A stretch of 64,000 nt of DNA. Origin: Halarcobacter ebronensis. GTDB taxonomy: Bacteria; Campylobacterota; Campylobacteria; Campylobacterales; Arcobacteraceae. Every line of letters begins with the position of its first letter. Position 1 is the first letter of the stretch. The DNA is taken from positions 496,001 through 560,000 of the forward strand of contig NZ_CP053836.1 in assembly GCF_013201825.1 (NCBI RefSeq), in the 5' to 3' direction. Under the pieces are notes generated by a model, which saw only the letters and a list, made by a program, of their open reading frames with translations, was not told the origin of the DNA and made no database searches. The translations under genes and the position numbers were made by a program. Positions 1 through 64,000 of the stretch are shown here, in pieces.

Positions 1-566
1 ATATTCATATTTGGAGTATTCCAACTATGTGAAGAAGTAGAAGTTGTTTTTACTTGAACAACAGGATTCATTTTAAAAACTTGGTCAATACCACTTGCAG
101 TGTTTTCTATCATATCTTGTGAAACAACACTCATTTGATAAGGGGTGTCTTGTAAACTTCTATTTCCCCATAGACCTATACCTGAAATATCTTTTGATAG
201 ATATCCGTCTTCAGCTAAACCATCAGCACTCGCTAGAACATTTATTTCACCTAAAGAATTTGTATTTTCAGATTTTTTCTCTTTGATAATAATAGTGTCA
301 TTTTTTATTTCTGCTTCAAGTCCACACTCTTTTAAGATAATTGAAAGTGCATTTTTAGAACCTTTTATATTTTCCATTTTTTGTATTTTTTTATCTTTTA
401 GTAGATTACTATCTACAATATATGGTAATCCAATATCTTCACTTATTCTTTCTATTGCCTCTTTAAGAGGCATAGATTCTAGATTGTAAATCTTTTCAGC
501 ATATACATTTGAGTATAAAAGCAGTGTTAAAGCTGGCACAATTAAAGATTTTTTCAAAAGATTCAT
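1..566 (-). CDS. TonB-dependent siderophore receptor, N-terminal part (cut by window edge)
   Basis: Only the first 188 codons are in the window. Translation of the minus strand from the ATG at 566 gives a signal peptide (MNLLKKSLIVPALTLLLYSN, ending in VYA), then a secretin/TonB short N-terminal (STN) domain at about residues 25-80. The plug domain follows, with the family signature GLWGNRSLQDTPYQMSVVS. Receptors with an STN extension pass a ligand signal to a FecR-type anti-sigma factor, and fecR and fecI lie directly upstream on the same strand. The protein would import a ferric siderophore across the outer membrane. A Fur-box-like palindrome sits just upstream of the start. The exact siderophore cannot be read from this part. 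Confidence 0.9.
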   Translation of the reverse strand, partial: MNLLKKSLIVPALTLLLYSNVYAEKIYNLESMPLKEAIERISEDIGLPYIVDSNLLKDKKIQKMENIKGSKNALSIILKECGLEAEIKNDTIIIKEKKSENTNSLGEINVLASADGLAEDGYLSKDISGIGLWGNRSLQDTPYQMSVVSQDMIENTASGIDQVFKMNPVVQVKTTSTSSHSWNTPNMN

Positions 567-593
567 TTTTCTTTCCTTATTTTTTTAACTAAT

Positions 594-613
594 GATTTTG
601 AGAATTATTCTCT
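594..613. promoter_or_regulatory. Fur-box-like palindrome upstream of the siderophore receptor
   Basis: TGAGAAT-T-ATTCTCT at 599-613 has the 7-1-7 inverted-repeat layout of a Fur site, with an uninterrupted 6-bp core arm on each side. Extended to 594-612 it matches 14 of 19 positions of the classical consensus by eye. It lies 28 to 47 bases upstream of the receptor ATG in the 113-bp gap after fecR, so iron repression of the receptor is likely. Binding is inferred. Confidence 0.6.
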
Positions 614-679
614 ATAATGTAAGACGGAGATATTTAAAAAAGAGGACATCAAAAATATATAAATTTTAAAATTTTATAG

Positions 680-1651
680 TTATTGTTTTTTATTGATACT
701 AATAGTGTTTTCTTTTTTTTCAATGGCAATTGGATAAAGAGTTGTTAAAGAATCAAAGAATTTTTCTATTTGTGAATTTTTAAACTGTCCTGTAATTAGT
801 TGTTTTTCTTGGAATTCATAATTAATCTTGATTTTGTCATTTGTATATCTTGAGAATATTTTTATTGCATCTTTAACTAAAGTATTATCAAATATGAGAT
901 AGTTACTTTTCCAAGTGGCAATATCTTCAATTGGTATTGTTGACAAATTTAGAATTTTGCCATATTCATCAAGAATAATTTTTTCTCCTTTACTAAGTAG
1001 TGCAAGAGTTTGGAGTGTGTCATTCTCCATAATTTTAGAAATTTTTACAACTCCTTCTTTTACACTTATTGTTGTAATTTTATCAAGATTCTTAACTTCA
1101 AATGCAGTTCCTACTACCCTTATATTTGTCTTTTCTGATATTATATTAAAAGGTCTTGATTTATCTTTAGCAACATCAAACATCACTTGACCATAATAAA
1201 GTTTGACTACTCTTTGTTTATTATAGAGTTTTACATCTAGTTTAGTTTTAGCATCAATTTCTAATTTTGTTCCATCTAAAAGAGTTATTTGGTTTGTTAA
1301 AATATTTGTTTTAAGATTACTCTCATATATTGGAGAATAGTAGTTTACTCCTTGAAATATAGAAAAGAATATTAGAACAAGTAACGTTGCAGCAAAAGAG
1401 TATTTTTTTGTATATTCAAAAAATTTTGTTTTTTTTGCTCCTTTTTGAGCTTCATCTATTAGATTATCTAAATATTTTTCATCTAAAGAGTTACAAAGGG
1501 ATTCGATTTTTATTAAATAATTGTAAGCTTGTTTATGAGTATTATCCTCATCTAGCCATTTTCTAAATTTTTGTTTTTCTTCTAAAGTGATATTTTCTTT
1601 ATTACAGGCAAACCAATATGAAGCTTGTTCTTCCACTATTTTATTATTCAT
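680..1651 (-). CDS. fecR: FecR-family anti-sigma factor / signal transducer
   Basis: 323 residues with the FecR architecture. A cytoplasmic DUF4880-like N-terminus (EEQASYWFACNKE) carries the conserved tryptophans that contact the sigma factor. One membrane segment lies near residues 83-103. A periplasmic FecR domain contains the typical stretch RVVGTAFEVKN, and a C-terminal domain binds the receptor STN domain. It starts inside the last codons of fecI (8-bp overlap), so the two are translationally coupled. In this family the protein holds the ECF sigma factor until the loaded outer-membrane receptor signals. The neighbouring receptor at 1-566 is its obvious partner. Confidence 0.9.
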   Translation of the reverse strand: MNNKIVEEQASYWFACNKENITLEEKQKFRKWLDEDNTHKQAYNYLIKIESLCNSLDEKYLDNLIDEAQKGAKKTKFFEYTKKYSFAATLLVLIFFSIFQGVNYYSPIYESNLKTNILTNQITLLDGTKLEIDAKTKLDVKLYNKQRVVKLYYGQVMFDVAKDKSRPFNIISEKTNIRVVGTAFEVKNLDKITTISVKEGVVKISKIMENDTLQTLALLSKGEKIILDEYGKILNLSTIPIEDIATWKSNYLIFDNTLVKDAIKIFSRYTNDKIKINYEFQEKQLITGQFKNSQIEKFFDSLTTLYPIAIEKKENTISINKKQ

Positions 1652-2129
1652 TTAAATCCCAACCTTGGAAAGTGATATATTCTTTTATTTTTAGTGTTGC
1701 ACGGCTTATATGTTTTTGTGTTGCATTTACACTTATTCCCATACTTTTAGAGATTTGTTGTGTATCTAATCCTTTTACAAAATGCAAAACAAAGGCTTGC
1801 TTACTTCTTGAAGGAAGAGTTTCTATAGCTTCTTTTATCATATTTTGTTTAACAAGTTCAAGAATTTGCTCTTCAGGAAATTCTTCATTTGGAGTTACAT
1901 ACTTTTCTTCTTCAAAAACAATTTTTTTAATATTTTTTTCTTTTCTTGCTGTATCTATAACTAAGTTTTTTGCAATTTTATACAAAAAAGCTCTTTTATT
2001 ATTTATTGAAGTTTTTGAATTAGTTTCAAGAGCTTTTAAATATGTTTCTTGAACAATATCTGTTACATACTCTTTATTTCCAATTATTTTATGGACAAAT
2101 CTTTCAATCTCCTTATAGTAGTGCAACAT
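1644..2129 (-). CDS. fecI: FecI-type ECF RNA polymerase sigma factor
   Basis: 161 residues, normal for an ECF sigma factor. Region 2 is visible around DIVQETYLKAL and the following LYKIAKNLVIDTARK segment, which binds the -10 element. Region 4 ends in a helix-turn-helix around TQQISKSMGISVNATQKHIS. It is followed by an overlapping fecR and then an STN-type receptor gene, the classic surface-signalling arrangement. Only 7 bp separate it from the upstream gene of unknown function. It is therefore probably transcribed with the PepSY operon that starts near 4.58 kb, rather than from its own promoter. Confidence 0.92.
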   Translation of the reverse strand: MLHYYKEIERFVHKIIGNKEYVTDIVQETYLKALETNSKTSINNKRAFLYKIAKNLVIDTARKEKNIKKIVFEEEKYVTPNEEFPEEQILELVKQNMIKEAIETLPSRSKQAFVLHFVKGLDTQQISKSMGISVNATQKHISRATLKIKEYITFQGWDLNE

Positions 2130-2136
2130 AAAAATT

Positions 2137-2634
2137 TTAATCTTTTTGTTTTATTTGTGCCAATATCTTATTTGTGTTCAATCTACTAAAATATATGGTA
2201 AAACCAATTAATATGAAAGCTAATATAAATAGTATTACTGTAGAGTTATTCCATTCATTTGTTGTACTTCTTGGTTGAGATAGAGTACTACTATTTACTA
2301 AAGCTTTATTAAGAGCCTCTTTTTTGAAACCCTCTTGTGGAGGAATTCCTTTTTCAACAACTTGGTGACTTGGTCCACCATCAAGAACTATCTGATAAGG
2401 TTCTTTGGGTATTTCAACTGTTAGTTCACTTGACTCTGGGAGTCTTTGTTTAAAAAGGATAGTTCCATTAACTAATGATTCTAGTCTAAGCATTGCTCCA
2501 GGAGCTAATTGTCCTGTTGTAAATTCACCTGCAATGGTGATTGTATTATCTTCATTATCCATTACATTCATTAATAATGAGTGTCCAAAAAGAGATGAAC
2601 AAAAGAGTATTGTAAGTAACATATATTTTTTCAT
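2137..2634 (-). CDS. Small exported protein with C-terminal membrane anchor, iron-uptake operon
   Basis: The start is taken at the ATG at 2634 (MKKYMLLTILFCSSLFGHS). It has an AAAGGA ribosome site and gives a clean signal peptide; the longer frame overlaps the upstream gene. The 165-residue product has a predicted beta-rich periplasmic domain (GEFTTGQLAPGAMLRLESL) and one hydrophobic segment near residues 130-150 followed by a basic cytoplasmic tail. I do not recognise a named family. Its place between a PepSY membrane protein and fecI points to a role in siderophore uptake or in reducing or releasing imported iron, but that is inference from position only. Confidence 0.75.
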   Translation of the reverse strand: MKKYMLLTILFCSSLFGHSLLMNVMDNEDNTITIAGEFTTGQLAPGAMLRLESLVNGTILFKQRLPESSELTVEIPKEPYQIVLDGGPSHQVVEKGIPPQEGFKKEALNKALVNSSTLSQPRSTTNEWNNSTVILFILAFILIGFTIYFSRLNTNKILAQIKQKD

Positions 2635-2645
2635 AAGAATTCCTT

Positions 2646-4223
2646 TTAAAGTCTTTTTTTCCAAAAAATTTCTATTTGTTCTCTATTTTTAGGAAGTATT
2701 TTTGAGATTATAAATAGAATAATTCCAAATAGAAAAAGTCCAATATCAACACTTAAAATTTCATACATCTCTTCTTTATATAAAGATTCAGGAGAGAAAC
2801 CGCTTCCATAAAAATGTGCAAGGGGTGCTAATATAAAGAAAATTGCTCCAAGAAGCAGAAACTCTTTTGCTGCTTTATATGATTCCAATCTATAAAAAGA
2901 CCACATTAAAGTTGAAAGCCAAAAAATAAAAAACAAACCCTTTTGCCATATAAATCTATCTTGTAAATCAAATGGTAAAATCCATTGAAGTAAAAAGAGA
3001 AGTCCAGTTGAAGGAATTACACCTACCATAACACTTAAAGAGAGTTTTCCCATCCAGTTATATATAGGGATTTTTTTTGGAAACTTTCTACTTTTTTTCT
3101 CCAAATACAATAAAACACCAAATCCCAAAGCAAAAGTCGAAGCAAGCATTAAAAGTGAGATTAAAAGTCTAGTTGCAGTATCTACACCAAAAAGAAGATG
3201 TAAAAAATAGATACTATCATAAACCAAAGAGGACCAGTGTTTGTCCAATACTCTTTTATCTTCAATAAGTGAACCATCTTTCGCACTAAGGGTTATACTT
3301 GGTCTATTTGAGATACCATTTAAAAAAGGCATATATGGATTATACCCTTCTATTTTTACCCTTGCACTACTATCTTTCCAATTTATTAAAGTAAGTTTTT
3401 GAAAATCAACATTTGGGTTTATTTTTTGAGCTTTTTTAATAAGTTCACTTATTGGCAACATTGTAGAGCTTTCATTAGTTCTTTCTATATGAGCTATTTG
3501 AGGATATAAAACAGGTCCTACATATCTCCATATCTCTGAGGATTCACCTTTTGATGTAATATATGTCATTGGTTTTGAACCAATAAAACCTATATTCATC
3601 ATAGCTCCCGTTAGGGTAATTATTATAAAAGGAGGGAAAAGCCAAGTAAAAATTTTCCTATGCCACTTTGAAAATTTGCTTTGATTATTTTTTCCATTAT
3701 CTTTATATTTTATTGTGATAACTTGAACTAAACCACCAATTACTAAAAACATAACTGCAACTGCCATAAAACCAAAAACTGTATATCCAAAACTCTTTAA
3801 TGGACCACCATAATGCATTGTATTTAAAAAACTTGCAAGTTGAGATTGATCACCTTCATTCTCTAACTTTTGTGAATTATTTGGATTAAAAATTATTGGC
3901 TCAACAAATTGATGTGATATTTTTAGCACAGGATCATGTTGGTATCCAGGCAAGGTAATTATTATATTGTTTTTTGGAAAATCAGGGTCAGAGATTACAG
4001 GATCAATCATTGAAGAGTAGTCAATCTTTGTAATATCAGCTGCTTTAAAATGTCTTGAAGGTTTTTCCCAAACTTGAATAAAAGGCAACAAAATTGCAAA
4101 AATTCCAAAAAAGAGAGCCATATACATTAGCAGTGAAAAACTTATTCCAGTTGTTGCATGAACCCTTTGGAGTTTTTGTTTAAAAATTTTATTTTTCTCT
4201 TGTTTTGATAAGTTATGAGTCAT
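2646..4223 (-). CDS. PepSY-associated TM-helix protein (PiuB-like, iron uptake)
   Basis: 525 residues, an integral membrane protein of the PepSY_TM type. The first membrane helix is at about residues 28-48 after a basic cytoplasmic start (RVHATTGISFSLLMYMAL). A large periplasmic loop follows, then a second helix near 155-175 and a third starting with WHRKIFTWLFPPFIIITL. Several more helices fill the C-terminal third. The HATTG and WHR elements carry histidines typical of this family. Members sit beside TonB-dependent siderophore receptors and are thought to help release or reduce iron in the periplasm. It is 3 bp from the DUF3649-like gene upstream, as in PiuB-type operons. Confidence 0.85.
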   Translation of the reverse strand: MTHNLSKQEKNKIFKQKLQRVHATTGISFSLLMYMALFFGIFAILLPFIQVWEKPSRHFKAADITKIDYSSMIDPVISDPDFPKNNIIITLPGYQHDPVLKISHQFVEPIIFNPNNSQKLENEGDQSQLASFLNTMHYGGPLKSFGYTVFGFMAVAVMFLVIGGLVQVITIKYKDNGKNNQSKFSKWHRKIFTWLFPPFIIITLTGAMMNIGFIGSKPMTYITSKGESSEIWRYVGPVLYPQIAHIERTNESSTMLPISELIKKAQKINPNVDFQKLTLINWKDSSARVKIEGYNPYMPFLNGISNRPSITLSAKDGSLIEDKRVLDKHWSSLVYDSIYFLHLLFGVDTATRLLISLLMLASTFALGFGVLLYLEKKSRKFPKKIPIYNWMGKLSLSVMVGVIPSTGLLFLLQWILPFDLQDRFIWQKGLFFIFWLSTLMWSFYRLESYKAAKEFLLLGAIFFILAPLAHFYGSGFSPESLYKEEMYEILSVDIGLFLFGIILFIISKILPKNREQIEIFWKKRL

Positions 4224-4226
4224 TAT

Positions 4227-4580
4227 TTACCTTAAATAGAATATAAAAATTAAAATGATAAATATTGTTGTAGGTATAATTACTCTTTTTAGAGCAATTA
4301 GTTTTGAAGCTGACACTGAAATCCAAAGTGCTGCAATTGACCAAGCTAAAGTATTAAATAATAGTGGCATAGTAATAGACTCTCCCAAACTTCCTGGAAT
4401 AATATATACCAAAAAAGTCATTGCAGTGTAAGCAACCAGAAGACCACCAAGTATTGCACAAAAAGTTATAAAAAGTCCTATTTTCTTGCTGTTTAACAGC
4501 GGTTTGTTTAGCTCTTTATATAGTAAATTTATTTTATCAATCAATTTTATACCTAATTCAATTTTGATAATTGTAATCAT
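4227..4580 (-). CDS. Small membrane protein, DUF3649-like
   Basis: 117 residues with three predicted membrane helices ([20 protein letters not shown], a central one around [19 protein letters not shown], and a C-terminal one). The size, helix layout and position just before a PepSY_TM protein fit DUF3649, found in siderophore operons. It is the first gene of the minus-strand iron operon. The ATG at 4580 has no convincing ribosome site and lies inside a Fur-box-like sequence. A TTG at 4544 preceded by TTAGG is an alternative start that would remove 12 residues before the first helix. Function is unknown. Confidence 0.7.
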
Positions 4581-4584
4581 TTGT
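4566..4584. promoter_or_regulatory. Fur-box-like site at the head of the PepSY-fecIR operon
   Basis: GATAATTGTAATCATTTGT matches 14 of 19 positions of the Fur consensus by eye and overlaps the annotated first codon of the minus-strand operon. In such an AT-rich genome this match alone is weak. The position, at the head of an iron operon and 122 bp from the serS start, makes it worth recording. Confidence 0.4.
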
Positions 4585-4671
4585 AAGTAAAAAAAGTCTT
4601 AATTTATTACCTTTCATGACAACTAAGATTTATAAAGAGTTTTGCTTTAACTTATTATGTAAAAAATTAGA

Positions 4672-4677
4672 TATAAT
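4672..4677 (+). promoter_or_regulatory. -10 element of serS
   Basis: TATAAT lies 25 bases before the chosen serS ATG at 4703. A start at 4616 would lie upstream of this promoter, which argues for the shorter protein. Confidence 0.6.
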
Positions 4678-4702
4678 TTGCAAAAAATTTGGAAAGAGTA
4701 TT

Positions 4703-5941
4703 ATGATTGATATAAAATTGCTTCAAAATGATTTTGATACAGTAGCTGCATCTTTAATAAAAAAAGGAGTAGATGCAGAGATTTTAAATAATTTGAAAAG
4801 TCTTTCAGAGAATACAAAAACAAAAAGACAAGAGATGGAAGATGTTACAGCATCTCAAAACAGATTGTCAAAAGAGTTTGGAAGATATAAAAAAGAGGGC
4901 TTAGATATTGCTTCTCTTCAAAATGAGATAAATGGTTTAAAATTAAAAAAACAAGAACTTGAAGAAGAGGTAAAAGTTTTGGAAGATAACCTTTCTTCTA
5001 TAATTCTTGGTATTCCAAATATTCCTGATGACACTGTTCCTATTGGGCTTGATGAGAGTGAAAATGTAGTACTTAGACAAATAGGAGAAAAACCAAAATT
5101 TGATTTTGAACCAAAAGAGCATTGGGATTTAAATAATGGCTGGCTTGATTTTGAAAGAGGTGTTAAATTAGCAAAATCAAGATTTTCTGCAATTAAAGGG
5201 CAGGGTGCTAGATTAGAGAGAGCACTTATTAACTATATGTTAGATTTTAATAGAAGTAGAGGTTTTGAAGAGTGGTATGTTCCTTTTATGGCAAATACTA
5301 ATACTCTTCAAGGAACAGGGCAACTTCCAAAATTTGAAGAGGATCTTTTTAAAATTGAAGGAGAGGATCTATATCTTATTCCAACAGCAGAGGTTAGCCT
5401 TACAAATTTATATAATGATGAGATTCTTCCAATAGAAGAGTTACCTTTATTGATGACTTCATATACTCCTTGTTTTAGAAAAGAAGCAGGAAGTGCAGGA
5501 AGAGATACAAGAGGACTTATTAGACAACATCAATTTGACAAAGTAGAAATGGTGGCAATTACAAAACAAGAAGAGTCTGATGAGATTTTTGAAAAGATGG
5601 TTTCATGTGCAAGTGATCTGTTAACATCTTTAGGATTAGCTCACCAAAAAGTGATGCTTTGCAGTGGAGATTTAGGTTTTAGTGCAGCTAAAACTATTGA
5701 CCTTGAAGTTTGGCTTCCAGGACAAGGGAAATATAGAGAGATTTCATCTATTTCTAATACAAGAGATTTTCAAGCAAGACGAGCAAAAATCAGATATAAA
5801 GATGGAAAGAAAAATACTTTAGCTCACACTTTAAATGGTTCATCTTTAGCTGTAGGAAGAACACTTGTGGCTATTATGGAAAATTATCAACAAGAAGATG
5901 GTAGCGTAAAAATACCTGCAGTTTTAGAAAAGTATATGTAA
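4703..5941 (+). CDS. serS: Seryl-tRNA synthetase
   Basis: 412 residues, the normal bacterial length. The start is ATG 4703 ([17 protein letters not shown]), which has the site GGAAAGAG and a -10 box upstream; the longer frame adds 29 residues unlike the family. The N-terminal antiparallel coiled-coil arm, which grips the long variable arm of tRNA-Ser, spans about residues 25-105. Class II motif 2 is at [20 protein letters not shown] and motif 3 at [19 protein letters not shown]. It charges serine onto tRNA-Ser and, in part, tRNA-Sec. It is divergent from the iron operon and ends in a hairpin shared with the convergent EAL gene. Confidence 0.97.
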
Positions 5942-5958
5942 GAAGGAGACTTCTTACA
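5937..5958. terminator. Hairpin between convergent serS and EAL gene
   Basis: TGTAAGAAG - GAGA - CTTCTTACA is a perfect 9-bp stem with a tetraloop. It overlaps the serS stop codon and reaches the last codons of the minus-strand gene. There is no long T tract on either side, so it may act as a convergent-gene terminator or as a 3' stabiliser. Confidence 0.6.
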
Positions 5959-7948
5959 TCAACTTCATAGGTTTACCAAAATAGAAACCTTGTGAGTAAT
6001 CAACTCCAAGTTCTGTTAAAATATTATAAATTTTCTCATTTTCAACATACTCTGCAATAGTTTCAAGCCCTTGTTTTTTCGCAAAAGTTACAATAGTTTC
6101 AACTAAGTTTCTACTAAAATTATCTGTTTCAATATTTTTAATTAGGCTTCCGTCAATTTTTAAAATATCAGGAGAGTACTCTAAAAGTCTTTCAAAGTTT
6201 GAGTAACCACTACCAAAGTCATCAATGGCAATTTTTACATCTCCAATACTTTTTACAGATTTAATAAAATCTTTTACAAGTCTAAAATCTTTTATGTTTT
6301 CATCTTCTAAAAGTTCAAAGGTTACTCTTCCTTTATACTCTCTTTTTGAAATTAGTTTATATAAAGTATCTCTAATAATTTGATTCTCTATATCTAAAAC
6401 AGAGAGGTTGATACTTATATTATCTTTTATATGATCTAATATTTCAAAAGAGTTTTCAATAACTCTTTTTGTGATTTTTGTATAATAACTCCCTTTTTTT
6501 GAAACATCTAAAAAGAAATATGGAGAGACAATTTCTCCTTCTTCATTTATAAGTCTAACCAAAGACTCATATTTTACAATCTCTTTTGTTGAGTTATTTA
6601 TTATTGGTTGGAAAAAAGATACAATTCTTGAGTTGTCTAAAGCTTTTTTTACCATTTGAATTGTTTCAAGATTTCTCTTTGCAGTATCTTGTGCCTCTTC
6701 AAGAAGTTGATTTGCAAAGATTAGATTTTTATTCTCTTCAACTGCTTTTTCTATCCCATATCGCACATTTTCATATAAATTATTATGTCCAAAGCTATAA
6801 CTTACAATAACTCTTATATCATATTCAATATTTTCAAGTTCAATAGTACTCTCTTTTACATTGTTTACAAACTGCGCTAGTTGGATATGAATCAATTTTT
6901 TTGAGTATGAAGTGTCCGCTTCATCAAAATCCTCTAGTAGGGCAAAACACCCATCTCCTAAAGTAAAAATTCTACTAAAACTTTTATTATTTGGCATATG
7001 GTCTAAAAGAGTTTTCCCATAGATTGATTCAATTTTTTCAATTGTTTTTGCATCATAAAATTTATCCAAAATATCAAAATTTTCTATTTGAATCATAATC
7101 AAAAGGGAGTTTTTTGTTGATTCTAGGTAACTTAATAGTTGTTTTTTCTCACTCATTATTTCACTTATATCATTTCTAAGTGCAATATATTCAATAATAT
7201 TTCCTTCGTCATCAAGAAGAGGTTTTATAATTGTTTTTACAAAATAAGGTTTTCCACTTTTTGAGAGATTTTTAACAACACCTTCCCAAGGTTTTTTCTC
7301 AATACTTATAGTCTCCCACATCTTTTTATAAAACTCTTTTGGATTATCTGGGTGTCTTATAATAGAGTGAGATTTTCCTATAAGTTCCTCTTTTGAGTAT
7401 TCTGATATTTTTATAAAATTATCATTTACATAGGTAATTATCCCTTTTGTATCTGTTTTTGAAATAATTGAAGCTTTATTTGTAATATCTCTATACTGAT
7501 TCAAAAGTGCAAGATTTTTTTTACTCTCTTTATAAACAAGTGTTTTTTCCAATACTTTTAAAATAACATTTTTAAATTGGGTTGGATCAAGTGGTTTTAA
7601 GATAAAGCCATCAATTCCAGCTTGAATAGCTTTTACCATATACTCCTGCTCCCCATGTGCAGAGATAACTATAATAGGAATATGTAAATCAAGCTCCCTA
7701 ATATGCTCTATTAAGTCAATTCCATTCATTATTGGCATATTAATATCTGTTAATATCAGATCATATTTATCTTTTCTAAATTTTTCTAGAGCCTCTTTAC
7801 CATTTTGTGCAAGATCGATATTCTTTATAAAAATCTTTAAGATATTTGACACTGCCTCTGCTACAGAGAGAGTATCTTCTGCATACAAAACTTTTAAATT
7901 TTTTGCTTCAAGAAGCAAGTTATTAGAGAATTCTTTTTGATAATCCAT
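5954..7948 (-). CDS. Response regulator with PAS, degenerate GGDEF and EAL domains (c-di-GMP phosphodiesterase)
   Basis: 664 residues, no membrane segment. A receiver domain (about 15-135) carries phosphoacceptor Asp68 in ILTDINMPIMNG and the K of LKPLDP. A PAS domain with PAC extension follows (about 150-270, NFIKISEYSKEELIGKSHSI). The next region has a GGDEF fold but no GGDEF signature (LGDGCFALLEDF in its place). The C-terminal EAL domain looks catalytically complete: YESLVRL for EAL, INLSV, ELLEDE, AIDDFGSGYSNF, LKIDGSLI, IAEYVEN and SQGFYFGKP. It should degrade cyclic di-GMP in response to a phosphorelay and a small-ligand or redox signal. No kinase gene lies beside it. It is convergent with serS. 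Confidence 0.9.
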   Translation of the reverse strand: MDYQKEFSNNLLLEAKNLKVLYAEDTLSVAEAVSNILKIFIKNIDLAQNGKEALEKFRKDKYDLILTDINMPIMNGIDLIEHIRELDLHIPIIVISAHGEQEYMVKAIQAGIDGFILKPLDPTQFKNVILKVLEKTLVYKESKKNLALLNQYRDITNKASIISKTDTKGIITYVNDNFIKISEYSKEELIGKSHSIIRHPDNPKEFYKKMWETISIEKKPWEGVVKNLSKSGKPYFVKTIIKPLLDDEGNIIEYIALRNDISEIMSEKKQLLSYLESTKNSLLIMIQIENFDILDKFYDAKTIEKIESIYGKTLLDHMPNNKSFSRIFTLGDGCFALLEDFDEADTSYSKKLIHIQLAQFVNNVKESTIELENIEYDIRVIVSYSFGHNNLYENVRYGIEKAVEENKNLIFANQLLEEAQDTAKRNLETIQMVKKALDNSRIVSFFQPIINNSTKEIVKYESLVRLINEEGEIVSPYFFLDVSKKGSYYTKITKRVIENSFEILDHIKDNISINLSVLDIENQIIRDTLYKLISKREYKGRVTFELLEDENIKDFRLVKDFIKSVKSIGDVKIAIDDFGSGYSNFERLLEYSPDILKIDGSLIKNIETDNFSRNLVETIVTFAKKQGLETIAEYVENEKIYNILTELGVDYSQGFYFGKPMKLM

Positions 7949-8009
7949 ATTAACCTATTTTATTATTTTAAATTTTGTTCTAGTTATTATAACTTGTGAA
8001 TATTATGAT

Positions 8010-8390
8010 TTACTTAACAAATACTCTTGCATCATAAAGATCTTTTCCTAGAAAAACTTCTATTACTCCATTTGTTACTGTATAGTGTTTAAAAGTTATT
8101 ATTTTTCCTATAATAATATTATTTTTATTCGTAATAGGTTCAGAATTTTCATAATGACCTATAGAGTCTCCAATTTTAACAGTTGGTTTGGTATTAGATA
8201 TTTCTCCTCTTAAAAATATCTTTGTATAGCAAGTACCATTATAATCTCTTTTAGTTTTTCTAACATTTTGGATATTTTCGCCAACTCCATTTTCGTCAAA
8301 AATTCCTATGGCAAACATCTGTTTTATATTGGTTTCAAAAGCAAATAGTTTGATACTTAAAATAGCAATTATCAAAATAAGATTTTTCAT
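8010..8390 (-). CDS. Hypothetical exported protein
   Basis: 126 residues beginning with a signal peptide (MKNLILIIAILSIKLFAFE). The mature part is predicted mostly beta-stranded, with short repeats of charged and hydrophobic residues and a single Cys in NGTCYTKIFLRGE. I do not recognise the family. It is a single-gene unit between the EAL gene and the TrpD2-like gene, read away from the latter. Its ribosome site is weak. The clean signal peptide and full open frame support it as a real gene. It is probably a small periplasmic protein. Confidence 0.6.
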   Translation of the reverse strand: MKNLILIIAILSIKLFAFETNIKQMFAIGIFDENGVGENIQNVRKTKRDYNGTCYTKIFLRGEISNTKPTVKIGDSIGHYENSEPITNKNNIIIGKIITFKHYTVTNGVIEVFLGKDLYDARVFVK

Positions 8391-8459
8391 ATTTTATTCT
8401 ACAATATTTTTCTATTTATATTGTGATAAAATAGGATAAATTTTTAAAATGGATATGCA

Positions 8460-9422
8460 ATGAATTTTTTTAAATATATAAAAGCAGTAGGAACTGGACC
8501 AAAATCAAATAGAGATTTAACAAAAGAAGAGATTAAAGAGGCTATAGAAGGTATTCTAGAACAGAAGTGTGAGAGTGAACAAGCAGCAGCTTTTTTAATG
8601 CTTTTAAGGGTAAAACTTGAATCTGATGATGAGTTAAAAGGGTGTTTACAAACCTTTAAAAAATATATAAAAAGAGAAACTCTTCCTCAATCAGTTGAGC
8701 TTGGTTACTCTTATGATGGAAAATCAAATCAACCTTATCTTTTTCCTTTATACGCTCCAATATTAAATGATTTTTTTAGTAGATATAAGGATATTGAACC
8801 TTTTGATATTGTAATAAGTGGAGATGAACTTCAACCTGCAAAAAATGGAGTAACAGTAAAAGAGTTAGCAACTGCTGTCAAGCTAGATGAAAGAATACAC
8901 TTTTTTGATAGAAAAGAGTACTTTAGTGAGCTTTCAGCTCTTACTTCACTTAGAAAAAAACTATATATGAGAACTATTTTTAATACAGTAGAAAAACTTT
9001 TAAATCCTGCAAACTCAAAATACGCTCTTACTTCTGCTTTTCATAAACCCTATGTGGAAAAGTATAATAAACTTTTTGGTGATAGTTATGAAAACTTGGT
9101 AATCATAAAAGGTAGTGAAGGTGCACCTGAAGTATTTAATGATTTTAAATATTGGATTAAAAAAGATGGAAATATAGTTGAAGAGAGTATTAAACTCTTA
9201 GATTTGGATATTGAATATAATCAAACATATGAAGATTTAGCTCTGGAAGGAATGGTTGAAATCATTAACAATCCAACTCCTGAATTAATTAAAATAGTTA
9301 AACTAAATGTAGCAATTTTACTTTTTACAACAAAAAGAGTTGATTCAATTAACAAAGCTTACGAGATGTTAAATGTAAAAGATGGAAATTTTATAAATTT
9401 CTTTAAAAAACTATTCTCATAA
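8460..9422 (+). CDS. TrpD2/YbiB-like protein (glycosyltransferase family 3 fold, nucleic-acid binding)
   Basis: 320 residues with the fold of anthranilate phosphoribosyltransferase: a helical N-terminal domain (SNRDLTKEEIKEAIEGILEQ) and an alpha/beta domain. The family-typical phrases GYSYDGKSNQPYLFPLYAP, SAFHKPYVEKYN and VIKGSEGAPEV match the TrpD2 subgroup (YbiB in E. coli), which lacks the TrpD active-site loop. YbiB binds DNA and is reported to be under SOS control. It should therefore not be annotated as a tryptophan-pathway enzyme. It stands alone and is followed by a strong hairpin terminator. Confidence 0.75.
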   Translation: MNFFKYIKAVGTGPKSNRDLTKEEIKEAIEGILEQKCESEQAAAFLMLLRVKLESDDELKGCLQTFKKYIKRETLPQSVELGYSYDGKSNQPYLFPLYAPILNDFFSRYKDIEPFDIVISGDELQPAKNGVTVKELATAVKLDERIHFFDRKEYFSELSALTSLRKKLYMRTIFNTVEKLLNPANSKYALTSAFHKPYVEKYNKLFGDSYENLVIIKGSEGAPEVFNDFKYWIKKDGNIVEESIKLLDLDIEYNQTYEDLALEGMVEIINNPTPELIKIVKLNVAILLFTTKRVDSINKAYEMLNVKDGNFINFFKKLFS

Positions 9423-9442
9423 AAGAGGCAAATGCCTCTTTT
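9421..9442 (+). terminator. Intrinsic terminator after the TrpD2-like gene
   Basis: AAAAGAGGC - AAAT - GCCTCTTTT, a perfect 9-bp stem with a 4-base loop and T run, overlapping the stop codon of the gene before it. Confidence 0.85.
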
Positions 9443-9515
9443 CAGCTAACAATCAAACCCATTAAAAAAATTTAATTTGTTTAAAAAATATCCATTATTA
9501 GATTAAAATGTATGA

Positions 9516-9521
9516 TATAAT
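9516..9521 (+). promoter_or_regulatory. -10 element of ald
   Basis: TATAAT lies 32 bases upstream of the ald ATG in an AT-rich spacer. The ald ribosome site AAAGGAATT follows it. Confidence 0.5.
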
Positions 9522-9553
9522 TTAATTAAATTAAAATATTTAAAGGAATTAAA

Positions 9554-10660
9554 ATGAAAATAGGTTTGATTAAAGAGATCAAAGTACATGAATATAGAGT
9601 TGGATTAACTCCAAGTTGTGTGGAGGCTTATGTACAAAATGGACACACTGTATTTGTTGAAAAAGATGCAGGTATTGGTGCAGGATTTGAAAACTCTGAA
9701 TACGAAGCAGTTGGAGCTATTATTGAAGCAGACAAAAAGAAAATCTTTGATGAAAGTGAAATGATTGTAAAAGTTAAAGAGCCATTGCCAGAGGAGTATG
9801 ACCTTTTCCATGAAGGGCAAATCCTTTATACTTACTTACATATAGCAGCAGATAAACCACAAGCACAAATGTTATTAGATAAAAAAGTAAAAGCAGTTGC
9901 TTATGAGACAATTACAAGTCCTGAGGGTGGACTTCCTTGTTTAACTCCAATGAGTGAAATTGCAGGAAGACTTGCAGCTCAAGAGGGTGCAAAATATTTA
10001 GAAAAACCTTTTGGTGGAAGAGGAGTTCTTTTAGGTGGAGTTCCTGGTGTACAAAGGGGTAATGTTGTAATCATAGGTGGTGGAATTGTTGGTCTTAACG
10101 CTTGCAAAATGGCAGTTGGATTAGGAGCAAATGTAACAGTTCTTGATATTTCTGCTTCAAGACTTGCTTTTTATGATGACTTATTTGGTTCTCAAGTTAA
10201 TACACTATTTTCAAATAGAGCAAATATTTTAAAAGCAATCAAAGAGGCTGATTTGGTAATTGGTGCAGTTTTAATTCCTGGTGCAGCAGCTCCAAAACTT
10301 GTAAGAAAAGATGATTTAAAACTTATGAAAAAAAGTTCTGTAATTGTGGATGTGGCAATTGATCAAGGTGGATGTTTTGAAACTTCAAAAGCAACATACC
10401 ATGATAATCCAACCTTTGTTGTAAATGATGTTGTTCACTATTGTGTTGCAAATATGCCAGGTGCTGTATCTTTAACTTCAACATTAGCACTTACTGCAAC
10501 AACATTAAGACATGGTTTAGCAATAGCTAATAAAGGATTAGAAAAGGCTCTATCTGATGATAAACATCTATTAAATGGTCTTAATACTTATGATGGAAAA
10601 TTGACAAATGAGGCTGTTGCAAAGAGTTTAGGTATAGCTTACGAAGCTATTTCATTTTAA
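9554..10660 (+). CDS. ald: Alanine dehydrogenase
   Basis: 368 residues, standard length. The start [20 protein letters not shown] is the family signature with the substrate-binding Arg. A Rossmann NAD site is at [20 protein letters not shown], and the catalytic-region motifs LHIAADK and VAYETI are present. It interconverts L-alanine and pyruvate plus ammonia with NAD. In an amino-acid-using bacterium it feeds alanine into central metabolism. The nearby LysE exporter and Aap-type uptake system on the following 5 kb give an amino-acid-themed neighbourhood. It has its own promoter and terminator, so it is a single-gene unit. Confidence 0.95.
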
Positions 10661-10674
10661 TTAAACTAAAGACT

Positions 10675-10699
10675 AGAGGAGAAAATTCTCCTCTTTTTT
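10675..10699 (+). terminator. Intrinsic terminator after ald
   Basis: AGAGGAGAA - AA - TTCTCCTCT followed by TTTTT. The stem is perfect; the tightest two pairs probably open to a 4-base loop. Confidence 0.85.
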
Positions 10700-10712
10700 A
10701 TCTTTTTTGATA

Positions 10713-10718
10713 TATAAT
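10713..10718 (+). promoter_or_regulatory. -10 element of the lysE-family gene
   Basis: TATAAT 22 bases before the TTG start codon, with AAAAGG between as a ribosome site. Confidence 0.5.
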
Positions 10719-10740
10719 CCAAATTTTAAAAGGCACTATT

Positions 10741-11370
10741 TTGGATTTAATAAATTTCACACTACTTTTAGTTTTTATACCAACTTTCTTTTTTGTTTCA
10801 ATTACTCCTGGAATGTGTATGACTTTGGCTCTTAGCATGGGAATGAGTATTGGATTAAAAAGAACTTTTTATATGATGTATGGAGAGTTACTTGGTGTTG
10901 GTCTTGTTGCAACTTCTTCTGTAATTGGTGTTGCAACTATTATGCTTAAATACCCAACAATATTTCTATTTTTAAAATATGGTGGAGGTTTGTATTTAGG
11001 TTATTTGGGTATTCAAATGTGGATGTCAAAGGGTAAAATGGCACTTAAACTTGATAAAAGTTGCCAATATGATATTTCAAAAAAATCTCTTGCAATGCAA
11101 GGATTTATAACAGCAATTGCAAATCCAAAAGGGTGGGCATTTTTTATTGCATTACTTCCACCTTTTATTGATGAAAAATTACCTATGATATCTCAGCTTC
11201 CAATTTTGATATTAATGATATTATCTTTAGAGTTTTCATGTCTTATTATTTATGCAAGTGGAGGAAGTACATTAAGAAAGATTTTACAAAATAGTTCGAA
11301 TGTTAAACTTATAAATAAAATAGCTGGAACAATGATGATAGGAATTGGTATCTGGCTAGCATCAAGTTAA
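10741..11370 (+). CDS. LysE/RhtB-family amino-acid exporter
   Basis: 209 residues with about six membrane helices, the size and layout of LysE-type translocators. The N-terminal family phrase FVSITPGMCMTLALSMGMS lies near residues 19-37 and the second repeat carries QGFITAIANPKGWAFFIALL. It exports an amino acid or a related small metabolite from the cytoplasm; the substrate is not readable from sequence. The start codon is TTG at 10741, preceded by AAAAGG and a -10 box. There is no better in-frame ATG upstream. It is convergent with the ABC transporter operon and shares a two-way terminator. Confidence 0.88.
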   Translation: MDLINFTLLLVFIPTFFFVSITPGMCMTLALSMGMSIGLKRTFYMMYGELLGVGLVATSSVIGVATIMLKYPTIFLFLKYGGGLYLGYLGIQMWMSKGKMALKLDKSCQYDISKKSLAMQGFITAIANPKGWAFFIALLPPFIDEKLPMISQLPILILMILSLEFSCLIIYASGGSTLRKILQNSSNVKLINKIAGTMMIGIGIWLASS

Positions 11371-11378
11371 GGAAGAAC

Positions 11379-11402
11379 CTAAAAGAGAAAACTCTCTTTT
11401 AG
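11379..11402. terminator. Bidirectional terminator between lysE-family gene and aapP
   Basis: CTAAAAGAGA - AAAC - TCTCTTTTAG, a perfect 10-bp stem with A- and T-rich flanks usable from either side. It contains the stop codon of the minus-strand ATPase gene. Confidence 0.8.
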
Positions 11403-12148
11403 TGATCTAAAATTTGTTCTAAAAATAGTTTAAGTCTATCAGATTGTGGATTCTCAAAGAACTCAATTGGAGTATTCTCTTCAACTATTTGACCTGCATC
11501 CATAAAAATTACTCTATCAGCAACTTTTTTTGCAAATCCCATTTCGTGTGTTACACAAACCATAGTAATTCCATCTTGAGCAAGTTCTGTCATAACATCT
11601 AAAACCTCTCCAATCATTTCAGGGTCTAGTGCTGAGGTTGGTTCATCAAAAAGCATAATATCTGGATTGTTGCAAAGACATCTAGCAATTGCCACCCTTT
11701 GTTGTTGTCCACCAGATAATTGGTTTGGATATTTGTGTGCTTGTTCAGCAATTTTTACTCTCTCTAAATAGTGCATTGCTGTTTCAATTGCTTGTTTTCT
11801 TGGAACTTTTGAAACCCAAGTTGGAGCAAGAATTAGGTTTTCTAAAATAGATAAATGAGGGAAAAGATTAAAGTGTTGAAATACCATTCCAACATGTTTT
11901 CTAATCTCTCTAATTCTCTTAACATCTTCTGTTAATTCCATACCTTTTACAATAATACTACCCTCTTGAAAAGGTTCAAGCCTGTTGATACATCTAATTG
12001 TTGTAGATTTACCAGAACCAGAAGGACCACAAATTACAATCCTTTCCCCTTTTTTAACTTGAAGATTTACATCTTTTAGTACGTGAAAATCTCCATACCA
12101 TTTATTAACATTGCTCATTTCAATCATATTATCTATAATTTTTGCCAT
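11399..12148 (-). CDS. aapP: Amino-acid ABC transporter ATP-binding protein
   Basis: 249 residues. Walker A is GPSGSGKST, the Q-loop region is [17 protein letters not shown], the signature is [12 protein letters not shown], Walker B is [13 protein letters not shown], and the switch His is in [12 protein letters not shown]. These are the exact features of polar amino-acid importers of the GlnQ/AapP class. It is the last gene of the operon aapJ-aapQ-aapM-aapP and powers uptake by the two permeases. The AGGAAAAGAAA ribosome site sits just before the ATG at 12148. Confidence 0.95.
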
Positions 12149-12160
12149 TTTCTTTTCCTA

Positions 12161-13240
12161 TTATCTATGATTTGTATTAAATCTATTCTCTATTGATTTA
12201 GCATATTTTGACATGCTAAAACAAATTATCCAGTAAATTAAGGTTACAAAAACATATCCTTCTGTTTCAAACCCTAGCCAATTTGCATCTGTTGCTGTTA
12301 GTGTTACCATTGCAAGCATATCAAATAGACCAATAATCAATACAAGAGTTGTATCTTTGAATAGTGAAATAAATGCACCAACAATATTTGGTATTGATAT
12401 TTTAAGCGCTTGAGGAAGAATAATTAACCCCATTGTTTGCCAATATGAAAGACCTATTGAATCTGCTGCTTCATATTGTCCTTTTGGAATAGCTTGGAGA
12501 CCACCTCTTATAACCTCTGCAATATATGCTGATTGGAATAGAGTAATACCAATTAAAGCTCTAAGAAGTTTGTCAAAATCCATCCCTTCAGGGAAAAATA
12601 GAGGAAGAATTACTGATGACATAAATAGAAGTGTAATTAAAGGAACACCTCTAATAAACTCAATATACATAACACTTATTGTTCTAATAATTGGCATATT
12701 TGATTGTCTTCCTAAAGCAAAAACAATACCAATAGGAAAAGAGGCAAGAATACCAACAGAAGCAACAACAATTGTTAAAAGTAATCCACCCCATTTTTGC
12801 GTTGGAATAATCTCTAAACCTAATCCTCCATGTAGAAGTAAAAGGGAAATTAAAGGGAAAGATACAATAATAAAAATTCTAAATTTAATATTTCTAATTT
12901 TTCTAAAAAGAACAATATAAAGAATAAAAATACCAACAATTAAGTTTGGTCTGTAATATTGATCTTCAGGATAAAAACCATATATAAATTGATTAAATTT
13001 TTCATAAATATATATCCATCTTGCACCATGACCAGTTATTTGTTCTTTTGTTCCACTCCAAGTGGCATCAAAAATCAAATAATTAAGAAGTGGTGGCACA
13101 ACATAAAGTATAAGTGCAAAAGACAGAATAGTTAATATTGTACTAGATAGTGAAGAGAATAGATTTTCTCTAACCCAATATGTAAAACCTTTTGTATTAA
13201 CAGGAGCTGGTCGGCTCTCTTTTTTACTATAGATAGCCAT
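12161..13240 (-). CDS. aapM: Amino-acid ABC transporter permease (AapM/BztC-like)
   Basis: 359 residues, longer than HisM-type permeases because of an N-terminal extension with extra helices, a trait of the Aap/Bzt permeases. The permease core begins after residue 150. The EAA-type loop that docks the ATPase reads EAADSIGLSYWQTMGLIILP. It overlaps aapQ by one base and lies 12 bp before aapP. With AapQ it forms the membrane channel for a broad range of L-amino acids. Substrate breadth is inferred from the family. Confidence 0.93.
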   Translation of the reverse strand: MAIYSKKESRPAPVNTKGFTYWVRENLFSSLSSTILTILSFALILYVVPPLLNYLIFDATWSGTKEQITGHGARWIYIYEKFNQFIYGFYPEDQYYRPNLIVGIFILYIVLFRKIRNIKFRIFIIVSFPLISLLLLHGGLGLEIIPTQKWGGLLLTIVVASVGILASFPIGIVFALGRQSNMPIIRTISVMYIEFIRGVPLITLLFMSSVILPLFFPEGMDFDKLLRALIGITLFQSAYIAEVIRGGLQAIPKGQYEAADSIGLSYWQTMGLIILPQALKISIPNIVGAFISLFKDTTLVLIIGLFDMLAMVTLTATDANWLGFETEGYVFVTLIYWIICFSMSKYAKSIENRFNTNHR

Positions 13241-14424
13241 TATCTCTCCTTTATCTTTGTTCTTGAATTGAAGTAGTTCATAATTAAAGAGATGAAAATA
13301 CTAATTGTTAAATAGACTGCCATTGTCATCAAAATAATCTCTATTGATTGTCCAACTTGATTTAGGGATGTTCCTGCAAAAACAGTAACTAACTCTGGAT
13401 ATCCAATTGCAGTTGCAAGGGAAGAGTTTTTTGTTAAGTTAAGATATTGATTGATTACAGGAGGAATTATTACTCTAAGAGCTTGAGGAAGAACAACTTT
13501 TTTTAGAATTATATAATCTTTTAATCCTAAGGCGTTTGCAGCCTCTTTTTGTCCTTTTGGAACAGCTTCAATACCAGCTCTTACTGCTTCAGCTATATAT
13601 GTTGCTGTATAAATACTAAGTGCAAAAGTCAAAGCTAAGAGTTCAGGAATTAAACTCCATCCACCTTTAAAGTTAAACCCTTTTAAAGCTGGATAATCCA
13701 AAGTTGCAGGACTTCCACTAATAAAAAAAACCAATGTTGGTGCTATTATTAATATAGCTATTGATGTCCAAACTATTGGGAACTCTTCTCCTGTTTCCTC
13801 ATGCCTTTTCTTTGACCATTTCCTTAAAAATATAACTGCAACTATCCCTAGAATAAATGCAATAAATACAGCTATAAAACCACTTTCTAAAATAGGTCTT
13901 GGTATATAAAGACCTCTATTATTGAAAAAAATTGTATCAAAATAAGATAGTGATTGTTTAGGAGTTGGAAGTGAGGCTAATACAACATTGTACCAAAATA
14001 GAATTTGCAAAAGAATAGGAATATTTCTAAAGGTTTCAATATAAACCATTGATAGTTTTGCAACCATAAAGTTTTTTGAAAGTCTTCCAATTCCAATTAG
14101 AAGTCCAATAACTGTTGCAAAAAATATTGATATAAAAGATACTAAAAGTGTATTTAGAAGTCCAATTATAAATACTTTTCCATGAGTATCTGATTCATCA
14201 TAATGTATAAGAGTTTGTAAAATACCAAATCCTGCTTCATTATGTAAGAAATCAAATCCTGTATTAATCCCACGTTTTTCTATATTTACAAACATATTGT
14301 TTAAAACAAAATATGTAAATAAAAAAATAGCTAGTAATACTATAACCTGATAGATAAGTGCTCTATTTTCAGGATTATTATAAAAAGCAACGGATGCTTG
14401 TGGCTTTTTTTTGTGTTTTGTCAT
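13240..14424 (-). CDS. aapQ: Amino-acid ABC transporter permease (AapQ/BztB-like)
   Basis: 394 residues with a first helix near residues 28-46, a long insertion, and the permease core. The ATPase-docking loop is EAANALGLKDYIILKKVVLP. The long periplasmic insertion between the first helices is characteristic of AapQ/BztB. It starts 84 bp after the binding-protein gene, and an intrinsic terminator-like hairpin lies in that gap, so it is probably made at lower level than AapJ. Confidence 0.93.
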   Translation of the reverse strand: MTKHKKKPQASVAFYNNPENRALIYQVIVLLAIFLFTYFVLNNMFVNIEKRGINTGFDFLHNEAGFGILQTLIHYDESDTHGKVFIIGLLNTLLVSFISIFFATVIGLLIGIGRLSKNFMVAKLSMVYIETFRNIPILLQILFWYNVVLASLPTPKQSLSYFDTIFFNNRGLYIPRPILESGFIAVFIAFILGIVAVIFLRKWSKKRHEETGEEFPIVWTSIAILIIAPTLVFFISGSPATLDYPALKGFNFKGGWSLIPELLALTFALSIYTATYIAEAVRAGIEAVPKGQKEAANALGLKDYIILKKVVLPQALRVIIPPVINQYLNLTKNSSLATAIGYPELVTVFAGTSLNQVGQSIEIILMTMAVYLTISIFISLIMNYFNSRTKIKER

Positions 14425-14439
14425 TTTTTTTCACCTTAA

Positions 14440-14466
14440 AAGAAAAAAGGGGAAGAACACTTCCCC
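14440..14466 (-). terminator. Attenuator hairpin between aapJ and aapQ
   Basis: Read on the minus strand: GGGGAAG - TGTT - CTTCCCC followed by TTTTTT and more T. This is a textbook intrinsic terminator placed inside the operon, between the binding-protein gene and the permease genes. Partial read-through would give excess binding protein over membrane components. Confidence 0.85.
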
Positions 14467-14508
14467 CTCTTAGATTTGTAAAAAATTAGTAGCTTTGAGA
14501 TAATTAGA

Positions 14509-15525
14509 TTATCTAATTGGAGCTCCATATTGGATTCCACCATCTTTCCACAATGCATTAAGACCTCTACTAATTTGTAAAGGAGAACCTTTTCCTACAT
14601 TTCTTTCAAATACTTCACCGTAGTTACCAACTTCTTTAATGATATAGTAAGCCCATTTGTTATCTAGACCTAAAAACTCACCAAAGTTACCAGTTACACC
14701 TAAAAATCTTTTAATATCTGGATTTTCACTTTTTAGCATCTCATCTACATTTGCAGATGTAATACCAAACTCTTCAGCATTTAACATTGCAATATGTACC
14801 CATCTTGCAATTTTAAACCATTTATCATCACCTTGTCTTACAACTGTACCTAAAGGCTCTTTAGAGATAATTTCTGGTAAAACGATAGCTGAATTTGGAT
14901 CTTTTAAAGTTGTTCTTAATCCATAAAGTTGAGATGCATCAGAAGTTAAAACATCACATCTACCAGCTTCAAAACCTTCAATAGTTTGTGCTGATGTATC
15001 ATATGTAATAGGTTTATACTCCATTTTGTTTGCTTTGAAGTAGTCAGTTAAGTTAAGCTCAGTTGTTGTACCTGCTTGAATACAAACAGTTGCTCCATCA
15101 AGCTCTTTTGCTGATTTTACTCCAATATTTTTTGAAACTAAAAAACCTTGACCGTCATAGTAGTTAACAGCAGCGAAAGTTAAACCTAATGAAGTATCTC
15201 TTGTAGCTGTCCAAGTTGTATTTCTAGCCAACAAATCTACTTCACCACTTTGAAGTGCTGTAAATCTCTCTTTTGCGTTTAAGTGAGCATATTTAACTTT
15301 TGAAGCATCACCAAAAATAGCAGCAGCTACAGCTCTACAAGCATCAACATCGATTCCTGCCCATACACCTTTTGAATCAGGAGATGCAAAACCAGGTAAC
15401 CCTGTATTTAAGCCACAACTTAAGTAACCATTTTTCTTAGTAGTATCTAAAGTATCAGCTTGTGATACAGTTGCTGCAATAGCTAAAGCAGCAATACTCA
15501 ACGACACAGATTTAAGTAATTTCAT
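14509..15525 (-). CDS. aapJ: General L-amino-acid ABC transporter substrate-binding protein
   Basis: 338 residues from the ATG at 15525, which has the site AAAGGAAAA and a signal peptide (MKLLKSVSLSIAALAIAATV, cut after SQA). The longer reading frame adds 28 residues of non-signal type and is rejected. The mature protein is an SBP family 3 protein with the AapJ/BztA phrases GVWAGIDVDACRAVAAAIFG and DLLARNTTWTATRD, and QAGTTTELNL in the second lobe. It catches amino acids in the periplasm for AapQM. A minus-strand -10 element (TATAAT, 15557-15562) lies 32 bp upstream. Confidence 0.95.
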   Translation of the reverse strand: MKLLKSVSLSIAALAIAATVSQADTLDTTKKNGYLSCGLNTGLPGFASPDSKGVWAGIDVDACRAVAAAIFGDASKVKYAHLNAKERFTALQSGEVDLLARNTTWTATRDTSLGLTFAAVNYYDGQGFLVSKNIGVKSAKELDGATVCIQAGTTTELNLTDYFKANKMEYKPITYDTSAQTIEGFEAGRCDVLTSDASQLYGLRTTLKDPNSAIVLPEIISKEPLGTVVRQGDDKWFKIARWVHIAMLNAEEFGITSANVDEMLKSENPDIKRFLGVTGNFGEFLGLDNKWAYYIIKEVGNYGEVFERNVGKGSPLQISRGLNALWKDGGIQYGAPIR

Positions 15526-15556
15526 ATTTTTTCCTTTTGTTGGTTTTGGAGTTACT

Positions 15557-15562
15557 ATTATA
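15557..15562 (-). promoter_or_regulatory. -10 element of the aap operon
   Basis: TATAAT on the minus strand, about 32 bases before the aapJ ATG, in a TATATATA-rich spacer, so the exact register is uncertain. Confidence 0.45.
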
Positions 15563-15712
15563 TATATTCTTAGTAGCAACCAAATAGCATTAACAATTAT
15601 AATGTGCAAAATGCAACTTTTCTGTAATTATTTGTATAATTAATATGCAATTTACAATTTTCAATAAAAAAGAATTATTTGTTATGATATAACATCATAA
15701 AAAAGGCGTAAA

Positions 15713-16110
15713 ATGGATTATTTACCGATTTTTTACTCACTGGAAAATAAAAAGATTTTAATAGTTGGAGTAGGAAAAATTGCATTAAAAAGATTAGAAA
15801 TGGTTCTAAAATTTTGCAAAGATGTAACAATAATCTCACCACCAACTGATGAAAAAATAGATACTTTTATTGTACAAAATAGTTTAAATTATCTAAAAAG
15901 AGAGTATAAAAAAAGGGGACATAGAAGGTTTTGATATTGTAATAGTTACAGCAAATGATATATTTTTGTAAAAGTAAACTTCCTAAAAATTTTGGAGAGT
16001 TTTTAAACTATTTAGATGAGTATAGAAAAACTCATCCAAAAGGTGAAAAGAGAATGTAAAACTTAAAAAATATGGTTGATAAATATTTTGAAGAGAATTT
16101 CAAAGATTAG
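15713..16110 (+). pseudogene. Decayed precorrin-2 dehydrogenase / sirohydrochlorin ferrochelatase gene (CysG-N/Met8 type)
   Basis: The first 64 or so codons (YLPIFYSLENKKILIVGVGK) are a normal CysG N-terminus with its NAD site. At the seven-A run 15908-15914 the frame shifts. The next frame continues as GDIEGFDIVIVTANDI and stops at about 15971. What follows (KLPKNFGEFLNYLDEYRK, from about 15971) matches the far C-terminal helices of the family and contains a further stop at about 16057. About 65 codons of the middle domain are missing. So there is one frameshift, one internal deletion and at least one nonsense codon. The end overlaps the stop of convergent cobA by 4 bp. The neighbouring cobA is intact. 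Confidence 0.85.
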
Positions 16111-16841
16111 TTAAACCATTTAAGATCTTCTCTTAATTTTACCACTTCTCCTATAATTATAATAGAAGGGGAGATAGCCTCTTTAGATTTTTTTACAATA
16201 TCTTCTAAAGTTCCAACAATTACTTTTTGATTTTTTGTTGTTCCATTTGAAATGATTGCACAAGGATAATTTTTTGGTTTTCCTACCTCTAAAAGTTTTG
16301 AAACTATTAATTCAATATTGTGTAAACCCATTAAAAAAACAATAGTTTCATCTTCAATAAAAGAGTTCCAATTTATATTTGCAATATTTTCACTACTTTT
16401 TCTATGTCCAGTTACAACTCTAAAAGAGGGAGTGATTCCTCTATTTGTTACAGGAATTCCTGCATATGCTGGAACTGAAATAGCTGAAGTTATTCCAGGG
16501 ATAATCTCAAATTCAATTCCCCTTTGTTTTAAGTACAAGGCCTCTTCTCCTCCTCTTCCAAAAACAAAAGGATCTCCCCCTTTAAGTCTTACTACAGACT
16601 CATATTTTAGGGCACTTTGATAAATTATTTCATTTATTTCATCTTGAGGAACACTATGGTGCCCTTTCTCTTTTCCAACAAATATTAATTTTACATCTTT
16701 TTTTGCTTCATTCAAAATTTCGGGGTTTGCAAGTCTGTCATATATTATTATATCTGCACTTTGAATCATTTTTAGTGCTTTAATTGTAAGAAGATCAATA
16801 TCACCTGGTCCAGCACCGGTTAAATAAACTTTACCTTTCAT
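16107..16841 (-). CDS. cobA: Uroporphyrinogen-III C-methyltransferase
   Basis: 244 residues from ATG 16841 (MKGKVYLTGAGPGDIDLLT). A TTG at 16859 with an AAGG upstream is a possible six-residue-longer start. Family motifs are present: GAGPGD at the N-terminus, VVRLKGGDPFVFGRGGEE for S-adenosylmethionine binding, and GITSAISVPAYAGIPVTNRG. It methylates uroporphyrinogen III at C2 and C7 to give precorrin-2, the entry to siroheme. The enzyme for the next steps next door is a pseudogene, so precorrin-2 must be handled by another gene elsewhere, or the branch is failing. Confidence 0.93.
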   Translation of the reverse strand: MKGKVYLTGAGPGDIDLLTIKALKMIQSADIIIYDRLANPEILNEAKKDVKLIFVGKEKGHHSVPQDEINEIIYQSALKYESVVRLKGGDPFVFGRGGEEALYLKQRGIEFEIIPGITSAISVPAYAGIPVTNRGITPSFRVVTGHRKSSENIANINWNSFIEDETIVFLMGLHNIELIVSKLLEVGKPKNYPCAIISNGTTKNQKVIVGTLEDIVKKSKEAISPSIIIIGEVVKLREDLKWFN

Positions 16842-17002
16842 TAACTCTCTTTTTGGCAAAATTATACCTTATTTAGTTTAGTATAAATTTTATTTCGAAT
16901 ATTAGATAATATACAATGTTTAATTTTTAATTTACTTTAACATATTTTAGGACCTTTAAGTTTATTTATATTAAGCTAGAAAAATTTTGAATAGGAAAGC
17001 AG

Positions 17003-17965
17003 ATGTTAATCGATGGGCATGGAAGAGAAGTTGATTACCTCAGAGTTTCCGTGACTGAAAGGTGTAATTTTAGATGTCAGTATTGTATGCCAGAAAAACC
17101 TTTCTCATGGGTTCCCAGGGAAGAACTTTTAAGTTATGAGGAGTTGTTTGAATTCGTCAAAGTCGCAATTGACGAAGGAATAAGAAAAGTAAGAATTACA
17201 GGAGGAGAACCACTTTTAAGAGAAGGGCTTGATAACTTTGTAAAAATGATTGCAGAGTATAAAGATGGTATTGATTTGGCTTTAACAACTAATGGGTATC
17301 TTTTACCTCAAGTTGCAGATAAATTAGCTAAGGCTGGGCTAAAAAGAATAAATGTATCTTTAGACTCATTAAAAGAAGAAGTTGCAGAAAAAATTGCACA
17401 AAAGAATGTTCTAAAAAAAGTTTTAGAAGGGATTCAAGCAGCAGATGATGCAGGTTTAAAAATAAAAATAAATTGTGTTCCAATGAGGGGCGTAAATGAT
17501 AAAGAACTTGTTGATTTAATTGAATTTTGTAGAAAAAGAGAATATCCAATCAGATTTATTGAATTTATGGAAAATGAACATGCACACAGTGGTGCAAAGG
17601 GTTATACTTCTGAGCAAATTCAAGAGATTATTGGGAAAGATTACAAGTTTAAAAAAGTTGAAAGAACAGGAAGTTCACCTTCACAAGATTATGAGATGGA
17701 AGATGGTTATGTTTTTGGGATAATTGAACCCCATAAAGATGATTTTTGTGCTACATGTAATAGAATAAGATTGACTGCAAGTGGAGTTTTAATTCCATGT
17801 CTATATTTTGAAGATGCCCAAAGTATCAAAGAGGCTATAAAAAATAAAGATATTAAAAAAGCAGTTGAAATTTTAAAAGATGTATTGGCAAAAAAACCTG
17901 AAAAGAATAGATGGTCAGAAGACTCAAAAATCTCTTCAAGGGCATTTTATGAAACAGGGGGATGA
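17003..17965 (+). CDS. moaA: GTP 3',8-cyclase (molybdenum cofactor biosynthesis)
   Basis: 320 residues. The radical-SAM cluster motif is CNFRCQYC at residues 21-28, followed by [12 protein letters not shown]. The second Fe-S cluster motif is at the C-terminus ([18 protein letters not shown]). Early residues [12 protein letters not shown] are the family start. It rearranges GTP in the first step of molybdopterin synthesis, and precedes use of Mo enzymes such as nitrate or formate oxidoreductases. The start has the site AGGAAAGC. No other moa or moe gene is adjacent. It ends 2 bp from the convergent unknown gene. Confidence 0.96.
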
Positions 17966-17967
17966 TA

Positions 17968-18783
17968 TTAAAGAAGGCTAATTTTTTGCCTTCCCATCTC
18001 CTGCAACATTTTTATCTGTTCAATTTTTTCAACTTTATAAAACTCTATAAAGTAGCCAAAAACATTTGATTTTAAGAAGATAAAACTGTTGCCATTTTTT
18101 GAACTTTTTATTAAGTAGGCATTATTTGTGTTTGTCTCAATAATAGTGTAATCTTTATATAAAGCCTCAATTTGAAGTCTTAAAGATAGAAACTCTTTTT
18201 TTCTTTTCGAAATAACCCCTAAATAGAAAGAATCACCAGCTTTTTTTGTAAATTTTTGTTCTTTTGTTAAATCTATATTTAACTCTTTTACAAGTTTTGT
18301 AAGTTTTATATCTTGTTTATCTCCTAAATCATTTTCTAGAAGAAATTTTGTTAACTCTTCAGCTTTTGTAAGTCCAAAATCATATATTAAACCATCTGTT
18401 AGTTTTATCTCTTGTTTATCATCTAAAATAAATGTAACAGCAAAGTTTGAGTAGATATTTCCAGTTAAATAGGCAATTTCTGTTTTAACTTCTTTAATAG
18501 TTTTTCTAATAATTGTAACCTCTTTTACAACTTTTTTATTATCAAAAATTTTCCAAGAAACTGAATTTTCATCAATAGAGATTTCAATCTCTCTTTTTAC
18601 GAAAATAACATAAAAAATAGAAGCAATTTGAAATGAACAAAGAGCAATTGAGCCAAAAAATAGAAGTTTATAAATAAACTCACCTTTTAAGTATCCTTGA
18701 TACATCACTAAAGCAAAAATTGAAAATGCAATAAACATAAAGAGTTTATATATAAAACCTTTTTCAAGAATAAAAATGCGCAC
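17968..18783 (-). CDS. Hypothetical membrane protein with two N-terminal helices
   Basis: 271 residues from a GTG start (AAGG nine bases upstream). Two membrane helices near residues 10-30 and 40-60 are followed by a soluble beta-rich region (residues 65-140, WKIFDNKKVVKEVTIIRKT) that looks like a small PH-type domain. A helical, Lys-rich C-terminus follows. No family recognised. It is 15 bp downstream of another unknown gene, and the two are probably co-transcribed. A short GAAGGC/GCCTTC hairpin with a T-rich loop (17973-17993) lies at its 3' end beside the moaA stop. Confidence 0.6.
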   Translation of the reverse strand: MRIFILEKGFIYKLFMFIAFSIFALVMYQGYLKGEFIYKLLFFGSIALCSFQIASIFYVIFVKREIEISIDENSVSWKIFDNKKVVKEVTIIRKTIKEVKTEIAYLTGNIYSNFAVTFILDDKQEIKLTDGLIYDFGLTKAEELTKFLLENDLGDKQDIKLTKLVKELNIDLTKEQKFTKKAGDSFYLGVISKRKKEFLSLRLQIEALYKDYTIIETNTNNAYLIKSSKNGNSFIFLKSNVFGYFIEFYKVEKIEQIKMLQEMGRQKISLL

Positions 18784-18798
18784 TAATAACTACCTTTT

Positions 18799-19434
18799 TT
18801 AAATATAAGCAGTTAATAGTGTATCATTTTTATTATTAGTTAAAAGAGTATTTTGGAATTCTCTCATTCCATTTTTAAGAACTAACTCTTGATGAGTAGT
18901 TGCGTTTTTTATTTCATTGTTCTCATCCTCTTTTCTTCTTTTAAATTCTGTACTACTTTCTAAAACGTTTTCTCTTTTATCAATTTTGAATTTTGATAAA
19001 AATAGATTTTGTTCTAAAAGATAAAGAAGAGAGAAAATTTCATTTTTTGTAAAAATTTTTTCGTTTTCTGTTGAGAATTTCATCCAATATAGTGTTCTTA
19101 TTATATGGGCTGAAACCTTTGTAATAATAGATGATTTTTCACAAAATTCTATTATCTCATATTCATTTATATTTTGCCATCTCTCTTTTAATGATGAGGC
19201 TGATTTGTTATACAATTCTCTATTTTTGTTGGTATTTAAAAAAGTTTCAATATTAAAAGTTTCAACTCTTCTTTGAAGATTTGAAATGGCACATTGCCAG
19301 ATTACAAAAATAGAAAATGAAAGTTTTTCTAATTCTATTAATTCTAAGGCCTCTTTTAAATTATAGATTTCCATCTCTGCTAAATTAAAAGAGGGATTAA
19401 TTGGGTTATTTAAAATTTCAGGAATTTTTTCCAT
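18799..19434 (-). CDS. Hypothetical protein, all-helical, cytoplasmic
   Basis: 211 residues, no signal or membrane segment, predicted almost entirely helical. The Glu/Lys-rich linker near residues 165-185 (STEFKRRKEDENNEIKNAT) looks disordered. The start at 19434 has a strong AAGGAGAG site. No family recognised. It is the first gene of a two-gene unit with the membrane protein at 17968-18783, so the two may act together. No nearby gene suggests a pathway. Confidence 0.6.
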   Translation of the reverse strand: MEKIPEILNNPINPSFNLAEMEIYNLKEALELIELEKLSFSIFVIWQCAISNLQRRVETFNIETFLNTNKNRELYNKSASSLKERWQNINEYEIIEFCEKSSIITKVSAHIIRTLYWMKFSTENEKIFTKNEIFSLLYLLEQNLFLSKFKIDKRENVLESSTEFKRRKEDENNEIKNATTHQELVLKNGMREFQNTLLTNNKNDTLLTAYI

Positions 19435-19511
19435 AATCTCTCCTTTTCTTTAATTTAGATTAAATTTATACAAATTGTAACACAAAAAGAGATTTTTTGC
19501 AAGGGAAGAGA

Positions 19512-20312
19512 TTAATTAATTGATTTTACATAGTATCTGTTATTTTCATTTGCAAGAGTTATTTTAGAATCAAAAATTTTTGAGATATTTTCTGATGTTA
19601 AAATATCAGCCTTTTTCCCTTTTTTATAGATTGTTTTATTGTACATCAATGCAATATTGTCAATCTCTGGAAAAATCTCTTCAAAGTGGTGAGTTACTAT
19701 AATAATTGAAGAGTTCTTAGATAGTTTTCTAATAATATTCAAAAAACTAACTTGAGCTTTTATATCAAGTCCTGTTGTTGGTTCATCAAGGATAAAAGCT
19801 TTTGGTTTATGTATTAAAGCTCTTCCAATTACACAACGTCTTAGTTGTCCTGTACTCATTTGGTGAACTCTCTTGTCTTTTATCTCTAAAATTTCTAAAA
19901 ACTCTAATACTTCCAAAGCTCTTTCATGTTGTTCATTGGTAAAATCTTGGTGTTTAAATATTCCTATTGAACTATAATAACCACTTAGAACAACTTCATA
20001 GGCTGTTAAAAAATTTCCATGTTTTTCAAAATAGTTGTGTAAATCATTTGTAATTATCCCTAAATTCTTTTTTAGTTCGAAAATACTCCATCTCTCTTTT
20101 CCAAAAAGATTTTTTCTAAATTTATATTTAGTATTTGGATACAAATCATTTGATATTAGTTTTATAAGTGTAGATTTTCCACTTCCATTTTGTCCTAAAA
20201 TGGCCCAATGTTCCCCTTGATTTATAGTCAAATTGATATTCTCAAGCACAGGTGTTATCTCATAACTTACATATATATTTTCAAAATCAATAATTTTTAA
20301 ATTTTCATTCAT
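19512..20312 (-). CDS. Stand-alone ABC transporter ATPase (ModF/iron-complex type)
   Basis: 266 residues with Walker A GQNGSGKST, signature MSTGQLRRCVIGRA (a variant of LSGGQ), Walker B AFILDEPTTGLD and switch His in IIVTHHFEEIFPEID. The TGQLRR signature and the HHFEE after the switch strand are seen in ATPases of the YlmA/ModF group, which often lack a neighbouring permease. None is present here: the gene is flanked by an unknown gene and by rpsO on the other strand. It could serve a permease elsewhere or have a non-transport role. Confidence 0.8.
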   Translation of the reverse strand: MNENLKIIDFENIYVSYEITPVLENINLTINQGEHWAILGQNGSGKSTLIKLISNDLYPNTKYKFRKNLFGKERWSIFELKKNLGIITNDLHNYFEKHGNFLTAYEVVLSGYYSSIGIFKHQDFTNEQHERALEVLEFLEILEIKDKRVHQMSTGQLRRCVIGRALIHKPKAFILDEPTTGLDIKAQVSFLNIIRKLSKNSSIIIVTHHFEEIFPEIDNIALMYNKTIYKKGKKADILTSENISKIFDSKITLANENNRYYVKSIN

Positions 20313-20411
20313 AGTTGTACTTTGTTTTTTAGAAATAATACCAAATTTTTCTTCATATTATAGTTAACTATTTAATTAAACAAATATTAATGTTAAATAG
20401 AATAAAATACG

Positions 20412-20461
20412 CCTCCACTTAAGTTTAAGTGAGATTATATACACCTATTAGGAGGTCGAAA
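20412..20461 (+). promoter_or_regulatory. Structured rpsO leader
   Basis: The 50 bases before the rpsO ATG hold a perfect hairpin CACTTAA-GT-TTAAGTG (20416-20431). CCTCC (20412-20416) is complementary to the strong GGAGG ribosome site (20451-20455). A second option is ACCT pairing with AGGT around the same site. This would allow a structure that hides the ribosome site, as in S15 autoregulation in other bacteria. The pairing is seen; the regulation is inferred. Confidence 0.5.
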
Positions 20462-20734
20462 ATGGCTTTAGATCAGGAAGTAAAAGCAGATATTATTGCG
20501 AAATACAGAAGAGACGATAAAGACACAGGTTCAGCAGAAGTTCAAATTGCTATTTTAACAGAGCAAATTAAAGTTTTAACTGAGCATTTAAAAACTAACA
20601 AAAAAGATCACTCATCAAGATTAGGTCTTTTAAAAATGGTTGGTAAAAGAAAAAGACTTTTAGCATATTTAAGAAGAACTGATTATGTTAAATTTACTTC
20701 ATTAGTAGCTGACTTAGGAATTAGAGCTAAATAA
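20462..20734 (+). CDS. rpsO: 30S ribosomal protein S15
   Basis: 90 residues from ATG 20462 ([20 protein letters not shown]), the normal length. The longer frame would start upstream of the ribosome site. The family phrase [15 protein letters not shown] and the 16S rRNA-binding region [20 protein letters not shown] are present. It binds the central domain of 16S rRNA early in small-subunit assembly. It stands alone, with a structured leader and a very strong terminator. In many bacteria S15 binds its own leader to limit translation, and the leader here has the right kind of structure. Confidence 0.97.
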
Positions 20735-20758
20735 TTAGCTTTTTATAACTATTATAAA

Positions 20759-20790
20759 AGGTTGCAAGCTATCTTGCAACCTTTTTTTTT
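20759..20790 (+). terminator. Intrinsic terminator of rpsO
   Basis: AGGTTGCAAG - CTAT - CTTGCAACCT followed by eight T. The 10-bp stem is perfect. It is the strongest terminator in the window. Confidence 0.95.
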
Positions 20791-20885
20791 AATAAAGTTT
20801 AAAATTAATTGAAAAAAATAAACTAAATTAATATTTCTTCTAGTAAAATAGATATTTATTAAAAATTCAAAAGTTTAGGAAATAT

Positions 20886-21287
20886 ATGTTACTTACAAAA
20901 AAGAGCGAATATGCATTGTTGTCATTAATTTCAATTGCAAAGAGTGATACCCCTAAAAACGTGGACGTGTTATCTCGTGAGCTTAATATTCCTAAATCTT
21001 TTTTGGCTAAAATCATGCAAAATTTAGCAAAAAATGATATTGTTATTTCTCACAGGGGAGTAAATGGTGGTTTTGTACTAAAAAAACCCTATGATGAGAT
21101 TACAATTTTAGAGATTACAACTGTTGCAGAAGAGAAAATTCCTTCTGTTTTTGAGTGTTCTCCATCAGTAAACTCTTGCCCTTCAGATTTAGCAAATGCA
21201 TGTAATTTATGGCCAGTTTTGAACAACTTACAAAGTAGAATAAATGTCTTTTTAGAGGAATTAACGCTAAAGGATATTGCTTCATGA
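20886..21287 (+). CDS. Rrf2-family transcriptional regulator with putative Fe-S cysteines
   Basis: 133 residues. The winged helix is typical of Rrf2 (KSEYALLSLISIAKS, then LNIPKSFLAKIMQNLAKNDI and SHRGVNGGFVLKKP). Three cysteines in the C-terminal part are spaced C-x6-C-x6-C (FECSPSVNSCPSDLANACNL), the place where IscR/NsrR/RsrR-type members bind an iron-sulfur cluster. It could sense iron, oxygen or nitric oxide; which one is not readable. It overlaps the following DHH gene by 4 bp (ATGA), so the two are co-translated. Confidence 0.9.
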   Translation: MLLTKKSEYALLSLISIAKSDTPKNVDVLSRELNIPKSFLAKIMQNLAKNDIVISHRGVNGGFVLKKPYDEITILEITTVAEEKIPSVFECSPSVNSCPSDLANACNLWPVLNNLQSRINVFLEELTLKDIAS

Positions 21288-22333
21288 CCCTTTTTCACCT
21301 ATCGCATACCGATTTAGATGGATATGGTTGTCAGTTAATTACAAAAGAGTATTTTAAAAAAGGATTTTTTTATAATGCAAATTATGGTTTAGAGGTAAAA
21401 CTAAATCTAAATAAAATGTTTAATGACATTGAAGCATATAAAAGTGATGAAATTCTTTTTTTAATTACTGATTTAAACTTGACTTCACAAGAATCAAAAG
21501 ATTTAAATAAAAAAATTGATGAGATGAATAGTGATGGTTTTAATATAAAACTTCAACTTTTGGATCATCATGGAACTGGGCAAAAGAGTGCAGAAGAGTT
21601 TTCTTGGTATTATTTAGATACTTCAAGATGTGCTACACTTATTACTTACAGTTACATAAATAAAGAGCTTGATGGTTTTTCACAAGAGACAAAAACTTGG
21701 CTTGAACCATTGATTCATAGTATAAATGCAATTGATATTTGGGTGGATGTTGGAACTTCAAGCTTTGAGTTTGGAAAAGTATTACTATCTATGGTTAGTC
21801 AAGTAAAAGAGGTAAATGCAATTTTATTTCCAGAATTAAATAGAGAGTTTAGACACTTTTTATTAAAAGAGTCTGCTAAATATATTAATGAAAATAGTGC
21901 AAATATAAAACTTGACAATGATGTCCATTTTTTAAAGAAGAGATTTTTAATGGGTGATGGGAATGATGATACCATTGATAATCTAAGTGCAAAGTATTTG
22001 GTAAAATCTTTAGAGAGTTTAAAAGAGAACTTAACTGTAACATATAAAGGGCATAAAGGACTTTTAACATATACTTTAGGTTCTATATCGATTCCTGCAA
22101 ATGCTTTTTTAGTTGCAAATGAGGATTATGATTTTTTTATTGATATAAGTAGAAAAGGAAATACCTCTTTTAGAGCTGATGGAAAAGTTGATGTATCTTT
22201 TATTGCACAAAAGCTTGCAGATGGTGGTGGACATCCAAATGCTGCTGGTTGTAAATTTGATGATTTTAAAGAGAGTATTGACTACAACGAAGTGAAAAAG
22301 TTTATACAAGATAAACTAGATTCACTTAAATAA
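21284..22333 (+). CDS. DHH-family phosphoesterase
   Basis: 349 residues. The N-terminal DHH domain shows SHTDLDGYGC and the namesake LLDHHGTG, both metal-binding. The DHHA1 domain at the C-terminus has the GGGHPNAAGC motif. Such proteins hydrolyse cyclic dinucleotides, nanoRNA or short oligonucleotides. At this length, without PAS or GGDEF domains, it is NrnA-like or oligoribonuclease-like. It starts inside the Rrf2 regulator gene, which suggests shared control. Its end is 3 bp from the convergent carbonic anhydrase. Confidence 0.85.
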   Translation: MTLFHLSHTDLDGYGCQLITKEYFKKGFFYNANYGLEVKLNLNKMFNDIEAYKSDEILFLITDLNLTSQESKDLNKKIDEMNSDGFNIKLQLLDHHGTGQKSAEEFSWYYLDTSRCATLITYSYINKELDGFSQETKTWLEPLIHSINAIDIWVDVGTSSFEFGKVLLSMVSQVKEVNAILFPELNREFRHFLLKESAKYINENSANIKLDNDVHFLKKRFLMGDGNDDTIDNLSAKYLVKSLESLKENLTVTYKGHKGLLTYTLGSISIPANAFLVANEDYDFFIDISRKGNTSFRADGKVDVSFIAQKLADGGGHPNAAGCKFDDFKESIDYNEVKKFIQDKLDSLK

Positions 22334-22336
22334 AAA

Positions 22337-22963
22337 CTATTCAAAAACTTTTTTTTCTCTGTTGTAGTACTCAATAGAACCATCTTCTATTTTGTAGTAC
22401 CAGCCATGAATACTCAATCTTCTTTCATCAATTCTTTTTTTAACCTCGGGAAAGGTTAAAAGATTTTCCAATTGACAGATTACAGATTTTTTTTCAGTCT
22501 CTCTGTAGACTCTTTGTTCGTCAATTTTAATATCAAAATCTTTTAATACCATCTCTTTTGCTTTCATTCCAAGTTGTAGCCATTTTTTCATATGAACCAA
22601 AGAGTCATTATGTTCTAAATCCATATATAAAGATTTACATGCTCCACAATATGAGTGCCCACAGATAATTATATGTTTTACATCTAAAACTGATAAGGCA
22701 AACTCAATTGCAGCTGTTGTTCCATGGAAGTCATTGTCATTTTTATATGGAGGTACAAAATTTCCTACATTTCTAACAATAAACATATCTCCAGGTTTAG
22801 AAGAGATAATTAGATCAGGAACAACTCTGCTATCGCTACAACCTATAAATAAAATCTCAGGAGATTGCCCTTTCTCAACAAGAGTTCTAAAGTCATTTTT
22901 GTAGTCGTTAAATTTTGTTTTTTTAAAGAGTTTGTTCCCCTCTTTTAAATCCTCTATAGTCAC
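22337..22963 (-). CDS. Beta-class carbonic anhydrase
   Basis: 208 residues. The zinc site is complete: Cys-Ser-Asp-Ser-Arg (CSDSRVVPDLI) and His-x2-Cys (IIICGHSYCGACKSL). It interconverts carbon dioxide and bicarbonate in the cytoplasm. It starts 1 bp after the stop of the biotin carboxylase gene, so one transcript makes both a bicarbonate producer and a bicarbonate-using carboxylase subunit. The length and motifs resemble the CanB type of Campylobacter. Confidence 0.95.
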   Translation of the reverse strand: MTIEDLKEGNKLFKKTKFNDYKNDFRTLVEKGQSPEILFIGCSDSRVVPDLIISSKPGDMFIVRNVGNFVPPYKNDNDFHGTTAAIEFALSVLDVKHIIICGHSYCGACKSLYMDLEHNDSLVHMKKWLQLGMKAKEMVLKDFDIKIDEQRVYRETEKKSVICQLENLLTFPEVKKRIDERRLSIHGWYYKIEDGSIEYYNREKKVFE

Positions 22964-22964
22964 T

Positions 22965-24416
22965 TTACATTCTCACTTTTACATTTTTTGATTTTACACT
23001 ATCAATAAACTTCATAATTGAAGCGATTTTTTTCTCTTCCTCTTCAAGGTGATTTTTTGCATCAAGGGTAAATTTATCCATATTTTTATCTAAATAGTTA
23101 GTTGTAATTTTCCCCTTTTTAAACTCTTCATCCCTTACAATTTCTCTGTGAAGTTGAATATTAGTTGGAAAACCTTCCAAAGTAAACTCATCCAATGCTC
23201 TTTTTGCTTTTTTAACAGCACCTCCCCAATCAAGTGCCCAAACTATAAGTTTTCCAATCATTGAGTCATAATTTGCAGGAACTTTATATCCTGTATAGGC
23301 ACTTGAATCAAGTCTAACTCCTGGTCCATTTGGAGTTAAATATCTTTCTATTGTACCTGTTGAAGGCATAAAATTTTTCTGAGGATTCTCTGCATTGATT
23401 CTAAACTCTATTGCATAACCTCTAAATTTTATCTCTTCTTGCATATATTTCATTTTATCACCATCTGCAATCTCTATCATTCTTTGAATAATATCTATAC
23501 CACTTATAATCTCTGTTACTGGATGCTCAACTTGAACTCTTGTATTCATCTCAATAAAGTAGATGTTATCATTTTGATCAATCAAAAATTCAACTGTTCC
23601 AACACTCTCATATCCAAGTTTAAACATAGCCTTTGTGGAGATTCTAAAAAGCTCTTTTCTTACTTCATTATTTAGTTTTGGAGATGGAGCTATTTCTATT
23701 ACTTTCTGATGTCTTCTTTGAATAGAACAATCCCTTTCTCCCAAATGCACAACATTTCCATATTTGTCTGCAATAATTTGAACTTCAATATGTCTTGGGT
23801 TTTCAACATATTTTTCTATAAATACTTGACCATTCCCAAAAAATTTAACCGCCTCATTTGTAGCTGCTTCAAACATTTTGTCAAACTCATTTTCAGCTCT
23901 TACTATTCTCATCCCTCTACCTCCTCCACCAAAGGCAGCTTTGATAATAACAGGATAACCTATTTTAGAAGCAATTGTTTTTGCCTCTTTTTTATCTTCA
24001 ATTGGTTCATTAGTCCCTTCAAGTACTGGAACACCAACTTTTTTCATTGCAACTTTTGATGCCATCTTATCTCCAAAAAGTGCTATATGTTCAGGTTTTG
24101 GACCAATAAAGATGATACCAGCTTCTTCACAGGCTTTTGCAAAATCTGCATTTTCACTTAAAAATCCATATCCAGGATGGATTGCATCACATTTTGCTTT
24201 TTTAGCAACAGAGATAATTGTCTCATAGTTTAGATATGCTTGTAGAACATCTCCTAATATTGGATAACACTCATCTGCTTTTCTTACCCAAATTCCTTCA
24301 ACATCTACCTCTGAAAAGATTGCAACACTTGTAATCTCTAACTCTTTACAGGCTCTTATTATTCTAAGAGCTATCTCACCTCTATTTGCTATTAAAACTT
24401 TTGATATCTTATTCAT
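22965..24416 (-). CDS. Biotin carboxylase, probably pyruvate carboxylase subunit A
   Basis: 483 residues from ATG 24416 (MNKISKVLIANRGEIALRII; AAGG site). The longer start adds 9 unneeded residues. An ATP-grasp biotin carboxylase: the Gly-rich loop is KAAFGGGGRGMRIV, the catalytic region EMNTRVQVEHPVTE. It carboxylates biotin with ATP and bicarbonate. Stand-alone AccC is usually about 445-450 residues. The extra C-terminal 35 residues (charged, helical) fit the pyruvate carboxylase A subunit of Campylobacterota (about 481 residues in C. jejuni), whose PycB partner is encoded elsewhere. AccC cannot be excluded. No accB is adjacent, but a carbonic anhydrase is. Confidence 0.85.
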   Translation of the reverse strand: MNKISKVLIANRGEIALRIIRACKELEITSVAIFSEVDVEGIWVRKADECYPILGDVLQAYLNYETIISVAKKAKCDAIHPGYGFLSENADFAKACEEAGIIFIGPKPEHIALFGDKMASKVAMKKVGVPVLEGTNEPIEDKKEAKTIASKIGYPVIIKAAFGGGGRGMRIVRAENEFDKMFEAATNEAVKFFGNGQVFIEKYVENPRHIEVQIIADKYGNVVHLGERDCSIQRRHQKVIEIAPSPKLNNEVRKELFRISTKAMFKLGYESVGTVEFLIDQNDNIYFIEMNTRVQVEHPVTEIISGIDIIQRMIEIADGDKMKYMQEEIKFRGYAIEFRINAENPQKNFMPSTGTIERYLTPNGPGVRLDSSAYTGYKVPANYDSMIGKLIVWALDWGGAVKKAKRALDEFTLEGFPTNIQLHREIVRDEEFKKGKITTNYLDKNMDKFTLDAKNHLEEEEKKIASIMKFIDSVKSKNVKVRM

Positions 24417-24562
24417 ATTGAACCTTTTATTTATTTTTTCCATATTGTAAGATTATAAAATCAAAAAATCTTTATCTTTTATGCTAAATATTTTATTTAA
24501 TTATGCTTATAACATTGTCTATTAGTGCTTAAAATTTATTCTATTTTTGATATTATTAATTT

Positions 24563-25438
24563 ATGAAAAAAGAGACCTTAGAAAAACGAACCAAAATTGC
24601 AAATGATATTATGTACTATATTTATACTCATATAGACACCCATATTGATATTGAAGAGTTAAGTTATGATTTAAATATTAGTAAATTTCATATGCATAGA
24701 ATTTTTAAAGAGGCTTTTGGAAAAAATATTTATGAGAGTATTAAATCAATTAGACTTCAAAAAGCTGCAAATCTTCTTTTGACAAACAGATACTCAACTA
24801 TCTCAAATATTGCAAATTTGTGTGGATATAGTTCTCACTCCTCTTTTATTAAAGCTTTCACAAACAGATTTGAGATGTCACCAAAATTATGGAGAAGTGG
24901 AGGTTATAAAGTATATTCAAATAAAATTATGAGTCAATCTAAAAAAGCTATGGAGTCAAAAGCAGAATTTTCAAGATTAATACCAAGTATTGTAAAGATG
25001 CCAGAGATTGAGTGTTATTACATTAGAAATAAAGGTTATAATATAAATATTAAACCAACTTGGCAAAAGTTGCATACTTTGGCTTTAAATAATGATATAA
25101 AAGAGTATAAACATATTGCACTATTACATGATAACCCAGTTATTACTCCACTTAATGAGTGCCAATATATTGCTTGTATTAAAACTGATGAAAAAAGTGA
25201 ACTATTATCTCAAAGAGTGCCAAAATTCAAAATCTCAAGTGGAGTTTATGCAAAGTTTGATTTAAAAGGGCACCAAGGAGATATACTGAAATTTATAAAT
25301 TGGGTTTACCATGAGTGGCTTTTAAATAGCGATTATGAGACAACAACAAAACCCTCATATATAATTTATCATAAAAATAATTTTCTAAGTTTGGATAATG
25401 AGTTTGATATGAGTTTTTATGTATCTGTTAACTATTAA
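24563..25438 (+). CDS. AraC-family regulator with GyrI-like effector domain
   Basis: 291 residues. The DNA-binding domain is at the N-terminus (two helix-turn-helix units: IEELSYDLNISKFHMHRIFK and ISNIANLCGYSSHSSFIKAF). It is followed by a GyrI/Rob-like effector-binding domain from about residue 130 that ends in YVSVNY. This order (HTH first) is the Rob/SoxS-with-effector type that senses small hydrophobic molecules or drugs. No ribosome site precedes the ATG. A TATTAT sequence sits 6 bases upstream, so the mRNA may be leaderless. The gene is convergent with the Met-rich peptide gene. Confidence 0.88.
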   Translation: MKKETLEKRTKIANDIMYYIYTHIDTHIDIEELSYDLNISKFHMHRIFKEAFGKNIYESIKSIRLQKAANLLLTNRYSTISNIANLCGYSSHSSFIKAFTNRFEMSPKLWRSGGYKVYSNKIMSQSKKAMESKAEFSRLIPSIVKMPEIECYYIRNKGYNINIKPTWQKLHTLALNNDIKEYKHIALLHDNPVITPLNECQYIACIKTDEKSELLSQRVPKFKISSGVYAKFDLKGHQGDILKFINWVYHEWLLNSDYETTTKPSYIIYHKNNFLSLDNEFDMSFYVSVNY

Positions 25439-25494
25439 GATAGTTTTCTAAATTTAAAACTATCTTTATATAGTTATATATTTAAAAGTAAAAA

Positions 25495-25761
25495 TTATTT
25501 GCTTTTTGTCATTTCATTATGATTCATCATATTATGATTTGTCATTTCATTTTGATTTTTCATCTCATTATGATTCATTCCCTCATGATTCATATTACCA
25601 TTATTCATCATTTGAGTATTATCCATTTTGTTGTTATTCATCATCTTTTCATGATTCATTCCACTATGATTCATTCCTTCATGCTTCATGCTATTTTCAT
25701 TTGCAAAAGCAACTCCTACTAATAGTGATGTTGTTAATGCGATTGATGTAATCTTTTTCAT
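25495..25761 (-). CDS. Met/His/Asn-rich exported peptide, probable copper or silver binder
   Basis: 88 residues with a signal peptide (MKKITSIALTTSLLVGVAFA) and an AAAGGAGAAG ribosome site. The mature part of about 67 residues is built of short repeats such as GMNHSGMNHEKMM, with about 15 Met, many Asn and His, and no Cys. Met/His clusters of this kind bind Cu(I) or Ag(I) in the oxidising periplasm. No copper pump or oxidase lies beside it. The function is inferred from composition only. Several antisense frames here are artefacts of the same low-complexity DNA. Confidence 0.7.
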   Translation of the reverse strand: MKKITSIALTTSLLVGVAFANENSMKHEGMNHSGMNHEKMMNNNKMDNTQMMNNGNMNHEGMNHNEMKNQNEMTNHNMMNHNEMTKSK

Positions 25762-25895
25762 TCTTCTCCTTTAAATAAATTTGCTTAATTATAAAAATTA
25801 AATATGGAAGGAATATGGAAATTGTCTTAATTAATAAAATTAATTTATTTTAAGTATTAAAATTCAATTTTTCTTTTTTATTTGTATATTTAGTG

Positions 25896-26010
25896 ATAAG
25901 CTAAACAAAAAGTATTATTATGGAATGCGAATCCCTTTTTGTGAACAGTAACAAAGATGAGATAAAAGAGATTTTTGATAATACAAAAACAATCGCAATT
26001 ATTGGACTAT
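25896..26010 (+). repeat. Left copy of a ~115-bp imperfect direct repeat (truncated CoA-binding gene start)
   Basis: This matches 30860-30978, the promoter-proximal region and first 30 codons of the intact CoA-binding-protein gene. Within the 91 coding bases (25920-26010 against 30888-30978) I count 8 differences by eye, about 91% identity. The upstream 24 bases are also alignable with small gaps. In this copy the TATAAT of the intact gene reads as non-promoter sequence. Identity stops after GGACTAT, at the stop codon of the convergent response-regulator gene. Confidence 0.9.
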
Positions 26011-26039
26011 TTTATCTCTATTTTGTATCCAACTCCTGA
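25920..26039 (+). pseudogene. Truncated copy of the CoA-binding protein gene (first 30 codons)
   Basis: The frame from ATG 25920 reads MECESLFVNSNKDEIKEIFD and continues as the CoA-binding protein at 30888 through codon 30 (IAIIGL). It then runs into unrelated sequence and stops at 26039. The Rossmann-like CoA-binding domain is lost, so it cannot be functional. It is the scar left by the event that placed the 26.0-30.9 kb segment here. Confidence 0.88.
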
Positions 26040-26762
26040 GTGTCTAGTAATGAGGGCTTTATCAACTTTTTGTCTTAATCTAAATAGCACATTTCTTAGT
26101 GCACCTTCTCCCACTAAGTCTCCATTATATAAGTAATCTTCTATGGCTTCACTACTTACAATGGCATTCTCATTATCAAGCAAAATATCAAAAAGCATAA
26201 TCTCTTTTTTATTTAGTGGAATCTCTTTTTTTTCTAAAAATAGTCTGTTCTCTTCTCTATCAAAGAGATAACCAAACTTTAAAGTACAAAATCTTTTTTT
26301 TATATATCTTTTTTCACTCTCCTCTAGATTTTTTTCTAAAGCCATAAAGTGTTTTTGATTTGTCTCTAATTCTTTTTCAAGTTTTTGCTTAGCTGAAAAT
26401 TTTGTTAATGCAAGTTCAACTACAGCCTTTAGTTCAGCATCTTTAAAGGGTTTTATAATATATCCATATGGTTCATGTTTTATGGCTCTCTCTATTGTAT
26501 GGTTTTTATCATTTGCAGTTAAAAAGATAAATGGTATATTGTATTTTTGTGAAATAGTGTCACTTAAACTTATACCATCTTCACCTTTTTTCAATGTTAT
26601 ATCTAAAATGGCTAAATCACATCGATTTTGCTCCAATAAAGATAAAGCTTTTTTGATACTACTAGCAATACCAATTACATTATACCTAAAGGCTTCAAGC
26701 GCCTCTTTTATATCCATTGCTGTTACAATTTCATCTTCCACTATTAAAATACTTTTTTTCAT
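26007..26762 (-). CDS. Response regulator with OmpR-type winged helix
   Basis: 251 residues. The receiver domain has Asp54 (LAILDITLKKGEDG) as phosphoacceptor, the acidic pair in VEDE and the Lys of IIKPFKD. A short coiled linker (residues 125-150) leads to a DNA-binding winged helix (NKKEIMLFDILLDNENAIVS, then RNVLFRLRQKVDKALITRHS). Its last base pairs, including the TAG stop, lie in the left repeat, so the gene ends exactly at the insertion boundary. It overlaps the kinase gene by one base. It is divergent from the Tat/flavoprotein/cytochrome genes, which it probably controls. Confidence 0.9.
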   Translation of the reverse strand: MKKSILIVEDEIVTAMDIKEALEAFRYNVIGIASSIKKALSLLEQNRCDLAILDITLKKGEDGISLSDTISQKYNIPFIFLTANDKNHTIERAIKHEPYGYIIKPFKDAELKAVVELALTKFSAKQKLEKELETNQKHFMALEKNLEESEKRYIKKRFCTLKFGYLFDREENRLFLEKKEIPLNKKEIMLFDILLDNENAIVSSEAIEDYLYNGDLVGEGALRNVLFRLRQKVDKALITRHSGVGYKIEIK

Positions 26763-28042
26763 TAATTCTCTTCAGCTCTAAGTTTGTAGGTAATTTCACA
26801 GTAAAAGCCATTTTTTGTATCTAATTTTAGTTCACCTTCTAGTTGAAGTTCTGCAATAGATTCAATTAGTTGCCATCCCAAAGAGTTGCTATTTTTTAAA
26901 TCCTCTTTACTACAACCTTTACCTGTATCTTTCAATCCAAAATTAATCTCATCACCATTTTTATGAATAAAAATATCTATCTCTCCCTCTTTTTTCTCTT
27001 TAAAAGCGTGTTTGATTGAGTTTAGTAGTAGTTCATGGATAACTAAGGCTGTTAAAACCGAGTAATTTATTCCTAAATTTACATCTTTTGAAACATCAAT
27101 ATTTATTTTTATATTATCGCCTAGATTATAGATATCTTTCATAGCAAGACAAAGTTTTTCAAGGTATTGATTCATATCAATTTCACTTAAATTATCACCT
27201 TGGTATAAAATCTCATGTACTAAAGCAATTGCATAGATTCTACTTCTTGTTTTGTCAAGTTGACTGTTTATATTGCTATCTTTTTCTCTTCTTTTTTGCA
27301 TTGAAAGTAGTGAAGAGAGAACTTGAAGATTGTTTTTTACCCGATGGTGAATCTCTTTTATTAAAATCTCTTTCTCTTTTAAAGAGGTAGTTATTATATT
27401 CTCTTTTCTTTTTTGTTCTGTAATATCCCTTGCAAAAGCACAAACATACTCTTCATCTTCATTTACTAAAAAGTAGTTTGCAGCTATAAAACAAGGAAAG
27501 GTTATTCCATCTTTTGTGGTTAGTTGAGACTCAAAATAGTTATACTGTTTTTTCTTTTGAATAATGGTTTTTTCTATCTCATCAAATCTTTTATCTATCT
27601 TGGAGATATGCATGTCAAGTAGTTCAACTTTTTTATACCCAAGCATTTTGCATAGTCTATTATTTACATATACAATATTCCCATCAAATTTAAACCAATA
27701 TATGGCATCTGCAGTATTATCAAGTACAAAGTTTATAAGCTTTAGATTCTCACTCTCCTGTTTTTGAAAAAGTATTAGTTTCTCTTTTGCCTCTTTTTCT
27801 ATTTTTGCAATACTTCTTAAAAAGAAGTATAAAAATATACTTGCAACTATAAAAAAAGTGATTCCTAAAAGTAGTGGAAGTTTAGTGCCCTCAAATTTAT
27901 TTGTATGCTGGATTATAAACATTGATACACTATTTACAAGATAGATCCCAAATATACCTATTAATAAAAAAGATAGTGAATATAATTTTGCTTTTTTCTC
28001 ATTTGGAATTTTAGCAATAATATTTAGGATTTCATTGAACAT
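26762..28042 (-). CDS. Membrane sensor histidine kinase with PAS domain (HisKA_2 type)
   Basis: 426 residues. Two membrane helices near residues 22-45 and 57-78 leave only a very short periplasmic loop, so the signal is probably cytoplasmic or within the membrane. A PAS domain with PAC segment (about 95-215) precedes the dimerisation/phosphoacceptor helix KEIHHRVKNNLQVLSSLLSM, characteristic of HisKA_2 kinases. The ATPase domain has the N-box LLLNSIKHAFKE and a Gly-rich lid (GKGCSKEDL). It feeds the regulator encoded downstream (1-bp overlap). The PAS domain is the likely sensor of the substrate, such as a phenol, or of redox state. Confidence 0.9.
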   Translation of the reverse strand: MFNEILNIIAKIPNEKKAKLYSLSFLLIGIFGIYLVNSVSMFIIQHTNKFEGTKLPLLLGITFFIVASIFLYFFLRSIAKIEKEAKEKLILFQKQESENLKLINFVLDNTADAIYWFKFDGNIVYVNNRLCKMLGYKKVELLDMHISKIDKRFDEIEKTIIQKKKQYNYFESQLTTKDGITFPCFIAANYFLVNEDEEYVCAFARDITEQKRKENIITTSLKEKEILIKEIHHRVKNNLQVLSSLLSMQKRREKDSNINSQLDKTRSRIYAIALVHEILYQGDNLSEIDMNQYLEKLCLAMKDIYNLGDNIKINIDVSKDVNLGINYSVLTALVIHELLLNSIKHAFKEKKEGEIDIFIHKNGDEINFGLKDTGKGCSKEDLKNSNSLGWQLIESIAELQLEGELKLDTKNGFYCEITYKLRAEEN

Positions 28043-28090
28043 TAGATTCCTCTACATATCTATAAGAATAGAAAAGATTATATAACTTTT

Positions 28091-28120
28091 CATATTAGAT
28101 ACAAAATAAATCTTAATATG
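28091..28120. promoter_or_regulatory. Imperfect inverted repeat in the kinase / Tat-gene divergent promoter
   Basis: CATATTAGAT (28091-28100) and ATCTTAATATG (28110-28120) are inverted copies with one inserted base, 9 bp apart, in the 139-bp gap between the divergent kinase and Tat-signal genes. It is a natural place for the local response regulator to bind. The role is inferred. Confidence 0.4.
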
Positions 28121-28181
28121 AGAGTTTTTTGAGATTTTTTTCATTTACAATTTTACTATCGATAAAAAGAAAGGAGACAAG

Positions 28182-28787
28182 ATGAACAATATTTCTAGAC
28201 GTTCTTTTATAAAAAGTACGAGTTTAGGAATGACTATTTTTGCTACACAAGCTTTCTCACAACCTTTATCGACACTAATATTTGATAACAAAAAACAAAA
28301 CATAATTGATTTGGACTATGTGATTTATGATAAAGGTGTTAAAAGAAGTGAAGAGTTTGCCAAAAAAATGGCAGCACTGGGAACTAAAACCTATGAGATT
28401 AATGGTGATATTTCCAATCTGTGGAGTGAAGTCATAAGACCTACTTGGGGTATAAAAAATGATACTGCAATTGCAGGATTGACTACTTATGAGACTCTGT
28501 TTGTTTTACAAAAAGTTGCTTTTGATAGGGGAATGGTTCTATATTTTAATGCGGAACATAAAATTGATGGAAAAGATGCAATACATAATATTAAAACTAC
28601 AAAAAATCAATTTGCAAAAATCAAAAACAACTTAGGAAAATATAGCTGGACAGAGACTTTGGCTTTAAATATGAATAGTTATCCATATGAAAAAGCACAA
28701 ATAAGAAGTGATTTAAAAAGTGTGGCAGATAGCAGTGCCAATAAAGAGATTTTATACTCTTGGATAATTGCACCAAGAGTTAGTTAA
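28182..28787 (+). CDS. Tat-signal protein of unknown function, flavocytochrome operon
   Basis: 201 residues. The N-terminus SRRSFIKSTSLGMTIFATQA is a twin-arginine signal with a hydrophobic core, so the protein is exported folded. The mature part has no cofactor motif or cysteines that I can see. It is the first gene of the operon (AAAGGAG site), 10 bp before the flavoprotein. That flavoprotein has no signal peptide, although its relatives act in the periplasm, so this protein could carry it across by hitchhiking. The Pseudomonas 4-cresol operon also has an extra gene of unknown role (pchX). Whether the two are related cannot be told here. Confidence 0.75.
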   Translation: MNNISRRSFIKSTSLGMTIFATQAFSQPLSTLIFDNKKQNIIDLDYVIYDKGVKRSEEFAKKMAALGTKTYEINGDISNLWSEVIRPTWGIKNDTAIAGLTTYETLFVLQKVAFDRGMVLYFNAEHKIDGKDAIHNIKTTKNQFAKIKNNLGKYSWTETLALNMNSYPYEKAQIRSDLKSVADSSANKEILYSWIIAPRVS

Positions 28788-28797
28788 AGGAGAAGAT

Positions 28798-30447
28798 ATG
28801 TCAAAAAATGAAGATACTATGATATTACCAAATGGAGTTAATAAAAAGGATTTTTTAGCAGCAATTAAAGAGTTTGAAAAAATTGTTGGTAAAAAATGGG
28901 TATTTAAATCAAAAGAAGATGTTTATTTATATAGGGATGCTTACTCTCCATATTGGGATGAACCAGAGGAACCAATCCCTTCTCTTGCAGTTGCTCCAAA
29001 AAGTACTGAAGAGGTACAAGAGATAGTAAAAGTTGCAAATCAATATAAAATTCCTATTTTCCCTATATCAACAGGTAAAAACTTAGGATATGGTTCATCA
29101 GCTCCAAATAATAGGGGTGATGTAGTTGTGGATTTAAAAAGAATGAACAAAATTATTGAGGTAAATGATAAAAGAAATTACTGTATCTTAGAGCCAGGGG
29201 TTTCATATTTTGACCTTTATAACTATATTGAAGAGAATAATCTAAATGTTATGATGGATATACCAGATCCAGGTTGGGGAAGTCCCGTTGGAAACTCACT
29301 TGACCATGGATGGGGTTATTTACATGGACAATTTAGGGATCACTTTGGAAATCACTGCGGTATGGAGGTAGTACTTCCAAATGGTGAACTAATGAGAACT
29401 GCAATGGGAGCTCTACCAGGAGCAAAAACCTTCGCAGAGAATAAATATGGGTATGGACCATATGTGGATGGGCTTTTTTCTCAATCAAATTTTGGGATTG
29501 TAACAAAAATGGGATTTTGGATGATGCCAAAACCTGAGCACTATACTTTAGCTGCTATTACAGTTCCAAGAAGAGATGATTTAATCCCTTTAGTGGAGAT
29601 TTTAAACTATTTGGAGGACTCCTCTATTGTTGGATGGCCTTTGTATAGAAGTCCATTAAATCCAGAGTATGGTAAACCTATGAATCCTGAATTAAAATCA
29701 TATTTAACTTCTAAAAATGGAAAACCAGATATTGAAAAAATTCAAGATTATGCATTAAGAAATGAAATTCCATATTGGAGAATTGATGTTTCTTTATATG
29801 GTACAAAAGATGCAGTCGCTGCAAATATAAACTATATGAAAGAGAGATTTTCAAAAGCAATCAAGGGCTCAAAAGTCGAAGTTACTGAGGATTATGACCT
29901 ACCATTGACAGAAGAGCAAAAAAAATCTTTGAAACATAAAGTAACTTTAGGTATTCCAAACTTAGAGATTTTCTGGTTAAGTACTAGAGGGGAAGAGCTT
30001 GGTCCAAAAGATGGCCATGTTTGGTTCTCACCTATTATTCCAAGGGATGGTAAAGAGCTTTTAAAATGTCAAGAGATTTATATTGATACTTTCTATGAAC
30101 TTGGAATGGAGTCTATGATTACACCATTCTCACACCCAAGAACTTGGATGTATAGAGCCTTTTGTTTTATGATTGGATTTGCTAACTCTAGAGAAGATAA
30201 AGAGATAAATGAAAAAATGAGAAAAGTTTATACAACTATGGTAAAAGTTGCTGCTAAACATGGTTGGGGAGATTATAGAGCTGCACCACCATTCCAAGAT
30301 ATTGTATCAGGAGTTTATAACTTCAATGACAATATTCTAAAAAGATTTGCAGAACAATTAAAAGATACCATAGATCCAAATGGTATTATTGCTCCAGGTA
30401 GAGGAGGAATTTGGCCAAAAAGATTAAGAGGAGATAAAAATGCTTAG
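28798..30447 (+). CDS. Vanillyl-alcohol-oxidase family flavoprotein (4-cresol dehydrogenase type)
   Basis: 549 residues from ATG 28798 (AAAGGAGAAG site). The FAD-binding PCMH domain covers about 45-230 (SLAVAPKSTEEVQEIV, GKNLGYGSSAPN, DIPDPGWGSPVGNSLDHGWG). The substrate domain follows, with the C-terminal signature DPNGIIAPGRGGIWP. His407 in GHVWFSP is where this family attaches FAD covalently (His in vanillyl-alcohol oxidase, Tyr in 4-cresol dehydrogenase). Tyr493-Arg494 (GDYRAA) correspond by position to the phenolate-binding Tyr-Arg pair. It should oxidise a para-alkylphenol or 4-hydroxybenzyl alcohol, passing electrons to the cytochrome encoded next (8-bp overlap). No signal peptide is visible. 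Confidence 0.88.
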   Translation: MSKNEDTMILPNGVNKKDFLAAIKEFEKIVGKKWVFKSKEDVYLYRDAYSPYWDEPEEPIPSLAVAPKSTEEVQEIVKVANQYKIPIFPISTGKNLGYGSSAPNNRGDVVVDLKRMNKIIEVNDKRNYCILEPGVSYFDLYNYIEENNLNVMMDIPDPGWGSPVGNSLDHGWGYLHGQFRDHFGNHCGMEVVLPNGELMRTAMGALPGAKTFAENKYGYGPYVDGLFSQSNFGIVTKMGFWMMPKPEHYTLAAITVPRRDDLIPLVEILNYLEDSSIVGWPLYRSPLNPEYGKPMNPELKSYLTSKNGKPDIEKIQDYALRNEIPYWRIDVSLYGTKDAVAANINYMKERFSKAIKGSKVEVTEDYDLPLTEEQKKSLKHKVTLGIPNLEIFWLSTRGEELGPKDGHVWFSPIIPRDGKELLKCQEIYIDTFYELGMESMITPFSHPRTWMYRAFCFMIGFANSREDKEINEKMRKVYTTMVKVAAKHGWGDYRAAPPFQDIVSGVYNFNDNILKRFAEQLKDTIDPNGIIAPGRGGIWPKRLRGDKNA

Positions 30448-30778
30448 AAATATATATAAAATATTATTACTGCTACTCCTTGCTTCTGCAACAGTGTATG
30501 CAAGTGATTCAAGTAAATTTGACCAAGGTAAAAAAGTATTTGATAAATGGTGTATCCATTGCCATGGAGTGGGAATGCCTGCAACAGACGCACTAAAAAT
30601 AGTATATAAAGGAACAGATATTTCTCCTGTACTAGAAGAAAGAAAAGAGTTAGATGCAGATTTTGTAAAATATATAGTTAGAAATGGAAAATTTAGTATG
30701 CCATTTTTTAGAAAAACTGAAATTAATGATGAGCAACTAAACAGTTTAGCTCTATATCTCTCTACAAAAAACAAATAA
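30440..30778 (+). CDS. c-type cytochrome, probable electron-accepting subunit of the flavoprotein
   Basis: 112 residues. A Sec signal peptide (MLRNIYKILLLLLLASATVY, ending in A) precedes a small class I cytochrome c with one haem motif Cys-Ile-His-Cys-His (KWCIHCHGVGMP). A Met in FSMPFF is the likely sixth ligand. The size matches the cytochrome subunit of 4-cresol dehydrogenase. It starts 8 bp inside the flavoprotein gene, so equal amounts are expected, and it is followed by a terminator. It would take electrons from FAD and give them to the respiratory chain from the periplasm. Confidence 0.9.
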   Translation: MLRNIYKILLLLLLASATVYASDSSKFDQGKKVFDKWCIHCHGVGMPATDALKIVYKGTDISPVLEERKELDADFVKYIVRNGKFSMPFFRKTEINDEQLNSLALYLSTKNK

Positions 30779-30799
30779 AAATAACCAAAACTTTAGAAG

Positions 30800-30831
30800 A
30801 CTTTCTAGGCAAAAATGCTTAGAAAGTTTTT
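30800..30831 (+). terminator. Intrinsic terminator of the flavocytochrome operon
   Basis: ACTTTCTAGGC - AAAAAT - GCTTAGAAAGT followed by TTTTT. An 11-bp stem with one G-T pair. Confidence 0.85.
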
Positions 30832-30855
30832 ATAAATATTATTATTCAAATCTGC

Positions 30856-30861
30856 TATAAT
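30856..30861 (+). promoter_or_regulatory. -10 element of the CoA-binding protein gene
   Basis: TATAAT 26 bases before the ATG, with AAAAAGG as ribosome site between. The duplicated left copy at 25.9 kb lacks this hexamer. Confidence 0.55.
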
Positions 30862-30978
30862 AAGCATAAAAATAAAAAAGGATTATTATGGAGTGCGAAT
30901 TTCCTTCTGTAAACAGTAACAAAGATGAGATAAAAGAGATTTTTGATAATACAAAAACAATTGCTATTATTGGACTAT
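30860..30978 (+). repeat. Right copy of the ~115-bp direct repeat
   Basis: The leader and first 30 codons of the intact CoA-binding-protein gene; partner of 25896-26010. The two copies are in the same orientation and bracket the two-component and flavocytochrome genes. Confidence 0.9.
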
Positions 30979-31319
30979 CTCCCGATGAAAGCAAAGCAAG
31001 TAATATGGTAGGAAAATATCTTAAAAATGCAGGATTTAAAATTGTTCCTGTTTATCCTAAAGAGGATCAAATCTTAGGAGAAAAAGTCTATAGAAGTTTA
31101 GATGAAATTCCTTTTAAAGTTGATATGGTGGATATTTTTAGAAAACCTGATGTTATAGGCTTAGTTGTTGATGCTGCAATAAAAAGAGGTGATGTGGATA
31201 CAATCTGGACACAACTTGGATTAGTAAATAATGATGCAGCAAAAAAAGCAATTGAAGCAGGCATGAAAGTAGTACAAAATAAGTGTACTAAAATAGAACA
31301 TAGAGAGATTTTTGTTTAA
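30888..31319 (+). CDS. CoA-binding domain protein (YccU-like)
   Basis: 143 residues, nearly all one Rossmann-type CoA-binding domain. Features are KTIAIIGLSPDESKASNMVG near residues 24-43, the strand FKIVPVYPKEDQILGEKVYR, and a C-terminal QNKCTKIEH. Proteins of this size are widespread, resemble the CoA-binding half of succinyl-CoA synthetase, and have no settled function. The gene is intact, with its own promoter and a two-way terminator. Its first 30 codons are duplicated 5 kb upstream, marking it as the target site of the accessory segment. Confidence 0.9.
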   Translation: MECEFPSVNSNKDEIKEIFDNTKTIAIIGLSPDESKASNMVGKYLKNAGFKIVPVYPKEDQILGEKVYRSLDEIPFKVDMVDIFRKPDVIGLVVDAAIKRGDVDTIWTQLGLVNNDAAKKAIEAGMKVVQNKCTKIEHREIFV

Positions 31320-31323
31320 TTTT

Positions 31324-31355
31324 AAAAAAAGTAGAGTTATTATCTCTACTTTTTT
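31324..31355. terminator. Bidirectional terminator between CoA-binding and chemoreceptor genes
   Basis: AAAAAAAGTAGAG - TTATTAT - CTCTACTTTTTT. An A/T-flanked stem usable from both directions, between convergent genes. Confidence 0.85.
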
Positions 31356-31357
31356 AA

Positions 31358-32821
31358 TTAAGAGGCATGGACACTTTTTATAATTTTTGCATTTACAGCA
31401 TCTTTCCCTTTAAAATTCTTTTCATTTGCATCTTTTAAAATAAGCTTCGCTATCTCATCTGTTTGCATTGCAATATCATGGGTTTGTGAAGCAATTGTTG
31501 CATTTTGTTGTGTTTGTTGATCAAGATTATTAATTGCATCATTTATTTGAACAATTCCTGATTGTTGCTCTTTTGAAGCATATTCTACATTTGATATTAA
31601 TTCAATAGTTTTAGAAATATTTTCTGTTAAACCAATATAACCTTTAATCATTCTATCAGAGATAACTTTTCCATTATTTGCTTTTGATGTAGCATTTTCA
31701 ACTAAGTTTTTAATCTCCTTTGCTGCTTCAGCAGATCTACTTGCAAGATTTCTAACCTCTTGTGCAACAACAGCAAATCCTCTTCCAGCCTCTCCTGCAG
31801 TTGCTGCTTCAACAGCTGCATTAAGTGAAAGAATATTTGTTTGAAATGCAATTTTGTCAATTACTGTAATTGCCTCATTTATTGCATTTACTTCATCATC
31901 AATATCATTCATAGCTTTTGTAGTTTGTTGTGCTAACTCTTTTCCTTCATTTGCTGAAGCTGTTACTTCGTTTGCAAATTCTGCCATTTTAATAATATTT
32001 TGCGTATTTGATGAAATATTACTTGTAATCTCTTCAAGTGCAGCAGCTGTCTCTTCTAATGATGCAGCAGCTTCATTAGAGTTTTGATTTAAAATATCTA
32101 CATTTTGAAGCAGTACATTTGAACTATCATCTAAAGTTAGCCCGTTAGCTTTATTTTCAACAAGCATATCATTTACAACATTTGCAAGGTTATTTAAACC
32201 AATAGAGGTTTCACCTTCATCATCAGATATTCTATATGAAAAATCTAATGATTGGAAAGAGTTTAAAGCTTCTGATACTTTGTTTAGATCCCCTGCAACC
32301 TTTGTAGAAACTATATGAAACAGTTCATTTATTCCATTTTTTAGTTCTTCAATTGATTCATTAGTTGTTGTCTCTTTTATCTCTTGATTCAAAATTCCTG
32401 TTTTTGCAATATTTATAGATTTTTTTACTGAATCAATTACTTTTTTTGAATCGGTTATATCCTGAGCAAATTTTACAACTCTAATAACCTTCCCTTTATT
32501 ATCTTTTACTGGTGTGTAAGATGCTTGTATCCATATTGAACTACCATCTTTTCTAAATCTTTCAAATTCATTAATTTGAGAGACTCCTTTTGCTAAATCT
32601 TCCCAAAATTTTGAATACTCCAGTGACTTAATATAATTTTTATCACAAAATAATCTATGGTGCTGCCCTACAATCTCTTTTAATGTATATCCTAAAGCAT
32701 CTAAAAAATTTTTATTTGCATGTAATATTGTTCCATCAGGTTTAAAAGAGATTATTGCAAAGTTTTCTTCCATTGCAGATAATCTTCCTGCTTGTTCTTC
32801 ATTTTTACCAAAACCAAACAT
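31358..32821 (-). CDS. Soluble PAS-domain methyl-accepting chemotaxis protein
   Basis: 487 residues with no membrane helix. A PAS domain with PAC segment is at about residues 10-130 ([20 protein letters not shown], then [20 protein letters not shown]). A helical stretch follows, then the signalling domain with the conserved hairpin tip [19 protein letters not shown]. The layout resembles cytoplasmic energy or redox receptors (Aer-like or BdlA-like, with one PAS). It should report an internal redox or oxygen signal to CheA/CheW. The C-terminus lacks an obvious CheR/CheB pentapeptide. Its neighbours are unrelated. It is convergent with the CoA-binding gene. Confidence 0.93.
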
Positions 32822-32997
32822 CTAATACTCCTTTTTGTATTTTTTTATTAATAGAAGATTATCAGATGATAGTATTAGAATAATAATAAAATTTAGAATA
32901 ATATGAAAAAAAACAGTACTTTTAGAAAATAACAAGAATATAATATAAAATGTTAGTTTTTATTTTATAAATACTAATTTAGAAGAGAGGATTTTGT

Positions 32998-34302
32998 TTA
33001 ATCTTTTTTATGTCTAGGTTTGTTTGGTAAAGTAATAGTTGCCACACAACCTGATTTATCATCAGTTCTATTTTTAAGTGTGATTGTTGCTCCTATAGCA
33101 TCTGCTGCATTTTTTGCCAAAAATAGTCCAAGTCCTGCACCACTCTCTTTACCCATTCTTTTAAACGGTGCAAAAAGGTCTATTGATTCATCAATCCCTT
33201 GACCATCGTCAGTAATAGTTATTGTAGTTGAATCTTTTGCTTTATTAAGTCTAATTGCAATTGATTTATCATCTGGTGTAAATTTTATTGCATTTTGAAC
33301 AAAGTTTTGAATAATTTGATTAATTAGTGTTGGTTGAAGATATACTTCATGATGATTTACATTAGAGAAAAATGTTAAAATAATTTTCTTTTTAGCACTT
33401 AGCATTCTATAATCATTTGTTTTTCTTTGTAGATATTGTACTAAATCTATCTCTTCAGGTTTTTCAAACTGTGCACCTTCTGCTCTACCAATATCTAAAA
33501 TAGAAGTGATCATTTTATTCATATCATTGATTTGTTCAATTGTTAACTTCATAGTCTCTTGATATTTTTCAGGATCTCTTGGTTTCATTAGTGTAACTTC
33601 ATTTTTAAGTTTCATTACTGCAAGAGGAGTTTTAAGTTCGTGTGCTACTCCAATAAAAAGCTCTTTTTTAAATTTTATATTAGTCTCTATTCTTGTCATT
33701 AAAGAGTTAATAGAGTTTGCAAGTGGATGAAACTCAATTGGAAGATTATCTTTTTTTATTTGTGATAGATAGTTTTCATCCATATTTGATAATTTATTTG
33801 TAATTTGAATAATTGGTCTAAGAAGTGTTTTAGAAACTGTAAATGCATAAAATACAACCATTAGCAATCCACCAAGTGAAATTAGAAGTAGGTTGTTAAA
33901 AATTTTATTTAGCATATCAAGAGATGAATTTATATTTTTAACTATTTTAATATATTCATTTGTTGCTGGATTAAAAAGATATAAAATTTGCATATAATGG
34001 TCATCTTTAACTTTAAAAGTTGTATATGCTGATTGTGGAATATGCTCCAATTTTACAATATCAACATTAATACCACTGTGAGTAATTATATTAAAGCTTC
34101 TTGTATCAACATTTGTTGATTTACTGATTTTATATATTAATTGTGCATCTTTGTATAAAGAGTCTTGAATCTCATCAAAAATAGTTGATTTTGTATAGCC
34201 GTAAAAAATTGCAGATAAAATTAAAATAAGAAGTGAAGTAGCAAGTACAAGTTTCTGGTGAAACTGTTTGTAAATGCTCTTCACATGCATAATCTTAGTC
34301 AT
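32998..34302 (-). CDS. Sensor histidine kinase, partner of the HsrA/CosR-like regulator
   Basis: 434 residues. Membrane helices at about 18-37 and 136-156 flank a periplasmic sensor of about 100 residues. A HAMP-like linker follows, then the phosphoacceptor helix with His221 (GVAHELKTPLAVMKLKNEV). The ATPase domain has the N box QNFVQNAIKFTPDD, G1 DDGQGIDES and G2 GAGLGLFLAKNAADA. It lies 8 bp after the regulator gene, in the same operon. In Helicobacter and Campylobacter the matching regulator is an orphan without a kinase, so this pairing is informative. The ligand is unknown. Confidence 0.9.
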   Translation of the reverse strand: MTKIMHVKSIYKQFHQKLVLATSLLILILSAIFYGYTKSTIFDEIQDSLYKDAQLIYKISKSTNVDTRSFNIITHSGINVDIVKLEHIPQSAYTTFKVKDDHYMQILYLFNPATNEYIKIVKNINSSLDMLNKIFNNLLLISLGGLLMVVFYAFTVSKTLLRPIIQITNKLSNMDENYLSQIKKDNLPIEFHPLANSINSLMTRIETNIKFKKELFIGVAHELKTPLAVMKLKNEVTLMKPRDPEKYQETMKLTIEQINDMNKMITSILDIGRAEGAQFEKPEEIDLVQYLQRKTNDYRMLSAKKKIILTFFSNVNHHEVYLQPTLINQIIQNFVQNAIKFTPDDKSIAIRLNKAKDSTTITITDDGQGIDESIDLFAPFKRMGKESGAGLGLFLAKNAADAIGATITLKNRTDDKSGCVATITLPNKPRHKKD

Positions 34303-34310
34303 TTAAATGA

Positions 34311-34991
34311 TTATGCTTCTTCGTTTGAATCAGGATAACAGAATCTGTATCCTCTTCTTCTGATAGTCTCAATTGTAGAAATATTTAATGGTTTATCCAT
34401 TTTTTGTCTAATTTGGTTAATTGCAACTTCAATTACGTTTGGAGTTACTAATTCTGGTTCTTCCCAAATTGCATCTAATAATTGCTCTTTTGAAACAATT
34501 TGATCTCTATGTCTAGCAAGGTGAGTTAATACTTCAAAAGGTTTACCTTTTAATTCAATCTCTTCACCGTTAAATTCAATTTTTTCTTCGTCTGGATTAA
34601 TTGAAAGTTGTTCAATCTCAATTACATTTGTTCCACCGAATCTTAATCTTGCTTCAATTCTTGCTAATAAAATATCGAAATCAAAAGGTTTTTTAATATA
34701 ATCATCAGCTCCTGATTTTAATGCTTCAATTTCTGAATCTTTATCGTCTCTTGCTGAAAGAATAACAACCGCAGTTCTAGAGCTTCTATTTTTAACTATC
34801 TTACAAAGTTCTATACCATCACCATCTGGCAACATCCAGTCTGTTAATACTAAATCATAGTTTCTAATATCAATGAAATATTCAGCATCTTTGTAGTTTT
34901 CAGCTGCATCTACTTGGTAACCAAAGTCAGTTAATCCCTCTTGCAGTGTTCTATTCAGCGTGATTTCATCTTCGATAATTAATATTCTCAT
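34311..34991 (-). CDS. hsrA: OmpR-family response regulator, HsrA/CosR-like with intact phosphoacceptor
   Basis: 226 residues. The receiver domain (1-115) has Glu7-Asp8, phosphoacceptor Asp51 (LVLTDWMLPDGDG), Ser79 and Lys101, so it should be phosphorylated. The DNA-binding half (PFEVLTHLARHRDQIVSKEQ and onward through RRRGYRFCYP) is, from memory, nearly identical to H. pylori HsrA (HP1043) and C. jejuni CosR, essential regulators of stress and housekeeping genes. Those orthologues have lost the Asp and have no kinase. Here both are present. TTTAAG-type repeats just upstream may serve autoregulation. Confidence 0.88.
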   Translation of the reverse strand: MRILIIEDEITLNRTLQEGLTDFGYQVDAAENYKDAEYFIDIRNYDLVLTDWMLPDGDGIELCKIVKNRSSRTAVVILSARDDKDSEIEALKSGADDYIKKPFDFDILLARIEARLRFGGTNVIEIEQLSINPDEEKIEFNGEEIELKGKPFEVLTHLARHRDQIVSKEQLLDAIWEEPELVTPNVIEVAINQIRQKMDKPLNISTIETIRRRGYRFCYPDSNEEA

Positions 34992-35321
34992 ATAGATTTC
35001 CCTTATTATTCGTTAGCTTAAATTTAAGTTAAGTTTAAACTTTGACGGAATTATATCATAAATTTAGTAAAAATTAAAGGTCTTTTAAGCTAAATTTTAA
35101 AAATTTGCAAAATTATGTTGGAAATTGTAAAAAATGTTAGTAAAAATGCAAAAAAATAGTTAGAAAATAATAATAAAATTAACTTTTATATTAAAAGAAA
35201 AATTTATCTTCATTAAAAAAATCTTAAAATGGCTCCAACTTGATTACTTAATTTTACCTAGTTAACTTTTTATTAGTAAAAAAAAGATAGAATAAGCGCT
35301 ATTAAAATTATAAGGAATATT
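34992..35321. promoter_or_regulatory. 330-bp gene-free spacer between the hsrA-like gene and the PEB4-type gene
   Basis: Divergent promoter region, very AT-rich. Near the regulator, at 35017-35040, lie a perfect 12-bp palindrome CTTAAATTTAAG and an adjoining TTAAGTTTAAAC, giving three TTTAAG/TTAAG half-sites in a row. A further TTTTAAGC lies near 35089. On the other side, TAGAAT near 35288 and the site AAGGAATATT precede the PEB4-type gene. No RNA gene is recognised here. Confidence 0.45.
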
Positions 35322-36143
35322 ATGATTAAGTTTAAAACAAAAAAAATTGTCACAAGTATAATAGCTACATTGGCTATTTCTGCTATCTCTTTAAATGCTG
35401 CAGATTATGGTTCAGTAAATGGTGAAGAGATAACTAAAGAAGATATTGCAATCGCACTTAGAAATCCAAATATAGATTTTGAAAAACTTCCAAAAAAATC
35501 AAAAAATCAAGTTTTAGATCAAATTGTTGAGAAAAAACTTTTAACAGAAAAAGCTATTAAAGCTGGTGTTTCTTCAGATGCTAAATATAAAGAGACTTTA
35601 GCAAAATTTGAAAAAGAGTTGGCTCTAGAGATTTGGATGCAAAATGAAGCAAAAAAAATCAAAGTTTCAGATAAAGAACTAAAAGATTTTTATGATAAAA
35701 ACAAAGATAAATTCAATGTACCAGCTACACTTGAAGCAAGACACATTTTAATAAAAGATGAAAAAGAAGCTAAAGATATTATTAAAACTTTAGATAAAGC
35801 AAAAGACAAAAAAGAAGAGTTTATTAAATTAGCAAAAGAGAAATCTGTTGGTCCTAGTGGTCCAAAAGGTGGATATTTAGGAAAATTCTCAGAGAATCAA
35901 ATGGTTGCTGAATTCTCTAAAGCTGCAAGTGCATTAAAAGTTGGAACTTATACAAAAGTACCTGTAAAAACTCAATTTGGATACCATGTAATCTATTTAG
36001 AGGGAAAAGAAGCTCCAAAAACTTTGACTTTTGATGAAGTAAAAGGGAAAATCAATCAAGTAATTTTTCAAGAAAAATTTCAAGATGAGATTAGAGCTCA
36101 GGCAGAAGAGTTAAAAACAAAAGCAAAAATCATAATTAAATAG
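35322..36143 (+). CDS. Periplasmic peptidyl-prolyl isomerase / chaperone, PEB4 (Cbf2) type
   Basis: 273 residues. A signal peptide (IIATLAISAISLNA, ending near residue 27) is followed by a SurA/PrsA-like N-terminal helical region and a parvulin isomerase domain at about 130-235 (TLEARHILIKDEKEAKDI, GPKGGYLGKFSENQM, FGYHVIYLEGKEAP). It helps outer-membrane proteins fold in the periplasm. The aldolase gene follows after 14 bp; C. jejuni has the same order (peb4-fba), which supports the identification. Confidence 0.92.
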   Translation: MIKFKTKKIVTSIIATLAISAISLNAADYGSVNGEEITKEDIAIALRNPNIDFEKLPKKSKNQVLDQIVEKKLLTEKAIKAGVSSDAKYKETLAKFEKELALEIWMQNEAKKIKVSDKELKDFYDKNKDKFNVPATLEARHILIKDEKEAKDIIKTLDKAKDKKEEFIKLAKEKSVGPSGPKGGYLGKFSENQMVAEFSKAASALKVGTYTKVPVKTQFGYHVIYLEGKEAPKTLTFDEVKGKINQVIFQEKFQDEIRAQAEELKTKAKIIIK

Positions 36144-36157
36144 TTCAGGAGAAACAT

Positions 36158-37225
36158 ATGGGTGTGTTAGATATCGTTGAAGCTGGTGTTTTAAGTGGTA
36201 GTGAAGCAAAAAAAGTTTTTGCTTATGCAAAAGAGAATAATTTTGCAATACCTGCAGTTAATGTTGTTGGAAGTGATTCTGTAAATGCTGTATTAGAAGT
36301 TGCAGCTAAAGTTAAATCTCCTATCATTATTCAGTTTTCAAATGGTGGAGCACAGTTTTTTGCTGGAAAAGGTCTTAAGAGTGAAGATGCAGCAGTATTA
36401 GGTGGAATAAGTGGTGCTCAACATATTCATATTTTAGCTAAAGCATATGGAATTCCTGTAATTTTACATACAGACCATGCAGCTAGAAAATTATTACCTT
36501 GGATAGATGGACTTTTAGAAGCTGGAAAAACACATTTTGAAAAAACAGGAAGACCTCTATTTACTTCTCATATGTTAGATTTATCAGAAGATTCATTGGA
36601 AGAGAATGTTTCAACTTGTGTTGAATACTTTAAAAAAATGAGTGAAATTGATATGCTAATAGAGATTGAACTTGGAATTACAGGTGGAGAAGAGGATGGT
36701 GTTGATAACTCTGATGTTGATAATGCACTTTTATACACTCAACCAGAAGAGGTTTGTTATGCTTATGAAAAACTAAGTGAAGTTGGACCAAACTTTACAA
36801 TAGCAGCTTCATTTGGTAATGTGCATGGGGTTTATAAACCAGGAAATGTAGTTTTAAGTCCAGTTATTTTAGATAACTCACAAAAATATATTCAAGAAAA
36901 ATTAAATCTTACTTCAAAACCAGTTGACTTTGTATTCCACGGTGGTTCAGGTTCAGCTCTTCATGAAATTAGAGATGCAATCACTTATGGGGTTGTTAAA
37001 ATGAATATTGATACAGATACACAATGGGCATTTTGGGATGGAGTTAGAGGTTTTGTAGCTAAGAACTATGATTATCTACAAGGACAAATTGGAAACCCTG
37101 AGGGTGAAGATAAACCTAATAAATCTTATTATGATCCAAGAAAATGGATAAGAGCAGGACAAGAGAGCATGATAGCTAGACTTGAAGTAGCTTATTCTGA
37201 TTTGTGTTCAATTGGTAAGAACTAG
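36158..37225 (+). CDS. fba: Class II fructose-bisphosphate aldolase
   Basis: 355 residues, the normal length of the FbaA type. Zinc and substrate ligands are visible: His in ILHTDHAARKLLPW, the acidic segment IELGITGGEEDGVDNSD, and FHGGSGSALHEI and KMNIDTDTQWAFW for phosphate binding. It splits fructose-1,6-bisphosphate to the triose phosphates, or works in reverse in gluconeogenesis, the likely direction in this group. Its ribosome site is CAGGAGAAA. The stop lies in a hairpin shared with the convergent exbD gene. Confidence 0.96.
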   Translation: MGVLDIVEAGVLSGSEAKKVFAYAKENNFAIPAVNVVGSDSVNAVLEVAAKVKSPIIIQFSNGGAQFFAGKGLKSEDAAVLGGISGAQHIHILAKAYGIPVILHTDHAARKLLPWIDGLLEAGKTHFEKTGRPLFTSHMLDLSEDSLEENVSTCVEYFKKMSEIDMLIEIELGITGGEEDGVDNSDVDNALLYTQPEEVCYAYEKLSEVGPNFTIAASFGNVHGVYKPGNVVLSPVILDNSQKYIQEKLNLTSKPVDFVFHGGSGSALHEIRDAITYGVVKMNIDTDTQWAFWDGVRGFVAKNYDYLQGQIGNPEGEDKPNKSYYDPRKWIRAGQESMIARLEVAYSDLCSIGKN

Positions 37226-37238
37226 TCTTTTGACTAGT
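37221..37238. terminator. Hairpin between convergent fba and exbD
   Basis: ACTAGTC - TTTT - GACTAGT, a perfect 7-bp stem containing the fba stop codon, with GTAAG and CTTAC outside it able to extend the pairing. Confidence 0.6.
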
Positions 37239-37240
37239 CC

Positions 37241-37627
37241 TTACTCTTTTTCTTCCGTAACTAAAGCTAAATTATTTAAATCATACTTTTGAAGCAAATC
37301 TAAAACCTTTGTAACTCTATCATATTTTGTATCTTTGTCAATTCTAATAATTACTGGTTTTTTCTTATTTTTGATTACTTTTAAACTCTCTTCTAATGAT
37401 TCAAAATTTACACTAATACCTCTAATTGCAAGTTTGTCTTGGTTTAATTCAATAAAGATTTGATCATTATCTATTTGGGCTGCTTTTGCACTAGATTGGG
37501 GAAGATTTAGCATCAAAGCCAACTCCTCTTTTTTGAAAACAGAAGTTACAATAAAAAATATCAAAAGTATAAAAACAACATCAATTACTGGTGTTAAATC
37601 TATACCAATAGGTTCTCTTCTTTTCAT
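37241..37627 (-). CDS. exbD: ExbD/TolR-family transport protein
   Basis: 128 residues. A single N-terminal membrane helix carries the functional Asp (LTPVIDVVFILLIFFIVTSV), and a periplasmic domain follows. With ExbB it converts proton flow into TonB motion. It overlaps exbB by 4 bp. There is no tonB gene in the window, so either a distant tonB is used or this pair serves a Tol-type or other role. The TonB-dependent receptor at the left edge would need such a motor. Confidence 0.92.
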   Translation of the reverse strand: MKRREPIGIDLTPVIDVVFILLIFFIVTSVFKKEELALMLNLPQSSAKAAQIDNDQIFIELNQDKLAIRGISVNFESLEESLKVIKNKKKPVIIRIDKDTKYDRVTKVLDLLQKYDLNNLALVTEEKE

Positions 37628-38100
37628 TTTTCAAGTAACTCTTTTTTTGCTTTTAATTCAATTGTATCAATTGTTGAAATAAAATAGTTATAGGCAAATA
37701 GATGGGGAATTGCAACAATTAAACCAGCAATAGTTGTAATAAGAGCAACAGAGATTCCACCTGAAAAAATTGTTGGGTCTCCTAAACCTTTTTGTGTAAT
37801 CTCTTCAAAAGCTTTAAATACTCCATAAACTGTACCTAAAAGACCAAGTAAAGGTGCAACAGAAGCGATATTTTTTATATAAGTAAGCCCAGATTCTAAT
37901 TTTTTAATCTCATACTCTATTTGTATCTCTAAAGTACTTCTATTTGTTAAATCAAGTTTTGATTTTATATTTTTAATCATTGCATTTTTTCTTGGAATTG
38001 TTAAAAATTTCCAAAGAATAATTGTAAACCCTATTACATTTAAAAAAATCAAAATATAGACGATGATTCCGCCTTTATCTATATATTCTACTAAATTCAT
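37624..38100 (-). CDS. exbB: MotA/TolQ/ExbB proton channel family protein
   Basis: 158 residues with three membrane helices. The family core VAPLLGLLGTVYGVFKAFEEI lies near residues 83-103 and GGISVALITTIAGLIVAIPH spans the last helix, including the channel Thr. The short length without an N-terminal extension is usual for ExbB of this phylum. The start has AGAGGATAT upstream. It is transcribed divergently from the PLP-enzyme gene. Confidence 0.92.
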   Translation of the reverse strand: MNLVEYIDKGGIIVYILIFLNVIGFTIILWKFLTIPRKNAMIKNIKSKLDLTNRSTLEIQIEYEIKKLESGLTYIKNIASVAPLLGLLGTVYGVFKAFEEITQKGLGDPTIFSGGISVALITTIAGLIVAIPHLFAYNYFISTIDTIELKAKKELLEK

Positions 38101-38133
38101 ATATCCTCTTATAATATTTTTCTCGTATTTTAG

Positions 38134-38139
38134 TATAAT
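38134..38139 (+). promoter_or_regulatory. -10 element almost touching the PLP-enzyme start codon
   Basis: TATAAT ends 7 bases before the ATG at 38147, with no ribosome site between. If used, transcription would start at or next to the ATG, giving a leaderless mRNA. Confidence 0.4.
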
Positions 38140-38146
38140 AAAGTTA

Positions 38147-39019
38147 ATGAATTATAAAAACTCACCAATAGAAAAAGTCAAATTAAGAGACAAAGAGATA
38201 TATATTAAAAGAGATGACCTCCTTGATGAAAATTTTTCTGGCAATAAAGCTAGAAAGTTTTACTACTTTTTACAAAAAGATATTAGTGGTATAAAAAAGA
38301 TTGTTGGTTATGGTTCCCCTCAAGCAAACTCACTATACTCATTATCTGTATTAGCAAAACTAAAAGAAGTTAAACTTGATTTTTATGTAAATCATATTGC
38401 AAGTTTTTTAAAAGAAAATCCCCAGGGAAATTACAAAGCAGCCTTAGAAAATGGTGCAAATATAATTGAAAAAAATGATTGTGACATTTTTGAATTTATA
38501 CAAAATAATCTAAAAGAAGAGGAACTTTTTATAGAAGAGGGTGGAAGAGTAAAAGAGGCTGAGTATGGTATAAAAATTCTTGCACAAGAGATTAAAAATT
38601 GGGCAAAAGATAATAAAATTGAGAATTTAAAAATAGCTCTTCCAAGCGGTACAGGTACAACGGCACTATTTTTACAAAAAAATCTTCCTTTTGAGGTTAT
38701 TACTGTTGCTTGCGTGGGGGGAAGCAGTTATCTTAAAAAACAGTTTTTTCATTTGGAAAAAGATGAAAAGTTTCATCCAAAAATAATAGAAATGCCTAAA
38801 AAATACCATTTTGGAAAACTTTATAAAGAGTTTTATGAGATTTGGAAAGAGCTTAAAACAAGTACCAATATTGAGTTTGATTTACTCTATGATCCTTTGG
38901 GTTTTTTAGCTTTAACTTCAAGTGATTATTTTGAAAATAAAAAGATACTTTATATCCATCAAGGTGGAATTTTAGGCAATAGTACTATGCTTGAAAGATA
39001 CAAAAGAAAATTTGACTGA
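38147..39019 (+). CDS. PLP-dependent enzyme of the ACC deaminase / D-cysteine desulfhydrase family
   Basis: 290 residues from ATG 38147 (MNYKNSPIEKVKLRDKEIYI); the longer frame runs back through exbB. The PLP-lysine region is FSGNKARKFYYFL and the phosphate-binding loop LPSGTGTTALFL. The family (fold type II, ACC deaminase-like) includes D-cysteine desulfhydrase and ACC deaminase, which share these motifs. The protein is shorter than the usual 330 residues, as in other Campylobacterota members, so I would not assign a substrate. No ribosome site is present. Confidence 0.82.
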   Translation: MNYKNSPIEKVKLRDKEIYIKRDDLLDENFSGNKARKFYYFLQKDISGIKKIVGYGSPQANSLYSLSVLAKLKEVKLDFYVNHIASFLKENPQGNYKAALENGANIIEKNDCDIFEFIQNNLKEEELFIEEGGRVKEAEYGIKILAQEIKNWAKDNKIENLKIALPSGTGTTALFLQKNLPFEVITVACVGGSSYLKKQFFHLEKDEKFHPKIIEMPKKYHFGKLYKEFYEIWKELKTSTNIEFDLLYDPLGFLALTSSDYFENKKILYIHQGGILGNSTMLERYKRKFD

Positions 39020-39079
39020 CCTATAAATTTTAATGAAGTTTTTGATACTATAAGAAAAAATTCATAGGGGAATTTCAAC

Positions 39080-41992
39080 TTGATAAAAAAACTTTTACTC
39101 TTTTTTTTGTGTGTACAATCCCTTATCTCTTCCGAAACAAATCTTGAAAAAATCTCTGTTCAATTAAATTGGAAATATCAATTTGAATATGCAGGATTTA
39201 TTGCTGCAAAAGAGGAAGGCTTTTACAAAGAAGTAGGACTTGATGTTGAAATAAAAGAGTTTAAAGATGGTATTGATATTGTTAAAGATTTAATGTCAGG
39301 ACAGAGTACCTTTTCTATTTATGATTTTTCTTTACTTAACTTGGAAAAAGGGAAAGATTCTTTAAAACTTATTGCCAACTATTTTAAACGTTCAGCTTTA
39401 GTTCTTGTTACAAAGCAAGATATTGTTACTCCTTTTGATTTAAAAGGCAAAAGAATAATGGCTGAAAAAAATGAGATGGAAGTTTCAACTTTAAATACAC
39501 TTTTTAAAAAATTTAATATCAAAAATAATGAATATAATTTTATACAACATAGCTACTCTGCAAAAGAGTTTATTGAGGGTAATATAGATGCCATGAGTGC
39601 ATATTTATCAAATGAACTCTATTATATTAGGAAATCAAATATTCCATATAATATTATTGATCCTCAAACCTATGGAATTTATGGTTCTGGAGTTAATGTT
39701 TTTACAACTTTAGAGACAACTAAACAAAGACCAGACTTAGTAAAAAAATTTGTTGAAGCTACAAATAGAGGTTGGGAATATGCCCTTAAACATAAAGATG
39801 AAATAGTTGATGTTATATATAACAAATACTCAAAAAGAAAAGAGAAAGCAGCACTTAGCTTTGAGGCAAAACAGATTGATAAACTTATTATGCCAACTAT
39901 TTATAAGATTGGTGAAGTTAATAAACAACTATTAAAAAGAAATTTAAATGAGCTAATTAGTGATGGTTTGATTAAAAATAATGATGTAAATATAGATGAT
40001 ATAGTTTTTGATTTTGGACAGAATAAAGATTCTGTTTTATCTTTGTCTTCAAAGCAAAAAGAGTATATAGCTAATAAAAGAGTTATTAATATGTGTATCG
40101 ATCCAAATTGGATGCCTTATGAAAAAATACAGAACGGTAAACATATAGGAATGACTTCAGAGTTTATGTCAATAATATCAGAAAAAATTGGTATCCCAAT
40201 AAAACTTATTCCTACAAAAACTTGGAAAGAGTCAATGGAGTTTGCAAAACAGAGAAAATGTGATATCTTCTCTCTTGCTTTAGCTACTCCAAGCAGATTA
40301 AAATATATGAATTTTACAACTCCTTATGTCTCTTTTCCTTTAGTTATAGCAACTAATACAAATGAGCTTTTTATTTCTGAACCAAGTAAAATTATAAAAA
40401 AAGAGAATGTAGGTATAGTTGAAGGGTATGCAATAAATGAACTTTTAAGAAGTGCTTATCCAGAGAATAAAATAGTTGATGTAGAAAATATTGAAGAGGG
40501 ATTAAAAAAAGTTGCAAAAGGGGAACTTTTTGGTTTTGTAGGTGCTTTGCCTACAGTTGCATATAATCTCCAACATAGGTATATTGGAGAACTAAAAATC
40601 AGTGGAAAGTTTGATTATAATTCTGATTTAAGTATTGGTGTTAGAAATGATGATTCAACTCTTTTTGAAATTTTACAAAAAGCAGTGGCATCAATAGATG
40701 AGAAGACAAAACAAGAGATAATCAATAACTATATCTCTATAAAAGTTGAATCAGGATTTGATTATGAACTCTTTTATCAAATGGGATTACTGCTTTTAAT
40801 AATAGGTATTTTTTTATTTTATAGACATCTACAAGTTACAAAACATAATAAAGTACTAAAAAAACAGCAGAAAAAACTTAATAAATCTAATACTGAGTTA
40901 ATTGAAACAAAAAAGAAATTAGAGAATTCAATAAAAGATTTTGAAGTAATGATTAACTCTGTTCATGAAGCAATATTTATTTTTGAAGATGATATCTGTA
41001 TTGACTCTAATGAAGTAGCTCATAAAATGTTTGGTTATGATTCAAAAAAAGATATTATTGGTAAACATATAAGAACCTTTGTTCCTATTGAAACCTATAA
41101 AGTTATTGCAAAAAATAGAACAAGCAATTATTATAAAAGTTATGAAGCTAAAGGTATAAAAAGAGATGGCACAATTATTGATGTTATAGCCAAAGGAACA
41201 AATGCAATTATCAACTCAAAGAGTGTAAGAATCTCTGTTGTTGTGGATATTTCAGAGACAAAACAGAAAGAACAGCTTCTTTTCCAACAGTCAAAAATGG
41301 CAGCAATGGGGCAGATGCTTGAAAATATTGCACACCAATGGAGACAACCACTTAGTTTAATTAGTTCCTTAGCTACGGGGATTGAGCTAAAAAGAGATTT
41401 AGGAATATCAACTTTAGAAGATGAATTAAAAGATTTAAGTAGAATAAATGAGACTTCACAGCACTTATCTGAAACCATAGAAGATTTTAGAAATTTTTTC
41501 AAAACAGATAAAAAGAAGATTGATTTTTCAATTTTAAAAGCAGTTGAAAAAAATATAAGTCTAATAGAGGGTATGTTAAAAACAAACTCTATTGAGCTTG
41601 TTTTTTTAAACAAAGAGGATATAACAATCAACAGCTATGAAAATGAGTTTACACAAGCACTAATAAATATTTTTTATAATGCAAAAGATGCTTTAGAAAA
41701 AGTTGAAGATGAGAAATATATCTTTATTGATATTAAAAAGAGTGAGAGAAATATAACTGTAAGTATCAAAGATAATGCTGGTGGAATAGATGAAAAGATA
41801 CTTAAAAGTATTTTTGAGCCATATTTTACAACAAAACATAAAAAACAAGGTACTGGAATAGGTTTATATATGACGCAGATGATTATTGAAAAACATATGG
41901 AAGGTTCAATAGAAGCAAGAACTACATATTTTAATTACAATGATAAAAGCTATAAAGGTGCAGAGTTTATAATGAGGCTGCCTTTACAATAA
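39080..41992 (+). CDS. Sensor histidine kinase with tandem NMT1 and SBP3 periplasmic binding domains and PAS
   Basis: 970 residues from a TTG start (AGGGG upstream). After a signal peptide (about residues 1-18) comes an NMT1/THI5-like binding domain (about 25-250, VQLNWKYQFEYAGFIAAKEE). A family 3 solute-binding domain follows (about 330-560, MCIDPNWMPYEKIQNGKHIG). There is then one membrane helix (about 567-585), a coiled coil, a PAS domain (about 620-735), the kinase helix with the phosphoacceptor in NIAHQWRQPLSLISSLATGI, and an ATPase domain ending GTGIGLYMTQMIIE. It looks able to sense two classes of small molecule outside the cytoplasm. No response regulator is adjacent. Confidence 0.9.
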   Translation: MIKKLLLFFLCVQSLISSETNLEKISVQLNWKYQFEYAGFIAAKEEGFYKEVGLDVEIKEFKDGIDIVKDLMSGQSTFSIYDFSLLNLEKGKDSLKLIANYFKRSALVLVTKQDIVTPFDLKGKRIMAEKNEMEVSTLNTLFKKFNIKNNEYNFIQHSYSAKEFIEGNIDAMSAYLSNELYYIRKSNIPYNIIDPQTYGIYGSGVNVFTTLETTKQRPDLVKKFVEATNRGWEYALKHKDEIVDVIYNKYSKRKEKAALSFEAKQIDKLIMPTIYKIGEVNKQLLKRNLNELISDGLIKNNDVNIDDIVFDFGQNKDSVLSLSSKQKEYIANKRVINMCIDPNWMPYEKIQNGKHIGMTSEFMSIISEKIGIPIKLIPTKTWKESMEFAKQRKCDIFSLALATPSRLKYMNFTTPYVSFPLVIATNTNELFISEPSKIIKKENVGIVEGYAINELLRSAYPENKIVDVENIEEGLKKVAKGELFGFVGALPTVAYNLQHRYIGELKISGKFDYNSDLSIGVRNDDSTLFEILQKAVASIDEKTKQEIINNYISIKVESGFDYELFYQMGLLLLIIGIFLFYRHLQVTKHNKVLKKQQKKLNKSNTELIETKKKLENSIKDFEVMINSVHEAIFIFEDDICIDSNEVAHKMFGYDSKKDIIGKHIRTFVPIETYKVIAKNRTSNYYKSYEAKGIKRDGTIIDVIAKGTNAIINSKSVRISVVVDISETKQKEQLLFQQSKMAAMGQMLENIAHQWRQPLSLISSLATGIELKRDLGISTLEDELKDLSRINETSQHLSETIEDFRNFFKTDKKKIDFSILKAVEKNISLIEGMLKTNSIELVFLNKEDITINSYENEFTQALINIFYNAKDALEKVEDEKYIFIDIKKSERNITVSIKDNAGGIDEKILKSIFEPYFTTKHKKQGTGIGLYMTQMIIEKHMEGSIEARTTYFNYNDKSYKGAEFIMRLPLQ

Positions 41993-42018
41993 AAATTAAT
42001 ATTTTACTTAACTTTAGG

Positions 42019-42024
42019 TATAAT
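42019..42024 (+). promoter_or_regulatory. -10 element of aroK-hisD
   Basis: TATAAT 29 bases before the aroK TTG start, in TTTAGGTATAATCTGC. Confidence 0.55.
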
Positions 42025-42052
42025 CTGCGCATTTGATATAAGGTAATTTTAA

Positions 42053-42565
42053 TTGGATAAAAAAAACAATATAATTTTAATTGGCTTTATGGGTGTTGGG
42101 AAAGGCACAATAGCAAGAGCCTTAGTAAAAGCATCAAATTATTTTGCAATAGATACTGATGATTTAATAGAGAGTGTTGAAAACAAAAAGATTAAAAAGA
42201 TTTTTAGTGAAGAGGGTGAACCTTACTTTAGAAACTTAGAAAAAAAGTGCGCACTTTGGCTTGAAAAAAATGTAGATAATACAATCATCTCAACTGGTGG
42301 TGGTTTTTTTAGACAAGAAAATATCCATAATATTGGGAAAATAATTTACCTGGAATCTAGCTTTGATGGTATTTTAAAAAGAATAAATAATTCAGAGAAT
42401 GCACAAGCAAAACTTAAAAAAAGACCACTTCTTACAAATTTAGAAGAGGCAAAAAATATCTATAGCCAAAGGGTTAAAGATTATGAAAAAGTTGCAGATA
42501 TTATAGTAAATGTAGAGAATAGAACAATAGAAGAGATAACAAAAGAGATATTAGGAAAGATGTAA
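42053..42565 (+). CDS. aroK: Shikimate kinase
   Basis: 170 residues from a TTG start with AAGG upstream. The P-loop is GFMGVGKGT and the shikimate-binding segments are IDTDDLIE and GGGFFRQ. The lid Arg lies in KKRPLLTNLEEA. It phosphorylates shikimate at position 3 in the route to chorismate and the aromatic amino acids. The next gene, hisD, begins inside its stop codon (TAATG), so an aromatic and a histidine biosynthetic gene are co-translated. Confidence 0.93.
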   Translation: MDKKNNIILIGFMGVGKGTIARALVKASNYFAIDTDDLIESVENKKIKKIFSEEGEPYFRNLEKKCALWLEKNVDNTIISTGGGFFRQENIHNIGKIIYLESSFDGILKRINNSENAQAKLKKRPLLTNLEEAKNIYSQRVKDYEKVADIIVNVENRTIEEITKEILGKM

Positions 42566-43857
42566 TGAAGATTATAAAGACAACAAATTCAAATTTTAAA
42601 ACAGAATTTGAAAATATTTTATCAAGAGCAAAAACAGATATCAAAGAGGTTTCCGCAATAGTTACAGGAATTATTGATGAGATTATTGAAAATGGAAATG
42701 AAGCTCTAAAATCTCATATAGCAAAGTTTGATAAATGGGAAGTAAAGAGTGATTCTGAGCTTATGATTTCACAAGATGAAATGAAAAAAGCTTATGAAAA
42801 GTTAGATGAAAACTTAAAAAAAGCTCTTCATACAGCTTATGATAGAATCAAAACATATCACGAAAAACAACTTCCTAAATCTTGGTTAGATTTTGAAAAA
42901 AATGGAACAATTTTAGGTCAAAAAGTAACTCCTGTTGATAGAGCAGGGCTTTATATTCCTGGAGGCAAAGCTGCATATCCAAGTTCACTTTTAATGAATG
43001 CAATTCCAGCACTTGTTGCAGGAGTTGAAGAGATAGTTGTTTGTACTCCAACACCAAATAATGAAGTAAATGAGTTACTTCTTGCAGCATGTCACATCTG
43101 TAAAGTAAGTAAAGCTTTCAAAGTTGGAGGTGCAAGTGCAATTGCAGCTATGGCTTATGGAACACAAACAATTCCAAAAGTTGATGTAATAACAGGACCT
43201 GGAAATATTTTTGTTGCAACTGCAAAAAAACTTGTATTTGGTGAAGTAAATATTGATATGATTGCTGGGCCTTCAGAAATTGGAGTTTTAAGTGATAGTA
43301 GCGCTAATCCTAAATATTTGGCAATTGATTTACTCTCACAGGCAGAGCACGATGAGATGGCAAGCTCTATTATGATTACAATTGATGAAGAGATTGCAAA
43401 TAAAACTTCACAAGAGGTAGAGAACTATTTAAAAACTCTAAGTAGAGAAAAAATTGCAAGAAAATCTATAGAAGATAGGGGAGCAATAATTGTAGCTTCT
43501 AATATGCAAGAGGCAATTGATTTAATGAATGAAATTGCTCCTGAGCACCTTGAGGTTATGACAGCAAATCCTTTTGAAATTTTGCCAAAAGTTAAACATG
43601 CTGGTGCAATATTTTTAGGAGAGAATACTCCTGAGCCAATAGGAGATTATATAGCAGGACCAAATCATACACTTCCAACAGGAAGTACAGCTAAATTTTA
43701 TAGTCCTTTAAATGTAGAAAATTTTATGAAAAAAAGTTCTATTATAAACTTCTCAAAAGCTGCTATAAATGAGCTTGGTGAAGCTTGTGCCATATTAGCT
43801 GATACAGAAGGTTTAACAGCTCATGCAAAATCTGTAAGAGTTAGATTAGAAAGCTAA
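42565..43857 (+). CDS. hisD: Histidinol dehydrogenase
   Basis: 430 residues, the normal length. The signature GPGNIFVATAKKLVFGEVNI, zinc/catalytic segments LLSQAEHDEMASS and IAPEHLEVM, and the late GPNHTLPT motif are intact. It oxidises L-histidinol to histidine in two NAD-dependent steps. It overlaps aroK by one base and is followed by two hairpins, so the operon probably ends here. Confidence 0.97.
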   Translation: MKIIKTTNSNFKTEFENILSRAKTDIKEVSAIVTGIIDEIIENGNEALKSHIAKFDKWEVKSDSELMISQDEMKKAYEKLDENLKKALHTAYDRIKTYHEKQLPKSWLDFEKNGTILGQKVTPVDRAGLYIPGGKAAYPSSLLMNAIPALVAGVEEIVVCTPTPNNEVNELLLAACHICKVSKAFKVGGASAIAAMAYGTQTIPKVDVITGPGNIFVATAKKLVFGEVNIDMIAGPSEIGVLSDSSANPKYLAIDLLSQAEHDEMASSIMITIDEEIANKTSQEVENYLKTLSREKIARKSIEDRGAIIVASNMQEAIDLMNEIAPEHLEVMTANPFEILPKVKHAGAIFLGENTPEPIGDYIAGPNHTLPTGSTAKFYSPLNVENFMKKSSIINFSKAAINELGEACAILADTEGLTAHAKSVRVRLES

Positions 43858-43873
43858 GAACAACTCGTTGTTC
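43858..43873 (+). terminator. Small hairpin after hisD
   Basis: GAACAAC-TC-GTTGTTC, starting 1 base after the hisD stop. It is followed 22 bases later by the larger hairpin and could protect the 3' end. Confidence 0.4.
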
Positions 43874-43894
43874 TCTTTAATGAAGTTATAAAAT

Positions 43895-43922
43895 AAAAGG
43901 TCCCTTTAAAATGGGACCTTTT
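43895..43922 (+). terminator. Terminator-like hairpin between hisD and the DUF2018 gene
   Basis: AAAAGGTCCC - TTTAAAAT - GGGACCTTTT, a perfect 10-bp stem. The next gene's ribosome site begins 3 bases later, so incomplete termination or a role in translation control is possible. Confidence 0.65.
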
Positions 43923-43937
43923 AAAGGAGTAAATAGT

Positions 43938-44234
43938 ATGTCAAAAGATTGGTTTTTAGAGGATGAAGATGATATTTTTATTGGATCTGCAAAATCTAAA
44001 TATTTTGATATAGCAAGAAGTGCAAATAAAGAGATTGTTGAAGATGAATTTGACAAACTCTTGGAGAAACTTGCAGTAATGGAGCTACTTTTATCAAAAG
44101 AGATGGATGAAGAGTTTGATATAAATAGAGTAATCAAAGAGTATGTTATTAGAAATTTAGATGAAGTAGAGCAGATGAAAAAAGGACTATATGTTGAATT
44201 AACAGGAGATATAGTCACTAGATTAGATTCATAA
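43938..44234 (+). CDS. DUF2018 family protein (HP0242-like)
   Basis: 98 residues from ATG 43938 (AAAGGAGTAAATAGT upstream); the longer frame starts within the hairpin. Predicted all-helical and acidic, with the stretch EFDKLLEKLAVMELLLSKEM, which resembles the DUF2018 family of this phylum. The H. pylori member HP0242 forms a small entangled helical dimer of unknown function. It sits 8 bp before the polyprenyl synthase gene; I recall the same order before hemA and proS in C. jejuni (Cj0540-Cj0543). Confidence 0.8.
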   Translation: MSKDWFLEDEDDIFIGSAKSKYFDIARSANKEIVEDEFDKLLEKLAVMELLLSKEMDEEFDINRVIKEYVIRNLDEVEQMKKGLYVELTGDIVTRLDS

Positions 44235-44242
44235 GGTTTATT

Positions 44243-45139
44243 GTGGAAGAGTTAGAAAAAGTTAAAGAGCAGATAAAGAAGTTTGTAGTTGAGTGTAATG
44301 ATAAAAAGAGTTTAGAGTTACTTGATTTACTTGCAACAGGGAAGATGTTAAGAAGTAAACTTATCCTAAAAATTACGGGAGTTAATGAAGAGTCAATAAA
44401 ACTTTGCGCAGTTATTGAGATGATTCATGCCTCTTCACTTCTACATGATGATGTAATAGATGAAGCAGATACAAGAAGAGGAAAAGCCTCTATTAATGCT
44501 TTGTTTGATAATAAAACAGCAATTATGTTTGGAGATGTACTTTACTCAAAGGCCTTTACTGAACTTAGTCAAATGGATAAAGAGATAGCTTACACAGTTG
44601 CAAATGCAGTTACTCTTTTAAGTATTGGAGAGATGTTAGATGTGGATTTAACACAAAGTTTCAATACCTCTTATGAAAAATACCTTGATATGATTTATAA
44701 AAAAACAGCTTCACTTATAGAGGCTTCAGCAAAAGCAGCTGCAATTTTGTCTAAAAAAGAGAAAAGCAAATATGCACTTTATGGAAAAAACTTAGGTCTT
44801 GCTTTTCAAATGATAGATGATATTTTGGATATTACTCAAGATAGTGAAACTTTAGGAAAACCTGCTATGTTAGATTTTGTTGAAGGTAAAGTTACTATTC
44901 CATATCTTCTACTTCATGAAAGAGTTGAAGATAAAACAAAACTTGAATCTTTATACAAAAAGAGTTTAAGTTTAGAAGAGTCAAATTGGATAAAAGAACA
45001 GATGATTCAAACAAAAGCTTTAGAAGATTCAATAAAACTAGCAAAAGAGCTAGGACTTGAAGCAATTGATGCAGTAAAAGATGAAAACAATGAGTCTTTA
45101 GTTCAAATTATGTATGCAATGATAAATAGAGAATTTTAA
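44243..45139 (+). CDS. ispB: Polyprenyl diphosphate synthase (octaprenyl type)
   Basis: 298 residues from a GTG start (AAGG upstream). It has both aspartate-rich motifs of trans-prenyltransferases: LLHDDVIDEADTRRG and FQMIDDILDIT. It extends farnesyl or geranyl diphosphate to a long chain for the quinone side chain. The chain length cannot be read reliably, but small residues before the first motif (MIHASSLLHDD) fit a long-chain enzyme. It is followed by hemA and proS on the same strand. Confidence 0.88.
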   Translation: MEELEKVKEQIKKFVVECNDKKSLELLDLLATGKMLRSKLILKITGVNEESIKLCAVIEMIHASSLLHDDVIDEADTRRGKASINALFDNKTAIMFGDVLYSKAFTELSQMDKEIAYTVANAVTLLSIGEMLDVDLTQSFNTSYEKYLDMIYKKTASLIEASAKAAAILSKKEKSKYALYGKNLGLAFQMIDDILDITQDSETLGKPAMLDFVEGKVTIPYLLLHERVEDKTKLESLYKKSLSLEESNWIKEQMIQTKALEDSIKLAKELGLEAIDAVKDENNESLVQIMYAMINREF

Positions 45140-45167
45140 AATATAGATATGCAAAGAGAGTTTAATT

Positions 45168-46463
45168 ATGAGTTATTTAAGTATTAGTTTCTCACACAAA
45201 AATACAGATATTCAAACAAGAGAGAAACTGGCATTTCCAAATGAAGAGAATAAAGATAGATTTTTAAAACAGTTAGTAAGTGATGAAAATGTAAAAGAGG
45301 CAATCCTTCTCTCAACCTGTAATAGAGTTGAGATAATTACCTCTGTAAATAGTACGGATAAAGCCTCAAAAGCTATTATAAAAAAATTAAGTGACTACTC
45401 AAAAATAGATTTTGACAATCTATATGATAGAGCAGATATTTATGAAAATGATGGGGCAATTCACCATCTTTTTTCAGTTGCTTCTGCTCTTGATTCTTTG
45501 GTTATTGGTGAAACACAAATTGTTGGACAGTTAAAAGATGCCTTTAGATTCTCTTTGGCAAAAGATTACTGTGACCAAAACCTTCCAAGAGCTTTGCACT
45601 ACTCATTTAAGTGTGCAGCAGCAGTTAGAAATGCTACAAGTTTAGGAACAGGTTCAGTATCAGTTGCAAGTACAGCTGTTGCAAAAGCAAAAGAGATTAT
45701 TGGAAATACTTCTGGGGTAAAAGCACTTGTTATTGGCGCAGGAGAGATGAGTGAACTTACAATAAAACACCTTCTCTCTTCAGGTTTTGATGTTGTGTTA
45801 ACAAGTAGGGATATTAAAAAAGCACAAATGCTTGCAGATACTTACGAACAATATGTGGCAGTTGAAGAGTATAGTAAATTAGAAGAGTTATTAAATGAAT
45901 TCCCAGTTATGATAACAGCAACTTCAGCTCCATATCCAATTATTACCCAAGAGATGACAAAAGATTGTAGTTTTGAGAGATATTGGTTTGATATTGCTGT
46001 TCCAAGAGATATAGATGATATTGAATCACCAAATCTTATGATCTATTCTGTAGATGATTTACAAGATATTGTAAATAGTAATATGAGTTTAAGAGCAGAG
46101 CAGGCGAAAACTGCATACTCAATAGTAAATAAAATGTCTTTAGAGTTTTTTGAGTGGTTAAAATCACTAGAGATTGAACCAGTTGTTAAACATATGTATT
46201 TAAAAGCTGATGAGATTATAGAAAAAAAGATAAAAACTGCTTTGAAAAAGAGATTTATTAGAAAAGATGATGAGGAAAATATTAGAAAACTTTGCCAAAC
46301 AGTAATTGCAGAGTATTTACATCAACCTCAAAATCAAATAAAAACTATCTCTAAAGAGAATAAGTGTGATATTGTAGTTGGCACAGTACAATCAATTTTT
46401 GGATTAAAATCTGATGTAAATATGTCAAGTAGTCATGACTGTGATAAATTTAAAATAAATTAA
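45168..46463 (+). CDS. hemA: Glutamyl-tRNA reductase
   Basis: 431 residues. The catalytic Cys is in LSTCNRVEI, the substrate region in ASALDSLVIGETQIVGQLKD, and the NADPH site in ALVIGAGEMSE. A C-terminal helical dimerisation region follows. It reduces glutamyl-tRNA to glutamate-1-semialdehyde, the first step of tetrapyrrole synthesis by the C5 route. It lies 28 bp after ispB and 15 bp before proS, a grouping of quinone, haem and translation genes conserved in the phylum. Confidence 0.97.
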   Translation: MSYLSISFSHKNTDIQTREKLAFPNEENKDRFLKQLVSDENVKEAILLSTCNRVEIITSVNSTDKASKAIIKKLSDYSKIDFDNLYDRADIYENDGAIHHLFSVASALDSLVIGETQIVGQLKDAFRFSLAKDYCDQNLPRALHYSFKCAAAVRNATSLGTGSVSVASTAVAKAKEIIGNTSGVKALVIGAGEMSELTIKHLLSSGFDVVLTSRDIKKAQMLADTYEQYVAVEEYSKLEELLNEFPVMITATSAPYPIITQEMTKDCSFERYWFDIAVPRDIDDIESPNLMIYSVDDLQDIVNSNMSLRAEQAKTAYSIVNKMSLEFFEWLKSLEIEPVVKHMYLKADEIIEKKIKTALKKRFIRKDDEENIRKLCQTVIAEYLHQPQNQIKTISKENKCDIVVGTVQSIFGLKSDVNMSSSHDCDKFKIN

Positions 46464-46478
46464 TAGGATTAAATAAAA

Positions 46479-48185
46479 ATGAAATTTTCTCAAATGTTTA
46501 TACCAACAACAAAAGAGACACCAAGTGATGCAACACTTCCTTCGCATCAATTTTTAATAAGAGCTGGTTTTATACTTCAAACTGGTGCTGGTATTTATGA
46601 TTATATGCCTTTAGGAAAAATTGTATTAGATAAAATTAGAGCAGTTGTAAAAGAGGAGATGGACAAAAGCGGTGCAAATGAAGTGCAATTTGGTTTTGTA
46701 ACTCCTTTATCATTTTGGGAAGAGTCAGGTAGAGCAACTGCCATGGGAGCTGAACTTTTAAAATTCAAAGATAGAAAAGGTATGGGATTTGTTTTAAGCC
46801 CAACAAATGAAGAGGCTGTTGTAAATATGGTAAAAAACAGAATCACTTCATATAAAGATTTACCAATTAATCTTTATCAAATCTATACAAAATTTAGAGA
46901 TGAAGCAAGACCTAGATTTGGACTTATGAGAGGTAGAGAATTTTTAATGAAAGATGCCTACTCTTTCCATGCTAGCCATGAAGATTTAGTAAGAGAGTTC
47001 AATCTTATGGAGCAAACATATAAAAATGTTTACAATAGATTAGGACTTGATTATAGAGTAGTTTCAGCAGATAGTGGAGCTATTGGTGGAAGTGGTTCAA
47101 AAGAGTTTATGGTTTTAGCTAACTCAGGGGAAGATACTCTTGTAATTTGCCCAAGTTGTGAATATGGAGCAAATATTGAAGCAGCAGTTAGAAAACCAAA
47201 CAAAAAAGAGCCATTGGAAACAGTATCTTTAGAAAAAGTAAAAACACCAAATTGTAAAACAATAGCAGAAGTTAGTGATTTTTTAAAAGCAGATGCTTTT
47301 TATTCAATGAAAGCAGTTATGAAAAAAGCTGTTTATGAAAACTCATCTGAAGTTGTTCTGTTTTTTGTAAGAGGAGTAGATGAGCTAGAGGAGACAAAAG
47401 CTTGTAATGCAGTCGCTGCTTTAAGTTTGGAAGATGCAAGTGAAGAAGAGGTAAAAGCAGCAGGCTTAGTTCCAGGATATTGTGGAATTATTGATTTACC
47501 TGAAAATATCAAAGTATTTGTTGATAATGAGTTAAAAGAGGATAATAATCTAGTTTGTGGAGCAAATGAAGAAAACTATCACTATAAAGGTGTAGATTTA
47601 ACTTCACTACAAAATCTAAATTTTGCAGATCTTATTGCAGTTCAAGAGGGAGATACTTGCTCTTGTTGTGGTGGAAAATTGGAGTATAAAAAAGGGATTG
47701 AAGCTGGACATATTTTCCAACTTGGAACTAAATACTCACAAGCAATGGATGCAAAATTCTTAGATTCAAATGGAAAAGCACAACCTTTTGTTATGGGATG
47801 TTATGGAATTGGAGTTAGTAGATTAGTTGCAGCTGTAATTGAACAAAACCATGATGAAAAAGGTTGTATTTGGACAAAAGAGACAGCTCCATTTTTGGTT
47901 GATATAATAGTTTCAAATGCAAAAAATGAAGATGAGTTAGCAGAGGGAATGAAAATATATAACTCTTTAAAAGCTTCAGGAGTTGAGGTTTTGATTGATG
48001 ATAGAATTCAACAAAGATTTGGTTTCAAAATGAGTGATTTTGAGCTTATAGGTTTCCCTTATGCAGTTGTAGTTGGTAAAAAACTTCAAGATGGTTTAGT
48101 TGAAGTAGTTGATAGAAAAACTTTGGAAAAAACTGAAATAAAAGTTGATGAGGTTACAAACTATCTACTAGAAAAACTTAAATAA
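46479..48185 (+). CDS. proS: Prolyl-tRNA synthetase, bacterial type
   Basis: 568 residues, with the editing insertion of the bacterial type. Motif 1 and 2 regions are [19 protein letters not shown] and [21 protein letters not shown]. The insertion domain lies at about 225-405. Motif 3 is in [20 protein letters not shown]. The anticodon-binding domain is at the C-terminus. It charges proline and clears mischarged alanine. It ends the DUF2018-ispB-hemA-proS run. Confidence 0.97.
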
Positions 48186-48214
48186 TATTGAAGCTTATTT
48201 GTAACTATATATGG

Positions 48215-48220
48215 TATAAT
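48215..48220 (+). promoter_or_regulatory. -10 element of mscS
   Basis: TATAAT 23 bases before the ATG at 48244. It overlaps the TTG of a longer reading frame, supporting the shorter protein. Confidence 0.55.
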
Positions 48221-48243
48221 TGCCAAAAAAATTAGGAGATAAA

Positions 48244-49053
48244 ATGGGAAGTGTTGAGACTGTTTCGGATATGATAGGACTTTATGCTTTAAATGTTGCA
48301 ATTGCAATTGTAATCTTTATTATAGGAAAATGGTTAGCAAAAAAAATTGCTGATATCACGCAAAAACTTATGCTTAAAAATGATAAGTTTGATAAAACAT
48401 TGGCAAATTTTTTAGATGACATTATCTACTATGTTTTAATGGTTATTGTTATCTTAACAGCACTAAAACAACTAGGTGTTGATACAACTTCATTTTTTGC
48501 AATTTTAGGTGCAGCTGGTCTTGCAATTGGTTTAGCTCTAAAAGACTCTTTAGGAAATTTTGCAGCTGGTGTTATGATTATTCTATTTAGACCATTTAAA
48601 GTTGGAGATGTTATCAATGCAGCTGGAGTTACAGGAACTGTTGAAGAGGTATCAATTTTCAATACAATTATGATTACTCCTGATAATCAAAAGATGATTA
48701 TTCCAAATGGTTCAATTACAAGTGGATCAATAACAAATATTAATGCAAAACCTCAAAGAAGAGTTGATTTGCTTATTGGAATCTCTTATGATGATGATAT
48801 TAAAAAAGCAAAAGAGATTTTAACTTCTATTGTTGAAGCAGATGAAAGAGTATTAAAAGAGAAAGATATAACAGTAGCTGTATCAGAATTGGCTGACTCT
48901 TCTGTAAACTTTGTTGTTAGAGCTTGGGTTAATACTCCTGATTATTGGGCTTTTAAATTTGATTTAACTGAAAATATAAAACTTACATTAGATAAAGAGG
49001 GGATAACTATCCCTTATCCTCAACGGGATGTTCATCACTACAACAAAGATTAA
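48244..49053 (+). CDS. mscS: Small-conductance mechanosensitive channel
   Basis: 269 residues from ATG 48244 (TTAGGAGATAAA upstream). Three membrane helices; the pore helix shows the family pattern GAAGLAIGLALKDSLGNFAA and the conserved entry FRPFKVGDVI. The beta domain follows (IIPNGSITSGSITNIN), then a cytoplasmic cage. It opens under membrane tension to release solutes after osmotic downshock. The last 26 bp overlap the start of the cca-type gene. Confidence 0.95.
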   Translation: MGSVETVSDMIGLYALNVAIAIVIFIIGKWLAKKIADITQKLMLKNDKFDKTLANFLDDIIYYVLMVIVILTALKQLGVDTTSFFAILGAAGLAIGLALKDSLGNFAAGVMIILFRPFKVGDVINAAGVTGTVEEVSIFNTIMITPDNQKMIIPNGSITSGSITNINAKPQRRVDLLIGISYDDDIKKAKEILTSIVEADERVLKEKDITVAVSELADSSVNFVVRAWVNTPDYWAFKFDLTENIKLTLDKEGITIPYPQRDVHHYNKD

Positions 49054-50419
49054 TATCCCTAAAATTTTAGAGGATATCTTATATGAATTAAAGAGTATTG
49101 GTGTTTTGCCAATACTCGTTGGTGGTTGTGTTAGAGACCACATTTTAAATATTCCATCAAAAGATTATGATATTGAACTATATAATATTGACTCTTTAGA
49201 GCAAATTGAAGACTCTTTAAAAAAGTTTGGACAGCTCAAAGAGGTTGGCAAATCTTTTGGTGTTCTTCTATTAACAACAAAAGAGTATAGCTTTGATTTT
49301 GCCTTAGCAAGAGTCGAAAAAAAAGTTGGAGAGGGGCATAGAGCTTTTGAAGTTATAACCTCTTCAAAACTCTCTTTTATGGAAGCCTCTTTAAGAAGAG
49401 ATTTTACTATAAACGCAATAGGATATAACTACTTTACAAAAGAGTTTTTAGATCCATACAATGGATTAGAAGATTTAAAAAACGGTATTTTAAAACATAT
49501 AAAAGATGAAACTTTTATAGAGGATGCACTTAGAGTCTATAGAGCTGTTCAGTTTGTTGGAAGATTTAATCTAACCCTTCATAGTTCAACTTCTAAACTT
49601 TGCAAAAAGATGGTTTTAACTAAAGAGTTTGAATCTTTGCCAAAAGAGAGAGTTTTTGAAGAGCTTAAAAAACTATTTTTAAAATCACAAAAACCTTCAC
49701 TTGGATTAGAGCTTTTAAAAGAGTTAGGTATTTTGAAATATTATAGTGAATTAGAGGCATTGGTTAATTGTGTTCAAGATAAAGAGTTTCATCCCGAAGG
49801 TGACGTTTGGGTTCATACTCTACTTAGTATTGATGAGATGGCAAAATTAAAAACTGGAGATGAGTATAAAGACCTTTATCTATTTTTTGCAGTTTTATGC
49901 CATGATTTAGGAAAACCCTTTTGCACTAAAGAGATAGATGGAAGAATAACCTCTCATAAGCATGAGACTTTGGGTGTTGAACCAACAATATCTTTTCTAC
50001 AAAAACTAACAAGAGAGAAAAAATTTATAGAAAAAGTAGTTCCTTTAGTAAAAAATCACTTGGCACCTTTTCAACTTTTTAAAGCTGACTCCTCTTTAAA
50101 AGCTGTAAAAAGGTTATCTCTTAAATGTAGTATTGAAGATCTTTGTATAGTTTGTCTTGCAGATTGCAAAGGCAGAAAAATAAAAAATAAAGATAAATGT
50201 GATGAGGCTGTAAAATGGCTTTTGGAACATGCAAGGCTAATGAATATTTCCCATGAAGGTGTAAAACCTTTGGTTCAAGGAAGAGATTTAATAAAACTTG
50301 GATTTAAACCAAATAAAAAGTTTAAAGAGATTTTGGATTACGCTTTAAACTTACAAATTGAAGATGAACTAGAAAAAGATAAGATATTAGAAGAGATAAA
50401 AAAGAGCTTTAAGGTCTAA
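49028..50419 (+). CDS. cca: CCA tRNA nucleotidyltransferase with HD domain
   Basis: 463 residues. The nucleotidyltransferase head has VGGCVRDHILNIPSKDYDIE (G-G and Asp-x-Asp motifs) and the RRDFTINAIGYN motif. A helical neck follows, then an HD domain with FHPEGDVWVHTLLSID and CHDLGKPF. It adds or repairs the CCA end of tRNAs. The HD domain may give phosphatase or phosphodiesterase activity. The start at 49028 overlaps mscS by 26 bp with little ribosome-site sequence, so translational coupling is likely. It is convergent with lnt, overlapping by 11 bp. Confidence 0.9.
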   Translation: MFITTTKINIPKILEDILYELKSIGVLPILVGGCVRDHILNIPSKDYDIELYNIDSLEQIEDSLKKFGQLKEVGKSFGVLLLTTKEYSFDFALARVEKKVGEGHRAFEVITSSKLSFMEASLRRDFTINAIGYNYFTKEFLDPYNGLEDLKNGILKHIKDETFIEDALRVYRAVQFVGRFNLTLHSSTSKLCKKMVLTKEFESLPKERVFEELKKLFLKSQKPSLGLELLKELGILKYYSELEALVNCVQDKEFHPEGDVWVHTLLSIDEMAKLKTGDEYKDLYLFFAVLCHDLGKPFCTKEIDGRITSHKHETLGVEPTISFLQKLTREKKFIEKVVPLVKNHLAPFQLFKADSSLKAVKRLSLKCSIEDLCIVCLADCKGRKIKNKDKCDEAVKWLLEHARLMNISHEGVKPLVQGRDLIKLGFKPNKKFKEILDYALNLQIEDELEKDKILEEIKKSFKV

Positions 50420-51641
50420 TTATCCCGTTTTCACTCCCATTTACTGAGTGTAAGATTGTAATATCATATCTTTTTGCATAATATTTTAAAAGCAAATTTT
50501 GTAGAGTTGGCTCAATAGAAGGGGTAAACCAAGCATTATTTGAAGTTGCTATCATATATTTAATTCCATCTAAATTTTTAAAAAGTGTTTCGCTTGTAGC
50601 TTCATAACAAATAGCATTTCTAAATTTGATTCCATTAATCTCAAAATCAGTTGGAGTTTTTGCTTCTTTATAATCTTGAGCTCCATTATAGAAAGTATTA
50701 TTTATAAAGTCAACCATAAATTTTGGTAAAGGAATCTTCTCTCCAAAAGGAACCAGAACAACTTTTTTGGCAATTTTTGCTTTCATTTTATTAAAATAAT
50801 AGGTGGTGTTGTAGTAGTTATTATCTTCATAATATAAAGCTCCAACAACTATGTTAATATGTTTTGATAACTCAAAAAGTCTAGTTAAAACAAATTCATC
50901 TTTGTTTAAAACAATGGGAAAAGCAGTCTCTGGAAGAATAATCAAATCTTTTTTCTCTTTTATTGCCTCTTCTATTAATCTAAAATTTTCATCAATAACA
51001 TTTGAAAGATTATCTTTTGCCCATTTTCTATCTTGATTAACATTTATTTGTGGCATTGAGATTTTTAGTTTAGGATTATCTATATACTCTCCACTATTTG
51101 TATAGATATAAAGAAGAGGAAGCAAAGCAAAAACTTTCCATTTGGTTTTAAAATTTATAAAAAGAAAAAGAGAGATTAAAACAATTGCAAAAGAGGGTTT
51201 GTCTGCTTTAAAATAGCTATTTATAAAGACTAAATCTGGAACAAACCAGTTAAAACCAAAGGGGTGAATATATGAAAAAATAAAAAGAATAGCAGCTTTA
51301 TAAAAGGTAAATTCAACAATTGAGATAAGAAAGAATAAAAAACCATAAACAAGAGCAAAAGCAAAGGGAACAATAGGTTTTAAGTAAGCTAAATCATAAT
51401 AAACAAATGAGTTTCCAACCCAATAAAACCAAAAGAGTCCAATAAAAAAACCAGTAAAAAAAAGTGTCTGTTTTTTTGATATTAAAACAAAATATATTCC
51501 AAGTAATCCAAGTATGGTATTAAAAAGTTTTGATTCAAGATTAAAATGAGCTAGATATATAAAGGCACTAAAAAATAAAGCTATCATCAAGCCTTTTATT
51601 ATATAAGTTTTGTTAAAATTGTCGCGTTTTACTAAAAACAT
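50409..51641 (-). CDS. lnt: Apolipoprotein N-acyltransferase
   Basis: 410 residues. An N-terminal set of about seven membrane helices is followed by a periplasmic nitrilase-fold domain from residue 190. The catalytic triad positions are visible: Glu in LILPETAFPI, Lys in the following loops (VLVPFGEKIPLP nearby), and Cys in RNAICYEATSE. The protein ends soon after NNAWFTPSIEPTLQNLLLKY, giving the short form common in Campylobacterota, with no C-terminal membrane helix. It adds the third acyl chain to lipoproteins such as LptE, encoded 7 kb away. It is divergent from yajC. Confidence 0.9.
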   Translation of the reverse strand: MFLVKRDNFNKTYIIKGLMIALFFSAFIYLAHFNLESKLFNTILGLLGIYFVLISKKQTLFFTGFFIGLFWFYWVGNSFVYYDLAYLKPIVPFAFALVYGFLFFLISIVEFTFYKAAILFIFSYIHPFGFNWFVPDLVFINSYFKADKPSFAIVLISLFLFINFKTKWKVFALLPLLYIYTNSGEYIDNPKLKISMPQINVNQDRKWAKDNLSNVIDENFRLIEEAIKEKKDLIILPETAFPIVLNKDEFVLTRLFELSKHINIVVGALYYEDNNYYNTTYYFNKMKAKIAKKVVLVPFGEKIPLPKFMVDFINNTFYNGAQDYKEAKTPTDFEINGIKFRNAICYEATSETLFKNLDGIKYMIATSNNAWFTPSIEPTLQNLLLKYYAKRYDITILHSVNGSENGIIRP

Positions 51642-51669
51642 AGAATAATCTCTTTTAAAAGGAAATCTA

Positions 51670-51942
51670 ATGCAAGGTTCAAGTGCAGATTTAATAAGCT
51701 CATTATTACCTCTAGTGGCGTTATTCGCAATTTTTTATTTTTTAATCATAAGACCGCAACAAAAACAAGCTAAACAGCATAAGCAAATGATTGCAGAATT
51801 AAAAAAAAGTGACAAAATTGTAACAAATGGTGGCTTAATGGTAGAAATTACTAAAGTCGAAGATGAATTTTTATTAGTTAAAAACCATGATGGAAGCGAG
51901 ATGAAGCTTGCAAAAGAGTTTGTCGCTAAACTATTAGACTAA
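51670..51942 (+). CDS. yajC: Sec translocon accessory protein YajC
   Basis: 90 residues with one N-terminal membrane helix (LLPLVALFAIFYFLIIRPQ) ending in the conserved Arg-Pro-Gln, and a basic cytoplasmic tail (KKSDKIVTNGGLMVEI). It joins SecDF in the holotranslocon. It is followed by a hairpin and then secD, the usual order. Confidence 0.95.
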   Translation: MQGSSADLISSLLPLVALFAIFYFLIIRPQQKQAKQHKQMIAELKKSDKIVTNGGLMVEITKVEDEFLLVKNHDGSEMKLAKEFVAKLLD

Positions 51943-51952
51943 ATGAAATTTT

Positions 51953-51976
51953 AAAACATGTATCCTTACATGTTTT
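51953..51976 (+). terminator. Hairpin between yajC and secD
   Basis: AAAACATGTA - TCCT - TACATGTTTT, a perfect 10-bp stem ending in T. It may reduce read-through from yajC into secD or set the processed 5' end of secD mRNA. secD starts 40 bases later from a TTG. Confidence 0.7.
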
Positions 51977-52016
51977 AACTTTCTATGTTTTATACACTCA
52001 CACCTAAGGACTAAGA

Positions 52017-53582
52017 TTGAAAATCTTTAATTATAGACTAATTATTTTTATGCTGAGTATTATTTTTGGAGTTGCATTCTCTATCCCCTCTTTTTTACAA
52101 ACTGATTCTGGTAAAAAAATCTCTTTGGGACTTGATTTGCAAGGTGGATTACATATGCTTCTTGGAGTAAAAACTGAAGAAGCCGTAACATCAAAAGTAA
52201 AATCAGTTGCTACCTCTATAAAATATTTTGCAGAGGATGAAGAGATTTTAATAGATGAATTATCTATTAAAGATGGAAGTGTTCAATTTACTGTTTTAGA
52301 TAAAGATGAACTGCCAAAAGTTGACACAATGCTTGAGAACATAAAAGGACTTAAAGTAACAAAAGAGAACTTAAACTATAACGTTACTTTAACAGAAGCA
52401 GAAAAAGTTACAACAAAAGATTTAGCTGTTGCACAAGCTGTTGAAACTATTAGAAATAGACTTGACCAGTTTGGTTTAGCTGAGCCTACTGTTATTAGAC
52501 AAGGTGAAACTGATATTGTTGTTGAACTTCCAGGTATCAAAACAGCTGAAGATGAAAAAGCAGCAAGGGAACTTATCTCAAAGCCAGCAAATCTTGAGCT
52601 AATGGCTGTTGATGAAGAGAGAGCTGATCAAGTTTATGCTTTAACAACTTATCAAGCAGCACAATATGGAGATATTATTTTAGAGGATAGTAGAAATCCA
52701 AAAATTAAATATCTAGTAAAAGAGATTCCTATCTTAAATGGAAGTCAAGTAATAGATGCAAAAGTTGCTTTTGATCAATCTCACCAACCAATTATTAATT
52801 TTACACTTAATTCAAGTGGTTCAAGAATTTTTGGTGATTTTACAGGTAAAAATGTGGGGAAAAGATTGGCAATTGTTCTTGATGGAAAAGTCTATTCTGC
52901 TCCAAATATCAGAGAAAGAATTGGTGGAGGAAGTGGTCAGATTTCTGGTGGTTTCTCAACTATAGAAGCTGGAAATGTTGCTATTGCTTTAAGATCTGGT
53001 GCTCTTCCTGCTTCAGTTGAACTACTTGAAAAAAGAAGTGTTGGACCAAGTTTGGGTGCAGATTCAATTAATGCTTCAATGATGGCTCTTATTTCAGGTT
53101 TTGCTGCTGTATTTATCTTTATGATCGTTTATTATAGAAATGCAGGGGTTATCGCAAATGTTGCTTTAGTATCAAACATCTTTATTATTATCTCTATTAT
53201 GGCTATGTTTGGTGCGACTTTGACACTTCCAGGGATGGCTGGTATTGTATTAACAGTTGGTATGGCTGTTGATGCCAATGTAATTATCAGTGAGAGAATA
53301 AGAGAACTTTTAAGAAGTGGCATGTCTATACCAAAAGCTGTAGAGGATGGATACTCAAATGCAATGAGCGCAATTCTTGATGCAAATATTACAACTTTAT
53401 TAGCAGCTGTGATTTTATATGCTTATGGTACTGGGCCAGTTAAAGGATTTGCTGTAACTATCTCTATTGGTATCTTAGCTTCAATGTTAACTGCAATTTT
53501 AGGAACTCATGGTATTTATGAAGCATTAATGCCAAAAATTGCCAAAGATAAAAACTTAAGAAAATGGTTTGGGATTAAATAA
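52017..53582 (+). CDS. secD: Protein translocase subunit SecD
   Basis: 521 residues from a TTG start (TAAGGAC upstream). After the first membrane helix comes the signature LGLDLQGGLHMLLGV, the large periplasmic P1 domain, and five more helices (ISGFAAVFIFMIVYYRNA, GMAVDANVIISERIRELLR). It uses the proton gradient to pull exported proteins through SecYEG. It overlaps secF by one base (TAATG). Confidence 0.97.
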   Translation: MKIFNYRLIIFMLSIIFGVAFSIPSFLQTDSGKKISLGLDLQGGLHMLLGVKTEEAVTSKVKSVATSIKYFAEDEEILIDELSIKDGSVQFTVLDKDELPKVDTMLENIKGLKVTKENLNYNVTLTEAEKVTTKDLAVAQAVETIRNRLDQFGLAEPTVIRQGETDIVVELPGIKTAEDEKAARELISKPANLELMAVDEERADQVYALTTYQAAQYGDIILEDSRNPKIKYLVKEIPILNGSQVIDAKVAFDQSHQPIINFTLNSSGSRIFGDFTGKNVGKRLAIVLDGKVYSAPNIRERIGGGSGQISGGFSTIEAGNVAIALRSGALPASVELLEKRSVGPSLGADSINASMMALISGFAAVFIFMIVYYRNAGVIANVALVSNIFIIISIMAMFGATLTLPGMAGIVLTVGMAVDANVIISERIRELLRSGMSIPKAVEDGYSNAMSAILDANITTLLAAVILYAYGTGPVKGFAVTISIGILASMLTAILGTHGIYEALMPKIAKDKNLRKWFGIK

Positions 53583-54550
53583 TGGAAATTTTTAACAACG
53601 AAAAAGTATATGATTTTATGGGAAAAAGAATCCCATTTCTTGGTTTGTCAGCTATTTTACTTATTGCTTCAATCTTTTTTCTTACAACAAAAGGATTAAA
53701 TTTTGGTATTGACTTTGCAGGTGGTACTATTGTACAAGTTAAGTATGACCAAAAAGCTCCAATTGATAAAATTAGAGATGTTTTAAACGATACTGAATAC
53801 AAAGGTTCATCAATAACTGAGTTTGGTTCACCTCAAGAAGTAGTAATAAGAATAACAGGTTCTTCATCAAATCTTAAAAATGATATTGGTGACCAAATGC
53901 ACAAAATTTTGGATTCAACAGGAAACTTTGAAGTAAGAAGAGTTGATATGGTTGGACCAAAAGTTGGTGGAGAACTTAGAGAAAAAGGGATTATGGCTCT
54001 AGGTCTTTCACTTTTTGTAATTTTGATTTATGTATCTTTTAGATTTGAGTGGAGATTTGCAGTTGCTTCTATTTTAGCTTTAGCCCACGATATTACAATA
54101 GCAATGGGAGCTATCTCTCTTTTTAGTGTGGAAGTAAACTTAGATATTCTAGCAGCAATTCTAACTCTTCTTGGATACTCACTAAACGATACAATTATTG
54201 TATTTGACAGGGTTAGAGAGGGAATTCAAAGTTCAAAAGAGACTGAACTTAGTAGTGTAGTAAATGAATCAGTAAGTAGAACACTATCTAGAACAACACT
54301 TACTTCATTAACAACTTTCTTTGTGGTTGTAACACTATTTGCTTTTGGTGGAGAAATTATCCATGGTTTTGCCTTTACACTTGTTGTAGGTATTATTGTA
54401 GGTACTTACTCATCTATCTTTATCGCTGCATCATTTTTGGTACAGTTAAAATTCTCTGTTACAAACTTTAGAGCTAAAGAGGCTGATAAGTTAAAAAGAC
54501 AAAAAGAGAAAGAGAAAATGAGAGCTATGTATGAGAAGGGAACAGTTTAA
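53582..54550 (+). CDS. secF: Protein translocase subunit SecF
   Basis: 322 residues with six membrane helices. The D-G motif region is LNFGIDFAGGTIVQVKYD, and the fourth-helix segment LGYSLNDTIIVFDRVREGIQ is diagnostic. It forms the SecDF motor with the upstream product. Its stop is followed at once by an A/T-only hairpin (54549-54568) and then an 890-bp stretch without genes. Confidence 0.97.
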   Translation: MEIFNNEKVYDFMGKRIPFLGLSAILLIASIFFLTTKGLNFGIDFAGGTIVQVKYDQKAPIDKIRDVLNDTEYKGSSITEFGSPQEVVIRITGSSSNLKNDIGDQMHKILDSTGNFEVRRVDMVGPKVGGELREKGIMALGLSLFVILIYVSFRFEWRFAVASILALAHDITIAMGAISLFSVEVNLDILAAILTLLGYSLNDTIIVFDRVREGIQSSKETELSSVVNESVSRTLSRTTLTSLTTFFVVVTLFAFGGEIIHGFAFTLVVGIIVGTYSSIFIAASFLVQLKFSVTNFRAKEADKLKRQKEKEKMRAMYEKGTV

Positions 54551-54568
54551 TAAAGATTTTTCTTTATT
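54549..54568 (+). terminator. A/T hairpin at the secF stop
   Basis: AATAAAGA - TTTT - TCTTTATT, a perfect 8-bp stem overlapping the stop codon. Low G+C makes it a weak terminator. A stronger hairpin follows within 15 bases. Confidence 0.45.
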
Positions 54569-55444
54569 CACCTTTTGGAATAAATCGTCGTCAGATGCGA
54601 TGATTTATTTCGCTCATTTACTTCAGTAAAATCACTTATAAATCATCTTTCTTTCTTGATTTATCCTCAAAATTTAAATAAATAAAAACCTTTATATAGA
54701 AATATTTTTGTGACATTTATTTATGGAAAGAACTTCTTCTTCTAAAAGCTGAAGCTTTTAAATTCTCTTGCTCTCTCTTGCAAAGAATAGCGCTTTAATA
54801 CTTTTTTATAGAAAAAAGTATTGCAAAAAACCACCAACGGCTTCACTGTTTGCTAAAGCAAATACCCTCAAAAATATAAAAATATTTATTGCGTTGCGGA
54901 ACTCCTTCATAAAAGATACATTTAGTATCTTTTCTTTCGTCAAACAATCCTCACGCGGTTTCATAAATATTTTTCTATCTTTTTGGTAGTTGTAGAGGTT
55001 GGAAAGGATATTGATAAAAAATCAAAGATTTTTTAATTCTTTAAATTTCGCGACTAACTCTTTAGTTCAGACTAGCTTTAAAAAGTAAAAATCGAAGAAA
55101 CTCTGTAAGAGCTTTAACAACTGTTTGATTGCTTTTCTCAAAGAGAGTGCAAGCACAAGGCACAACCTTTTTCAACATGTAATCCTGCTTGCAGGTAAAA
55201 AGGTTGTAAGCGTGACCAATTTCAGTTGGCACAGAAGAAAAGGAAATCTTGTGACTTAATGTCACAAGGAAACTTTACGCATAGATTAAAAACAATAGAT
55301 TTTATAAATTAGACAAAATACAAGACGAAAGTAAAAAATGATTTCTAAAAAATATCTATTTTTTAACACCCTTTTAATACTAATTAATGTTATAATTTAA
55401 AAAATAATAAAATATTAAAACTACATTTAAAATGAGAAATCACT
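54551..55444. repeat. 890-bp gene-free, hairpin-rich spacer
   Basis: No convincing gene: the open frames at 54768-54989 (+) and 55062-55265 (-) have no ribosome site and cross hairpins. Inverted repeats seen by eye: 54579-54609 (12-bp stem), 54743-54760 (7), 54797-54822 (11, loop ATAG), 54849-54862 (5), 54911-54933 (9), 55162-55207 (11-bp outer stem enclosing CCTGC-TT-GCAGG), and 55248-55268 (8). Short G+C-rich islands (GCGTTGCGGAACTCC, CCTCACGCGG) stand out from the AT-rich background. It could be a mosaic of dispersed repeat elements or hold a structured RNA. A promoter for the next gene (TATAAT, 55391-55396) lies at its right end. Confidence 0.6.
55391..55396 (+). promoter_or_regulatory. 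-10 element of the gene at 55445
   Basis: TATAAT, 48 bases before the ATG. Confidence 0.4.
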
Positions 55445-55927
55445 ATGAATAAAGAGAAACTAAAAAAAGTAAAAGATAACTTTGATAAAATAACTTCACA
55501 AAACTCAACAAACTGGAAGTTAGTTTTATTTTGGATATTCTTATTTGAAGTTGTAGCTGCTATTGTAGAGTTTATATTTGTTGACAAGTATGTAGAGTAC
55601 TCTGTAGATATTCCTCACACTCTTACAACTGAGATTTTAGTTGGTTTGGCTGTAACTGCTTTTGTTTGGTACTGTATTTTCAATATTGTCTTTTTTGATA
55701 GTGCAAAAAATAGATTTAGACTTCTAATAATAACTTTGGTTGGTCTTTATTTTGTTGTAACAAATGATTTTTCACTACAGTTTCTTTTAAATAATCTAAA
55801 CCCACTTCACTTTTTTGAGTTAGATTTTGGCGCAGTTTTGATTTTGGAACTTCTTTTAAAACTTGTTATTCTTTATCTAATTTATCAATTAATAATAAGT
55901 GCTAAGAATAACAGAGTAATCAAATAA
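55445..55927 (+). CDS. Hypothetical membrane protein, four helices
   Basis: 160 residues. A short basic, charged N-terminus (MNKEKLKKVKDNFDKITSQN) is followed by four predicted membrane helices separated by short loops, with an acidic loop (VDKYVEYSVDIPHTLTTE) after the first. No family recognised. It has its own -10 box and weak ribosome-site sequence, and is 78 bp before the DUF6394 gene, so it may be a separate unit. It is the first gene after the hairpin-rich spacer. Confidence 0.65.
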   Translation: MNKEKLKKVKDNFDKITSQNSTNWKLVLFWIFLFEVVAAIVEFIFVDKYVEYSVDIPHTLTTEILVGLAVTAFVWYCIFNIVFFDSAKNRFRLLIITLVGLYFVVTNDFSLQFLLNNLNPLHFFELDFGAVLILELLLKLVILYLIYQLIISAKNNRVIK

Positions 55928-56005
55928 GATAGGCGCTTACAAACTCTTTTTTATGATATTTTAGATAAAATATCTCCTTTAAGAACAAATACGAAGGATT
56001 ATATC

Positions 56006-56350
56006 ATGGATTGGGGTAAGGTCACTTACATATTCTTTTCACTTATGTCTTTAACTACAACGGCAGGGTTTCTTTATGAGCCAAATGCTGTGGCGCTTTT
56101 TTTAGCTGCAGGGGTTAATGTTATATCAACTATTTTAAAAATCGGTGTTAAAAACTTACTCGCAGCAGAGTTATTAGCAAGTTCATTGGTTGCAGATTTA
56201 CACCTTATTCCTGCATTTATGGTATTAACCTTTATTGGTGATGAGCCTATGGCTACAGCCCTTGCAATAGGTGCAATTGTAGCAAATCTATTCTCAATCG
56301 CATTAGCATTAATTGAGAGCGCAAAAAGTCAAGATAAGGATGAATATTAA
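56006..56350 (+). CDS. Small membrane protein, DUF6394-like
   Basis: 114 residues with three to four membrane helices and very few charged residues except an acidic tail ([11 protein letters not shown]). The start [20 protein letters not shown] and its place directly before leuS (one-base overlap, TAATG) match a small conserved protein of this phylum classed as DUF6394. Function unknown. Translational coupling to leuS is probably the main constraint on its position. Confidence 0.75.
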
Positions 56351-58815
56351 TGGAGTATAATCCAAAGGAAATTGAGGCTAAGTGGCAAAATTATTGGAAT
56401 GAAAATGGAAGTTTTGAACCACTAAATGATTTAAAAAAAGAGAAAAAATATATTTTGAGTATGTTCCCTTACCCAAGTGGTAGAATTCATATGGGACACG
56501 TTAGAAACTATTGTTTAGGTGATGCTTTTGCAAGATATTTTAGAAAAGCAGACTTTAATGTACTTCACCCGATTGGTTGGGACAGTTTTGGTATGCCAGC
56601 AGAAAATGCAGCAATAAAACACAAACTACATCCAAAAAAATGGACTTATGAAAATATTGATTATATGAGAGATGAGTTAAAAGCTCTTGGACTATCTTTT
56701 TCAACAAAAAGAGAGTTTGCTACTTCAGATGAGTTGTATACAAGATGGGAACAAGAGTTTATTATCAAAATGTATGAAGCTGGTCTTTTATATAGAAAAT
56801 CTACAATAGTTAACTGGTGTGAACCTTGCCACACTGTTTTAGCAAATGAACAAGTGGAAGAGGGTTGTTGTTGGAGATGTGATACTCCTGTTGAACAAAA
56901 AGAGATGCCAGGTTATTACATTGCAATTACTAAATATGCTCAAGAACTGCTTGATGATTTAAAAACTTTAGAGGGACAATGGCCATCACAAGTTTTAACA
57001 ATGCAAGAGAACTGGATTGGAAGAAGTGAAGGTTTAGAGTTTAGTTTTGAATTATCAAAAGAGTCTAGATATAAACTTGATAAACAGTTTGCTTCTTATA
57101 AAGTATTTACAACAAGACCAGATACAATTTATGGAGTTTCATACTCAGCACTTGCTCCTGAACACCCAATTGTAAAATATATAGTTGAAAATAAACTACT
57201 TCCTGATTCAAAAATTGAAGCTATTAAAGCTATGCAAAAAGTAAGTGAAAGGGATAGAGCAACTATGCCAAAAGAGGGTATCTCTTTAGAAATAGATGTA
57301 ATTCATCCTTTAACAGCAAAAAAAATACCTGTGTGGGTTGCAAACTTTGTATTAAGTTCGTATGGTGGGGGAGCTGTTATGGCTGTTCCAGCACATGACC
57401 AAAGAGATTTTGAGTTTGCAAGAGAGTATAACCTTCCAATCAAACAAGTAATTGTTGGACCTGATGGGATAATTGAAAAAATGAGTGAAGCTTACACAGG
57501 TGAGGGCGAACTTATAGATTCAGAGAGTTTCACAGGGCATAAAAATACAAAAGCAAAAAAATCTATTATGTACCATTTTGAACAAAATTCACTTGGAACA
57601 AAACAGATTAACTTTAAACTAAGAGATTGGGGAGTTTCAAGACAAAGATATTGGGGAGCTCCAATCCCTTTTGTTCATTGTGACTCTTGTGGTTTAGTTC
57701 CCGAAAAAACAGAAAATCTTCCTATAGCTCTTCCAGAAGATGTTGAGATTACAGGGGAAGGAAACCCTTTAGATAATCATCCAACATGGAAAAAGTGTAA
57801 ATGTCCAAAATGTGGGAAAGATGCAATAAGAGAGACTGATACATTAGATACTTTTGTTCAATCATCTTGGTACTTCTTAAGATATGCAACAAATCCGCAA
57901 AAATGGACTAAAGAGGGGATTTCAAAACCAGATAGTGATTATTGGATGGATGTTGACCAATATATTGGTGGAATTGAACATGCAATTTTACACCTACTTT
58001 ATGCAAGATTTTTCACTAAAGTATTAAATGATTTAGGATATACAAACTCAAGGGAACCATTTAAAAAACTATTAACTCAAGGAATGGTTTTAAAAGATGG
58101 GGCAAAAATGTCTAAATCTAAAGGGAATGTTGTAGATCCAGATTTAATTGTTGAAAAATATGGAGCAGATACAGCTAGAATGTTTATCCTTTTTGCAGCA
58201 CCACCAACAAAAGAGTTAGAGTGGAACGATAGTGCAGTTGATGGAGCTTTTAGATTTATAAAAAGATTTACTGACAGAAGTTCAAATGTTACAGAAAATG
58301 CAGTTAAAAACTTTAAAGAGATAGAGCATAAAACACTTAATAAAGAGGAAAAAGAGGCTAGAAGAAAAGTATATGAAGCTTTACAAAAATCAAATGATGT
58401 ATTTAATAAAACATATGCTTTTAATACTCTAATTGCTGCATCAATGGAAGCAATGAATGCTCTTCAAGTACAAAACAATGAACTTGTTTGGGCAGAAGGT
58501 TACTATATTTTAACAAATATCTTAGAGCCAATTATTCCACATTTATGTTGGGAGCTTTCGGATAAACTATTTAATAAAGAGAACTTTAATAATAAGATAG
58601 AGATAAAAGATGAAGTTTTTGAACAAGATTCTATTATCCTTGCAGTTACAATAAATGGTAAAAAAAGATGTGAAATTGAAGTTAGTCCAAATGCTTCAAA
58701 AGATGAAATTTTATCAATTGCCAAAGAACATTCAGCTAAATGGTTGGAAGGTAATGAGATAATAAAAGAGATTGTTGTTCCAAACAAACTTGTAAACTTG
58801 GTTATAAAGGGATAA
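56350..58815 (+). CDS. leuS: Leucyl-tRNA synthetase
   Basis: 821 residues. The HIGH-type motif is in [14 protein letters not shown] (residues 37-50), the KMSKS motif in [10 protein letters not shown], and the CP1 editing domain shows [11 protein letters not shown]. Two Cys clusters ([12 protein letters not shown] with CCWRC, and CDSCG with CKCPKCG) suggest zinc sites. It charges tRNA-Leu and edits wrong amino acids. It heads the conserved run leuS-lptE-folC-M23-ccmA. Confidence 0.97.
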
Positions 58816-58816
58816 A

Positions 58817-59332
58817 ATGAGACTTAGTCATATACTTTTCTTTTTCTTTGCAGTTATTTTATTTCAAGGGTGTGGTTATAAACCTTCAGTTGATTATGCA
58901 AAAGATCAAATAGGAAATAAAGTTTTTGTAAACTTAATAATTTCATTAGAAGATCCAAGAAACGCGGCAATTATAAAAGATAGTATGAATGAGATTATAA
59001 TCCATAGATTAGGCTCAAATATAGTAACTAACCCAAATGAAGCAGATACAATTTTAGATTTAAAATTAAATTCTGTATCTATGGGAGTTGTACAATATGA
59101 TAATCAAGGTTATGAAAAAGTTTATAAAGCTGTTGTAAATATTCTTGTAAATCTAAATAAAAGGGGAGTAAAAAAATCATTTTCAGTTAGGGGAGATTAT
59201 AATTTTTCTATTGACGCTGGAGCTGAAATTAGTGATGCAAACAGATTTAATGCTATTAGACAAGCCTCTAGTAAAGCTTTAGATGAGGTAGTTTCAAAAA
59301 TTGCTATCTATTCTTTTAAAAAAGAGGATTGA
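58817..59332 (+). CDS. lptE: LPS-assembly lipoprotein LptE
   Basis: 171 residues with a lipoprotein signal peptide ending in the lipobox FQGC (Cys at about residue 19). The small domain has the LptE/LPS-assembly outline, with DTILDLKLNSVSMGVVQYDN in its core. It starts 1 bp after leuS, as LptE does in H. pylori and many other bacteria. It helps LptD place lipopolysaccharide in the outer membrane. Sequence similarity in the family is low, so position carries much of the call. Confidence 0.8.
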   Translation: MRLSHILFFFFAVILFQGCGYKPSVDYAKDQIGNKVFVNLIISLEDPRNAAIIKDSMNEIIIHRLGSNIVTNPNEADTILDLKLNSVSMGVVQYDNQGYEKVYKAVVNILVNLNKRGVKKSFSVRGDYNFSIDAGAEISDANRFNAIRQASSKALDEVVSKIAIYSFKKED

Positions 59333-59333
59333 G

Positions 59334-60497
59334 TTGAATATAAAAACATCCTCTTTGGAGGAGATTTTAAGTCATAAAACAATGTATTATGACAAAATAG
59401 ATTTCTCTATTGTAAAGAAATCTTGGCAAATTCTCTCAAAGTTTATAAAAATTCCTTACCTTATTCATATTGTTGGAACAAATGGAAAAGGAAGTACAGG
59501 AAGACTTCTTTCTCACTATTTAGTTAAAAATGGATATAAAACACTACACTACAGCTCTCCACATATTTTAAAATTTAATGAACGAATTTGGATAAATGGA
59601 AGAGATAGTTTAGATTTTGAATTAAATTTTGCAAATAAAAAGCTTCAGCACTATTTGACAACGCCTCTTTTAGAAAAACTTACCTACTTTGAATATACAA
59701 CTCTTTTATCTTTAGTTTTAAGTGATGGATTAGATTTTTTAGTATTTGAAGCTGGACTTGGAGGAGAATTTGATGCAACAAATGTAGTTCCAAGCCAACA
59801 AACATTGGTTACTACAATAGATTTAGACCATCAAGATTTTCTTGGAGATTCAATTGAAAAAATAGCAAAAACAAAGATGCGTTCAGCGGATAATAAAATC
59901 TTAATTGGCTATCAAATTCATAATGAAGTTTATTCTACAGCTATAAAAGTAAAAGAGGAACTAAAAAAAGAGTTTGATAGAGATATTGAGATAATTTCTG
60001 TAAAAGAGTTTGACAAATATAGATTAAATAAAAAATTTCCAGAGTTTATTAATAGAAATTTAGCTTTGGTTGTAGAGAGTTTAAAGCAGTTAAATATAAA
60101 AATAGATTTATCACTTTTTGAAGATATTAAACTATTTGGAAGATGCCAAAAAATTGCTTCAAATATAACCATTGATGTGGGACACAACCCGCTTGCAGCA
60201 AAAGTTTTAGTTAAAGAGTTTGAAGAAAAAAAAGTACATCTAATCTATAATTCATATAAAGATAAAGATTACAAATCTGTTTTAGAGATACTAAAACCTA
60301 TAATTTCTAAGCTTACTATTTGCAAAATTGTGAATAAAAGAATAGCAGATGAAAATAATTTATTAGAAATTTGTAAAAATTTGAATATAATAGTATCTAC
60401 TTATGATAGTATCAAGGCTGATGAAGAATATTTAGTATTTGGATCATTCTCAGTTGTAGAAAATTTTTTAAAAAATATGAGTGTAGATGAAAGATAG
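59334..60497 (+). CDS. folC: Folylpolyglutamate / dihydrofolate synthase
   Basis: 387 residues if started at the TTG at 59334, one base after the lptE stop, with GAGG in front. A TTG at 59301 would overlap lptE by 32 bp and is less likely. The P-loop is GTNGKGSTGRLLSHYL, the second site LVTTIDLDHQDFLGDSIEKI, and the C-terminal domain carries DVGHNPLAAKVLV. It adds glutamate to folates. The next gene begins 11 bp before its end. Confidence 0.9.
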   Translation: MNIKTSSLEEILSHKTMYYDKIDFSIVKKSWQILSKFIKIPYLIHIVGTNGKGSTGRLLSHYLVKNGYKTLHYSSPHILKFNERIWINGRDSLDFELNFANKKLQHYLTTPLLEKLTYFEYTTLLSLVLSDGLDFLVFEAGLGGEFDATNVVPSQQTLVTTIDLDHQDFLGDSIEKIAKTKMRSADNKILIGYQIHNEVYSTAIKVKEELKKEFDRDIEIISVKEFDKYRLNKKFPEFINRNLALVVESLKQLNIKIDLSLFEDIKLFGRCQKIASNITIDVGHNPLAAKVLVKEFEEKKVHLIYNSYKDKDYKSVLEILKPIISKLTICKIVNKRIADENNLLEICKNLNIIVSTYDSIKADEEYLVFGSFSVVENFLKNMSVDER

Positions 60498-61410
60498 ATT
60501 AATAATAACAATCTCTGATGTACAAGGTACAAGGGCCTTTAATGTACATCAAGTAATAAAAAAACTAATAATAATTATTATTTTAGCTGTGGTAGTTGTT
60601 ATTGGAGCTTCTTTTTGGTTTATTTCTGAATTAAATACTAGAATGGATAATTTAAAAGAGGAGAAAGAGAAGCAAATAAGTCTAAAAGAGGACGAGATTA
60701 AAACTCTTGTTGAAAAAGAAAAAAAACTGCAAGCTCAAAATCAGTTCTATTCTCTACAAATTAAAGGAAAAGTAAAAGATATAGAAGCTTTAAGTTCTAA
60801 ATTAGATCACATAGAAGAGATGATTGGACTTAAAGGAGATAAAGAGAAAGAACAAATAACTGCTGAAACCTTAAGAAAAATGAGCCCAATTGTAAGAATG
60901 TATATGTTAACATCAATACCAAGTGGTTCCCCCTTAAAAGAGACAAGAGTTACTTCTCCCTTTGGATATAGAATACACCCTGTCACAAACAAAAAGAAAT
61001 TTCATAGAGGAATAGATTTAAAAGCAGCAAGAAGAACAACTGTTTACGCAACAGCAGATGGTGTTGTAAGTTATGTTCAAACAAAAAATGATGGTGATTT
61101 TGGACGGGTAATAAAAATAAGACACAATTTTGGTTTTGAGACAATTTATGCGCATTTATATAAAGTTAATGTAAACACTGGAGATGTAATAAGGAAAAAT
61201 CAAGAGATAGGACTTAGTGGAAATAGTGGTAGAAGTACTGCTCCACATCTACACTATGAAGTACGATCAGGTTTGAAAGTTTTAGACCCAAAAAATTTTA
61301 TTTCTTGGGAGTTAGGAAATTATAATAGTATTTTTACAGAAGAAAGGAGAGTTCAATGGGAATCTTTGGTAAAGCTAATAAACGAACAGTTCAAAATGGT
61401 GCAACCGTAA
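60487..61410 (+). CDS. M23 (LytM) peptidoglycan endopeptidase, Csd1-like
   Basis: 307 residues. One membrane helix near residues 24-45, a periplasmic coiled coil (about 50-110), and an M23 domain with all zinc ligands: RVTSPFGYRIHPVT, HRGIDLKA, YAHLYKV and HLHYEVRSG. Such enzymes trim peptide crosslinks in the cell wall. H. pylori has csd1 and csd2 between ccmA and folC, both needed for helical shape. Here a single M23 gene occupies that place and overlaps the bactofilin gene by 55 bp, so it is Csd1-like by position. Confidence 0.88.
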   Translation: MKDRLIITISDVQGTRAFNVHQVIKKLIIIIILAVVVVIGASFWFISELNTRMDNLKEEKEKQISLKEDEIKTLVEKEKKLQAQNQFYSLQIKGKVKDIEALSSKLDHIEEMIGLKGDKEKEQITAETLRKMSPIVRMYMLTSIPSGSPLKETRVTSPFGYRIHPVTNKKKFHRGIDLKAARRTTVYATADGVVSYVQTKNDGDFGRVIKIRHNFGFETIYAHLYKVNVNTGDVIRKNQEIGLSGNSGRSTAPHLHYEVRSGLKVLDPKNFISWELGNYNSIFTEERRVQWESLVKLINEQFKMVQP

Positions 61411-61802
61411 TAGCACAAGGTACCTGCATTATTGGAGGTATTACAACTGAAGGAAGTATCCATATTGATGGAAAATTTGAAGGTGTTATTCTTGAAGCGG
61501 ATATGATTTCAATTGGAAGAACTGGTGAAGTAATTGGTGATATAAAAGCAAATAATCTAATAGTAAGTGGTCTTTTAGATGGCAAAATAGATTGTAATCA
61601 GGTTCAAATACTTTCAGAGGGTAAAGTAATTGGAAATATGAAATATAATGAATTAATTATAGAAGAAGATGGGAAATTTGAAGGTCAGGGAATTAGAAAA
61701 GGGTCAAACCTTACTAGTAAATATGATGAAGTTGAAAATAAAATCAACAATATAATATTAAGTCCTGCACAACAACTTGAACATGAACGAAAAAATTTAT
61801 GA
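61356..61802 (+). CDS. ccmA: Bactofilin (CcmA-like cytoskeletal protein)
   Basis: 148 residues. The bactofilin beta-helix fills residues 20-110 with the usual repeats (GSIHIDGKFEGVI, GEVIGDIKANNLIV, GKVIGNMKYNELII), flanked by short flexible ends. Bactofilins polymerise without nucleotide and position wall enzymes; CcmA sets helical shape in H. pylori. The start (AAAGGAGAG upstream) lies 55 bp inside the M23 gene in another frame, an unusually long overlap that ties the two proteins' synthesis together. Confidence 0.93.
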   Translation: MGIFGKANKRTVQNGATVIAQGTCIIGGITTEGSIHIDGKFEGVILEADMISIGRTGEVIGDIKANNLIVSGLLDGKIDCNQVQILSEGKVIGNMKYNELIIEEDGKFEGQGIRKGSNLTSKYDEVENKINNIILSPAQQLEHERKNL

Positions 61803-63903
61803 GCGTTTAAACGAGCTTTATTCTCAAAAGGATAAAATTGAAGCTGAAATAAAAGAGCTTGAGGATAAGTTAGAAGAGTCTAAAAGTAGATTTAAAAGAG
61901 AGCTTACTAAAGAAGAGAAGATTGATCTTTTTAAAAATACATTTATAAATACCCAAAGCATCTTTGCGAAAAAATGGATAAGCAAAGATGGCTTAAAACA
62001 GAGTTTTTACCCAGTTAGCCAAAGCTTTAAGGGTAATAACTTTCTTCCTATTACTAACAAAGATTTAGAACTACATTTAAGGGGTCAAGTTCAACTTGCC
62101 TCATACTTAATTGATGATGAAAATAGAGTTAGATTTGTTGTTTTAGAACTGTTGCAAAGTGATATTCCAAAGATTTTAAACTCTTTTACTCTTTTAAAAG
62201 AGAACTTTTTATTTGAATATAGTTCTTATAATTCTGTTTTTGCATGGCTCTTTTTTGAAAGGAGCATTAGTGCAAAAGAGGCAAGAAAATTTGCAGAGTA
62301 TATTTTAAGAAAAACAAATATTAGTGCAAAAATATATCCAAACAAAGAGTTCTCATCAAAAGCCTCTTTAGAAGAGCCAATTGAATTACCTCTACATCTA
62401 AAATTTAGAGATGAGAATAGAACAGTATTTTTTGATGCTTTTACAAATTCTATTTATGATGACCAGTGGGAAGTTTTGCAAAAAATAAAAAGATTGCCTT
62501 TGAAAACTGTAGAAAAATATATAGATTTTGAGAGTGTAAGTTCAATAAATCCTATTTTAGAAGATATAGAGACACCAAGTTTTAGATTGGAGATAAAACT
62601 TTATGATTTTTTATATATACCAACAAAAAATCTCTCAAAAACTTTTATTAATAGGCTTAAAGCTTTTGCCTCTTTTGATAACCCACAAATAAAAGTTTTA
62701 TTGAAATTAAGAAAACCTTTGTATAACACTCCAAAGGTTATAAAAAATTTTGAAGAGGACGAAAAGTATCTAAAACTTCCACGGGGTTTAATTTATCAAA
62801 TAAAAGAGTTTTTTAGAGAGTATAGTGTAGATTATCTGATAGAAAATAGAACATATTTAGAAAAAATTGAGACAAAAAAAGTTGAGTTTACATTAAGACC
62901 TGAGCAACAAGAAGCAATAGAAAAAATATCTAAAAATGATTTTTGTATTTGTGTAGCACCTCCTGGTTTTGGGAAAACTTTGCTTGGAGCAAAAATGTTT
63001 GAATTAAGAGAGTGTTCAACCTTGATAGTTGTAAATAAAAATATGTTACTTGATCAATGGAGACAGAGATTTGTTGACTATTTTGGCTATAAAAAGAGTG
63101 AAATAGGATATTTGGGTAAAAGTAAAAATAGTCTAAATGGTAAAATAGATGTGGCAACAATGCAGAGTTTAAAAAATTCCCCTGATATTATCAATGAGTA
63201 CTCTTTTGTAATAGTTGATGAGTGTCATCACATTCCAGCAGTTACCTTTGAACAAATTGTTAAAAACTTTTTTGGAAGATATATTTTAGGACTTAGCGCA
63301 ACTCCAAATAGAAAAGATGGTCTTCAACCAATACTTTTTCAACAGCTTGGTGAAATTGCCTATGAATATAAAAGTAAAAGGGATGGAACAAATCATCTAA
63401 AGGTTATAAAAACAGAGTTTAGAAGTAGTAGTGAAACCTATGCAGAACTTATAAATGATTTATCAAGAGATGAAAAAAGAAACGGTTTGATTCTTGAACA
63501 AATTATTTTAAATAGTAAAAGGAAAATTTTACTTTTAACTGATAGAATAGAACATATTAATATTTTAGAAGAGATGTTAAATGCCAAAAATATTGATTAT
63601 GTGTCTATCCATGGGAGTTTAAGTAAAAAAGAGCAAGAAGAGAAAATCAAACTTGTTGAAGAGAAGAGTTTGATTTTGGCAACTACTTCATATTTTGGTG
63701 AAGGGATAGATTTTCCCCATCTAAATACAATAATTTTTGCAACACCAATCTCATATTATGGTAGACTAGTTCAATATCTAGGAAGAATAGGTAGAGGAAA
63801 TCAAGAGTGTTTAGCAATAGATTTCCTTGATAATAAAAACGCAATGCTTAATTCAGCTTATAAAAAAAGACTTGAAGGGTATAAGCAGATGCACTACATT
63901 TAG
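61783..63903 (+). CDS. SF2 helicase fused to a degenerate TOTE-type archaeo-eukaryotic primase domain
   Basis: 706 residues from ATG 61783 (20-bp overlap with ccmA). A coiled coil (1-45) leads to a region (about 50-245) whose order of motifs resembles AEP-TOTE primases: FAKKW, LPITNKDLELHLRG, VRFVVLELL, FAWLFFERSISAKEARKFA, IYPNKE and DDQWEVLQKIKRLP. The metal-binding Asp pair expected in the third motif is replaced (ELL, 122-124), and the conserved His before W is absent (YSSYNSVFAW). A full SF2 helicase follows: Walker A APPGFGKT (392-399), DECHH (about 479), SATPNR, and YLGRIGRG. The primase appears inactive and the helicase active. The cellular role is unknown. Confidence 0.8.
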   Translation: MNEKIYERLNELYSQKDKIEAEIKELEDKLEESKSRFKRELTKEEKIDLFKNTFINTQSIFAKKWISKDGLKQSFYPVSQSFKGNNFLPITNKDLELHLRGQVQLASYLIDDENRVRFVVLELLQSDIPKILNSFTLLKENFLFEYSSYNSVFAWLFFERSISAKEARKFAEYILRKTNISAKIYPNKEFSSKASLEEPIELPLHLKFRDENRTVFFDAFTNSIYDDQWEVLQKIKRLPLKTVEKYIDFESVSSINPILEDIETPSFRLEIKLYDFLYIPTKNLSKTFINRLKAFASFDNPQIKVLLKLRKPLYNTPKVIKNFEEDEKYLKLPRGLIYQIKEFFREYSVDYLIENRTYLEKIETKKVEFTLRPEQQEAIEKISKNDFCICVAPPGFGKTLLGAKMFELRECSTLIVVNKNMLLDQWRQRFVDYFGYKKSEIGYLGKSKNSLNGKIDVATMQSLKNSPDIINEYSFVIVDECHHIPAVTFEQIVKNFFGRYILGLSATPNRKDGLQPILFQQLGEIAYEYKSKRDGTNHLKVIKTEFRSSSETYAELINDLSRDEKRNGLILEQIILNSKRKILLLTDRIEHINILEEMLNAKNIDYVSIHGSLSKKEQEEKIKLVEEKSLILATTSYFGEGIDFPHLNTIIFATPISYYGRLVQYLGRIGRGNQECLAIDFLDNKNAMLNSAYKKRLEGYKQMHYI

Positions 63904-63916
63904 TTTGGGGTAAAAG

Positions 63917-64000
63917 ATGTTAGGTATTATAGTATGGACACTTTTAATTGCAATTATTGTAAACATAATATTAAAAAAAGTTCATTTGCCAACTATTATT
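63917..64000 (+). CDS. Kef-type cation:proton antiporter, N-terminus (cut by window edge)
   Basis: Only 28 codons are present: ATG 63917 (GGGGTAAAAG upstream), then LGIIVWTLLIAIIVNIILKK and VHLPTII. A first membrane helix followed at once by a short basic turn and LPTI is typical of CPA2/KefB antiporters, whose next residues would be the GYI motif. The call rests on very little sequence. Confidence 0.5.
   Translation, partial: MLGIIVWTLLIAIIVNIILKKVHLPTII

Follow-up and report, generated by a model that had tools for sequence, protein, structure and literature searches.

Does the direct repeat that brackets a 5-kb accessory segment in the genome of Halarcobacter ebronensis mark the arrival of that segment, or did it form afterwards? 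Within the 64-kb stretch of DNA analysed here (the window), an earlier note had described the start of a CoA-binding gene as occurring twice in the same orientation, and had read this repeat as the product either of an insertion by recombination at a gene start or of a tandem duplication.

The direct repeat of the gene start is real. An ungapped pairwise alignment placed its copies at 25907-26010 and 30875-30978 on the same strand, 4,968 bp apart from start to start, with 95/104 identical bases (91%) and a longest run of identity of 50 bp. The nine mismatches lie at positions -6, +6, +14, +15, +17, +20, +24, +75 and +78 counted from the ATG, so that the 13-bp leader has one and the coding part eight, the latter number agreeing with an earlier count by eye. 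The left edge previously drawn at 25896 proved to be about 11 bp too far out, as similarity upstream of position -13 (25907) does not rise above that of shuffled sequence. On the right, the stop codon of the adjoining regulator gene (CTA on the plus strand, 26007-26009) lies inside the repeat, as had been described, with identity ceasing one base further on. This pair is the sole two-copy direct repeat of at least 60 bp and more than 75% identity in the window, and a search of the whole genome with the repeat fragment itself as query returned no third comparable copy, the matches beyond the pair being two short and weak ones.

The right copy comprises the leader and start of an intact gene for a CoA-binding protein (CoA_binding_2, Pfam PF13380; 30888..31319, plus strand). 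The left copy, also on the plus strand, corresponds to the 13-bp leader and first 30 codons of this gene, after which it reads into the end of the regulator gene. Because it stops after 30 codons, is altered at codons 5-7 (F to S, P to L and S to F) and has a changed ribosome-binding site (AAAAGG to AAAAGT), the left copy is predicted to be non-functional. Where the two copies disagree, it is usually the right one that has the bases of the relatives; the most plausible reading of the left copy is a fragment in decay.

The genes described between the copies, namely a two-component system, a Tat-signal protein, a VAO-type flavoprotein and a cytochrome, were all confirmed. A response regulator (26007..26762; Pfam Response_reg and Trans_reg_C), the TAG stop of which falls within the repeat, and a PAS/HisKA_2 sensor histidine kinase (26762..28042; Pfam), which resembles PhyK with a score under the curated cut-off, are encoded on the minus strand. 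These are followed on the plus strand by an open reading frame for a Tat-signal-type protein (28182..28787), by a flavoprotein of the p-cresol methylhydroxylase/vanillyl-alcohol-oxidase family identified with phmmer (28798..30447; the listed open reading frame begins at 28768) and by a small cytochrome c (30440..30778; Pfam Cytochrome_CBB3 and Cytochrom_C). The Tat-signal-type protein has no Pfam or NCBIfam match, and within the family it always co-occurs with the flavoprotein, in an identical set of 5/104 genomes. Both full-length similarity (phmmer E 2.6e-170 against the p-cresol methylhydroxylase PDB 9h40) and the adjoining cytochrome c subunit place the flavoprotein in the VAO/PCMH family. 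The order of a VAO/PCMH flavoprotein followed by a small cytochrome c is likewise that of the p-cresol methylhydroxylase flavocytochrome (PDB 9h40; 1dii), whereas the window adds the Tat-signal-type protein and a divergent two-component system. We found no papers on p-cresol methylhydroxylase or on integration sites in Arcobacter. In the window, no integrase or conjugation gene lies between the repeat copies and no transposase lies between or beside them, in agreement with the earlier observation that no integrase or IS was visible; nor were viral contigs carrying the repeat core sequence found.

The history of this cassette was read from a comparison set holding one genome per species. True relatives of the flavoprotein and the Tat-signal-type protein mark the cassette in 5/104 family genomes, which bears out the description of the segment as accessory, and in the relatives without the segment that were checked the CoA-binding gene is uninterrupted. 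Three relatives (G010, G002 and G014) carry the cassette genes in matching order upstream of the same CoA-binding gene and without the left fragment. The end of the cassette directly precedes the CoA-binding gene in G010 and G002; in G014 the two are separated by an IS256 transposase and a chemoreceptor gene, this being the only genome with an IS256 transposase near the cassette. Since the five-gene cassette is also found at an unrelated locus in a member of another genus (G027, L102:6495-11252), it must also move between genera. In that genome it adjoins genes resembling molybdopterin-type dehydrogenase. Beside the cassette regulator, G002 has about 800 bp that hold no long reading frame (L090:4129-4930), where G010 has 8 bp. 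No left copy was detected beside the cassette in G010, G002, G014 or G027.

In a core-gene tree, the window genome forms a clade with G014, G010 and G002 (support 1.000), and the sister pair G008/G003 has no cassette. As the clade is fully supported and its sister pair cassette-free, a single arrival of the cassette in the clade ancestor is the simplest reading. Synonymous divergence between the window and these relatives is similar for cassette and core genes (about 0.6-1.6). In the cassette tree, the outgroup sequences join the window branch (0.958), which is compatible with vertical descent; internal support is low, and this weak resolution leaves some room for an independent arrival in the window lineage.

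These relatives bear directly on the claim that the repeat marks the insertion of the segment. Relatives carrying the same genes without the left fragment had been named by the earlier note itself as evidence against its reading, and G010, G002 and G014 are such relatives. The age of the left copy points the same way. With the neutral rate taken from synonymous divergence to G010/G002, one would expect 26-38% of its sites to have changed since the split from these species, against 8/90 observed, so that the left copy must be much younger than the species split; under an age equal to that of the clade ancestor, its similarity to the right copy has a P of 4e-5 to 2e-10. Furthermore, the 50-bp identical core differs from all sampled species, which implies a single recent lineage as the source of both copies. 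An older duplication might look young if gene conversion had acted between the copies; the 50-bp identical run has a P of about 0.02 under uniform mutation. Thus, of the earlier interpretation, the accessory nature of the segment and the recombination-prone gene start stand, and the link of the repeat to the insertion finds no support, the cassette occurring in three relatives without the fragment and the left copy being too young. Most likely, the cassette was present first and the left copy arose afterwards as an ordinary scar of recombination.

The left copy belongs to a longer piece of DNA peculiar to this lineage. In the window, the AraC and regulator stops are separated by a 568-bp block (25439..26006) made up of a Met-rich gene, intergenic DNA and the left fragment. 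The same two stop codons are 1 bp apart in G014, where the regulator has a C-terminus of equal length and a stop that aligns with that of the window; in G010/G002 they are separated by unrelated genes. No full-length DNA match to the block was present in the 104 family genomes. The Met-rich gene (25495..25761, minus strand), an open reading frame for a small secreted Met/His-rich repeat protein, was found in the window genome only (1/16 genus members). Its product is an orphan with Met/His/Asn-rich repeats and a weak likeness, under the curated cut-off, to pentapeptide MXKDX repeat proteins. Searches for a source of the gene in the genus and of the block in the family gave nothing convincing, the many weak DNA hits looking like chance matches of AT-rich sequence. 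The block resembles the kind of region that precedes a CoA-binding gene, and the left fragment looks like an event of the window lineage.

We therefore favour, with a probability of roughly one half, a reading in which the repeat is a scar younger than the cassette, produced by one-sided, homology-anchored illegitimate recombination between cassette-bearing and cassette-free alleles. The lineage-specific block is a direct observation, from which we infer the following route. The five-gene cassette would have arrived in the ancestor of the four-species clade, in the variable stretch preceding the CoA-binding gene, and would then have been inherited mainly vertically, a history suggested by the observed synteny and clade. 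In the window lineage, DNA from a close strain, in the order AraC - Met-rich gene - CoA-binding gene, would subsequently have recombined with the cassette-bearing form. One end would have paired in homologous sequence, and the other would have been joined in the same single event at a 4-bp microhomology, CTAT, linking position +91 of the CoA-binding gene to the regulator stop. The intact CoA-binding gene would have kept its place, and the truncated copy would have decayed since. CTAT occurs at the junction in both the CoA-binding gene and the regulator end, although four bases at one junction are weak evidence. Through RecA-dependent recombination, the 50-bp core might still release the cassette on rare occasions as a circle of some 5 kb.

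Events of this kind have been described elsewhere. In homology-facilitated illegitimate recombination, known from Streptococcus, Acinetobacter and Pseudomonas stutzeri and tested in E. coli, one end is a homologous anchor and the other is joined at microhomology, usually of 3-10 bp in the published products (PMC3240628). Displaced remnants are likewise left beside new modules in the T6SS clusters of Vibrio cholerae (PMC5361080), as we propose for the window. Unlike in these systems, the window event is reconstructed from one genome and its relatives, without a donor or parental strain, and no allele with the order AraC - Met-rich gene - CoA-binding gene was seen in the sampled genomes. The genome does encode a ComEC-type competence protein, homologues of which are, however, present in species without known routine transformation too, E. 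coli in our control set among them.

The junction and spacing of the copies would also be yielded by a tandem duplication, the second suggestion of the earlier note, which could still account for the repeat provided that one copy of the segment was then lost. Here illegitimate recombination would have duplicated a 4,968-bp unit running from the regulator end to CoA-binding position +91, in the resulting order cassette - gene start - cassette - intact gene; the left cassette would then have been lost and the Met-rich gene would have arrived. The inner junction fits, with +91 beside the regulator stop, and both copies come from one lineage. However, the cassette is present once only, and loss of one of two cassette copies by ordinary homologous recombination would restore the original arrangement and leave no scar. 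In addition, the second breakpoint would have to fall some 13 bp ahead of the ATG, no trace of the cytochrome-side sequence that should precede the left copy was detected, and two or three events are required, more than under one-sided recombination. We consider this duplication, the main rival of our reading, possible but rather unlikely. A single event would suffice if the CoA-binding gene start had been copied some 5 kb away by local template switching while a break next to the regulator was being repaired; this would give a short copy on the same strand, made in one direction and ending sharply on the right. It would, however, leave unexplained why the fragment and the Met-rich gene share one lineage-specific block, and why similarity stops on the left at about the point where the leaders of the relatives diverge anyway, and template switching of this kind seems to us very improbable.

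The CoA-binding gene was found in 60/60 relatives searched and, in those whose surroundings were compared, a kinase, a regulator and a peptidyl-prolyl isomerase constantly lie downstream. Its upstream neighbour varies widely, being formed by chemoreceptors, cytochrome bd-type genes, sugar genes, an integrase or, directly, a DHH-family gene. With upstream gene content changing in this way among relatives, the CoA-binding gene start is a hotspot, a recombination-prone boundary as had been proposed. On the other side, a chemoreceptor gene (31358-32821) separates the CoA-binding gene from the kinase, an arrangement confined to the window; the nearest relative of this receptor gene in G014 is on the opposite side of the CoA-binding gene, and those in G010 and G002 are at unrelated places. 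About 130 bp upstream of this chemoreceptor gene are common to the window and G014, up to the start of the G014 CoA-binding gene, and were considered as a third CoA-binding remnant. This candidate was rejected as being mainly the receptor's own promoter, because the receptor genes at unrelated loci in G010 and G002 share most of it.

In one further genome, G011, the intact CoA-binding gene is preceded, at a distance of 134 bp, by a tyrosine integrase, and the contig with the left flank (AraC, EptA) carries a displaced gene start, followed by frames of 108 and 258 residues and a VirD4-type coupling protein. These parts belong to a putative integrative conjugative element located at the CoA-binding start codon (L141:5998-7146 and L140:2881-2914, contigs C61 and C75), spread over two contigs of a metagenome assembly, and both of its junctions have ATGGAGTGTGAATT in common at the start codon. 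Besides the window, this is the only family genome with a displaced gene start; pattern hits in G067 and G017 were due to chance, and extra hits in G076 and G083 were second, nearly complete gene starts located where contigs of incomplete assemblies end. The putative G011 element suggests that this gene start can act as an attachment site.

It is on G011 that one might base a reading of the window repeat as the relic of a site-specific island, in which an element inserted at the start of the CoA-binding gene, pushed the native gene start to its far end and brought a replacement with it; the cassette would be leftover cargo, the integrase having been lost. In SXT at prfC and in dusA-specific islands (PMC8409611), a displaced native start likewise lies at the far end and the intact gene at the near end, as in G011, and the window has a displaced start (25907-26010) and a complete gene (30875-31319) in the same orientation. 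In contrast to those islands, the window segment lacks two defining features of such elements, as it contains no integrase and as no displaced start was detected that would bound the cassette as cargo in G010, G002 and G014. Furthermore, the part shared between the window copies is 104 bp, as against a 14-bp core in G011, and it is the right copy, supposedly borne by the element, that has the more native-type leader (likeness to the displaced G011 start of 53, against 35 for the left copy). An island relic is thus an improbable source of the repeat. A wider proposal, that the CoA-binding gene start is an attachment site for integrative conjugative elements of Arcobacter-type bacteria and that the window cassette is a domesticated remnant still lost or exchanged via the repeat copies, we likewise regard as doubtful.

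A direct repeat around an accessory segment, then, need not mark the arrival of that segment, and relatives and divergence must be checked before it is read in this way. For Arcobacter-type bacteria, the start of a conserved CoA-binding gene emerges as a boundary of gene-content turnover, and G011 provides one candidate for a new attachment site of a conjugative element.
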